Positions 1 to 64,000 of a DNA stretch of 64,000 nucleotides are shown piece after piece. The notes under the pieces were generated by a model that searched no databases, was not told where the DNA came from, and worked only from the letters and a program-made list of their open reading frames with translations. This DNA comes from Apostichopus japonicus (taxonomy: Eukaryota; Echinodermata; Holothuroidea; Aspidochirotida; Stichopodidae). A program made the translations under genes and the position numbers. Location: assembly GCF_037975245.1 (NCBI RefSeq), contig NC_092568.1, positions 17,133,001 to 17,197,000 on the forward strand, in the 5' to 3' direction. Numbering within the stretch: the stretch's first letter is position 1; every line of letters begins with the position of its first letter.

Positions 1-5139
<5,139 letters not shown>

Positions 5140-5230
5140 CAAACTGCTTCATAACACATATTTACAAACAATTGGCTTTAAGACCTCTAGCTTTCATATT
5201 GAAGTTGAGAGCAAAGTCTTATGAAGGTTC

Positions 5231-5580
5231 ATCATCCTGCTCACATATAAAGCCCTGCATGGATTAGCACCAGAATACATGAGTAGCATGATCAGTCGAA
5301 AAACCACCACCCGCTCTCTCCAATCCTCAAATCAGCTACTGCTCCATGTACCTAAGTTGAAGCTCAGGTCATTTGGTCAAAGATCGTTCTCTAATGCCGC
5401 TCCTACTTTTTGGAACTCACTTCCACTGCACATCAAGTCTGCACCCAACGTTAACATTTTCAAAAAAAAACTCAAAACTTATCTATTTTTGACTACCTTA
5501 CCTGAGCACTAGCGCCACTACGCATTGGTTTTCCTCTGGATATTGGCGCTATATAAATTTGCATTTATTATTATTAATAT
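5231..5580 (+). mobile_element. 3' end of a CR1/L2-like non-LTR retrotransposon
   Basis: An open stretch from 5231 to the TAG at 5510-5512 reads IILLTYKALHGLAPEYM and later RSFGQRSFSNAAPTFWNSLP, ending FKKKLKTYLFLTTLPEH. This is the typical last ~90 residues of LINE reverse-transcriptase proteins of the CR1/L2/jockey-like type. It is followed by a short 3' UTR with GGCGCTATATAAATTTGCAT and a (TTA)n tail to ~5580, the usual 3' terminus of such elements. Only the tail is present, so this is a standard 5'-truncated insertion. It lies in the 3' flank of ALKBH6 and may be part of that gene's 3' UTR. Confidence 0.85.
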
Positions 5581-6188
5581 TATTATTAAGGTATCCAAAA
5601 AAATTATAACTAATGGGATGGGGTTACCTAGGGAGCAGAAGTGTGCAAGTAGGGGTACTTCCTTTCATCAATTCTGTACACATTTGTGAGATGTTGTGTA
5701 ACTGTTTAAGGAAGATAAGTTTGTGCTTTTGAAAACCATCTGGGTTTTGGTTTGTTTTTTCTAAAGTGGTCTGAAATGGGATACGTTTCTTTTTACCAGC
5801 ATTAGGACAGTGGAGAAAATTGGTCAATAATAGTACAAAGTGCTTATTCCATTGCATTTTAAGGGGATGTTAGCATTAAAAAATCACTTTTAAAACCCCA
5901 AAATGTTCATAGTTACTTTTTAATCAAGATCTTGTTTTGGTTGATTTTAACCCAATTCTCCTATCAAGTCATCTGAATTGTTGGGATAGAAAATTTGTTA
6001 ATTTCCCTATTTTTTGGGAAAGACAGGTTTTCAAGTACATCACTTCAGTGTTACGAAGATATATTCTCTTGCCCCGAATGTTTGCAGCTAAAGCTAATAG
6101 TTGGCCAAACCAGTTGCTGACACTGTCAACTTTGACCTTTAGTCTTTAATGCAAATGTTCATGCCATAGATGGGAAAGAGTTTGGTTA

Positions 6189-6194
6189 AATAAA
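6189..6194 (+). other. ALKBH6: Candidate poly(A) signal for ALKBH6
   Basis: A canonical AATAAA hexamer lies 1.05 kb after the ALKBH6 stop, 77 bp from a minus-strand AATAAA at 6276-6271. Use as a 3' end is only inferred from position; transcript data would decide. Confidence 0.25.
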
Positions 6195-6270
6195 GGTGGT
6201 ACAAACTCACACACAGAGATCGTGTTTGAGCTAAAAATTGTCACGCCAGCAAAATTGATCTTTGTACATA

Positions 6271-6276
6271 TTTATT
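6271..6276 (-). other. Candidate poly(A) signal at the far end of a long PPM1 3' UTR
   Basis: TTTATT on the + strand is AATAAA on the minus strand. If used, the PPM1 3' UTR would be about 4.9 kb and would nearly meet the ALKBH6 transcript tail to tail. Other minus-strand AATAAA hexamers lie closer to the stop (for example near 8187), so this is a weak call. Confidence 0.2.
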
Positions 6277-9200
6277 TTAACTCAGTATGCAGGATCTTTG
6301 TACGTTGTAAAGAAAACTGACAAACAACGAGCAAAAGATCGAAACTGAAGCATTTAAAAGACATAACAAGTTGAAAAAGATCTACCAAGGCTTCTTCACA
6401 CTGTTGTGCATTTATTACAGCTCTGGATAGATTGCAGATAATTCTGGTCACCTATTTCACAGGTATTTATTTCCAATATTTAGTTCAAAAAAAAAAAAAA
6501 ATAAGAAACTTACTGAACAAAAAGGATCCTTAAAACAGTGTTATTAAAAGAACTGCACAATACTTTTACAAATTATTAATTTTTTTTTAAATTATGTTAA
6601 TTATGTACCACTTTTTTTCATGTATCTAAAAACATCTTCACAAAACATTATAATACAAAGTAAATCATCGCAATTAATATCACATTTTGTTGTCTCACAT
6701 TGATCTGTACAAGCATGGTAGTAGTATTGCTCAAGCCTGCATAGGAAATACAATGCAAATCACTTAAGTTAATACCTACATAATATCTAGGACTCATGTC
6801 ACTGAACTCGCTCCTTTATGAGAGGAGGGCATTAATTCCCTGCACTGACCAGAAACTCAAGGTATGCCTTGTATCATGGTAATGGTCGTTTACATATATC
6901 ATCATTCCACAAACTGACATTTTAATCCGATGGGTAACGCTCCCCTCTAGCCCTACACATCAAATGATCACAAGCATTGAAAATAGTTACACGACTGAAT
7001 AATTTTACAGTCGCATTTGAACAACAGGAGGGTGATGGTGCCCCTGCTTGAACATTAACACACAATAAATATGCCTACAGCAGTAAACAAATACGCATTG
7101 CAATATGCACTATATGAGTGTATTTAAGTAATGGCTATGCTATGAATGACTGTACTATTCAGTCAAAAATATAGTGCAGATTAATCTAATCTAAGAATGT
7201 GGAATATTGCAAAAGTGGCAGACATTAAAAAAAGCAAATTATAGCTGCCATGACATGTACTCCAACATTCTCCTTAAAAGAATTCTGATTAAGTTTTGGC
7301 GTGACTAACCCAATGTCCTTATGGTGAAATCTTCCGGTAAACTGTCATACACGTTTCAGTTAGAGAGTACTGAGTTAATTCACACAACAAACCATACAGA
7401 AACAAGGAGTAGCAACCAACAGTAAAGGAAAGACACCCCATGTGGTCTAAACCCAGGCACGAAATTCAACCTCGGCAAACCGTTTTACACATCTCTACTA
7501 TTTTATCATCTGCTTAGTGCTAGATACAGCCCACTTGTCATCAACAGCATACCATACAGCAATCTATGATGGAAAATTCTTAATAAAGCCTAAAAAACAC
7601 AAATATTCACATTGGAATGTTTTCCTACTTGATTTTGTGGGAAGCCTTTGAAAAGGAAGTTAAAAAGAATTCTCAAACAACAGATGAAAAAAGTCTCAAC
7701 TACTTAATAGGAAAAGTCAATCACATAACATGTTTGCTTCATAAGTCGATGTGTTTACCAATCTTTTTTTTTTTTAATGACACTCACATGAAAGTTCCCA
7801 ACACACTTTATATGAGAAGTACACAAATTGCTTCACAAAAAATTCTGTACAGAATACATGAGCCTTGAAGTGGAAAAGAAGGAAAAGATTCAAACTTGTC
7901 CGTACGTCGATAAACCCGAAAGAACAAAGCACAGCTTTATGTTCAGCTACACGCATTGCAAAATATGTATATCAACATCATAATGACAAGAGTTCATTGT
8001 ATCCTGCCCAATGTAGATGTACAAGAAATGTGAACAAAGGAAATAAGTTTCCCTTCCAAACAGTGGTTTGAATAAAATCACGCAAGTGCAGTTCTAACTA
8101 GTCAGAATTTCATTTCTGTTGAGTGAACATGGCACAAGTATCCATCCACTGGCAAGCAAGTTAACAATTAATTCAATTTAATAATATTTATTACAAAGAA
8201 TACAATCACACCAGCAGTGGTCACATTATGCAAAAAAACATGTCAACTATGAAACATAACAGAGACAACAGCCAAACTGATTTCACGTATTTTTTCCCCC
8301 TTCTTCCCACTGAATAATTTGTTTTCTCTTGGTGGGAATTAAAGCAGTATACTGCATTGTTTTTCCTTTTTATTTTCTGCAAGGTATTCTTAGTTATGAA
8401 ATGACTGAGATGATATCAATCCATTGTGGCAAAACATTAATAAAAACAATTTAAAATTAAATCACAAAGGAAAAATTATATTTAAAAAAAAAAAAAGGAA
8501 AGGAAAGGAAGAAAAAAGTTAAGAGATGAACACTACAAATACTGCCTCCTCTCATAAATAAACCTACTATTGCCAGTACTGGCTGTATGGTATGATGATA
8601 AAAGGACTCTTGAACACAGATATGATTCCTGCAGTGAATAACACCATATTAGCAGAAAATACAAAACTAGGTAATACTTAAGACTCTGTTACAATTAAAT
8701 GACTTAAAATTTGCAGACCATAAAACTACAAAATATTTGCAATTGTCAGTTTGACAGAGTACTTGAGGGTGGGGTATGGCATGGTTCACTTTTAAGGTTG
8801 TTTTTTTTTAACTTTATGTTAACTGAACTATGCAAGAATTCAACATCTCCTCACAACTTTCATTAACCAATAGGTCACTAATCTGGGGTGGGGGGGGGGG
8901 TGGCATAAGTGCACAATTTCCTGAATTGTGTTGGCAAATAACTTGGCGATCTAAGGGTTTTAAATTTTGATCAAATGTTACGTAAATTCAGGTAACTACA
9001 TGTTGACATTCCACGCAAATATTTTCCCACCAGAGGTTTCTTCAAAGAAAGATCAGTAACTGTTACACCAAGATATCCCACCGTAAAGTAAAAACTAGTA
9101 GTTCTCTCAAAAGACTCCTTCAAAACCCTGCCTAATGACTTTCTTTCTTTGCCAAGACAATGCATTTACCAAGCAACATGGAAAGTTTGTAGCTGTACAA

Positions 9201-11169
9201 AGCAAAATAGATGCTGTTGATCTTTGTATCTTCCTTATAATTCTATTACAAAATAAATGAGGTCACATGTTCTTCTTCGAGCCTGAGGAAAAGTACTCAT
9301 ATACGCTATGCCAACAGTTTCTGTTTGAAACTGCTTTCTCCAAATTGCGCTTGCAAGAAGGAGAACATCAAACGCATAAGAGAACTGGCTTCAAATCAGG
9401 TGTTCAGATAACAAGATAGAATCCCATACTTTCAAGATGTGACAGGTAGAAGTTAATTATTCTATTCATGTTTTCTTTCATCCAAATGAAAGTGAAGCGT
9501 ATATTATAGAACATCACTTTATATCCATCTCTTCGATTGACCCAAGGCTATACTAACTAAAGTGATACACTGTTCTAGATATCTGCTAATTGAACCCATT
9601 TCTTCTGATTACACCAGTGCTTATTGTTGTTATAAGTGTATGGCACTCAAAATATCAAAATATACTTGCTAAACCTCTTCTTGGGGATGATCTCATTGCA
9701 TTTCAAAGCTTACTGCTAAGGTTGTCTATCACGAATGACACAATAAACTTAATTGCAATATTTGCCATCTGGAGCCTTTGACCACACAATAAGTATTTCA
9801 CAAGAGAAGAGGTACCTTTAACAATGCTGCGACATGTGAAAGACATTAAAATAACATTAAAATATCAAATACTGCACAAAAAGAAAGTCTTTCATGTATG
9901 CCTTTTAGTCTATTACCAATCATTAACATGACTTGTATGACCTCAACAGACCTGAGGATGGGGTACTGTTACTTCTTTATAGATATGCAGGTCAACATTC
10001 ATTAGAGAGAAGCTACAGAAAGCACCTCACAGTGTTTGTAGGAACTACACATATACAGTACCAGGATACTGACTGGTAAGCACTGTACACTAATTGTACA
10101 TCAACAATGCTCATACATAGCAGAACTACTACTCACATAATTCCAGCTTGATGTGTTCAAGTCAAACATATATTATCACACGGCTGATATTTGCTTCAAT
10201 ACTCTTCCAAAGGGCTGTGTAAGTAGATCCACATTTTTAAGGTCTAAACAATTAAAACACCACTCCAGGACACACAGACTATTAAAAGAACAAAGAGCAG
10301 TCACAGTTGTTATTCGAGTGTCCCTTCCTGTAAACCAAATTTCCACTCTTCTGGTTCAAAGTGGAAAAATTGTAAACTGATTTGCTACTAGTAGACCAAT
10401 CGCTCTTAATGACTACCAATGAAGCAAGAATTTTATGAACCTACTTTTCTTAAAGCTCAATCATGGTAAACGACTCAAGCGTTCCCTTCTGAGTAAAGTA
10501 CATATCTCTTGCTAATGTAGTTAGGTGGAACCAGGGGCGGACTGGAGCCATAATCGCTACCAGCTCAGTGATCCAACCTGTGGTCCTTGAAACGTGCGAC
10601 GCATTTAGTGTTTTAAATGAGAGAGGCACCTGTTGCGACCAAGAGAAAATCAGTTGGCACCACAACTCTTTGCGGCCCCTTGGCGTCACACAGGTTCCGA
10701 GCTGAAGTAGAGCCGGTAGGCCAATCTGCCCCTGGCTTGAACTAACTCTAAATCTTGTGTCTGTCTTGATTAGAATGTACCATAACATTAATCAAATCCA
10801 TTGTTCCTTTCCAAACTTACCTAATTTCCAATTTTGTGGCCTCCGTTCTGTGCAACGTTCCGTCGATTCTCATGCACTCTTTTTTTCTTGGATCGTTAAT
10901 CATTTGTATAAAAAAATACTATCTGTTTACATCAGCTTTAAAATGAGAGCTGACCCGACAGTGAACACAAACCTGACACTGATTACACACTAAAAAGCAA
11001 TTCTCACTCTCTCTGCCAGCACCGGTGGCTCCTCGAATCATTACATGATACATTAAAATCGCTACAACACATAGTCACTACAAAGCCTAGGAGGGAACTA
11101 GCACTGCACACCTACATTGACAGGACTCGTTCCGTCAGTCAGTCGGTCAGTCATCAGTCCTGACTGGTG
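6277..11169. other. Non-coding stretch downstream of the PPM1 stop codon
   Basis: AT-rich sequence with only short, codon-biased-free open frames on both strands and no recognisable protein domain. It probably contains the 3' UTR of the minus-strand phosphatase gene, whose stop is at 11172-11170, and further intergenic DNA. A short hAT-like element sits at 10532-10734. A small TCAG-rich tandem run occurs at about 11135-11160, just after the stop codon. Confidence 0.4.
10532..10734. mobile_element. Short non-autonomous hAT-like element (203 bp)
   Basis: The left end CAGGGGCGGACTGGAGCC and the reverse complement of the right end, CAGGGGCAGATTGGCC, form an imperfect terminal inverted repeat starting CAGGGG, a common hAT terminus. 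The 8 bp outside each end are GGTGGAAC and GCTTGAAC, six of eight matching, consistent with a decayed 8-bp target duplication. It has no coding capacity; open frames crossing it are accidental. Confidence 0.65.
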
Positions 11170-14100
11170 TCACCAGCTTGGGTCGGAGTACTCCTGTTGA
11201 AGATGAATCACCTAGTTAGTAACCTTGCTACTGCATCTCTTCATACTGTGGATATTCAAAAATATCACTCTTTCAGAAACGGTCAGCCTAACTCACACCT
11301 TTCACATGATCACCCACGAGAGGATGGAAACCGTGCGCACAATTTTTTGAAGATGTACATTGATAAAAAGCACTCAAACAAAAGAAATGTGGAGATCACT
11401 CATCCAAACATCAATACACTTACAGTATATTATTTGAGCAGTTTGAAACAAATGCTGCATGTGGGTAGGTTGGGGGAGTTGCAAAGACTATGAATTAAAA
11501 CATCTTATACTAAGAAGACTCTAAAGTTACTGCTTGAAAATTTCATTCAAATCAAATAAAGATAACCCACAAAATTCTCATATTATGTACTCTTTCCTTT
11601 TCACAAAAAATATTAAAAAGTTCAAATCTACTGTGCAATTCATGGGAGAAAACTGACAGTTATCCTTGTTAGGACAATTAACATCTGTCTAATGATCTTT
11701 CAAGTTCCTGCCATGAAGTGGCCTTTAATGCTGCTCAAAACTTAACAACACAACACAATGTATGGAAATGTACAGTTTTTTTCATTTGAATGCATTAAAT
11801 TACATGCTTAAAAACTTCTTAATTTACTTTGGACTTACTTCTTTCTTTCGTTCAGGAATGAGATTTGTCAAGATTTCATCCACTTTTGACTTCCTATGGA
11901 CAAAGAAAAAGAGAACTTAGGGAAGGTATACATTTTTGCTATGTTTGAACATATTGGTTAAAAATCTACATGGGCATGACACAAATACTTGGGAGGTGAC
12001 CAGAATGGCGAATGCAAAGAGGGATAGTGAACACATTTGCAAGATAGCTAGTACCTAGTCAAATCTTACAGACTAACAATATAGACACCACATGTATTAG
12101 GAATTAGTGAACCAATGGGAGTATTTTAAGTATCAGGCAGACACATCATATGTATTCATGACTTCATTGCGATAACAGAAAACTGCTGTCAAAATTCTGC
12201 CAAACGTCAATTTAATATAGTTAAATCATGACAGTCATTTCAGCTGTCCAACAAAGTCTACCTGTAATTCAAAACTAACCAAGACATTTAAGCTCTAGAC
12301 AAGATACAATAGTTGGTGAGGCTGTCTAATTTCCATGTTTAATTGGTATAGCTAATTTTCATACTACAAATTATTCACAGATATTTGGAATCACAAAAGT
12401 TTTGCAGACTGTACACAAGCTGACATTGATAGATCTTTCTGTAGCTAGTATAGTAGACCAACTTCTTTGAATTTTTTCCTTTCTCTACACATTTGTGTCT
12501 TTTAATAAAAAGAGTGCCTTTCCATTCCTTGGCATTATCCTTCCCTTCTTGTCTACACAACACTGTTGCGAGCAAAGTCAAAGAACGTTCTGACTCAAAA
12601 AACAATGGCAGCTATCCAGGCATGCAAACCTATCTACCGTTCCCTTCCCGAGGGAGGTATGTTGACCTCAGTCATAAAATTCAACTTGTTGTGACATGTG
12701 ATTGGTACAGTATGAGTCACCAATGAACAATTAACTCACAGTCATAATACTTAAAATGCAATAGCAACAGTTTTTGTCAGACTCAATACCACTGGCATGA
12801 GTAAGTGTAGGTATTCACTGCTGGCACAGCTTCATGGTGTGACAGCAGTTTTAATAACCGCCGTACAGTTAATAACCTTCCGGCTGTCACTAAATGTTTC
12901 CATCACATTTGAGCATGTGATAAGACCTATTAATAATTACTTAAGAAACATCCCAAGTGGATTTCAGATAAGTCTCTTTTAACTGCTATCTATAAAGGGA
13001 AATTATTTACGACTTTGCAGTGTAATGCTGCTGGGAAGATGAATAATCGACTTCGAAGCACTTCATTCTGCTGCTTAACTTTTAGCCTGCTTAAGATAAA
13101 ATTGATAACGGTATTCAAAAAGTTCTTTCCTGGAGGTTTAGTTACTTCAGTATTCCTAGACATGGGGAAAGAGTTAACTGAAACAATTAAAGTGGAAATT
13201 AAAGTGAATTAAAGGGAAAGTGCTTGGATAGTGTCCATGAAATGCTTGAGGGATTTTGAACAAGAGAGACCACTATTTACTTTCTAGCATATTTCAGGAG
13301 CAAAACTGATGACCCTTACATCATATTTGGAAACAGAAGGGCATAAAAGTAACGGGTTTTGTAAACAAACAATTTGCACTCTGATATTTTGACTGAGCTG
13401 TGAGGAGAAATAACTGTGACTTACTATGACAGGGTTCAATAGTTTAACATACACAACAAAGGTTTGACCAAACCTTCCTCAAAGACACATCTTAACCACA
13501 AACAAAGTCAGCTGGTTACAAGACAAATAGCTTTATGATTGAACTATAAAACCATGCCATTGCTCGGCTCTATTACTTTCAGCATATATTACATGTGACT
13601 TGCACAGTAATTCTTGTGAATGGAACTGATTGCAACAACTCAAATCAGTCAGATGTATCAGTTCAAGTACTTATGCATTAGTCTTGACTATGCAAATGAT
13701 TTTGTGCTGCGGTAGCCATCCTTGGTGTACTTACTTGGCTGATATTCCACCACCAGGAGGAAGGCCCTCTAGATTACAGTTAGCGAGAATCTGCATGACT
13801 AGATCGACATTTACTTGTTCATCGAATGTTTCCAATATTTCTGTAGAAAGGGATCATTTTTGTCAATTGGTATCTGTACAGTGTAATTGAACAAATGTAC
13901 ATCATTGTGATTTAACGGCAGTTCTAAATAAACGAAACTAAAAACAGATTCCAATATTCCCTCAAATACCCCAAAAATTATTTGTTAGGGCATTTACCAA
14001 TATTTTAGCAATATTTAGTTGTCTCCAATCACAAAATACAAAAGTGATGCAATTGCAGGGATCATCAGAATGCAGTGTTACAAATGTTGTACTGTACACT

Positions 14101-15953
14101 TAGGGACTGTAGTAAGATCATTGGTTTGCTGATAGGAGACAGGTAACAGAACGGTGAAATATTACGGTAAAATTGGTACATTCAAAAAGGTTTCTCATAA
14201 ACATCATCAAAAATAGATTTTTACTTGTTGCCCACTTTGTTTTCCCAGTCTTGCACAAACACGACAAGAACTAATGAATACAGCCCACAACTACAAATTG
14301 TGCTTATTTTTAAGGAGGCATCAAGAAATAAATCTGAAGTACTGTTCGCATGCTTGATCCTACCGTACCGTACGTCACAGTTTCATCAGTATAACTTACT
14401 AATTTACTTGCTACCTACCTTTAATCTTTCCTTCAATGCGAGAGTCTAAATTTCTCTCTCTGTCAAGAGCATCATCTGAGATTTTTGGGGCACTCTGCAG
14501 GGTTACTAGAACTATACTCATATTATCTCTGCTTCCCTGCAAAATTAAAATATATACCATATCTACATTAAAACACCAGTACTAGCAATTTAAGCAGAAA
14601 AATAGCAACTCTCTTTATGGGACTAAATACTGTTGCAAAGTCTTATAAATAAACAACTTCACTTTTAAGTCACCGTCCAGTCATTACAGGCAACTTTCCT
14701 AAATGGATTTCGAGCCCTCGACTCTGTTTACTAACTTGTTTAAATCCCTTCACTTTTGAAATGTTAGTGACTCGCATCATGATTCATTACGGGGATACTG
14801 GACATTGTAGAAAGCTTGTTTGCAGCATGTTATACAATTACTTTAATATGAACAATCAAACCTGATAACTCATTCATCAGCCATAAATGTGCTGCAGGTC
14901 TAGGCCAAGTTAAAATTACTCATGGTAATAATGTCTGCTGAAGCACTGATATAACTAATGACCAAACTAACCATACATTTTCAACACAGCAAGTTGACTG
15001 ACAGGAGAGGATTCAATATGTTGTAAACACAACCTACCTCTCCTATGAGTAAAATTAATAATTCAACAATCACGATGACAAGTATACGGCTGCCATTCTC
15101 ATTAAAGTGCCGACTGACTTACCTTGTGTAACGAGGTATCGATAACTTGGTTACAGACTTCCTCCAGGTCATCTGTTAACTGTAGCCTTGACTGGATAAA
15201 TTCAAAGGTGGCTTCATTGGACATTACATCCCAGACACCATCACAAGCCAATACTATAAACTCATCCTTAGCACTTCTTTCCATGACAGTTACTTCTGGC
15301 TCTGGCGATACTAATTGTTCTGTGGCGTTCCTATCGGGTGCATTTTTGTACTCGTAGTCGCCGAGAGCTCGTGAGACAGCTAGCGATCCGTTCACACGAC
15401 TTATCATGACTGTACCCCCAGCTTTATGGATTCTGTCCCTTTCCACTGGCTTGCTAGGTTTGTGGTCATCTGTATGAAATTCTACGCCGTTATCCCGCAC
15501 CAGAATGCCCCTCGAGTCTCCGCAGTTGATGAAGAAGAGGTGTGTCGGTGAGATGATCACCCCGACCACTGTCGTGCCACTTTTGTCATCGGTAAACTTA
15601 TCTTTCATTTTTTGGTCTATGCTTAGAAAACCGTTTCTTATACCCTGCTTGACACTCTCCACGGTCGGTGGTGGCGGGCTGCCAGCGTCCTCGTCCAAGT
15701 CCAGTTTTGAGATGATTTCCGGGAGTAAATTCTCGGAGCAGTACCTCGCTACTTTAGATCCCGCGTGCCCGTCGTACACCGAGAAGAACGACCAGCCCGA
15801 GAGCCCTCCTCCTGGGAGACCGATGACCGTCGAGTGGGCATCTTCCATCTCCACACGCCATCCTTGCATACTACTGACACCATATCGCAGACTGTTTCCA
15901 GTTCCACTACTACTCTCCTTCTCAATTTTTGGTTTATCTAAGAATGCCCCCAT
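11170..15953 (-). CDS. PPM1A/PPM1B-type metal-dependent Ser/Thr phosphatase (PP2C), complete, 377 aa
   Basis: Exons on the minus strand: 15953-15123, 14536-14419, 13840-13735, 11893-11839 and 11193-11170 (stop TGA 11172-11170). Each has a GT donor and an AG acceptor, and the frame is kept throughout. The start is the ATG at 15953-15951: it has a strong context (ACCATGG), an in-frame TAA lies 12 nt upstream, and it gives MGAFLDKPK, the myristoylatable N-terminus of vertebrate PPM1A/B. Metal-site residues fall where expected: R33, E37, D38, the D of VYDGHAG (D61), the D of NCGDSRG, ACDGVWD, and SRDNMS in exon 2. Exons 2-4 encode the alpha-helical C-terminal extension (ending IPERKKE) and exon 5 adds EYSDPSW; human PPM1A is 382 aa and also ends in W. 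The enzyme dephosphorylates Ser/Thr in kinase cascades such as p38/JNK, SMAD and AMPK (family knowledge). The last exon is short but has a TACTAAC branch sequence about 20 nt before its AG. Confidence 0.93.
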
Positions 15954-18900
15954 GGTCAATTGTTAGACGTCATCCAACAGGCGCAAATTATCGCTCTATC
16001 ACCACCTCATAATGGTGAGTTCCATAGGTTATCTAGGGCCATGTGTTTCCTTTTCACTTTCCTGCATGAACAGAGAAGAAGAGTGGAGGAGGTAAAAACA
16101 AGTCCTTATTGGAGGTTGGAGGAAGCTTGAACCTAAGGAACATTATTCACCACATTTCAAAACTAATTCCAGTATAATAGAGTAACAAACAACGTTTACA
16201 GTAAATATACACATTTTGTCGTCAACAGTTTTATAACTATCTCATGGATCAAGAAACCTCCAATGAGTGTCGATACTGCTTTGAAACCCCTTTCCACCTA
16301 GCCCCTGACAAGATTGCCACTCCCCCCCCTTCCCCCCTTGCCTTCAGGCATGTTGGATGGAGCTAACCACTGAAGGAGATACTACCAAGTAATCTCATTT
16401 GATGCTAACTTGAAGTTGATGTAATCCTGTGTTTTTTTTAACTTACTAAAAAATCACATACAATTTAAGCCTGCGATGAGCTCCAACCGAAATGATGTAT
16501 TTGACTCCGTTGCAATTACACTTGTACATAAGGGTGTTTGTTGAAAATTTTACATTTTGGAAACTGGAAATGGAAATTGTGATACAAGGATATGATCGCG
16601 AAATAAATAATGAATTTGTATAAATCCTCCATGTGACTTTCAAATATGATTGTTGTCTAAGGTAAAAAAAAAAAAAAAAAATTAAAGACAATGGCATTTA
16701 ATTTTAGAACATTCTCATAGATGAACATAATGAGAATACATACATTGCAAATTTTGTGTGCCATTTTGTTTGATCAGAGAAGATAACAGTTAAACACCCA
16801 CACATACTGTAAAAGCTTTCTGATCAAAGTGCAAATCTGGGATGTACACTGGTACTAGAGTGTTTCAAGACTTACCGATGAGTCATATACTTTACATGAC
16901 GCATTAGATGTGCACAAGAAAACTGATTCCATACTGGCATATTATATATGTTGATCTAGCAAACATGACGCACAAGCTATCAGTAGAAATTACCACTTTT
17001 AGAAAACAATTACTTAATTTAAAACTTGACGAAAAGTAGTAAAATGAAATCCAGAATATTAAACTCAACATTGTCCAAATATCCCGAGTTCCTTTCCATG
17101 GTGTTAATAACTTAAAAATAATGTCAGAGTATTGCACGAAAGAACCTGACCAAGCAGTGTACTACTGCAACCAGGCTTGATTACACGAGAATTGTCCTTT
17201 TTGAGCTAAACAAATGGCAGTCTCTGTGCTGACTTATGACACACAAAGATGTCTTTAACCAATGCAATGTTTCTCTAGTATTAAACATATGATAAAGGAA
17301 GACAGAAATCAGCGAAACATCATTGCCAGAGGATGCAAATGATGAAGTATTTCAGTTGATGTTGACTTGTAAAATATACAAAAGGACTGCAGTTTCACGG
17401 GTAGGTCTCACACAAAGATGTCTTTACCGATGCAATGTTTCTCGAATAACAGATGCTAAATGATGAAAGAAATCAGCAAATCATTGTCGCCAGAAATTGC
17501 ACAGGACGAAGCATTTCAGCTCATGTTGAATTGTTAAGTATACAAAAGGACCGCACTGCCACTGCTAGTAATAGACATGTACAGTACTATAAGCAGCACT
17601 GTACATCACATGAACCCACACAATTGACTAGGATCATACCCACGCTCTATGTTATATTTGTAATGTAAGCAAAGCTCCGGGTTGATCTGGGATAAGCAGT
17701 GACTGGTGTTTATCATCTGTTGTTGTTTATTACATATGTAATTTGACAAAACATTAATAGACATGTACAATAAGCAGCACTGTACATCACATGGGCTTAT
17801 GGTGTTGCTCCTTTTCTTCTAGTACTAGAGAAACCTCAAGTACCTGTTCAGTGGTTGCGAGTGATACTGAGTACAGGGTCTTATACAAAGGTGCAGGGGT
17901 TGAACTGAATTGTAGGCTGAACACTGAGCTCGGGGTCTGATCCATTATGCGAACGCAGCCTTTTGAGACTTGCACATGCCCAAGAGACAACCAGTTTATG
18001 TGCTATGCAAACAATAAGTCACATATATAATCTCATATATGCACTCATTAAATCACGTTGGACAACCAACTACTTTATTTGTTACCAGCTTTACTGTAAC
18101 TTTAAGAGAAAATCCACATCGTCTCTAAGCAAAATTCCTCAAAAGTCACTGCTGTCCAGTTACTGACCAGAGGGACTTAAATATTTTGTGGACTGACCAT
18201 CAGGGCTGCAATACTGTAACACTGAGAATGACCCAACGTTGCCCCTGGATTCTAATCCTTAATCTGCCCGACAGACAGGCGCTTTATTGCTAACTGTGAA
18301 CATAATCGTAAGCAAAGCATTTCAGTATGTTGGTATAAAGGAATTCCACCAACTCATATGGTCATTTCTGTCCACTGTCATTCTACTGTATATGATTTTC
18401 ACCCTATGAATAAATAACTGCTGAGTTCTATCATCAACTCTCTTAGATGATGGAGCTACAACCACTCTGTGGTCACAGCTGATAAGGTACATACAACTCT
18501 GTGGTTGTAGCTGACATGACACAGTCTAAAGGTAGAGATCATTTTGGCATTGGGCAACATTTACCTTTTTTTTTCAGCTCAGGCGCTTTCAATTTTCCTA
18601 TGAGTCAACCAAGATTTACGTCAAATGTCTGTCAGGCCTGATTAATGTCATATCAATGCCAATAAATAACTATTCTTTTCCCCCTTTTTTTTTTTGTATT
18701 CTTTTCAATTCATAAATTATGTGCCTTGCTTTATACTGAATGTGTTACTAGTACAAAAGTACTTGTAAGAGTTCACATCATTCAAAGGGATTTTGACTCA
18801 ATCATCTCATGTGCAGTAACTGAAAACATAAAGTACTGTAGGTGCTCATGTGAAAAGCAGCATTTGAAGTTCTGTCTCAGCAAGTCTGTACAGAAAGAAA

Positions 18901-21900
18901 ACTGGTTAAATTTCTAAAAGAATATATAAAAGCCCTAGAATAATTTACGCTCTTTCTATGTAAACAACAATTGTGTTCCAGTACATGGAGCATGTGAAAA
19001 TGACTATAACGGTTTAGGCAGCATACTATCTCTCTCTTCTCTTCATTCCACTCAATAATTATGCAGCAACAACGTATTTCTCTGACCTTTAAGAGGAAAT
19101 GACACATCATTGGCGTCCTTCATTTGTTTTCAGAGATCCTCAACTCTGCACAATACTGTATATTTATACTGTGCTGAAAATCTGTTAATGTAAATTAAAA
19201 TACTGTAGAGCACAAAATTTCATGTTGACAAAGCTGGTACAGTAGAAGGTAGAAGTGAACATGTCTAATGTGATTGGTTGTATAAGGATCCTCTGCCATG
19301 TGATGTATTCTATTAAAAAAATTACATGCAAGCTAGAAACTTGATTACATCGGTAAGTTACCAAACAAAGCAAGAAGGTATTAGATATGATAAAAGCAAG
19401 TACACATGCAGAATTGAAGTAAGTTTAAATTGCAAAGCTGATTTTTGTCAACTACCAAACTCATTGGGAATTACCTGTGTTAAATGGCTCGCACTTTGCA
19501 CATGTTGTACATGTTAATTTGTAATGTGCGGTCGTTGTTCACAAACTTAAAAGGGCATTATTCCTCTGCCTAACAAAACGTCACTTAAAATCATATACTG
19601 CCACATAACTGGGAATGGAATTAGCTTGAGCAATGTGTCGTTTCATGGTATTTAACTTTATTCATAAAAATTGTGACACTCATTTATCAATTTTGATCTC
19701 ATAACGCAATTGGCTTGGCTAAGGCAACTCACAACACTTGAGTATAATATAGTACTAGTGGTCCCAGTAGTCTGTTTATTTTGAACATCTGGAAATCCCT
19801 GCTGTACCAACAGATATAAGAGCATGAAACTGCTGCTAGTTACAAAACCTTTTAACCGATTGCAACCATATTTCTTTGACGAGTTTCAACTAATTAAAAT
19901 CCATGAGTTAGTGACACAAGAGCCTTTTAGTGGTAATGTAATAAAGAATCAAATCCAAAGTTCACCATTTTTTTGCAGTTTTGGTAGTCCAGTTTCACCA
20001 CTGAAGCATGTTCCAGCTGAGGTGGTTAGGCTTCCCTGTGTCATACGTTAGGGTAGTGTTCGGATTGTTAACACAATATACTTTAAGAATAACAATACAC
20101 TACATGGGGCCAAACATCTTCTGCATGACATTAGCTATATTTTACACAATGTACAAAATTAAGGAGTCTTGAAAGAAATCTGCTGTCCTTCGATATCATG
20201 ACTAATACTGATTATGTTTAATATTTTGCAAAGAATTTTCAGATCATCGTAGAGAGTATTAATATTTAAACAACAGGCTTGCACTATGTAAAAAAGTTTG
20301 GTCCGTAAAGGATATGAAACTTTAGTAATTTGTTCATTGCTGAAAAAGACCCTCCCAGTTAGAATGAAATCATTCATTGCCAAAATGTCAGAATTGTGTT
20401 TGGTTGTGGTTAGTGACAATATAATCTTAGAGGGGAGTGGGATTGGATATTGCCAGATACTCAACTGTTTCCCTCCTATCTCTCTTCAAATTGACCATGC
20501 ATACAGTACACTTACAATATACCTTACCCCCTAGTTGCCTTGCCCATCATTGCTCCCCCTAAATAATCTTCCCAACCACCGACAACTCTTCCTGTGGTAT
20601 TTAGTGGTATTTACAGAACATGTTAGCTACATTGGGAGTTTCTGCAAACATTCCTTAACCTGGTCCAACATAAATTACATACATACATGTACAACATGAA
20701 CAAATGAACATGAAGTTCAGATATACTTAAAACCTTAGATTTAAGTCATGTTATGCACTGACACCCTAAATGAAAAGATGTACAATATGTACTTATCCAG
20801 ACAGACGTGCAGACTAACTTTTGCATTGCCGATTCTTTGCGAAAGGGCTAAAATCTGGTGAAAATAGTTATTTTATATGATGAATGTGTCTGTAAGATTT
20901 GTCTCTAAGATTTGTGTACCTGTCACCATGGGATGAGATGATTCAAGCTGTAAATGTGAGTGTTGATATGTGCTCAACAAACATTCAGTAGACCTATCAT
21001 TGCACAAAACACAAAATACACATATATAGATGAAGAGGATACTGTTGTAGAAAAGGCTGTAAGATAGGAAAAGTTAGAATCCAATTAAGCGGTCCTGGAG
21101 AGGAAAGTGGTTCCAATTACTACATACTGATGTTCTATAGCCAAATTTGAACCAAATGGGAGTGAAACAGAGAACTGAAGAATCAAGTTGCAAGTTGCAT
21201 ACACAGGCAGATATTAGAACACAGCACAAAAACACAGAGTATTTGACCTTTTCCTGCATTTACTGAACAAGATAAGATGAATGCTTAATCCACTTCATTG
21301 TCATTGTTTTCTAAATTTGTTAGTTGTACTGCAAACTCATACTTTTCTTGTTCAGGACACCATGATTTATATTTAATAACTAATAAAATGTTAAGTAACA
21401 CAAATGGTTACCTACAGAACACAACTGAACAAGCAACAAATGACATGAAGATTGTGAGTAAGGTCAATACGGGGCAAAAGTCTGTACTTTTTCTGTGTAG
21501 CGTATTAGCATTGATGTTTGTGTATTTAAATAATTAATAATTAATAAAAATACTACATGGTGTTGTATACACTGTCCAAAGCCTGATGTATGTATCTTTG
21601 CATTTTGTGTAGAAAATTTGCCAATTTGAATAGAACTTCTAAATGTAATAACATATAAACTATTCCTTGGCATTGCTCTCAGTCTCACTAAGTGGCCTCC
21701 ATGTTACATTCACTTCTTACTCTTTAGTCCCTGCTAAGAAATAAACTAACCTGGCTCTGGTGCTAACTTAAGATACAATTTCATGTTTGTATGGGATGTC
21801 TGTGCAGTCATTTGCAAAGCATCAAAAGAGGCAGGGGAACTCAGTGAGACAACTATTTATTGCAGACTTGGATTCTCATTACAAGTTCTCATATTACTAG

Positions 21901-22112
21901 AATCTAAGACGAATGACTTGTTAGCACTGTTTTATGAGGGATGGCAGATTACTGACTTTACTGGATATTATTTATGATGGTTTACATTAAGAACACCTTT
22001 TTCAAACAGGTGTTATATACAATACATTACAGTAATACAGTTGTGTTACAATGCCTAATGATAATAAGTTTAGAATCGTATATTGACAATGACAACTTCA
22101 ACATAGTCAAAC
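15954..22112. other. Upstream/intergenic stretch between the PPM1 gene and the LTR element
   Basis: AT-rich, with no protein domain on either strand. It should contain the PPM1 promoter and any 5' UTR exon, but no convincing core promoter was seen. It holds an imperfect tandem duplication at 17241-17570 and a short duplicated block (GCAGCACTGTACATCACATG) at ~17596 and ~17775. Confidence 0.4.
17241..17570 (+). repeat. Two-copy imperfect tandem duplication, period ~169 bp
   Basis: Copy 1 starts at 17241 and copy 2 at 17410, both with ACACAAAGATGTCTTTA. They stay alignable through AATGTTTCTC, GAAATCAGC, CATTTCAG-like text and TATACAAAAGGAC, with many substitutions. No coding meaning was seen. 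Confidence 0.65.
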
Positions 22113-22559
22113 TGTAGGGTATATGGATGTGAATCATATAAGTACTACCTACTGTATAGATTCTTGACAGATGTCAAGGCCTTATCCAGGTTAGCCTATT
22201 GTTAATAGTTTCTATGCAGGTGATAGTGGGTATATAGAAAGTCACTATGTAAGTAATCCTAAGAATAGCTAAGCCTATGTAATCCTAAGAAATACTAAGT
22301 ATATATTGTACTCTATATATAACCTGTACACTAAGGAATGTCATCTGTCTCTGTGACAGATGGGAAGATGAGAGTAATAGATCAGTAGAGCATACACTAC
22401 CACGGTGTGCAGTTGTGTTATTCTTGAGTTGTCTCTACATTGGCGTAGTTGGCAGGACATTGTTGGTTCGCATACTAACTTGGTGTGCATGTACAATGCA
22501 GAGACGGTAACTGTCCAGAGCTATTAATTTGTTTAATAATAATCTATATTTTCCAATTC

Positions 22560-22799
22560 CGACCAGGAATTGTTGTTTTGAAAATGGATCAAGGTAGCAT
22601 CAAAATTGGTGACAATGCTCTTCTCAAAAGCCACCCACTTTCAAATTTGATAAGGAAGTTTTCAGCAAGATTAGCACCCAAATGGCGAGGACCTTACAAA
22701 GTCCTTTCAAGACTCTCTCCTGTTAATTTTGTAATTCAGTGTGGTGAGGATAAATATGTGCAACTGTACATAATCAGGAATGAGGCACTGGTGCTGTAA
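22560..22799 (+). pseudogene. C-terminal fragment of a Ty3/gypsy integrase
   Basis: The open frame reads KMDQGSIKIGDNALLKSHPL, then KFSARLAPKWRGPYKVLSRL and SPVNFVIQ, ending in TAA at 22797-22799. The KIGD..LL.SHPLS and KF.A.LAP.W.GPYKV motifs mark the SH3-like C-terminal end of gypsy integrase. Protease, reverse transcriptase, RNase H and the integrase core are missing, so this is a deletion remnant between the two LTRs rather than an active gene. Confidence 0.85.
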
Positions 22800-22919
22800 C
22801 ACTTGAAACTGTTGGTAACATGGTAGGATCATCCTTCAAGGGAGGGGATGTAGGGTATATGGATGTGAATCATTATTAGTATTACCTACTGTATGCATTC
22901 TTGGCAGATGCCAAGGCCT

Positions 22920-23125
22920 CATGGCCTAACTTTAGAATCCGTACCATTTGAATGGGAAAGCTTACTTCGAATCGGCAGAATAACAACTGTATAATCCGGT
23001 TAGGATTAGGAGCTAGAAGAACGGGAGGTGGAGATAGGGAGTGATTACATGAATGTGGGAGAGAGTTAGTAAGCGGGATATGGATTAACAGAAATTGTCG
23101 AATGATACGGATTCTAAATTAGTAC
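22920..23125. mobile_element. 206-bp MITE inserted in the 3' LTR
   Basis: Compared with the 5' LTR, which reads CAAGGCCTTATCC at this point, the 3' LTR is interrupted by 206 bp flanked by AGGCCT (22914-22919 and 23126-23131). Inside, TTTAGAATCCGTACCATT at 22931 faces its inverted match ending TACGGATTCTAAA at 23118. There is no coding capacity. The superfamily is unclear: the inverted repeats lie 7-11 bp inside the duplicated hexamer. Confidence 0.7.
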
Positions 23126-23208
23126 AGGCCTTATCCAGATCAGAATAGATCAGTAGAGCATACACTACAACGGTGTGCAGTTATGTATTTTCTTGAGTTG
23201 TCTTTACA

Positions 23209-24416
23209 AAACAAGGTCACTTAGCCTAGTCAGTTTATAGCATTAGCCCAGGCTAGACTAACAGGTAACAAGGTAGGCTGTTACTAGTGTTGGTTACTCA
23301 TTAGTTACATCTAGCTTAACACAGGCTAGCATAATTTCAATGCTGAGGTCGATAGAAAGTCTAACCTCCTTTTACTACACAAACATTACATATCAGTTAA
23401 CTATGAAAAGCAGTAACACTAACAAAGTAACATACAATCATGAACTTGTTCTGTTCCAAGGCTTGAGTCTGATTCTTGAGCCTTATGCAATTGGATATTG
23501 AGTTAAGCCTAAGCTATGACACAGCGTGTACAACCCTAGCATTTAGCATGTTAGGGCAACAGTGGAGGGCCTTGCCTAGCACTGTTTCCCGTCTTTGTCG
23601 TACCACGGGACGAAACGAACATGATTACTTGGTTGAAAATAACACTTTATACATTGAATTATATATATTACGTCAATATTACCACAACAAAGTCCTAGGG
23701 GTACCGTACCAGCTTCACAATTGTTTACATCTAGACAACGGAGAGGAGCATCATATTCTTGTCGCCATGTTCGAATGTTACCATTGGCATAACACATAAT
23801 ACCGCTGATTGGCGGATTCTCGTCAGCTGGTACAATGACGTAATGTTGTTGTCTATTTATAGTTTGAGGGGAATCAGGAAGAGTTGCCACGGTTGGTTAT
23901 TTTTGCGGTTACCTTATCCCTAGCGAATAATTATACCCTTATTCCAGGTAGCAGTCATGCTTTAAGCAGACATAGCAAATCCACATATCCCCAATCGCCA
24001 CCCGTATCCATAGATCTCTGAGATACACAAGTGAATGTAGCACCAAACCTTATTCTATAGAAGAAATTCCAATCATCTTACTGGGCTAACGCAGACCAAA
24101 TTTGTGAGCACATCATTTGCAAAACGTTAACATCAAAGACAGCAATGTGGATTGGTGAAGAAACTACCTCATTCAGGGAAAAGGAGGACCCATCGTTTAT
24201 TTGCTTAACCTGCTTAACCAATAATAATAGAACTGCCTGCAGTTAGGTTCAATAGTGCAGAAATTCTTTCAACCGGTTGACGGCCGTTACGAATCTCTAT
24301 AACGCTTGGATGATGCTTTCCAGAATTTGTTAGCCTACATATAACCAAGTTCATTAACTTTCATTAGTCCCGAAAGTAGGCTATGTATATACCCATCGTG
24401 AATACGTCTATCTGAC
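23209..24416. other. Unassigned intergenic sequence
   Basis: No gene, RNA or mobile-element end was recognised. The overlapping frames on opposite strands near 23476-23890 show no family motif and look accidental. Confidence 0.3.
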
Positions 24417-24600
24417 CAGGTGCGTATCCAGGGGGGGGCGTTGGGGGCGCGCGCCCCCCGGGTAAGAAAAAGAGAAGAGAAAAAAGAGAAGAAAAAAGGA
24501 AAAAAGAGGGGAAAAAAGAGGAGGAGGAGAGGAAGGAAGGGAAAAGAAAAAGAAGAAAGAGATAAAAAGGAGAAAAAGAGGGAGTAAAAGCAAAACACGA
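24417..24600. repeat. hAT-like terminus followed by a ~135-bp polypurine tract
   Basis: CAGGTGCGTATCCAGG at about 24417 resembles the inverted end of the dispersed repeat at 26548 and is followed by a G/C-rich block. From ~24464 to 24600 the + strand is almost purely A and G. The long serine/phenylalanine-rich minus-strand frames here are a by-product of this tract. Confidence 0.6.
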
Positions 24601-24965
24601 AGACACCGGGAAGAGAAAGAAGAACGGTGACATCATTACAGCGCTGAAGGGTAGCCAGTGACGGATCAATGATTTCGTAAAAGTGTGACTCACCCTACCC
24701 CTTACACCGACAACTTCATTTTTTGACGTTTCCATTTTCCTCTCTCACTAATGATCTATATATATACTATATATGGTCTATCATAACGCGTGTGTAGAAT
24801 TGTGCTATGAAACCAACTGTGGCTGGTCTCGAACTCGACCGTGTCGTCGGGGAACATGACGCATTTTGGGATGGGGGCGACCGCCTGCCCCCCCCCCATT
24901 CAGCATTTTTTTTAAATGATATCGCTAAGTAATTTCAAAATAGAAAGTGCTTAGAGGCAACTTAC

Positions 24966-25112
24966 AAGGCCTGGGAAGTGTCATTTCCAGCGATCTGGGA
25001 GACATTTTCGGCCAAAATTTGCTTGTACGCTTCGCGCCAACCTATGGTGGCGCTACGCTTAGACAATTTGCCTACAGGCTTCGCCCCTCCCAAATTCCTC
25101 GCTACGCGCCTG
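24966..25112 (+). repeat. Dispersed repeat, copy 1 of 3
   Basis: Starts AAGGCCTGGGAAGTGTCATT, contains CTTGTACGCTTCGCGCCAAC and TGGTGGCGCTACGCTTAGA, and ends at CTACGCGCCTG, whose reverse complement CAGGCGCGTAGCGAGG looks like a hAT-type terminus. The next two copies are in the same orientation. Confidence 0.65.
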
Positions 25113-25693
25113 TTCAAATTTGTAACGCAAACAGCAGATATCACATCATATCAGTGAACATGAAAATGGCGTTCCAGGATGAAAAGCCTCAAAACTGTCC
25201 GACTTGCCTGAAAAAATAACCAAAAATTTTCGCGCGCGAAGCGCGCGTTCAACGTGTTCGTGACAATATCATATAAGCACGCATCGGTTATTACATCGCA
25301 TGCCATCATGTACCGTACGGTCCGTTCAAATTGCGCAGTATACCGCCAGATGCTATTTTAAATAACGACATGTCTCATGTAGATGTATAAAAAGCATGGA
25401 GGTCCAATTATGTCAAAACTCTCTTTTACATTAGTAATGGCGAATTAGGGCCTGCACCCCCGCCGCGCAGTTGCGGAGCGTCCATATGGTCAGGGGCGGA
25501 TGCTCCCTGACGGACTCAAATGGACTGCTGGCGCCTTTATCAGCTCTTTACCACTTTTTACTTATTCTAGATTATTGACTTTTTTATTGCGCTCTCATCT
25601 ACTTATTGACATTTGTCACATTTTGTTGGTGTACTGTAATTTTCTGACAAAATGGCGATGACACCTATTTATTCTTCGTTATCTGCAAATTAG

Positions 25694-25859
25694 CAAGGCC
25701 CGGAAAGGGTCATTTCCTGCGATCTAGGGAGTTTCTTTACTCAAAAATTTTCTGTACGCTAAGCGCCAACCAGTGGTGGCGCTCCGCTTAGATAGTGTCG
25801 AAAGCGCCCCTTCAGACCATTCTCGCCACTCCTGACCAATACCCCTAGCTCCGCCACTG
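25694..25859 (+). repeat. Dispersed repeat, copy 2 of 3
   Basis: Shares CAAGGCC.GGAAAG..TCATTT, GATCT.GGGAG, CTGTACGCTAAGCGCCAACC and GTGGTGGCGCTCCGCTTAGA with the other copies. It ends CCTAGCTCCGCCACTG (reverse complement CAGTGGCGGAGCTAGG, a hAT-type end). Confidence 0.65.
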
Positions 25860-26404
25860 CCGCCGCGCCTCCTACGCCTATGTGTGTAGTGTTCGGTTTC
25901 GGAAATATCTGCTATTTTTTCATTTCCTTCAACCAAGTTTCATAATAGCCGTTATAACAGGTTTTAATATTTGTACACCAATAAATTAACTGTGTCTGAA
26001 TTTTCGAAAATTTCTGACCAACATTCTACATCACACTTCCCGCTACTCGTGCAATTTTGACCGGTCTGTTAGGGGTTGAAGGAAGTTTTTTCTGTATTGG
26101 TTGTCCATAGATGAAATTTTGTACAACATTATGGGTATGTTTTGAAGTGAGTTTTTTCACGAGAAATGTGAATTTTCAAATTCTGAACAAATATGGGGCT
26201 TAAAACCTTGAAAAGTGGGGCTGACGGGTATTGTGGGCCGCGACGTAGAATCACCTACAAAAGCAAAGACCCACAGGAGATGCGATCAGGTCGAACATGA
26301 TGTGTGCCGGGTTGACAATCTTCAAAAAGGTTATGGATGGAAAAAAAAAACTATTATGAAATACTTGGTTCTCAGGCAAAAAGTGTACATCTGGTTGGTC
26401 ATTT

Positions 26405-26548
26405 CAAGCCCGAGAAGTGCCGTTTCCGGTGATCTGGGGGGTTTCAAAACAAGAAATTTTCTTGTACGCTGCGCGCCAACCGATGGTGGCGCTCCGCTTA
26501 GATAGTAATTCGCGCCCCCCGGGTTTGAAAATCCTGGATACGCGCCTG
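26405..26548 (+). repeat. Dispersed repeat, copy 3 of 3
   Basis: Shares CTTGTACGCTGCGCGCCAAC and GATGGTGGCGCTCCGCTTAG with copies 1 and 2, and ends CTGGATACGCGCCTG. The reverse complement of its end closely matches the sequence at 24417. Confidence 0.65.
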
Positions 26549-28724
26549 CTGACGGTACACAGATCTAACCCTTGCCATTAGTTTGTATCAGTGTTGGCCC
26601 CCCCCCACTTCCCCGCCCCTTCCAATAAGCTAGAAATTTAGATAATGTTCACCCATGCTAAAGTTTCAACAAGCGTTTTACTCGGCACTGGCACAATGTG
26701 ATATTGAATTGTCTATTCTAAAAACTCTTCAATGAATGAGAATACTTTTGAGTACCACAGCCTCAGGAAAAGGACTTTTGAAAAATTCTAACAATTTTTT
26801 GCAAGATAAAATTTCATGGCCAATACCGACGACCTTTAAATGTATCGCAATGGGAGGTGTATGTGTGGGGTTGGGGAGGATGAGAGGGAGGTCTAAATGA
26901 GACTTGTTTTTTAAGTAACTACATCCATTTTTGGGGGGCAAATAATGATATTGCTAGACGTTAGTCGACCGGCTTCGGGATTGCCAGGACACCGTGGAGG
27001 TCAACATCCATTCCAGGAAGCATACGCTGTATATATCGTATGTCAAATAATTTCATGTACAAGCTTTACGAGTGAGGGCGTGTTGCCTTTGCCTCAGTTC
27101 AGTACAGTTCTCTATGAAGGAACTCAAGCCTCCAGTAGAGTTCCTTTCTAGCCTCCAGCAGAGCCGTATATAGAGGTATGCGGCTCTGGCCTCCAGGGTG
27201 AGCCGTCAGGGTATCTTTGGTGATGTAAGAGACTGCAAGATGTAAGTGACCAATGAAAAGTGAAGACTTTTTCAGTCAGAATCGATACTCCTTCATTACA
27301 GAAGAATCAATATCATGCTCGGTTGAAAGATTCAGTAATCAGTTAATCCCATTCGACCAGAGCCAAAGTAAGTTATGAGGAACCTTATATTAATTGAATC
27401 ATGGGAAACTCGAAAACAGGCTCCCTGATGCAACAAACTCCATCTGTCTTCATAATATGTCCGAATTCCAAGGTCGGAATACCACGAGTAAAAGAATGAC
27501 TTTAGGCCAAAAAAAAAAAATAATAATAATATAAGTTGACATTTTGCAGTCTGCTGCAACATCCTTATTTCTATAACAGTTGGAATTTTTTGAGAAATGA
27601 CCTTTTATAACCGTGATACATCAATTAAGTTACAGAGTTATTTAGGGTATGGACCATAACGTCAGTTCCTCAGATGTAGGCCTAACACAAAACACAATGG
27701 GACAACAATGACATGTTAACAATGCATTATAATTCAGTTTATCAGTGTCATGGAAATGGCTGAATGGTGTTGAATGTCATCCAAAGGTGTTCTATAGTTA
27801 ACGTGATTTTACATAATATGTTCAGTTATTAGAATTTATAAAACAATGGATAAATTTAACAATTATGTCTTCACTGATGAGCCTAGCGGCATTGTCAGCT
27901 TAGCGTTAAATTTGAAGCGTTCCACGCATTAAGCACATTTTTTAAAGGCGAATATTTTGTAACCGGGACACCAGACAGAAAAATTACTGGCACTTATTAT
28001 ATTTAATTTGCCAATTTTTTTGTCGGACTATACTGCGTATCTAACTTCTGCTCATAAAGTAATCTCTGTAATATAAGAGAAACCTGAGCTGCTCCGTTTT
28101 CACCGACATACCTAATATGGTCCCAGTGTATTGACAGGCTGTAAACCAGACTCGTACTTTAAGTCAATATGTTTTGGACTCAGCTATATATGTTTTCAGT
28201 ATTATGTTTTCGAAAATATCCCCATCAAATGTTGCATAGTTTACGAAATTCAAATTGCAACGCTTTGTTTCCTATGATCGAGCTCGTCCGTAGCAGCTCC
28301 ATTTTTGTTCAGGTACGTTTCCATTGGATAGTTTCAGTTGAAGTATGCCACTCCTTGGTGATGTAATTACTAAGTGCAATATTTTAGCATCAACGCACTA
28401 CCACCAATAGTAAACAAACTAGTGAATAATGTTTTGTAAAATAACAATTACTTCAAGCATATTATGTTTCTGATGTCGTTTATGGACCTGTGATTACTCA
28501 CAGTGCAGCTCGATATTGTGAGATACAAAGGTGGACCATGGAGCTATAAACAGAATCTTGTTTGCATGAAAAGACCCAATAGAGCGGGATTTCCGCACTG
28601 AGTTCACAGGAAATTCTAATTTTAAGAACATTTGTTGATAGATGTTTCCTGTGTTGTTTCGATTACTTCAGACGTTCCGTTTTCTAGCGTGGGCTCTATA
28701 TGGCGAAGTATAGGTAAAGCAAGA
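26549..28724. other. Unassigned intergenic sequence
   Basis: No recognisable coding sequence, RNA gene or element boundary. A short stretch at 27125-27210 repeats GCCTCCAG three times. Confidence 0.3.
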
Positions 28725-28959
28725 TGTGATATTCACCATATATAATTAAACTAACATGTGCATGTCACTATAGTTTTTTTGCTGACAGAGCAAATCATTT
28801 GAAGGGATTTATTCAGCAAGGTTGGCCTACCAAGAAATCCGGTATACATGGGGGAAATAACAAAATATTTCATGTTTCGAGATGAACTACATGGCTGTTC
28901 ACGTGGTCGTTGTCCCTGACATTTTTTAACAGCTAATATTATTGATTTTGCTTATCAAA

Positions 28960-29428
28960 GGCACCAGGGATATATAGGTACCAACAGCGGCTTCGTGAGC
29001 TGTACTGTTGGCCCAAAATGGACGGGCAAGTCCTACAGTCACGTGTGTCAGCCACATGACACGTCATCATTTAGTAGGGAGGGTTTCCCAGGTGAAATGG
29101 TTACCGACAATTGACCTCAGTTTACGTCTTACGAATTCCAACAATCTTTGAAGGAACGGGACAGTTTTATGCTGACAGAGCAAAACATGCAGTACTTTGT
29201 AAGTTTTGTAACTTTCTAGTCGGTGATTTAGTTCGTGTGCTGAAAGCTGGGAATGTTCCCAAAACTTACTTGACTGATGACGGCAAAATATGGAATGTAG
29301 AGCGCTTGTCCAGATGCTTGGGTCAGAGCGAAGACAGTCCATCTTCTTCTCTCTCCAATACACAAACAAGTCGTTCTGTCAGGTCAACTAGACCCCCTAA
29401 TTGGACGCATGGCTTTGTTTTGAGTTAG
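28960..29428 (+). pseudogene. Broken gypsy integrase remnant
   Basis: QRLRELYCWPKMDGQV near 28983 matches the second half of the integrase zinc-binding (H2C2) region, with HQG-like text in another frame just upstream. Further on, VTDN, a stop codon, then PQFTSYEFQQSLKE (about 29100-29152) matches the DNG.PQF.S.EF block of the catalytic core with the Gly codon mutated to a stop. A last open part ends RSVRSTRPPNWTHGFVLS, like the C-terminus of many gypsy Pol proteins. Frame changes and the stop show it is dead. Confidence 0.75.
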
Positions 29429-29572
29429 TTCATCAATTTTACAATCTAATGGTCTATAATTGTATGGTCTCTGATTGCACTTAAAGTGTATCATTTTATT
29501 TGTTGGTAGTCTGTACTTGCTATAAGAACATGTTGTCATCAATTTTGTCGCAGGAAGATGTGATATCCACCA

Positions 29573-30090
29573 CAGTGGCGTAGCTAGGGGGGTCAAGGGT
29601 GGGCAGGTGCCCCGGGCGCCGGGTTTAGGGGGGCGCTGAAATGGGAGAATGAGAGTAAAAAAATAAGCACTTTTTAGAAAAACATTACGAAATTGATGTA
29701 TGTCATCAGGCATGCATATTTTCCAGTTACTAATAAGAATCTGAACTGAATGTAGTTGTTTTAATTAGCAAATTTATAGATTGTAATTTCTTTCAGTCCA
29801 TTTCGAACGTTTTTTCTTTTTTTTATATTCTGTTATGTATACTGTAATGACTACATGTCACGGAAATTTCAGTATACGGTTCCAAGGCAGTAGATTTCTA
29901 AAGGTGGAAATATCATAGGTGTAGGAGCACAATTTGATTTAGGGGGGGGGGGGGTGGGTGGGGCTGTAACGACTTGCCCGAAAAATATAACAAAATTTTT
30001 TCGCAACTTATTTTTCTTTCAGTAGTGGGGGGGGGGGGCGCAATTTTCTACTCTTGCACCCGGGGGCCAAAACCTCTAGCTACGCCACTG
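29573..30090. mobile_element. 518-bp non-autonomous hAT element with perfect 8-bp target duplication
   Basis: The left end is CAGTGGCGTAGCTAG and the right end, reverse-complemented, is CAGTGGCGTAGCTAG as well. The element is flanked by ATCCACCA at 29565-29572 and again at 30091-30098, a perfect 8-bp duplication as expected of hAT transposases. The interior has long G runs (from 29941 and 30027) and no coding capacity. A related uninterrupted sequence at 28725-28770 shows the empty site. Confidence 0.93.
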
Positions 30091-30345
30091 ATCCACCATG
30101 TATAATTATATTACCATATGCATGTCACTACACTGCTTCAATGCTGACAAGTTGATATGAGCGACTCCTGCGAGTGACCCCTGCGTTGACAGATACTGAC
30201 CACCTGCTGTGGACGATATTGACCACGAACTGTCATATATCTTATCTCTAGTTAGTTTCACACATACTGTAGATATATATTATATACTCATTGTAAAAGA
30301 GATTCAGAATTGGTACCCGATCGAATAAACACCCCCCGAAATATA

Positions 30346-32901
30346 CGACACAAAGTGTCGAATAGAGGATCGATGTATTAGTATAGTCCCGACAAAGCTG
30401 CAGTTTCTTTCGGAAGCGCAGAACTCAGTTCAGAAATCCAAAGATAAGATGAGAGAATATTTAAAATGTCCAGTAACTTTTATTCTATCACTCCTTTTTT
30501 CCGCACACAGTCCCAATTCTTTCACTCAATCTCTCAGGTCTCCATAAGTGTGCAGCAACTTCACTCAGCCACACCCTTCATATTTCCAACAGCCAGCACA
30601 ACAACACAAGGTCAATTCCAAAGTCAAAGGGAAAGTGAACTCCCGTTTTCTCACAAAATATCATATAAGTCTACATATAGCATACACTGTAGAAAAAACA
30701 CACACACGTACATCTCTAACCCCCCTTGACCCCCATCTCCCATTATCTCTCCTACATCCTGCCTGACCTCTCTAAGCACACCAACTTTCGGACTTTCACT
30801 GGCTCACACCCTAGAATTCCATCTCCATAGCAACAATATTTTCAAGGTATGGTTAAAGAGGTGTATATATTAGAAAAGGAAGTTGATACATACAGATTGT
30901 TCATGCATGGTTATAGAAAAAGCTTTTAAGTTTGTTCTCGACACAAAGGAAACTAATACCTTATTGCTAAACATATACTGAAATAAGAAATCATGAAGGA
31001 AGTCCAATACTTTTACGAAAAGACAACACTTATCCTGGTATTCATCCCTATTCATGTTAATTTCAGCAATAAATTGAACGATGCAAAATTCATCATAACC
31101 TGAGTTTTCAAAAAACGTTACATGACTATATTTACATCAGTACAACTGCACGGCTACGACGCAGGCTTGTTGCATGCTTCATATTACTCGAAAAGAGAAG
31201 AAGAATACTGACGATTGAAGATGCATTTGCATATGCTGTGGTGGCTGTGTTACTTTTAACAGTCCTTATAAAAGTACTAATTAAGCAGAGGGCAATTGCG
31301 TAACCAGAGCCGAAGGAGCCAGTGAAGGTTTTCCTCATACTATTAGACATAGACCTACTAAACATATAGAGCGAGGTTTCTCTTAGCAAGTTTACTTTTA
31401 TTCAGTGAGTTTCTACGCACATGTTGAGTTACGAACTTAACACGTGTTAGGCTGAAACTGAAAGGTTATCTCCCGATTGCTGAAACGTGATAAAGTCATG
31501 AGAATAGCATCAGTTTTTTTTTGGATTTTTCGGATTTTAACCGACGGGCTGATTCGAGAGGTGAAAATGATGTGAATGATTGTGCTTCAGTTCGCCATAA
31601 CTTATTTTATAAATCCTGCATCTTAAAGGGAGTGAAGATTCGCGCACAAAGAAACGTCTGATATGCCGGTAATCTGACCTAGTTTCGAATGAGGTGTGAC
31701 AGAAGTGTTAGACACCACCACCGATCCCAGAAAATACACACACAGCTTGCTATACCGTCAGACACTAGTGTACAGTCAATACATGCAGCTACGGTCAATA
31801 CCCACAACATAGTGCACATAGCAGCGATGGACGTCTCAGGTCCAGATAAAAGATAACATTTAGGTATCACGTTTCATTACTGTCTGCACTTTGCAGCGAC
31901 AAGAAAAAAACTTCACTTGCAAGCAACAGAAAGTTACCTTTTGCCAGAGGGCGGCACGCGGTTTGGGGCTAGTCTTCAATGGAATGTAGAGCCTCATCTA
32001 TGATGTCATCATGAAAAGTCATATCATTACAAATGCAGTTAATCTAACCTTAATTCTCTGACTACTGGAGATAAACCAAAACAATCAGCTCGGAACTCCT
32101 CACCATCAGTGAAGGCTTGCTACGCGTCCTGTAGAGGGCGTATCGCTGAGTAAATATCTCTGACGGATCAGACTAAAAAATGCGGTGTATTCAGTTCAAT
32201 AAAGCTGTGTGGGACGGGGACGAGGAAAATAGCGTACTATAAAATTGTAATCAGTCAACGTTTTACACTTGAAACCTATGCAGGCCTCTCTTCCTACGGT
32301 AGGGAATACTTCCACGGAGTACATTTGCTCCCCGGCATTATCAAAGTCTATGCGCAGCACGCACGGAACCATGCGCTACCAGGGCTGCCAAATTGACCAA
32401 TTTTCGGCCGAAAAAACACACATATTGTCTGAAGAATGGAGTCTAAATGGGCAAAAACAGGGCAAATTGAATAACTGAAGTTCTATTAGGAAGTCCACTA
32501 CTCGGTTGGCCCTACAACTAATCACTATTTAATTCGGGGTGTGACATTACAAACCTTATGTGAAAGTGGGATTTTGTATATTCTCCATCCGTACCGTCCA
32601 CCCACGGAATACACAAAATTCCAGAACAACAGTAGATCTTGCTCACTCAAAAAGTTGTACGATCCCCGTGTTTCATAGTATTTTCCTGATAGATTTATAT
32701 TTTGAAGTCGCCGAGGTCTACTCAGACCTACGTCAACATTTTGGACATAAATTTTGAACAAAATCTGGCAGATTGTATCTTCGTTTTGTCCGGAAAGTGG
32801 CCTATTTCCCCTCGATTTTGGCCGACAACAAATATTTCATCTGGCAGCAACGTGCGCTCCTCATTAGCTTACGAGACTGCAGTGCTAGTGTCGAGAGTAC
32901 C
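30346..32901. other. Unassigned sequence left of the MULE-like element
   Basis: No gene recognised. A minus-strand frame at 31389-31132 has a hydrophobic centre but no known motif or splice support. A (CA)n-like run lies near 30697-30710. Confidence 0.3.
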
Positions 32902-32911
32902 ATTTCAAAAC
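32902..32911 (+). repeat. 10-bp target-site duplication, left copy
   Basis: ATTTCAAAAC directly abuts the left terminal inverted repeat and is repeated exactly at 40435-40444. A 10-bp duplication lies within the 8-11 bp range of Mutator-like (MULE) transposition. Confidence 0.88.
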
Positions 32912-32980
32912 GGCTGAGGTTAGTTCCAAGGTGTTTCGACAACACAGCTAGTTGACCTCTAACGTCACTTCCGTTTCAGA
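32912..32980 (+). repeat. Left terminal inverted repeat of the MULE-like element
   Basis: Starts GGCTGAGGTTAGTTCC. The first 33 bp match the reverse complement of 40434-40402 exactly; beyond that, GTTGACCT, ACGT and ACTTCCGTTT are shared with small gaps. It contains ACGTCA and ACTTCCG, which resemble CRE and ETS binding sites. Confidence 0.88.
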
Positions 32981-33159
32981 TTCGCTGATCGTATTGTGGA
33001 GTTTTGGGATGTGTTGGGGATAGAGATGGAGATGCTAGTTACTTTTAGAGCATTTTTAAAACGAAATGCATAAAATCAAGTCAGCAAATGATGGAAAACG
33101 AAACATTCAGTGTGCGGTACTAACTGTTTGCATCACTAAGGTAAGCGAAACCCTCAGAT

Positions 33160-34330
33160 CTAGGCTCTAGGAAAAGATGGTACACGAAACACTCAGTGCG
33201 CTGTACCAGGTGTCTGAATCACTGTGTCTGTGATGTGGTGTCGAAACACCCTGCATGGAATTCCAAGTGTTTGAATCACTGTGTCCTGGTGAAACCCTCA
33301 GAATGCAATACCAAGTTTTGTTGTCGAAACACCCTGAAACTAGCCTCAACTCGCTGTGTTGTCGAAACACCTTGACATTAATCTCTTTGTTTTCGAAACA
33401 CCTTGAACCTAGTCTCAACTAGCTGCGTTGTCGAAACACCTTGACCAACTAGCTGCGTTGTCGAAACACCCTGAAACTAGCTGCGTTGTCGAAACACCTT
33501 GACACTAATCTCTTTGTTGTCGGAACACCTTGAACCTAGTCTCAACTAGCTGCGTTGTCGAAACACCTTGACCAACTAGCTGCGTTGTCGAAACACCCTG
33601 AAACTAGCTGTGCTGTCGAAACACCTTGACACTAATCTCTTTGTTGTCGGAACACCTTGAACCTAGTCTCAACTAGCTGCGTTGTCGAAACACCTTGACC
33701 AACTAGCTGCGTTGTCGAAACACCCTGAAACTGGCTGCGTTGTCGAAACACCTTGACACTAATCTCTTTGTTGTCGGAACACCTTGAACCTATTCTCAAC
33801 TAGCTGCGTTGTCGAAACACCTTGATCAACTAGCTGTGTTGTCGAAACACCCTGAAACTGGCTGCGTTGTCGAAACACCTTGACACTAATCTCTTTGTTG
33901 TCGGAACACCTTGAACCTAGTCTCAACTAGCTGCGTTGTCGAAACACCTTGACCAACTAGCTGCGTTGTCGAAACACCCTGAAACTAGCTGCGTTGTCGA
34001 CACACCTTGACACTAATCTCTTTGTTGTCGGAACACCTTGAACCTATTCTCAACTAGCTGCGTTGTCGAAACACCTTGATCAACTAGCTGCGTTGTCGAA
34101 ACACCCTGAAACTAGCTGCGTTGTCGAAACACCTTGACACTAATCTCTTTGTTGTCGGAACACCTTGAACCTAGTCTCAACTAGCTGCGTTGTCGAAACA
34201 CCTTGACCAACTAGCTGCGTTGTCGAAAAACCCTGAAACTAGCTGCGTTGTCGAAACACCTTGACACTAATCTCTTTGTTGTCGGAACACCCTAAAACTA
34301 GCCTAAACTAGCTGCGTTGTCGAAACACAT
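33160..34330 (+). repeat. Terminus-derived tandem array, 127-bp higher-order unit
   Basis: The basic unit is GTTGTCGAAACACC plus TTGA/CTGA, then a variable spacer of mostly AACTAGCTGCG. Three basic units form a higher-order repeat whose marker (AACCTA following CGGAACACCTTG) recurs at 33406, 33533, 33660, 33787, 33914, 34041 and 34168, exactly 127 bp apart each time. The first ~240 bp are more diverged. There is no coding meaning. Confidence 0.92.
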
Positions 34331-35160
34331 TGACACTAATCTCAGTGAAACCCTCAGAATGCAATACCAAGTTTTGTTGTTGAAACACCTTCAACCTAGC
34401 CTGAGCTAGCTTTGTTGTCGAAACACCTTGACATTAACCTCAATTAAACCCTCAGAATGCATTACCAAGTATTGTTGTCGAAACACCTTGACACTAGCCT
34501 CAACTAGCTGTGTTGTCGAAACACCTTGACACTAACCTCATTGAAACCCTCAGAATGCATTACCAATTATTGTTGTCGAAACACCTTGAAACTAGCCTCA
34601 ACAAGCTGTGTTGTCGAAACACCTTGACACTAACCTCAGTGAAACCTTCAGAATGCAATACAAAGTTTTGTTGTCGAAACACCTTGACACGCAGCCTCAA
34701 CTAGCTGTGTTGTCGAAACACCTTGACACTTATCTCAGTGGAACCCTCAGAATGCAATACAAAGTTTTGTTGTCGAAACACCTTGAAACTAGTCTCAACT
34801 AGCTGTGTTGTCGAAACACCTTGACACTAACCTCAGTGAAACCTTCAGAATGCAATACAAAGTTTTGTTGTCGAAACACCTTGACACGCAGCCTCAACTA
34901 GCTGTGTTGTCGAAACACCTTGACACTTATCTCAGTGGAACCCTCAGAATGCAATACAAAGTTTTGTTGTCGAAACACCTTGAAACTAGTCTCAACTAGC
35001 TTTGTTGTCGAAACACCTTGACACTAACCTCAGTGAAACCCTCAGAATGCAATACAAAGTTTTGTTGTCGAAACACCTTGACACGCAGCCTCAACTAGCT
35101 GTGATGTCGAAACACCTTGACACTAACCTCAGTGAAACCCTCAGAATGCAATATTACCAA
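34331..35160 (+). repeat. Terminus-derived tandem array, ~98/197-bp higher-order unit
   Basis: Continues the previous array with the same TTGTCGAAACACCTTGA core, but adds CTCAGTGAAACCCTCAGAAT and GCAATACAAAGTTTTG. Units recur at about 98 bp and pair into a 197-bp repeat (34608, 34805, 35002). Because 197 is not a multiple of three and each unit contains a stop, the short frames with repeated LLSKHLDT are accidental. Confidence 0.92.
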
Positions 35161-35679
35161 GTCATCATTCATTCACTTCCCATGCTCCATTAATCCAATG
35201 CTTTATTCCTCACTGTGCCCCATTAATCTACCATACCCAATTCATCTAACACACCATTCACATACCTCCATTCATTCACCTACTAACCCCACCCACCTTT
35301 TGCCATCCACTGATCTACCAAATATACTTCTAACCATTTAGTCAGTCCAACCTTAATTACAACCTTTACTCACTCTATTGCAATTCAACACACCTAGCCT
35401 TTATTTTAGTCTGACATAAGTTTCTAAAAGAAACATGCTCAACTTTTTTCCCATAGACACCAAATAGGGCTTACCTATTAACCAAATCAAATGTTATAAA
35501 AGTCTATTATATTTCCACTCTATTCTATTGACACTATTGTTTTTCTCCACTTCTTTTCCAGACGCTTTGTGGAGGTTGATCTGACAGATTTACATACAGA
35601 AGGACGGCTAACGTGTGAACATACAGAGAGACAAATGGACCAACAGACAAATAAACAGATGAACAGTAATGGTGTTATG

Positions 35680-35780
35680 TCCCCTCTTCACCAACTTTGT
35701 CGGCAAAGAGATAATAAGTGCTTTGCATAAGGACATAACACAGGTGCATTGACCAGGAATCAAACTAGGAACCTCTTGCT
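35680..35780 (-). repeat. Possible tRNA-derived SINE fragment
   Basis: On the minus strand, AGTTTGATTCCTGGTC resembles a tRNA B box and is followed by TGTTATGTCCTTATGCAAAG, a motif typical of SINE bodies. It lies just downstream of the MULE transposase remnant. Ends are not defined. Confidence 0.4.
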
Positions 35781-35849
35781 GTGTGGCTTTGCTAAAAACT
35801 TTTAAAAAGAAAAGTACTAATAACTTTGTGTAGGTTTGGGTTAACTTAC

Positions 35850-36290
35850 TTTCCTTGCTCCAATGCAACCATGCCTGTTCCATTTTAAAGGCATATAAAA
35901 ACTTCTGTGTACCTGGAAACACTGCATGCAGTGCTTGGTATTCTTGTTCGGAATAGTCAAGCATGAAGAACTTGGGGTTCCATTCAAGGTTCCATCTTTG
36001 ATGATGTCAAGGGCCTCTGTTATCACAACAGTCGTTTCATTCTCTGTGATGAATTCAGCCACAGGACTATAACCAACCTTGGTCCTCACAAATACCAAGA
36101 ACAGGCAGAGCATATTTTGTGGTCTTGTAGGTGGCATCAATGAGTACCATGTCTCCATAACGCTTTAAAAGCTGTTGTTGCTGGCTGGTCTGATGGATGA
36201 ACAGGAAAGCAGTGCTTTGTCTGGTGTCATAGCTGTCATCTTCCATGTCATCCCTATCGTCTGTTTCTTGAACAATACCTTGTGTTTTGG
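35850..36290 (-). pseudogene. Broken MULE-type transposase core
   Basis: Read from 36290 downwards, frame 1 gives PKTQGIVQETDD, then TAFLFIHQTSQQQQLLKRYG, then DMVLIDATYKTTKYALP. A frameshift follows, then LFLVFVRTKVGYSPVAEFI and ITEALDIIKDGTL. A second frameshift follows, then NPKFFMLDYSEQEYQALHAV and FKMEQAWLHWSKE. This is the transposase core of the MULE-like family that in animals often sits with SWIM zinc fingers; the D of IDATYKTT and the D of LDYSE fall where catalytic acidic residues are expected. A good splice donor (GTAAGT) follows WSKE at 35849. No SWIM zinc finger or intact ends were found. The two frameshifts could be assembly errors, but their number favours a pseudogene. Confidence 0.8.
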
Positions 36291-36659
36291 GCTTTCTATG
36301 TGTAAATGAGCGATTGTAACGATAGGCGTATTCTTGTGTGGGCGTACATGTATATAGTGTAGCGTTAGGCTATGGTGCGCTTGTAAGCGACGCATCGCTG
36401 TTTAATTACGTAACAGAGGTTTCAAACGTATCAGGCGCGGCGCGCTGTTTGTGGTGCGTGCATGCATCTGGTGTGAGTGTGTGCGTGTGGTGTGATAGAA
36501 CTTTCTTGTGTATGAAAAGATTTGGCAGAGCTTATGAATGAGGCGGTGAGTACGGATGGTTGACCGGCCAAGACTTGTGAGCGAGTGAGTACGTTTGATT
36601 CTTATGTATTGAGCTTGTGACTTGTAAGTAAATTATGCTTTATATTTTATATTTAGTTT

Positions 36660-36735
36660 GCTCCAGTTGAGTTGTTAATTTATTCAAGTAAACCGTTGCT
36701 CCAGTTGAGTTATTAAATTATCCAAGTAAACCGTT
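36660..36735 (+). repeat. Two-copy 38-bp tandem repeat
   Basis: GCTCCAGTTGAGTT...CAAGTAAACCGTT occurs at 36660-36697 and again at 36698-36735 with four or so differences. Confidence 0.8.
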
Positions 36736-38639
36736 AATCTTTTGTTTCTGCGTTATCTTTGCAACTTCTCTCCCCTGAGTCATCATACTTTTGGAAGGGC
36801 ACGCCAGTATGGGAAACCACTAAATTTACATATGGATCGGTACATCTGAGATAGCTGTTTGTTTTGGCTTGTCTGAGCACTTGTGACGAAAAAAACAATC
36901 TCGGTTGTTTTCACTTTGCCATGCCTTCATTTTTTCTTCTAGATTGAGTTGGTCAAATTGTGAAAACCTGCCTTTACATAGTGCCAGCTGTATGCAGTTT
37001 CTTATTGTTCTGTTTGTGGGAAAATATCACCTGTCATGTTTCAGAGGATTGGAGTCAGGACAAAGCTCATTATAGACAAAATGCTCAAGTGTCTTTTCAT
37101 AATTCCTTATGATCTTGTTCCTAACTTCACGATGAATATAGCAAAAACTGCAATTTTTTTTACAAATGTCACAATGTGACTTGATCCTATACAACAATTC
37201 TACCAGCCTAGATCAGTTTCTTGAATATGTGGCTTGATGCTTGTTCCTCTGGGCTATCTATACAGAGCCTCTTCTTCCTTCACAATTAGATATTATGCAG
37301 CTCTACAAGTGAAAGCATGATGTTGGGTCTGAAGTGGGTACCAGCCTACCAGGGAGAATAAAATAAGGAAGGTGCCTCTGTCCATTAGAGAAAATTGTGG
37401 TTTTATTAAGCCCCTATACGTAATATGGTGAAGCTTTAGTAAGCCTATATCCAAGTAATGGTTTTTGAGGAAAACCTGGGAGAGGGAACAAGGGCTTCCC
37501 CCCCCCCCAACCACCCATCCCCTTTGGGAAATTTGTATTTCTAGTTGTGTATTTGAAAATTTGCTCAAGGTCTGGGAAACTGGGACAAGACCTTATGCAC
37601 CTGCCCCCACGCCCAGATTCCTGTCAGTGGGTTTGTTTGTACCTCTTGTGTACCAGATAAAAACTTCACAATGTTAAGTATGTTATGATTCTTGCATTGT
37701 ATGTGTAACAAAGAAATATAAAATAAATAAGTTTTATCTGCTTGTTAGAAGTTCCTACACTCTTTTCCTTCCTGAAGCAGGCAATGTTTTTGATCCTTCC
37801 AAGTTTGCTGGACTGAGCTGCTGCAATTTTCTTTAGACCTAACGTACACACTCCGCCAAGGTTTTGTTGCCAATCAAAAGCAGCTGGTAGTGAGCTTTAA
37901 CAACATCAGCTCCCAGTTTTCTTGTTTAAAAAGGCGGGCACTGTCTTATGTGTTGTTGAAGAATTTTACACATTTTTTTTTACATTGTTGTATCAAGTTA
38001 ACTGTAAATTAAGAGACCTTTTTGTACTGGAATTGCACTTCCAAGTGTATGGTGACCCAAGATGAACAAATTTCTATCATGGGATTAGCCTTTTTTTCTA
38101 TAGCAATTAAGTCACATGCACAAATGATCAAATTCTTCTTGGCAACTGAGTGGCTTAATCTTATCTGTTGGTGGACTTGAACCACCTGCTGAATAAATTC
38201 TGCATCACCTGAACAGACTTTTATTATGGCCAAACAAATTACCAAGAAGAAATAAGTTACTTAGATTGACAGTTCACTGGCACCTTGAATACTGAAATTA
38301 GCTTCTACCAGACTTCTGTAGACCTAACGTAGTGCCTATCTGAACTTATTTATTGTTATTATTAGTTTAGTTTGGTAGAAAAATAAGGATCAGGAGGGGC
38401 ACTCAATTCCCAAGGACCCTATAGGAGAGAAAAATCTGAAGACATAAACACTCAGACCCGATTACAATGCTTAAAGTGCTTGTCCAAAGCATCCTTAACC
38501 CATTCACACTTCTTGCAAGTACAACTTTCTCAGGCAAACCACTGTAAGTTTTCACAAAACGTGCAAGCTTACCCACCAATTCCATTACGACATATCCCTC
38601 CTGTCCTGACAATACACAACATACCCCGTCCAGGTGAAT
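36736..38639. other. MULE interior without recognised genes
   Basis: AT-rich DNA with no family motif. It may hold remnants of the element's other coding parts or later insertions, but none could be identified. Confidence 0.3.
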
Positions 38640-39430
38640 TCCACGAGACCGAAGGTCTGCAGGACCGAATTTCCGAGAACCGATGGTCCGTGAGACCGAT
38701 GGTCTATGGAGCATGCCCCCTACTGTAAATTCTTGACTGGTGGACGTCCCTGCCCCCCCCTACCTTAAAATCTGAAGAGGTAAGAGAAAACGGGCGATTT
38801 AATCCAGTTTAAAACACTTTTTTACATCGTCAAATTACAAAAATATTATTTGAACTTCGAGTAGTCTAAATAATTTTGACTCCTTACAGAAGTAGAATCG
38901 AAAACCGCAACATGTTCCCTTGTTATAGCGGATACTGTCATTATTATCCCATTTTACTGTGAAATCAGGATTAATTAGGGGTCAACTTTTAACCTCTAGC
39001 CCGTAACAGTTGACACAATTTCCTCATAATAAACCAAACGTCTAATTTACTTCCTAAAATTTGTACATTTTGTAGCACAAACACACAGCAGGGGGGTTAG
39101 ACATTTGAGAGCGGGGGCTTTTGCCCCCTGCAACCCCCTCTGGATACGCCACTGGTGGAGGCCTAGTATCAATGCAAGCTGCCCCAGCCCCTTGCGCAAC
39201 TCACTGGTATCCATTATGAAAAGAAATGGCTGTAAATTCTTTTAAGTAACGCTCTTTATCAAGGTAATATTACCAGTAGTAAGATTTGTCTTACCAAGTG
39301 CTATTATAGGCCTAGTAGTTTAGGTCTCCCGGGGCCTAGTATTTAGTAATAGTTTCGGTCTCGCGGACCTCGGTCTCGAAGATCTTCGGTGTGGCGGACC
39401 TTTTTACTTTCGGTCTCGCGGACCTTCGAT
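38640..39430. repeat. Inverted pair of palindrome-rich clusters
   Basis: The cluster at 38640-38707 contains CGAGACCGAAGGTCTGCAGG and GGTCCGTGAGACCGATGGTC. The cluster at 39355-39430 contains GGTCTCGCGGACC twice, plus GGTCTCGAAGATC. The two clusters are in opposite orientation about 650 bp apart, and each 13-mer is itself a hyphenated palindrome (GGTC..GACC). This could be the termini or subterminal repeats of a nested element. Confidence 0.55.
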
Positions 39431-39588
39431 CTCGCAGATCCTCAAGAAGAACAGTAAATTCAGCAAAAATTTTACAAATACTTCTAGCATTGGTAAAGAC
39501 AATCTTCAGCTTATCCCTGTAGTGTAACTTGTGTAACTAGGCCTAGGTGTACCTTAGCATGCCTCCTGATATTACTAGAAAGGTGGGG

Positions 39589-39714
39589 CTTATTCACAGG
39601 GCAGCTCTGCGAATAGCCAGACACATACACCTTATTCACAGGGCAGCCCTGCGAATAGCCGGACACAAGTATCTTATTCACAGGGCAGCCCTGCGAATAG
39701 CCAGACACATACAT
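39589..39714 (+). repeat. Three-copy 42-bp tandem repeat
   Basis: CTTATTCACAGGGCAGC.CTG CGAATAGCC..ACACA starts at 39589, 39631 and 39673. The core recurs in inverted orientation at about 39866-39918. As 42 is a multiple of three, both strands stay open across it, which produces repeated but meaningless peptides. Confidence 0.9.
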
Positions 39715-40365
39715 GCTTTTAAAATTGAACTGCTGGGGTTCCAAAAATTAGCTTATGAAGTAGCTAAGACTATTTGGGCCTTAAAGGTTGGCTTTTTCAA
39801 GGCCCCTAAACTGACTGGTATCAATAGCCAAACCTAATAATAAACCTATTTTCAAAATCGTCACAGCCCTGCGAATAAGGTGTCTGTGTACGTTATTCGC
39901 CGGGCTGCCCTGCGAATCACTTCGTATTAGAAATGACTTTCCCTCCTTTCAAAACACCTATAAGCACCTCCACTAGAAATATAATTCTTATCAAAATTTA
40001 TGCCTGCCCCCATCGACCCCCAATTTCGTTTAAACATAGCTGTTCAACAGAGTAATTCACCAACCATTAGGCTAACGGTTATGCCGTTAGGCCTACAGTA
40101 CCTTAGGCTACGTCTTGGGGCCTAAGCTGTGGCAGCTACAACCTGCAACAAAGCCTGGCTCATATAATTTTCTCAAACGTTAAAAGTTCAAGTCAAGAGA
40201 ATACAATTAGGTATAATCTTTACGTCCAGGCTTCAAACCCATGCTGCCCAGTTGCCGTCATCTTCAGGTTAATCGTCAGCCTGCTGAGTAGCCGTCATCA
40301 ACAACTTGTACAAGTAATTTACACTTTCCATTTCGCGCCATTGCAACAGGAATACCAGAGAGGGC

Positions 40366-40434
40366 TCTTGAAAACGGAAGTACGTCACAGGTCAACTTCT
40401 CTGTTGTCGAAACACCTTGGAACTAACCTCAGCC
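40366..40434 (-). repeat. Right terminal inverted repeat of the MULE-like element
   Basis: The + strand ends TTGTCGAAACACCTTGGAAC followed by TAACCTCAGCC at 40434. It contains CGGAAGT and TACGTCAC, which resemble ETS and CRE sites, about 1.1 kb upstream of the RPAP1 ATG. Confidence 0.88.
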
Positions 40435-40444
40435 ATTTCAAAAC
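40435..40444 (+). repeat. 10-bp target-site duplication, right copy
   Basis: ATTTCAAAAC, identical to 32902-32911. Confidence 0.88.
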
Positions 40445-41465
40445 ACCACTAAACATTTTACAGGTGGAAGACGAGCAGAATAAATTTTAACCAGAGATTT
40501 CTGAGCTGGAATTTTCTCGGCATAGGAGGTATCTTTATTATTTGACTCATTTTGTTCGTTTCTAAAAGCTCGGAATAATGCTGAGATCTCCTGTGATGAA
40601 AGTTTAGTCGTATCAAAATATTATTAGGACTAGTTTCGCGAGACATTGTTTCAAGTATGTAACGTTACTAAGTTAGGCCTAGCTTTAGTTAGGGCTATGC
40701 ATACATGAGCTTTGGGAAGATACTTCTCAAATGAGAAATTATCATAATACACTCACACCCTTAGTACTCTGCAGATGATCTCCTGGTGTACATGATTGTG
40801 CATAGGCTACAACATGTGTAATGTAGTAAGTTGCATTATTTAGACAACATTTGACTTTTGACCTGTAATTCTATCTTTGCCTAGTTGCCAGATGAATCAG
40901 AAAATGTGGCAGCTAGATGAATAATGTGGACAATGTTGTACTGTAGGCCTTGAGACTGGTCTTGGTCTTGATACTACTTTTTGCTCAGACTTGGTCTCAG
41001 TCTTGAACCTTTTTGGTCTTGAATATTGAACTGGTCTCAACGTGAGACCTGTATATATTTACCAGTTTCCAACACATGGTGAAAATCATATATTAACAAT
41101 TTAACATCGAAAAATTGTCTGCTCAGAATATTTTTACTATAGCTGTCATATATTTTATGGTCGTACGGCTGAGTAGGTGTTTTCCAAAATCAGGACAAGA
41201 AAAACATTTAAAAGTAACATGAACCAAATCATTACCATTATTTTTTGACCCACATGATCTGATATACATGTCCCTGAGCCTGACAATCCCAAACGGCTTA
41301 ATAACATCAGAATTGTTTTCGGATATAAGCTAGGTAAGCAATATAGCTTGTGAAGTCTCAAAGTTCTATAGTACTACAGCCTAGTAACCTCTTAGAAGCA
41401 TTTTTGTAACTTATTTTTGCATGATGAGAATCCTACAATATTTGTATAAATGGTTTTCATTTAAG
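40445..41465 (+). promoter_or_regulatory. RPAP1: RPAP1 5' flank, with inferred 5' UTR exon and intron
   Basis: The RPAP1 start codon is preceded by TTTTCATTTAAG|GAACTACA (AG at 41464-41465), which looks like a splice acceptor 8 nt before the ATG. A non-coding first exon should therefore lie upstream. A possible donor is GTATGT near 40656, but no TATA box or defined start site was found. Confidence 0.35.
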
Positions 41466-41473
41466 GAACTACA

Positions 41474-44400
41474 ATGAACCCATTGAAGAGGCCAAAAGCT
41501 GGTGAAACACAAGAAGATTTGTTAAGGCAACAGGAAGAATTCCTAGCTCAAGGAGGCAAGCCGGCAGCGATCGTGGTTGAGAAAGGGGATAAACGAAGAA
41601 AGGATGTTGATCCAAAAGCAGAGAGATCCTTCACATTTGCTTCTGTGAAAAAAGATGTTGTCAAATTAGAGGGTAAATTGGCAGAGTAGGAACCTTTAAG
41701 AGTAAACAAGTTTCATGACATATGGTGTGATGTGGTATGGTAAGGTATGGTATGGGACAGTATGGTATAAATTGTTAGCACTTTATGTGTGAGAAACAAG
41801 ATCTTTTTAATGTAACATTAGTGAACCAATATGGGGCAAGGGAGGTTGGGAGGGGGGCTCTGTGGATCTGTTCTTTGAGGGTTGCTTGCTGAAAGTGAGC
41901 AGAGCACAAAAATGGAAAATTTTTACACTATTCATCAAGTTTGTTTTGTTCTGTCCTTGATTATCAGGAATGTCATCCCTGGCAACGGGAGAGCCTTCAT
42001 CCATCATGAAGAAGTCTTCACAGTTCAAGGTGAGCTAGGATGGTTCTAATAGAGAATATTTAGCCTGTCATAAATGATGTGTATACATACTGCAATATAC
42101 AAGAAAATAGAATGCCTATGTTTATCATAATATGTATGTATTTTTAGATCCTCCTGCTAGCAGAAACTTGCGAAGAAGCCATCACTGGCTTATCAAAGCC
42201 GCAAGCTGACGGAAGTCAGTTCCTTAGATTCATATTTTTCAATTGTCAACAACTCTGAAACTGGAAGACATACATTAATCTTGGAGTAACTTGAACTCGG
42301 GACCTTATGATTGGAAGGCACTGGCATTCACCACTGAGCTAACACTCCTAATATTGATATATTCAGTTTGTGATTGCTCTTGTTTGGAAACCCCAAGACA
42401 ACAAGGGACATAGTTTGTGTGCATGGGGAAGAGGGGGGGGGCGGGATGTGCCCTCTTGCTCAGGGGTGCCATTGCTTGTGAGTAGTTCTATATTTTCATT
42501 ATAGTAGACTAGATGTAGATATCCACAAAACATTATTTCTGTTAATTACATATTATTTTCACCACTAGAGCACTGGTAATGTCAGAGGTCAAAGAGTCAC
42601 TTTCAATGTAGAAGATGGTGAAGACCCAGAGGAAGTAATGGACAGTGAGTGGTTTATTTATTTTGTTTATTCATGAATAGCATGAAGTTCACATCACGAT
42701 TTGGTGCATTGAGATTAACATTGAATTTATATGGATTAAGGAGACGAGCAAGTAAAGTGATTAGCTCAAAAAGATATTATGCCCCTCTGGTTTATCAAAT
42801 ACATTCAATTCCATGGAAGGGTGTATGACTGGGTTGCTTCTGTTAGACTATGTGCACTGACATACTGACATGTTCGTGGTCTGTCTGTACCATGTGCCAT
42901 TGTGTTATCTGGACTTATTGATTGGGAAACGTGCTCATGAACTCTTCTGAAATCAGATGAAATTAAGAAAGCAAGCACAAAAATTACCGACTAGTTACAT
43001 TCATTCTTTGACAATTAGGTAAATGAGAAAAATAGGCAAAGATTTATTAAGCAAGGAATTAGAGGTTTACTACCAACACGGAAAACAATTTATCTGGTAT
43101 CTCACTGCAAAATGGTCAAATTGCTATACGAGTGCAAGGATGTGCCGCAGGTTTTCTTAAACAGGAGTGATAGTATTTTTTTTTAAGAGACAAAAATTCA
43201 GAGACTACTACACAAAATTTGAACATTAAACTATTCCTCTCAACATCAAGATCTACTCTTGCTCATACAGCCAGTGTCTTATTTGCTTCTCTCTGATTAG
43301 CCCAAGAAACACTTGTTGAGACTTTTATATTGATAGCTTAAAAACTGTTTTGTTTTTCTCCCTCCACAGGGCATGATACACATATAACTACAGTACTGTC
43401 AAAGATAATGGTAAGTAAGCTTTAAAATCCAGGCAGGGATTGGTCAGATTATTGAGTTATAAAAGAGGGAGCAGTAAATATGAATGACATGTATATTTGC
43501 TTTATAGGTTTTACTGACCATGCACAGGATATATATATATGCATTAATAATATGCATGAGTTTGACTTAACTTTAGTTTAATAAGAGACATTTGTGTTAT
43601 GGTTGAGTGAATAAAGGCTGTGGCATGAGAAGCAATGGATCCCTGGCTGGCCAAAAGAAAGGTGGGTTTTCATCCAGGAGTAATCCATGGTTTCCCATCT
43701 AATTTTTTTTCTTCAAAAACAAGCCAAAATTTGTAAATTTAATAACCACCCGACATGAAGTGTAATTTGCAAGTCATTTCGAATGTTTTGTTCCATATAC
43801 ATAAATGGCTGCTTAGCATGGTAAAATAACTGGCTTCCCAGCCAATTATTGTTATCATTAGATTAATGATGAAAGCCTTCTGCCAAGTATGGGCATCTTT
43901 GATCACAAATATCCATAAGAAATGTTTTACTTTGTGAAGGATTTATGTGCACTAAATGCAATGTTTTTGTTCATGGAATATAGGATATCGGATATCCGTA
44001 TGAATGTAGGCCTAACTGTCAGAGTAAAGTGGAGCTTACTACTACTGACTATGCAGAAAACAGTTATGCATATGAATGACATGTGTAAGTTTAAACCAAA
44101 CTACAGACTGTTCAGAGCATAATTATACATTCATGAATAATATGTTTGTTTGGAAAGTACTGCTGTTTTACTCAGATTTAAAGAAATGAAATGTGTTTCA
44201 AAAGTATTTTCATCTTCCAAGATTAATTATGTATGACTGATATGCATGAATTTGATAGGCTTCACTGACCATCCAGAGTATTCATTAATGACGTCAATGG
44301 TTCACTAGTACTACTGAATATTCAAAGTTAGATATGAATTAATGATGAGTTAAATCAGTACTACTGCATATTCAGTGATTAGTCACATAGTACATCTATA

Positions 44401-47400
44401 TTTTTCAGGAGCATGAAACAAGAAACTCACCTGTCTTTTTCCCAGGAGGCAGCAAACAAGGCTTTCCAACAGTTCCACACAGAAGTGAGGTATGCTCAAC
44501 ATGACCCATTTCAAACAATGATAATCTTTCCATTTCAGTGATTTTTGTTTCCTTGTATGTAAACTACAAAGCACCATTCAACCTAACCCGGGCTATGAAA
44601 GGATTGGTTCAGATGTCATACGTGTTTATGTTATATGAAAGAGGAAAATAAAAACAAACACAATGGTGAAAAAACTTTTCAAATATCTTTTTCGGTTAAA
44701 GAGATATTCAAGTGTAAAGTTTTATCAGATCGTGTAGAAACTGCTGAAATCTGACTAGCTGTGATGTCACATCCTCACATTCCTGAAAAGTCTTTGTTTT
44801 TATCTCTAAATATTTTGTGAGATTTCATGACTTTCAACCAGAAGATATGTCAGAAGATCTCATATTTGTCAAAGGAAGTATTTGAGATTAAACATCTGAA
44901 GAATTTTTGATTATATTATTTTCAAATGTGTTAAAAAATGTAAATAACTTTTAAAGAAATATATTCACAAATGTTAAGGAAGTGAGGATGTGACGTCACA
45001 CCCTCACAGTAAGTCTTTCTACACCAGTCGTTTTCAAAGAAATTTTGATATCTTCAAAGTGTCATATCTCCTTAACAAAGCATGCTATCATGGTAGTTTC
45101 TTCACTGTTCTTTTTGTCTTTTTGTGCTCTTTCATACAAAATAGACATGTCAAACACCTGAAACAATCCTTTAATATCATTTGGCAGTATTTGTAAGGAC
45201 AATTGTCCCTGTTTACACATGTATGTTTTCTCTGTCATTTCAGATGTCAGCATCTTTTACCATTTTTTGAGAACTTTTGTCAGTTGCAATAAATTCTTCT
45301 GGGGATAAAAGATTTAAATATTAGTGGATCTTAATAGCATTATGCAGGTAAACTTGGGCATAAAAAGTGACACAAACATTGAAAATTATGTGAGAAAGAG
45401 ACAAAATCCACTTTTGCTTGCCAAAATGTAGATATTAACTTTCCAAAGTTGCCTTGCTTTGATGTCGACAACACTTTTGGCCGACAACTTAATATTAAAC
45501 TCCTATCATCATTCACTCTCTAACAGGGGTCAGTCAAGCAGTCACCAAGTAACGCAAAGAAGAAGAAAAAGAAGAGTTTGTTTTCTCAACAGTTTCAGAA
45601 ATTGTCCCCGTCAGAGTTTGGCTTACAGAATGCTACCAGGGTGCCATCGCATGAATCGCAGCCTCCTGAGACTCAAGTTCAAAGAGAATTGGAAACTATG
45701 GAAACATCTCAAGGTTCTTTTTTCCCTCCTTCTTTCATCTATTAAATCAATGTTGAATCCTTAAATCTTTAAGTGAATGGAAAAGAATTGACCAATGGAA
45801 GTGAAAGACCATGGCTACTGCTTTGTTTTCAGTTTTTAATTTTTTTTCCCCTTCTTATTATTATTATTATAATTATTATTAATATTATTTTGAGCTAAGT
45901 AAATTCCTTTGTGCATCTTGTTTTGTGGCGTTTGAGACTTGCAAACTATTCTTATTTGTTTGAACGTCCTTCTGATGACATAGGAGAGTTGATACACGAT
46001 AAAAGAGTAAAAAATTGGTACTTTCATCGTTAAAATTCTCTGTTTTTCATATAATCTGTATGTGGTATGTTTAAAATGTCTCACTTGGAGTGTAGTAAAG
46101 ACAGAAACACAATAAATATGGATCTTGGTTACAATTCTTTACATGTAATCTGTGTGTATGTTAGGTGTAAATCTTCTCATTGCACATGGAGTTATCATTA
46201 ACAATTTTGGTGCATATCATGTTGAATTGTCATTGCTGACCTGATGGATCCATCCATAACATGGTGCTCAGGCTTATTAGTTTAGCGAAGAAAAAGAAAG
46301 GTTGGGGAAAACATACAAAGAGGGGCTTGAAAATCATGATACCCTCCTGACGTACATTATGAATTATAATTTCAATTTTGGATAACATATGGTAGGCCAC
46401 AAATAGCGAAGTGGGCCGCTTGCTATTTTGGTTATTAAATCAACGCTACATCAAATTTGGAAGGAGGCATGTACGTTGCATTTACTTCTAGAACCAAACG
46501 TCATAATGTATACATGTGTCTCTATGTCGTCTTAACCTGATGGTACTGAGAATCAGCAGCTCTGTCGCTCTAGATTATATTCATCCTTTTGTTTTACCCT
46601 TTTGCATCGTTTAGATACCCCGCCGGTCGTCTCGATTGGAGGCCTGGATGGTGAACATGCCGAAGCAACTGACAAAGCCATCCATGAGGAAAATAAATCC
46701 AAGATGGCTGCCATGTCTGAGGAAGAAATTTTACGGGAACAAGCCAGGATTAAAGCTATGCTCGGTAAGAAGAATATTTAATTGCTGAGAAGCAATGCTT
46801 TTTTTTTTTTCATCTCTTTTATTGACTCATTTGACATTTATACAAATAGACATGATAATTTTGTGAGTTCTTTAGTATTACAATGCAACTCGATCATTGC
46901 CTTACAATTTAATATTTTCTTATCTTTAGTTTTATAGTGGTCAATTCCATGGTGACTCGCGTGACATTTTTACTAAAATTCCTCTCTATTTGATATCATT
47001 AAACAAATAAAGAAATTACCTGGGAGAAAAGCATTCATGTAGTCAGTGAAGGTACGCCTTAATGCTTACAACAGTAGACAAAATATATTTATACCTTAAG
47101 CATTGGGGGTGAAATTGGCGAAAAACTAAACGTGACTCGTGTGACAGTTACTATTAGCAAAAATCAGAATGCACACACAAATGTTCGATTTCTTATGTCT
47201 TATTAAAATTTTTCCAATCACTTTTTATAATCATACCGAAGGTGAAAAACACCACTACGTCAATTGCTATGCAACTTTGAAAAAATGTTGTAATGCATGA
47301 AAATAACAAGGAAGATGTATTGTGACTCGCGTGACAAGAAAACGTGACTCGCGTGACAAGTTCACTTTTCGGATAGTTCTAGACCAAATGCAGAAATGAA

Positions 47401-50400
47401 TCGAAGGTATAGATCTTGCATAGTGAAATATAACATTCATTGGTCTAGAAAGTGTCCAAAAGGTACTTCCCTTGGGAATGTCCAGATGATATTAATGTCC
47501 CCGAGTTACCTTCATGACTGCAGACAGTAGGTAATATACTGTACGGGTAGTACAGTTTTTCAGGCAATATATCTTGTCAATTAATATTTATAACAATATT
47601 TAGTCTGTTGAAGTCACTCATTTGAAAGTTATAGAAGAAACAGATCTATCAAAATGTGATTCAAATTACCATTCTCATTTGTCATATTTGAATAAACCAA
47701 AAGTGTAATATTTGAGAAGATACATTCGCTCATAGGATTTTGGGAATGATTGAGCAGTTAAAACCTTAAGGTTGTCAAGTCATAGCACATGGCATTGCCA
47801 GATACAAATATAGATTATGTTTTTGTATATTACTAAAAAATCAATGATATGTGCTAACTTTCCAAATGTGGTGATAAAATAGGCATTATATTGCGAATAA
47901 ATATTCATGATTTTAAATTCTGATATTTCAAATGAAATTATTATAATTAGTTGCATTATGTGTGCCCATATTATTCAAGTTGCCTAATTACAGGGGAATG
48001 CATATGATATCTTTAATCAGTGATTCATTCATCAAACTATAACATCCCTGTAATTTTCACACAGTAAATAGGTAGAAGCACTATCTTGATTTGACGTGAC
48101 TCGCGTGACGTGACTCGCGTGACATTCGTAAAGGGTTATTTTCTGCAAAATTTGAATATCTTCTGAAAAGGAAAATTCAGTAATCCTTTTGGTATCTATG
48201 TGAAGACTTGATATTCATTATTTGGAGTAAAACTTTTGTGCAGGCAAGGAGAAAAAACAAAAACAGTCAATTTTGTGACTCACATGACAGTAAATCGAGG
48301 GTGTTTACTGTTTTCAATTTACCACTATTGTCTAATGCCTTGATGTCAGAATAAAATTGAAGCTATTAAGTGAGCACTATGCTATAGCAAATATAATTAG
48401 TCCAACACACAGTTAATAGGTAGAAAAACTATCTTGAATTGACGTGACTCGCGTGACATGACTCGCGTGACATTCATAAAGGGTGATTTTCCGCAAAATT
48501 TGAATATCTTCTGGAAAGGAAAATTCAGTAATCCTTTTGGTATCTATGTGAAGACTTGAAATTCATTATTTGGAGTAAAACTTTTGTGCAGGCAAGGAGA
48601 AAAAACAAAAACAGTCAATTTTGTGACTCACATGACAGTAAATCGAGGGTGTTTACTGTTTTCAATTTACCACTGTTGTCTAATGCCTTGATGTCAGAAT
48701 AAAATTGAAGCTATTAAGTGAGCACTATGCTATAGCAAATATAATTAGTCCAACACACAGTTAATAGGTAGAAAAACTATCTTGAATTGACGTGACTCGC
48801 GTGACGTGACTCGCGTGACATTCATAAAGGGTGATTTTCCGCAAAATTTGAATATCTTCTGGAAAGGAAAATTGAGTAATCCTTTTGGTATCTATGTGAA
48901 GACTTGATATTCATTTTTTGGAGTAAAAATATTGTGCAGGCAAGGAGAAAAAAACAAAAACAGTAAATTTTGTGAATTGCATGACAGTAAATCGAGGGTG
49001 TTTTCAATTCACCACTATTGTCTAATGCCTTGATGTCGAAAAAAAATTGAAGCTATTAAGTGAGCACTATGCTATAGCAAATACAATTAGTCCAAAAAAC
49101 TGATGATACCTATGATTACTATGTACAAATCTGCACAAAATGAAATTTCACTGTATTTTTCATAATTTAGTTACTAAGGGAACCATTTGTTATTAACGAC
49201 CCCATAATCAAATGAATGATGTTTCGGGGGTGAAAAAATTATTTTTAGTAACTACAAGTATTCTATTTATTGGAAACTTATACAATTTTAATGTACAATG
49301 ATTTAAAATTTTTTGGTATGATGTTGACCTTATCATGGAATTGACCAGTACATAGCAATATCAATACATACAGTGCAGCCGCAGAGACAAAACGTACAAT
49401 ACTACTATTCAAAAAAGCAATGCTACTTGAAGTGGCATTATCCATTAGAACAGAATGAGTCCTCGAAGCCATTGAGCAATGCTTTTCTTATTTATTCTTC
49501 AATGTATGAGTCTTTATTGAAACACTTTTGAGTCATTCCCTCGTCTTCCTCCAATGAAGTTTTTCTTGTCATAATTGAAGATAAATCAGTAAAGTAACCA
49601 CTTTTCTGTTTATATGCTAATTTACTTGTTTGTGATTGATTGATTGAACTTTCATCAAACTCCTTGTGAATGATTTCATGGAACGATGCAGACATTTCTT
49701 TTTTTTGACTATTTTCTTCCAGATCCAAGTTTGGTGGCATTTCTTCAGAAGAAGAAACGTCAGCCTGGTGGAGAAAGGAAGGAACCAGAAGTCAGGAGAG
49801 ATGAGGAGATGGAGACTAATGAAAGAGCAACAGAAGTGAAACCAGATTCTAATGATGAAGGTTAGTTTCAGAGTTTGGCACGAGACTTTTAGTTTATAAT
49901 ATCTTATATAATCTAACCTAGTACACATGGGCATGAGAATCATATTAATTGAACAAAAAAACAAAAAGTACTAACATTTTACCTGTACTCCTCCTCACGT
50001 CAGAATTAACTCAAGTAACTCCGGTTCAAGGACGTTGTATGAAAATTCTACGAAGTATTCCTCTCACCAATGAAAGTTGTCGGTAGTAGGGAAGGTTTTA
50101 TGCTTTAGCTAATAGACGATTAGAAAAACTTTCTAACTTATCTGCAATGCAAATGTTATAGACCTGTGTGTTAGGTATTTGGATTAGTCTTTGACAAGCA
50201 ATGGATTTTTTTTGTGGAGATATTAAAGCATCTCTTGGGGCAGTTTGTAACAAACAAATTTTATTATATTATATGTTGAGCTCAATTAATTTTTTTGTGA
50301 TGCGAGGTTTTAGTCGTTCTGTTGCCTCTGAATTTGTAGTCTCCACGATTGTGACTGCTGCTGTCACCCTGAACTTCATAAACTTTGTTAAAATAATCAT

Positions 50401-53400
50401 TATATAAGTATTAAATTAACAACGGGTAAACTGACTTTACTGACATTACCAGTGGACTTTGTTTTGTTCATGATTGTTTTGTTATTATGATACTTTCTAA
50501 GTTAGCAGTAGCAGCAAAAACAAATTAAGATCTTTGAATTCTTACCCAGATGGTATGTTATTCTTGCTCATAAACCTCCTCTCCTACCTCAACTTCTACT
50601 TAAATTCATATGTATTTTGATCATAACCACTCTCAAACTTGTCTTTTTTTCCCTGCTATAATCAGTTGTAGATATGCCAGTGAAGATTAGCAAGAATTGG
50701 TTGAATATGAATAAGGTAGAATCAGATAAACTCCTGTGGATGAAAGATCTTCCCAAGCCTGCAGCCAAGGACAGCAAAGGGGCTCAAGCAAGATTCGATT
50801 TTAATGGAAGGCTGGTTGCCAAGGAAGCTAACATACCAGTTAGGGAAGGGTTACATCACCATGGTGATGAGCAAGAGGTGAGAGAATAACTCTGGCATCT
50901 AGCCAAGGGTGTGTCATTGTGGGTGTGATGAGTGTCATGCAAGTCTTAATCCAAAGAGAGATATGTTCATGTATCTGGTTAACGTCACTATGTGGGTATG
51001 GTGAGTAGCCTTTGAAGTTACACAAACACATTTGGTATTTTATAGTGCTTAGTGTTGAAAATGAAAATTGTAACCACAGACAAATTTCTTAATCATAGAA
51101 CCAACTTAATTTGAACTGGTCAGAGGAAAGATACCATTAACATACTTTCCTTGAGCTTTGGAGTTCCAAAACGTAAGTGTTATCAATATTCTGACATATT
51201 TCTTACAAATCAAAGAAGTTTCTAGATTTACTGTTCTGTCATTCTTTTCTACAGATCCCTGGCTACTCATTGGAAGAACTCTTCACCTTAGCCAGAAGCT
51301 CAGTCCTAAACCAGAGAGTCTTATCTTTGCAGACGCTTTCAAGGATCGTCTACAATGTAAGCTTATTTCCTTTGTCATCAGACAAACGAAAAGTGTATTA
51401 TTTTACCGGTGAATGAATGATTAGACTGTTTAAACATGTGTCATCAGAGATGTTACCAAGTATTTTTTTTAAATGGTCCGTATATTATTTGTGGAATTTG
51501 TAAATAAAATTTGCCTGAAAAGGAAACTGTGCGGCCAGGGCAATTGAGTCAGAATATAGTCCTCATAATGAGGAATGTTTACTATGATTCTTATAAATGT
51601 TCAGGGTAGAAAAAGACATCATTTCCTCATAATTTTGTTTTCTTAGAGTCGCCTTCAGGAGTTGGGAGGTGATCTGTCAGAACCTCTCCTTCCAACGTTA
51701 CTAGAGGCAGGAATTCTCTTCTTGATGAGGTGGTCGATAGATGATACTAATGAGGGAGTAATCTCCGCAGCGGTGGAAGGTCTCACAGCTCTCTTAGTAC
51801 AACCAGGAGATGAGGTATTAAAACTTGTGGTTAACAACTAGAATTACAGATTTCATCCTTAAAAGTGTGCTTGGTTAAAATGGTATCATTGATACTTCTC
51901 TGCAGGTGTCATGGTAACACTACTTGCTGCTATGATTTAGTTGATTTTTTTTTTTTTTTTTTTTGCAGTGCTGATAAGTTTGTGTACTTGAAACAAAAAA
52001 TTTTGTGAGATTTGTTTAAGTTTAGTGAATCCCAAGGGTTAAGGAGCCAACAGGAGGTCATTTGAAACCCTATTCATAATGATGATCATGGATGAACCCA
52101 TGGCTATCCCAAGCCTGTTCTTTTCAGTGAGTGTTCAGAGTATTTTTTTAATTTGCAGTGTTTCGAGATAATTAGATTTCTTTAAACTTTGACCTTAATC
52201 TGGAGAATTTGTACCATCATTGGTCACTATATTTAATGAAATTTAATGTTGCGGTAAACTGCTTCCATCGATACCCGAGCTGGTGCAACGACACAGTGTT
52301 AAGCTATGTTATGTTACTGTTCATGTTACCTACATGTTGATAATGTGATCCTTCTCTGTTGGTCTTACAGGACACTTTGGACAGAATATACACTTGGTAC
52401 CATGGTAACAATTTGCCTCCATTGATACCGCTGCTTAAGGAGGAGGATGAGGAACTGGATGAAAATGGCCAACCAATGAAAGATGAGGACATATCTGATC
52501 CCCAGATGGTTCAAAGAGATGTTATTAAGGTAAGAATTATTTTCTCAGAGCATTATCATTTCAGAACATTGACTCCCCTTTTTTTTCAATTTGATTTGGT
52601 ATGTTTGGAAGTATTATGTTTTCTTTGTAACTTTAATAACTTAAATGGTATATAACTTGATATTGTGTGATCATTGTGTGATCATTTGTTGAGCACCGAC
52701 CAGGGGTGCAACAAACATGATCACATTTTTGGGGAGTTTTTAAACATTCGCCAAAATAGATTGTACAGCATATACACATGTTACACTTATTTACTATACA
52801 CTAGGAGTGTTTGCCATATTCTGTCTGCCAGTGGGGGAGGAGGAGAGGCTGAGCCCCCTGATGTTATTAAGCCCTGTGGCAGAGTGTATAAAGGTGGTGG
52901 CATTTGAAGCAATGAGGGTTATCAATCAGGAGGTTTGGGTTCGATACCTGACCGGCTCATAGTAAGGTGGGCTTTTCATCCAAGAGCAAACTACGGTTTA
53001 TCCCATCTGAAATGACTTTCTCAATCGAAAAGATTCTAAATTTGAGATGAAATGTTTGAATTGGAAGCCACTCGACGTATAAGTTGTAATCCATCAACCC
53101 TTGCAGGTTTCTCCCACATTTGTGGTCGCTTAAGCGTGGTAAAAATAACTGCTGATTATGATTATTATTATTATTCTGGGGGAAGGAAGCTTTTAAACAT
53201 TTGAATTGTCCTCTTAAATATTTCTTAAAAAGCAACTAGTTTCTAGTACCCACCACCGATCTAGTTCCGTACTGTAGGATATTGTTATTTAGTTTCATTT
53301 AATGTAACACAACATATTCAACAAAGTTTTGTTAATGTTTAATAACAATATTAATTCTGAGTCATATTTAAACTATTAAGTAGGTCTATAATGAGACCTA

Positions 53401-56400
53401 AATGCAAGGTAGGTACTTATAAATACTTTTGAATCTTTGAAGAAAATCCCCCAACTGAAGGTTTCCATCCAACTGAATGATTGACTGACAATGGAATTGT
53501 CTGGTGCATGCACCCCCCCCCCATCCCCACCTCCCTCTTCCCATGCCACTGATCTGTAATTTTATAGCCTGACATGTAAGCGTCTGGGTGGAAGATGTTA
53601 TTGTCGTCAAGCTTTTGGGATGATTTTTAACCAAAGAAGAAATACTTCATAAAGTTTGCACAGAACAGTACTCTACAACATAGAAAGACATTTTCAGTGG
53701 ATTTGGAGGGAAAGAAATGGACTGGGGTTTATAATTTCACCAATGAAACATAAACCATCTGCTTTTATTCATAAGGGTAATAGTAAGGGTATGGTTTTAT
53801 TTTTGGCAGGCTCTCCTCAGAATGAACACATTGAGACGGTTCTGCTTCATCCTCGACAAAGTCCGACCTCCAGCTCCCACGGTCCTCAACATCCTCTCCA
53901 TCCTCATCAGAACAAGCAGACACTCCTCTCAAGCTGCATTTGAGATCTGTAAATGTCCAAAATTATTGGAGGTCATTGTTAGAGAGTTCTTGCCAATGGC
54001 TGGCTGGAAGCAGCAAGGTTTGTATAAAACTCACCTGAAACAAAATGAAAAAACTCTTCAAGGATGATGATCAGCAACTGTATTGATGATGTAAGATGAG
54101 CATGTATCTCTTTCTCTGTTTAAACTATGAATAATTCACCAATCATGTCATATGTTAGATCTGTACAAGTGACAGGGTATGGGTTATTCCATTTATTTAT
54201 AAGGGGAAGCAATTTTCCAACATTTCATAGGTTTTCATTTACACACAGAATCAAGTAAATGTAACTGTTGAAGCTTTAAAAAGATCTTCAAATTTTTTAA
54301 CATAATAAGACTTCATTCTGAACAAGCACATTTGCTTCTATTATTTTTTAAAAAGTATGAAAATACAGGAGATGTCTTGCTGATTGAAAGTATAACACAG
54401 ACATCCAAAATGTCACTAGTTACATCTCTAAATATGAGTGACTTATACAGCAATAGTGATCAATCACTCGATAATATTCTCTCGACAATTTCTATTAAAA
54501 AACACCAGAAAATTTCTGTTTTTAAGGGTTTTCTGCTTTCTTCATGAAATTTATATGTTTGCAGCAGGTAGCATTTCCCCAGCTCCCTTAGATCTCTTTT
54601 GCCTTGTATGAAATATAATATACTGTTTTCAATTGGTTGCCATGTCCATTAAACCGAACCCCACAATTCTAATCACCCACATATGTAATCTGTATACAAG
54701 CTTAAAGTCAACTGCATTGTAGCCCACTTTCATGTCTTTTGTCAATCCAAAAGTTCAATCCAAAAGATGTGGCCCATCATGGATCAAATAACTTCTAGCT
54801 TTAAAAGATTTATTTTTTGATAGGGGTAGCATAGCAAAATGGTATACAAGTTGTTTTTTTTCTTAAAATTTCTAAACCATGAATGAATTTGTTGCAGAGG
54901 GTAGGTAATATAATTTTATTTAATAACATAAAATAAATTTAATATAATAAATGAACTTGAAAGAGAAGCTGGAAATTAAGATACAAATATACCAAGCTGA
55001 AATTATGCCTTGAAAGAGCTTTTGAATTTTTCGATTATTATTTTGTTGCTAAAAGAATTTTTATCCTTCCTTTTCATGTTTCCTTTATTGTGTTGCTTTA
55101 ATGGTTTCTGTCTTACAGGAGCACAAGTTGCGGATGTTTATGGGTATCCGGTGGTCTCTGCTCTCAAACTGCTGCGTGTTCTCTGTGCAACAGGAAGAAA
55201 TAGAGCTGCGTCTTTGGTTAGTTACTATTCTAGTTTTAAAGTATTTGGACAATTTTATATTCTTTCTTAAGTATTTATCTCATGGTGAAACGTGAGGGAT
55301 GATGTTGAACAGAAATGCAAATGTTACGAACAATGATGTCCATGACTCTGTTCATATTTAGAGATTAACTGCATTAATCCAATAATGTATTCACAAATTC
55401 AAAAGTCTTTCCGAGTGCTCCTTTAAGGCTAAGTTGATGAGATGTCGCCTTCCTAGTACATTTCCAAATGTTACCATTGATCCGTTGTTCTATTAGATTT
55501 AACGACTCAATCCAAAACATGTTCTTCTAACTTCATACGAAGCAAACCCTTGGATGACCTTTGACACCATTTGTCCTTGACAAATTAGTAATGCATTGTG
55601 AAGAATTTATTTGAGGCTCTAAAAGTGTTATATTTTTACTATTGGGCTTTTGTACTGCCCCTGAGGAACTGACCAAATGGTCTGTTTGTTGGATTAACTT
55701 GTGTAGCCACTTTAATTGATAAACTTCAGCTGTTAAAAGGATCATTTGTTGTCAAACATTGTCAAATGCCAAAAAGTGGTATAGAAATACAACCTGGACT
55801 GAAAGCGGTGTAAAAGACACTGCATTCAGTCCAGCAGTAGCTTTTAACAGGCTATAACATAACAAACTTAATGTTATGCCTAACCTCATCCTTCAATATG
55901 TGGTAAACTGCTCACACCACTAACTTCCAAATATTAAGCATTTGATGTCAAAATCTATATGACTCAAAGCTACATAATGAAATGTAACATATCAGAAGAT
56001 TGATTGGTGTTTTACCTTTCTGTATCCCAATCTTCTGCTTAGTCCTAAGTAAATAATTTTTCTCTTTTTGGAATTTTGAAGCATTATACTGTTTGATAAG
56101 AAAATCTTGTCCATGAGCACTCACATTTCCATTGTAGTGGGGGTGGGGGATGGGGGCAGAGATGGGAGGTTTTATCACCAACTCTTGTTATAGAAATCAA
56201 GTCCAAAACAAGAAGGCAATATGGATCAAAGTTGCAAATTTATTTTGTAATCTCATTACAGTGTTGTAAACTTTCCACCAGTGGTCGTTGCAATTACCTC
56301 TGGTTTGTAATTGTTTTCCTCCGTAGATTGCTCAGTTTAGACTTCAGCCACTTTTACTGCGGTACCTCTCTGAGGAACCTTCGGATATGAGTCTGGACAT

Positions 56401-59400
56401 AGCTAGCGCATTTCATATCAGCATGGAGGCCATCAGGCTATGGCATACCTGTGTAGAATATGGGCAGCTTACAGAAATGTACAGGTAACTTATGATACAG
56501 TATGGGGGATTCCGTCAGTCTAGTTCATATTACGTGCAATCTTGATTATAATCTTATAATAAAGCATGAATTTCAAAAAATAATAATTGTGAAGTTTCCA
56601 TTCTTTGCTACACTCGACACCTTTCAATACGATATATTTTTATGACTTACTCTCACAGAATCAGATAGGTATAACTGTTTGGTATTTTTAATACTCTACT
56701 TAATATCAGGAATTAATAGGGGGGGGGGGGGGAAAAAACATATAGTTAACAAAAAAATTGTGAAATTTGTCATAAATTGTCATAAGTTTTTAAGTGTTTG
56801 TTATAATTGATGACAGCTGGTTTACTCCTTTACTGTATAATGTTCCTCCCTCACAGTGAATTGTATCCAATATTAGTACAACACCTGCAGCTGTTCCAAA
56901 GACTGTCCGTGCTCCCTCTACCGGCGACCACCACTGCTGGTGACGAAACTGTTCACAGATTACAGCTACGGAGATCAGGGACGCTTATTCTTTTACTGGA
57001 GGGAGTAGTTCAGGTGGCTGGAGCTGCTGCGTCCCTTCACCAAAACAGGTTAGCGTTAGACTATAGGCATGCTCTGCTTACATCAGTACTGAATCCTGTG
57101 TGAGGTCACAGACACCATGTATTCTTTTACTGGAGGGAGTAGTTTAGGTGGATGGAGCAGCTGTGTCCCTTCACCAAAACAGGTTAGCTTTAGACTATAG
57201 GCATGCTCTGCTTACATCAGTACTGACTCCTGTGTGAGGTCAGAGACACTTTGTATTCTTTTACTGGAGGGAGTAGTTCAGGTGGCTGGAGCTGCTGTGT
57301 CCCTTCAGCAAAACAGGTTAGCTTTAGACTATAGGCATGCTCTGCTTACATCAGTTCTGATTCCTGTGTGAGGTCAGAGACACTTTGTATTCTTTTACTG
57401 GATTGAGGGAATAGATCAGGTGGCTGGAGCTGCTGTGTCCCTTCACCAGACTAGGTTAGGTTTAGACTATGGTATGCTCTGCTTACATCAGTTCTGATTC
57501 CTGTGTGAGGTCAGAGACACTTTGTATTCTTTTACTGGAGGGAATAGATCAGGTGGCTGGAGCTGCTGTGTCCCTTCAGCAAAACAGGTTAGCATTAGAC
57601 TATAGGCATGCTCTGCTTACCTCAGTTCTGAATCCTGTGTGAGGTCACACACACTATAGATTCTTTTACTGGAGGGAGTAGATCAGGTGACTTTGTACTA
57701 AATCAACAAAAAACAGCTGCTTTTATTGGGGGGGGGGGGGGGGGAGGGACCGTAGTTATGTTGTTTTATTGATTACCTACAATCAGCCACTTTAATTTCC
57801 TGTCTATGAAAACAGAACCTCAGTGTCTTCCATCACGGCTGATAAGATAATCAATTTAATAATTAATCTTTAACCCAAAGTAAACATTGCGTGGCTCATG
57901 CAAATCATTTAGGCAGATTCCTAATCTAAATGACTAGTTATGCAGTATAAACTTAAATGTTTACTTTATGATTTATCTCACCAACATGTTGAACTCATGG
58001 ATTATTAACTATTTCTATTTTAGGGGAAAACCCTTCCGATTTACCTTGAAGTGTATGCAAACAAACTAAGATATAAAATGTAAGGTTTTTAAAGACAGCT
58101 GCCATGAGTCACAGATTATACAAGGGTTTATTTTTTCTTTAATATTTGTCTGACTCAAAGTCATTGAAACGGGCATCAGTGTGTTCACCATTAACCGCTC
58201 TTATCAATCGGAAAATATTTGAATGATCTGATGTTTTACATACTTCAAACTGAGAGCGATAAATGAAAACTTTGAAGGTTGTAAATGGTATAAAGAGATG
58301 GAAGGACACACATTTAGCATTAACATGTGATGTAGATCCAAAAAGGGCTCGATGATTTCATGATACATTTTCCTTTTTATTTTTTGTTTGAGGGGGGGTG
58401 GAGGGGAGGGGGAGGGGGAAGCCATCTTTCATTGCTTTTGTTTTCCTGGTTAAGCTAAGTGAGTACAGTATGAATGTGACTTTTACCTGAGATGAAAGAT
58501 TTACAGAAGAGAAGGAAAAGGAAAGATTTGGGGGAAATGAAGTGCAAAACTGTCCTGGGCTCAATTTTTCTTTTGTGGAGGAAAGTTATTTCTATGTTTC
58601 ATATAAGATCAGATTACTTTAGCATCTGCAAAAAAGTTTTCTTCGGTTATACGTTTATGCAAGATAGAGCAAAGAGGTGGAAATGAAAAAATATATCCAG
58701 TGACCTTGGTGGAGGAGGATTAATTACCTTTATGTTTCATATAATTTCAAGTTACTTTAAACAAATATGTAAACTGTAAACTTATATTACATATTTCTGC
58801 GAGAGAGAGAGCACAGGAGTAGAATTTTAATCCTGAACCTGTTGTTAAACAAGCTCTCTGTCATTCCAACTGAGCTTCCAACTCTATAATTGGGCCAATT
58901 CCTGGTGATTGCTTTCTCTCAGCAAGGTTGCTGGTTGTATTAAAGGCACAGAACTTTTGCACTCTTACCACTGAAATGTGTAAGAAATACTTTTGGCATT
59001 CCACGACAGATTCAGCATCATACCATGTTTATATTTTTATATAGTCAATTTGTTATTTGTACCGTTTTCACGCTACAATATTGGGATTACTAGCCGGCTC
59101 CATCATCTGCATGGCTGAACATACACTCTTCATAGCAATCTCAACTTCACAGGCTGGCTACGCAGGAAAAAATCCAGACCCAGATTTGCAAGGAGTTGTG
59201 GCGGCGAACAGTTAATTCTGCACACGGAAAGAAAATAGATCTCCTTGAGTAGCAAACATCTTCATAACAATACGTAAAATGCTCTACTTTGGTTCGTTAT
59301 TCTCAAATTAAACAATACATGTAACATTTGAATGCATTTGAGTTAACAACATCCTGCAAAAATGGTGCAAGCAGCAAATGTTCATCATATTTATCCGCAA

Positions 59401-62400
59401 CGACTCAGCGTTATCTGTACTAATTCAGCTCTTGCAACATAGGCACTTGTTACGTTGTTATTGTAGTGTGCTTGCCCGTAATGGCATGGCATTATATTCT
59501 CTGTCACATCCGAAACAGCTTGGTTGTCCGGTTAATCTGTGATGGTGTTAGTCATCATTTCTTCTTTAAATATTGCAGGTGCACGCTATAGCTAGAGTAC
59601 TGTTTATAAACATTACACAATATAGCATAGCTTTGGTCTAACTGGCTTCACCGTGACCGAAAAAACTTCAAAGGGGTTGCAGTAACAAAGTTCCCTTCAT
59701 CGAATTTCAACAACCAACTAACTTTGACCTTCACCGCGCTCTACAATTACACGTATTTGTTTACAAACACAGTTGTTCTAGTTTCATATTTTCCTGTGAC
59801 AACTGACAGCCACAATTGATGGTTGTTATGACATCTCCAAATGTCAAAAACAAATTGATATGTTTGTTTCAATTCTTTACTCTTGTGTCTTGACCCCCTC
59901 AGTGACACCTCCAAGGATGTTCGACACCCTCCAGCGGTGCAGTGGGGTCATGTGACTGGATTACACGACCCCCTCAGGCTGTGTGTACAGCGTTGGCTCG
60001 GAGAGATGAGCCAGAGCCCAGACACCGTGTCACCACAAGCCTTTGCGATGTCTGCTAGCGTACTGAACTTTACGGCATCGTACTATGAGAATGCCATCAA
60101 GCAAGTAAGACATGCGTCTACGTGTAATAGGGAAAACAACATTCAGTACTAATGGGAGGATTATTTATTTAAGGTCTGGTATAACACTGCAATGATAGAG
60201 AGAACCAACAGACTGCCAAACAAGAAGTAGAATAAGGTTGTTGAAAAGAAACCCCCTGTTATGGAATAAATGAGAAAAATTTTTGCTGAAAAAGGAATAA
60301 CATGTCTAAGTGTTTCTGTTGTTATGAATAAATTTCATGTCTGTTTGAGTCAGGTCTATTAACATTTTACTATATTAATATCTTGATTATTTTGCTTGAG
60401 GGATCCTACTTGTTTTCTTTCAGCCCTCATACAGTCCTGTCGACTGTTTAAGTCAGGTGGAAGAGTTGACCAATCAGGTGATCATCCCATTCATGACATC
60501 TCGTTCCTTTCAGTCGTACTTATCACAAATCAGGTAAGATTTTCTGGACTGATTATTTTAACTGTTTCGTTTTGCAAATCAAAATGTGAATGTTGTTTAA
60601 CCCTGTTTTCATATCTAAATATTTTTTTTTTACATCTCAGATCCATATGCTCATTTTTTTTTCATTTATTTTTTACAGAAAGTATGCGCATCTTTGTTTC
60701 AAAGTGTCAAAAGAATCATTTCTGAAGTCTTGGTCATTAGTTGTTTTTATCTTTCTTTGCCTCTTGAAATCTGTCTCCAATCATTGATCTAGAATTGTCA
60801 TCGCAGCTTGTACAAATATAAAAGAGATTACAGTCGTTCCACTGTGCTCATCCAGCATAACTCACCTAGAAAAACATGAAGTGAACGAAACCGAATGATG
60901 TTCTATGGTTGCATACATTTGTATTGATAATATTCAATTAACTTGCCATAATTTCTTAATATTCCTTCAAGAAAACCCTTCAATAAACACTACTATATTA
61001 ATAATTATGTATAATTTGCAGGATGTTTTTTTTTTCTGCCCTCTTGCAATTTCTCTCTCCCTCTTTTTCTTATTGATATTGTCTCCTTTATATGTTTTCT
61101 CACAGTTGTGTATTATAAGGAGGGCTCCTGGTAATGTCTAATTTCTATGTTGTACTATTTGATTGTTATTTATATTACCAGTTTTGATCCTAAATAAAAC
61201 TCATTCTCTGTGTGATTAAACCATTTCACTTTTTTTTTCCTCCACTGAGAATAGTTTTGTAGGATTGTATTAAACAATAAATACCATTTATTGCTTTAAC
61301 CAGGCAGTATTCAGCCTTCGAGGGAGATGAGCGGGAAAAGTTGCAACTCATTCAGTCACTCCCAGATTTTGGCTGTCACCCTGACAACCAAGACTTGATG
61401 CATCCAGCGGTACAGAAGAATTCAAGTCACTGTTTTCTATTGGCTCTCTTCCGTCTCGTTCATTCCGTTATCTGCGTACATCGAGGCATAGGATCTAAGG
61501 TAAAAATATCGCTCTCCATGTTGTTCCTTTTGATCTGTTTTACGTATTTTTCATAATACTCAGTGATATTGAGGATGATTGCTGCAGGCATATATCTTAA
61601 AAACATTCAGCTCTATTTTAGTTGTCTTGTAAATTTGAAAAGCCTGAAGAAAAAAGAACATTGATGACATTTTGAAAGCTAAACCTTGTCAGTGGGAATG
61701 AAAATGGAATGACAAGGAAGTATATTTTGCTTTAGTTGAAGAGGTTTGGGGCAGGTTACGGAGAGGGGTTTTAAGAGGACATTTCAGCTGCCACAGTGCA
61801 ACCTTTGTGCCATTAAATATATGTATAATCTCTGTTATCATCATTCCTTCTCATGTTTTGTTCTTCTTTTCAGTTTCTTCCAATACTACAGTGTGCCCAT
61901 GTTACCGATTGTATTAAGTCTTTCTGTCACAAGGATAAGAGACACTACCAAGGAGTGAGGGCGGTCTTCACCAGGTTTCAGCTTCTCTCTGTATATTACC
62001 TCTTAAAGGCCTATCAATATGCTGTGAGTATTTTTTGTATCGTCATCATATCTGTTAAGGATAAATCAAAATTAATTCGCAAAATTGTATCATAAAAAAA
62101 TGAAAAGAGCATGGGGCTTTCTTGCTCACTTCTTTGCTTTTTCAACAACAAAAAAATTGTTTGTTTTGGGTGATAAATGAATTAAGAAATTTTAGTCAAA
62201 AAGTGTACTAATTCCATCAAGTAGAATTTGATAAAGCAATCAACAAACCGAAGATTTTTTAGAACAAAAAAAGTGAGAAATTCCCAAAGAAAAATTCCTA
62301 TGTAAAGTATTTAATCAATTAGCATAGACTGTAGATCGATAATTAATTCTACCACTTAAGGGAGACTTATATACAAGCTCTCATTCACAAATGTTTATCC

Positions 62401-62808
62401 AGTATTAATGACAGTTCCAAATGAATTGCTCCTTATATTATTCTCACTATAGAAATATTGCCTATGAACATGGCTTTTCTTGTCTTAGACCATCAGACAT
62501 CTAACATAAATCACCTGATTCAACAATTCATTTAACACCTCTTTACAGTTTCTCTATTCTTCTTGTTACTATGGCAAGGAAGTGTATGACATAAATAGTG
62601 TTGCTACGGAAATTGTCCTCATGGATTAATGTTTACATATTTTACATCTTGTTTTCAATCACCAGAGCAAACATTCTGATACCAGCCATGAAATGTTGAC
62701 TCTTTACCATGGTGCATCCTTAGAGCTCTTCAGCAGACTACAGGTGGCAGACTACTATTATGCTCACCAAGTACTTTGTGATCTAATCTTTGATCCTGAT
62801 TCACTATG
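41474..62808 (+). CDS. RPAP1: RPAP1, RNA polymerase II-associated protein 1, first 21 coding exons (3' end outside window)
   Basis: Coding exons: 41474-41672, 41968-42029, 42569-42644, 43370-43410, 44409-44489, 45527-45713, 46615-46764, 49723-49860, 50666-50877, 51255-51356, 51647-51814, 52371-52529, 53810-54017, 55119-55216, 56327-56484, 56857-57048, 59903-60104, 60424-60533, 61304-61499, 61874-62023, 62666-62808. All borders are GT..AG and frames join, giving 3032 nt (~1010 codons); human RPAP1 is about 1390 aa. The start MNPLKRPKAGETQEDLLRQQ matches the conserved RPAP1 N-terminus. RHDTHITTVLSKI follows at ~110-125. The RPAP1_N block, AIHEENKSKMAAMSEEEILR to DPSLVAFL, is at ~237-273. The RPAP1_C block, QARFDFNGRLVAKEANIPVR and EGLHHHGDEQE then IPGYSLEELFTLARS, is at ~350-400. 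The rest is Leu-rich helical-repeat sequence including ILIRTSRHSS and IVREFLPM. The human protein links Pol II assembly and Mediator (family knowledge). No stop or frameshift interrupts the model. Confidence 0.95.
42148..42352 (-). mobile_element. tRNA-derived SINE in RPAP1 intron 2
   Basis: On the minus strand from 42352 downwards the sequence reads GTTAGCTCAGTGGTGAATGC (A box) and GGTCCCGAGTTCAAG (B box), about 35 bp apart as in a tRNA promoter. A non-tRNA body runs to about 42148. The absence of a cloverleaf and the attached body make this a SINE, not a tRNA gene. Confidence 0.75.
43610..43860 (+). mobile_element. SINE copy in RPAP1 intron 4
   Basis: Aligns with the SINE at 52876-53175: AAAGGTGGGTTTTCATCCA, GGTTTCCCATCTAA, CCACCCGACATGAAGTGTAA and GCTTAGCATGGTAAAATAAC all have counterparts there. 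Part of the tRNA-like head is deleted. Confidence 0.7.
46765..49722 (+). repeat. RPAP1 intron 7 with recurrent TGACTCGCGTGAC motif
   Basis: TGACTCGCGTGAC occurs exactly nine times on the + strand: 46953, 47323, 47345, 48097, 48111, 48445, 48459, 48793 and 48807. Relaxed copies (GTGACTCGTGTGAC, GTGACTCACATGAC, GTGAATTGCATGAC) lie near 47130, 48274, 48622 and 48970. The six rightmost exact copies lie as pairs 14 bp apart inside the 348-bp tandem repeat; the other three lie outside it. Confidence 0.85.
48061..49097 (+). repeat. Three-copy 348-bp tandem repeat in RPAP1 intron 7
   Basis: Units start at 48061, 48409 and 48757, each with ACAGT.AATAGGTAGAA and then a paired TGACTCGCGTGAC. They share GTAATCCTTTTGGTATCTAT and GGCAAGGAGAAAAAA. 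Copies 2 and 3 are nearly identical; copy 3 has small deletions. Confidence 0.92.
52876..53175 (+). mobile_element. tRNA-derived SINE in RPAP1 intron 12
   Basis: A B-box-like GGTTTGGGTTCGATACC at about 52930-52946 is followed by a body shared with 43610-43860 and a (TTA)n tail at 53160-53175, the same kind of 3' end as the LINE tail at 5580. That suggests mobilisation by a CR1/L2-like LINE. Confidence 0.75.
56987..57690 (+). repeat. ~134-bp tandem repeat built from an RPAP1 exon end and its splice donor
   Basis: ATTCTTTTACTGGA recurs at 56987, 57121, 57255, 57389, 57525 and 57660, spaced 134-136 bp. The unit contains the last 62 bp of the coding exon that ends at 57048, its donor (CAAAACAG|GTTAGC) and ~70 bp of intron. 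The later copies keep most of the coding text and GTTAG-type donors. Splicing from the second or later donor would include the in-frame TGA at 57101-57103, so only the first donor gives full-length RPAP1. Confidence 0.92.
57691..59902 (+). other. Rest of RPAP1 intron 16
   Basis: Non-coding, with a long G run at 57727-57744 and no further exon detected; the next exon resumes at 59903 in the correct phase. Confidence 0.5.
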
Positions 62809-64000
62809 GTTAGTCTGTTGTAGCTCTCTCTTTAGCGTTCAAATTCATGTTTTGAACTTTTAAGTGCCTTCAAACAGGATATTGTGTTCTGATGCTTTTT
62901 GGTTTACTGCTATACTTACTAGGTTAGAGCAAGTCAATTTATAGATTCTGTATTCAACTTGTAGGGAATGGCGGTTATGTTTGTCACATACTGTCACTTT
63001 TAGGCTTTCATATAAAAAACTAGGTTAGTATTAAACTTCATAGCAGAAATACATTTCACGGTTATTGATTAACAGAGCTTTAATAAAGATATGATGTACA
63101 AATTTAAAAATGATCATTGTTGAACCAGATGGTAGTTGAGTAAAAATTAGACCCAACTGGGAAAAATAAGGAGAACACTTTGCGTAGCTGTCTAATATGC
63201 AACCAGTTTTGGTTCCTGTTAGATAAGAACTCTATGAAATCAAAGAATCAATCATTCACACCCATTCCTCAAGAGCCACATGGACAAAAGATGGAGTTCT
63301 CTGATTGGCTTGTTGTCGGTTAAGACAGGTTCTTAATTTGCATATTCATTAGCATGACAGTCATAATTTGTTGATATTTGTTGAATTTACATATCGATAA
63401 TTTAACAATAGTCTGACTATTTCCATAACTGCCTTCACCTTTGTCATTTACGATATTTTTGTGTTGGTTGTGAGAATTGCAATTGTCGTCATAGTAGGGC
63501 TTGCACCATTTGCTATTTATCACAAGTCATTGACATTTTATCGACATAATAGCTGATATTGGGTCATGAAAGATAAATATGAAGTCTGAAGCAAGAGGGA
63601 AACCAACAAAGTGTGCTTTATTTAAATTCACTTCAAAGTCCAGGTTCAGTCTGTGTTTATTTACCTGCAACAAATATTTTGAAATGTCAAAGTTAATCAT
63701 CAGTCTAATACATTAGTGTTTAGTTTGTTTCGTGATTCAACATCAGATAAAGTCAGACAGATGTAATCTGTTATTTTGTCGAGAAAGAATAGGAAGGAAG
63801 TGGAAAAGCAAATATGTGACTGATTCCATCAGTCATGTAAATACACTGGTGACCTCAGTGGCACAAATTCATATCAATGTAGATTAAAGAAAGTCAAAAC
63901 ATACAGCCAATAAAGTGAGTGTTTAAGATTAAGTTGTGTGAGTGTATGTAAGTGACATATATGTATGAGTTCTTGATAGTGTTTACACTTTGTGAAGTAT
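62809..64000 (+). other. RPAP1 intron 21 up to the window edge
   Basis: Begins with donor GTTAGT after phase-2 codon TG|G. No further exon with a continuing frame was found before 64000, so the remaining ~380 residues expected from the family lie outside. Confidence 0.6.

Follow-up and report, generated by a model that had tools for sequence, protein, structure and literature searches.

A probable MULE-superfamily transposon family in Apostichopus japonicus, with giant members that appear to have moved with host gene pieces

A segment of the Apostichopus japonicus genome with inverted termini and the remains of a transposase raises the questions of what kind of element this is, how it might have moved, and what else shares its ends. 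In the 64-kb window (the whole stretch of 64,000 nucleotides that was analyzed), positions 32912–40434 form a 7,523-bp transposon with terminal inverted repeats (TIRs), with ATTTCAAAAC on both flanks (Table 1). A sequence-only reading had described termini with 33 identical outer base pairs, similarity out to ∼69 bp, and a perfect 10-bp duplication, and all three are borne out: GGCTGAGGTTAGTTCCAAGGTGTTTCGACAACA begins at the left edge on the plus strand, its reverse complement ends at the right edge, identity is 33/33, and weaker similarity with indels continues inward to ∼69 bp. Because the decamer ATTTCAAAAC occurs four times in the window, the duplication is weak evidence if taken alone. 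The subterminal arrays contain 48 copies of a 16-nt terminal core (two or fewer mismatches), all oriented as the B end, and the stretch containing the 42-bp repeat has no counterpart in a short copy on C8. An Rfam search of the window gave no match at the gathering threshold. We interpret the window copy as a nonautonomous, Rehavkus-like cut-and-paste DNA transposon of the MULE superfamily, as part of the overall explanation graded below; transposition itself was not observed.

Table 1. Features of the window element and its flanks, in window coordinates
Feature	Position	Strand	Basis
Target-site duplication, left copy, ATTTCAAAAC	32902–32911		
33-bp terminal inverted repeat, A-type end, starts with GGCTGAGGTTAGTTCCAAGGTGTTTCGACAACA	32912–32944	+	
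Subterminal tandem arrays, 127-bp then 98-bp periods	33221–35160	-	
Broken MULE/RNase-H exon of transposase (DATYKTTKYALP, LDYSEQE)	35836–36300	-	
Stretch interrupting the transposase fragment	36301–36831		
N-terminal (ALS2CR8-type region) fragment of transposase exon	36832–37140	-	Pfam on open homologue
42-bp tandem repeat, three copies	39589–39713		
33-bp terminal inverted repeat, B-type end	40402–40434	-	
Target-site duplication, right copy, ATTTCAAAAC	40435–40444		

The presence of a MULE-type transposase, also part of that reading, is supported by a minus-strand core, VLIDATYKTTKYALP (window 36067–36369), that matches PF21056 (E 8.1e-6; 26.2 bits against a cut-off of 27.2), and by an open homologue in a 31-kb copy on C22 whose MULE domain is above cut-off. 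FMLDYSEQEYQALHAVFPG lies in the minus-strand frame 35608–36006, which alone has no Pfam match, and the edge of the interrupting stretch (query residues 1 to ∼31) matches a dispersed repeat at ∼40 other places. The C22 copy keeps long open ALS2CR8-type/MULE/SWIM transposase exons, with Pfam matches above cut-off for ALS2CR8 (E 2.7e-14), ZSWIM-type RNase H (PF21056; 2.4e-16), and MULE (PF10551; 1.4e-12), and a SWIM domain at 19.5 bits against a cut-off of 19.6; the full-length SWIM exon is found at one place in 671.6 Mb. An open frame ∼4 kb downstream of the C22 SWIM exon has a candidate PHD finger (PF00628; E 0.0016, 18.8 bits against a cut-off of 24), in a region unmatched in the window, C8, and C7 copies, and because this match is below cut-off the Rehavkus label is uncertain. 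The transposase had been described as the element's own and broken; broken it is, but the damage is not private to this copy, as the short C8 copy has the same stops and shift. At 11 other loci inside short elements (C8 included) at least 99 of 100 residues of the broken piece are matched, at 92–96%. Because the break is common to the window, C8, and other short copies, the family most likely spread after its transposase gene broke, and the window transposase is rejected as the source. A scan of viral contigs with a 347-aa transposase exon gave seven pattern matches, none of which was confirmed.

That the ends define a family, as had been inferred from this single copy, is well supported genome-wide. 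The 33-bp terminus has 108 matches at three or fewer mismatches, compared with none for a reversed control, and the search with it that had been proposed returned paired inverted copies, 9–10-bp duplications, and the open C22 transposase exons. Exact 9–10-bp duplications are present at 25 of the 34 inverted pairs examined (window included), while none of 1,122 control combinations of non-partner ends shares 8 bp or more. The paired 33-bp TIRs, the 8–11-bp-class duplication, and the MULE/RNase-H domain of the C22 exon are all features of the MULE superfamily. An A-type end pairs with a B-type end, clearly by score, in 32/34 rows; the C22 right end is tied between types by score and B-like by eye, and the left end of a 90-kb C7 element scores low for both, with only ∼43 nt of the B type kept. 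Arrays also adjoin the A end in the C22 and C9 elements. Fairly recent movement had been suggested from the identical outer 33 bp, and we reject this as a dating argument because the 33-mer is nearly invariant across the family (at least 66 exact copies among the matches listed).

Elements of 44 to 165 kb with the same ends are beyond view from the window alone. Thirteen such giants have both family ends, two of them with a damaged B terminus. Seven have exact 10-bp duplications that differ between sites (giants of 44, 47, 51, 55, 65, 80, and 165 kb), three have near-exact ones, and three have none. Duplications are lacking at C9:36439542–36530617 (91 kb), C4:27184928–27265868, and C14:8056900–8118618, the first of which may be no pair at all. 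Their captured DNA includes a FER-like SH2-tyrosine-kinase gene of at least seven exons with introns, plus SET exons; the kinase gene is present at 28 loci, many of them broken, and all listed matches of a 296-bp satellite fall at these loci. A terminus match with three mismatches lies at C4:27986597, near the 27.9-Mb kinase locus. The interior of the 43.7-kb C9 giant has no significant transposase match, and none of the genome-wide matches to the transposase part falls, by position, within a kinase giant that has both ends. One giant was read completely; its sole frame longer than 152 aa reads as a retroelement gag-pol, and Pfam searches, which covered 84 of the 95 short frames taken from selected parts of that giant plus three other frames, returned only kinase and SET. 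A viral fusion (Teratorn, Maverick) is not favored, with no viral gene noticed in one giant fully read and frames partly searched.

The giants appear to have moved around the genome with these host gene pieces, a movement inferred from the duplications and from empty-site paralogues that cross the insertion points of four long elements. These match the 165-kb giant at 81/81 nt in 20 places (31 nt on the left including the duplication, and 50 on the right), the 47-kb giant at 90% in one place, the 90-kb element at 96–98% in three places, and the 31-kb element at 110/110 nt in 18 places. Probes for six other giants and for the window insertion, for which an empty relative had been sought, gave no crossing match when 40 of 367 and 40 of 262 candidates were scored. 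Could the giants instead not be transposons at all, but products of segmental duplication, or of joins made in assembly between unrelated ends that flank them by chance? The lack of an assignable end at 13 of the 28 kinase loci, among the matches listed, and the location of 27 of the 28 on only four chromosomes would fit, but for giants with duplications this is already contradicted by the seven two-ended copies whose exact duplications are site-specific, and by the paralogues crossing the 165-kb and 47-kb junctions; we find it scarcely credible. Growth in place, in which only short elements moved and the giants were enlarged by nested insertions and satellite growth, draws on the LTR retroelements nested in C9 and C22, long satellite arrays in the C9 and C14 copies, and the 90-kb C7 element, which is all satellite in three 3-kb samples away from the transposase end. 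Nonetheless, giants at distinct sites have the same B-end scar and captured DNA in the same order, with nine of fifteen 3-kb pieces from four other giants aligning to the C9 giant at 94–98% over at least 1.6 kb; the captured core thus moved with its ends, and growth in place is very improbable as a general account, although it remains viable for the C7 element and for some of the 165-kb length. Part of the giants' size is indeed post-insertion, given the nested LTR elements, arrays in the 165-kb copy that are absent from the C9 giant, and the 5 of the 15 pieces without alignment to it.

A plausible mechanism for movement of the family is that a DDE transposase like the open C22 one binds the termini (and probably the subterminal core copies too, of which there are 48), cuts the element out, and reinserts it via a 9–10-bp staggered cut, all of which is inferred; the same machinery would accept very long substrates. 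The giants would have arisen when, on one occasion, a micro-copy supplied its outer end and a neighboring copy its far end. Between these would have lain host-like DNA tens of kilobases long (∼42 kb for the smallest giant, counting its nested insert) that included a SET exon and the FER-like kinase gene, and this composite would then have multiplied as a unit, gaining satellites and nested retroelements to reach its present 44–165 kb. Such a composite-end origin is suggested by the giant B ends: in 10 of 13, an inner tip of the terminus (21/22 nt at its most complete) persists in inverted orientation, lying inward of the outer TIR and ahead of the captured DNA, and three lack it. Capture by template gap filling, Pack-MULE style, rather than through the outer ends of two neighbors, is supported for single-copy animal Pack-TIRs (PMC8277862); it is a real but doubtful possibility here, as retention of the inner tip is expected if a whole micro-element became an end. 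The helper might also belong to the related transposase families on C11 and C16 (43–44% identical), which keep long open frames, whereas C22 holds a nested LTR element. We regard this as unlikely, since matching ends and long open exons coincide, among the copies seen, in the C22 element alone, and the transposase fragments of the window, C8, and C7 copies are 52–83% identical to the C22 gene. Overall, a MULE-class, Rehavkus-like family with a C22-type helper and giants as composite-end units is the best explanation, to which we assign a probability of about 0.88; movement, helper, and composite ends are all inferred.

No unlinked donor locus was found for the captured kinase, with 13 of the 28 loci lacking an assigned end, and one of these could be the donor; the SH2 and kinase exons are 31–46% identical to their next-best relatives. 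F-BAR exons near the kinase loci were sought and discounted, as none of five FCH matches genome-wide is near those loci. Across five kinase exons (831 bp) there are 67 replacement and 43 silent unique changes, a ratio of 0.51 (p 6e-4) relative to the 3.06:1 expected from the flanking noncoding spectrum, using 21 copies for two exons and 8 for three, and excluding an exon for any copy whose gapped bases there exceeded 20 (at the N-lobe exon: L154, L155, and C9). We do not lean on this ratio: counts are not tree-corrected, flanks align poorly in places, and lesions are abundant. Six of the ten readable N-lobe (G-loop) exons have a common one-base frame change (L156, L158, L159, L160, L169, and L171), and the others have an in-frame 24-nt loss (L154), a stop (L157), a changed glycine (L165), or are open (L167); the exon is missing or unmatched in L155, C9, L163, L173, L175, and L177. 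The DFG-APE exon has a stop or shift in 7/12 sequences (C9, L166, L170, L172, L179, L180, and L181) and neither in L168, L182, or the partly covered L174, L176, and L178; it has no match in L164. Near 5.6 Mb on C20, all five exons fetched of the seven are open (L136, L167, L168, and L114), and no transposon end was seen at this locus. Given these lesions, the broken copies do not need the kinase in order to move. A speculative proposal, which we think improbable, is that the giants are the animal equivalent of Starships: the captured SH2-tyrosine-kinase and SET genes would have been kept as working cargo for part of the giants' history, and the private satellites and four-chromosome clustering would be signs of a lifestyle of the giants' own instead of mere passive baggage.

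These elements put a figure on the amount of DNA that an animal MULE-type cut-and-paste element can move, with duplications and empty sites for copies now 31, 47, 90, and 165 kb long, and they offer a possible route for the joint spread of intron-containing genes and satellite arrays. The defined ends, the likely helper, and the unusual range of substrates are open to direct tests in cells. Short and giant copies use the same ends, which permits parallel comparison of size preference, of composite-end usage, and of what the 48 subterminal sites do.

The giants are much larger than their relatives in the literature searched, in which no comparable MULE was found. The closest likeness is to Rehavkus, variously an outgroup to or a member of the MULEs, with a MULE-like DDE transposase, a 9-bp-class duplication, a minisatellite just inside one terminus (met here by the one-direction core copies of the window arrays), and a PHD finger, for which the candidate here (E 0.0016) is below cut-off; in the parts of the source available, Rehavkus is restricted to insects/arthropods and annelids, is known from Repbase only, and has no giants or cargo described (PMC6446971). 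The present family has both, together with an ALS2CR8-type domain. Phantom and other animal MULEs share the 8–10-bp duplications, SWIM finger, and MULE domain, and those of arthropods are 1.4–10.0 kb, with none described in the accessible text as carrying tens of kilobases of host-like DNA (PMC6446971, PMC13359780). Teratorn, a 180-kb piggyBac-herpesvirus fusion, is likewise a giant TIR transposon in an animal (PMC5601938). No viral genes were noticed here, and the giants differ in having MULE-type ends enclosing host-like DNA, satellites, and nested retroelements. The enzyme of the fungal Starships is a tyrosine recombinase, unlike that proposed here, and the C9 giant lacks a transposase match. 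Starships are similarly giant and cargo-carrying (PMC11623301). The Tetris foldback element also links a transposon with a satellite (PMC4079207), whereas the satellite here is inside the giants, with its listed matches only there. Pack-MULEs and animal Pack-TIRs resemble the giants in being transposase-less, with host gene sequence between TIRs, and moved in trans (PMC6431247, PMC8277862), and the C9 giant fits this pattern, with kinase and SET exons between TIRs and no transposase match. However, the Pack-MULEs cited in review are at most 7 kb and mostly fragments (PMC6431247, PMC8277862), whereas here at least seven exons with introns are carried in elements of at least 44 kb, and the gene is present at 28 loci.

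The sequence-only reading had proposed inverted termini with 33 identical outer bp and a 10-bp target duplication for the window element, and both were borne out; the check it proposed, a genome search with the 33-bp terminus, did recover inverted pairs with flanking duplications. At up to three mismatches, the 33-mer has 108 matches in the 671.6-Mb genome searched (35 contigs; 51 forward and 57 reverse), with 66 exact copies among the matches listed, and the control for this search gave none. Of the 34 inverted-pair rows obtained from 80 fetched ends, two have a common right end; for counting duplications one of these two was set aside and the window pair was included, which again makes 34. 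Exact 9- or 10-bp duplications flank 25 of the 34 (18 tens and seven nines), and none of 1,122 non-partner end combinations has a duplication of 8 bp or more. Past the outer 33 bp the ends split into two types, A, found on the left of the window element, and B, found on its right; A-with-B pairing is clear by score in 32 of 34 rows. The right end of the C22 element, a copy with open transposase exons, scores equally for A and B and looks more like B on inspection; the left end of the C7 element, a copy that is largely satellite where sampled, scores low for both types. On C9, two left ends with an identical flanking decamer have a single common right end, which suggests tandem duplication of the left terminus.

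Tandem arrays lie inside the window element. When the whole window was scanned for the 16-nt terminus core (up to two mismatches), one forward copy was found, at the A end. Of 49 reverse copies, 48 fall within the array and the other is at the B end; the rest of the window has no copy. Outside the element there are two further arrays, and an open frame encoding a protein phosphatase 2C domain, which is an ordinary host gene exon. Elsewhere in the genome, full COX1 is on C35. Judged by eye, it is best translated with mitochondrial code 9, in which AAA as Asn and ATA as Ile bring back conserved residues, so that an echinoderm host is most likely. Further COX1 pieces lie at two places ~15 kb apart on C29 and may represent a mitochondrial copy that is tandem or misassembled.

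Coordinates of the window element and of features across the genome (window positions unless a contig is named)
Feature	Location	Detail
Whole window	C8:17133001-17197000	
Window element	32912-40434	7,523 bp
Arrays inside element	33221-35160	127- and 98-bp periods
Array outside element	48058-49095	348-bp unit, 3.0 copies
Array outside element	56986-57689	134-bp unit, 5.2 copies
Phosphatase 2C frame	15102-15962 (-)	286 aa; PF00481, E 1.6e-72
Paired left ends	C9:1251550, C9:1252608	1,058 bp apart
C22 element	C22:19222205-19253156	31 kb; 10-bp duplication
C7 element	C7:5597920-5687917	90 kb; 9-bp duplication; fetched as L088-L091
Two-ended giants	C14 6.51, 7.54, 8.06, 10.61, 11.24, 12.46, 12.94 Mb	
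Two-ended giant	C4 27.18 Mb	
Two-ended giant	C9 4.42 Mb	
Two-ended giants	C19 21.65, 30.01 Mb	
Two-ended giants	C20 5.33, 14.38 Mb	
Kinase-locus regions	C4 25.4-28.7, C14 6.5-13.0, C19 17-30, C20 3.2-14.4 Mb	27 of 28 loci
Related transposase family	C11:9527563, C16:26205926, C16:45233742, C16:45447330	43-44% identical over SWIM exon
SET-like matches (examples)	C6:17024141, C11:26469543, C16:3930223	45-48%
C7 element, empty sites	C7:8301313, 12335691, 4698039	96-98%
C14 47-kb giant, empty site	C17:25387250	90%

The window transposase had also been called broken, and a short copy on C8 carries the identical stops and frame change. The broken gene is common to short copies, one piece being matched over at least 99 of 100 residues at 12 loci, the window included (92-100% identity). 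The C22 element is the only place in the assembly where the 369-aa SWIM exon is matched from end to end; one C16 place has pieces with 63-80% identity, and for other relatives the identity is 26-57%. The open exons of the C22 element include one of 347 aa, in which the ALS2CR8, ZSWIM-type RNase-H and MULE domains all score above cut-off; the element also has a SWIM match 0.1 bit under its cut-off and a weak PHD finger match. Arrays of ~4.2 kb adjoin its A end, and an LTR retroelement is nested within it (355 bp of the element were left out of the reading). Its transposase exons are open, and a working state can at most be inferred from sequence, there being no activity data. A related family on C11 and C16 has open frames of 326-330 aa and, for some members, 297-379 aa at the MULE exon.

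The giants, long members carrying captured FER-like kinase DNA, were identified by a common B-end inner boundary (12 places, plus the fetched sequence L045 by reading) and by their ends. Thirteen have both ends, at 43.7 to 165.1 kb. Exact 10-bp duplications flank seven; three are near-exact (C14 7.54, one mismatch; C14 6.51, a 2-nt indel; C14 12.94, a 3-nt offset), and no duplication was found at C14 8.06, C4 27.18 and C20 5.33. The B terminus is damaged in C14 12.94 and C20 5.33. The C7 and C22 elements are lineages separate from the giants. Three inner samples of the C7 element are satellite throughout, with 179- and 227-bp units, the former in both directions.

We read the whole C9 giant and sampled four others in 3-kb pieces. 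Its homology to short copies is limited to ~0.9 kb at the A end (among the matches listed) and the short B end. Nine of 15 3-kb pieces align to it over at least 1.6 kb at 94-98%, one aligns over 446 bp and five do not align. The minus strand carries a FER-like gene, which in consensus has canonical GT/AG exon borders, with these exons: an SH2 exon (FER is its closest solved relative, at E 2.4e-13), another SH2/N-lobe exon, a VAVK-containing N-lobe exon (missing from the C9 giant), one ending in CIHR, one with DLAARN-DFG-APE, one with SDVWSYG, and the last exon (PF07714, E 1.4e-9). Next-best relatives of the SH2 and kinase exons are 31-46% identical. A SET exon follows, often in two copies; SET-like matches also occur within very long open frames (909-1,263 aa), which may belong to a further mobile family that has a SET domain.

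The last kinase exon is present at 28 loci (C4, 7; C9, 1; C14, 7; C19, 8; C20, 5), comprising the 13 two-ended giants, two to which an A end alone is assigned, and 13 without an assigned end among the matches listed. By position comparison, all of the ~150 listed matches, of 441, to a 296-bp satellite fall at these loci, in a scan that scored 40 of its 96 candidates. Many kinase copies are broken, and some lesions are common to several copies, in giants with exact duplications; the kinase is therefore not needed for movement. Of the 28 kinase loci, 27 cluster on four chromosomes, unlike short copies, which are spread over many; the clustering remains unexplained, although the elements could be hopping locally or be tolerated where genes are sparse.

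How the giants arose may be read from their B ends. In 10 of 13, the terminal tip recurs in inverted orientation within ~110 nt after the TIR (its fullest form matches at 21 of 22 nt, and some are shorter), and captured DNA then starts with identical bases in 12 of 13; in the C19 21.65 giant the boundary is ~1.1 kb further in. The simplest reading, an inference from these sequences, is that a micro-copy came to serve as the end of the giant, with the outer termini of two neighboring copies used jointly.

Empty sites were sought with joined flanks carrying a single copy of the duplication. The C22 junction is crossed at 110/110 nt at 18 places, with further places at 96-99%, and that of the C14 165-kb giant at 81/81 nt at 20 places (the match spans 31 nt on the left, counting the duplication, and 50 nt on the right), with further ones at 99%; junctions of the C7 element and the C14 47-kb giant are also crossed. 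No crossing match was found for the window element, or for the C14 51- and 66-kb, C19 55- and 80-kb, C9 44-kb and C20 65-kb giants; as one search scored only 40 of 367 candidates and the other only 40 of 262, the absence says little.

With inverted termini, 9-10-bp duplications and a MULE-type transposase, the family appears to work like a MULE. Among MULEs it recalls Rehavkus, as far as that system is covered in the part of PMC6446971 available, in the minisatellite that adjoins one of its ends and perhaps in a PHD finger; no transposase tree underlies this placement. No giant animal MULE appeared among the best-ranked matches in an open-access collection that lacks bioRxiv preprints altogether and the majority of subscription papers. 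Arthropod MULEs span 1.4-10.0 kb in the accessible portion of PMC13359780, and the available text of PMC6431247 cites Pack-MULEs not exceeding 7 kb and describes full-length gene capture, by Helitrons as by Pack-MULEs, as exceptionally rare. The novelty lies in a family whose giants reach 165 kb and carry a gene-bearing core, more than in the window element alone.
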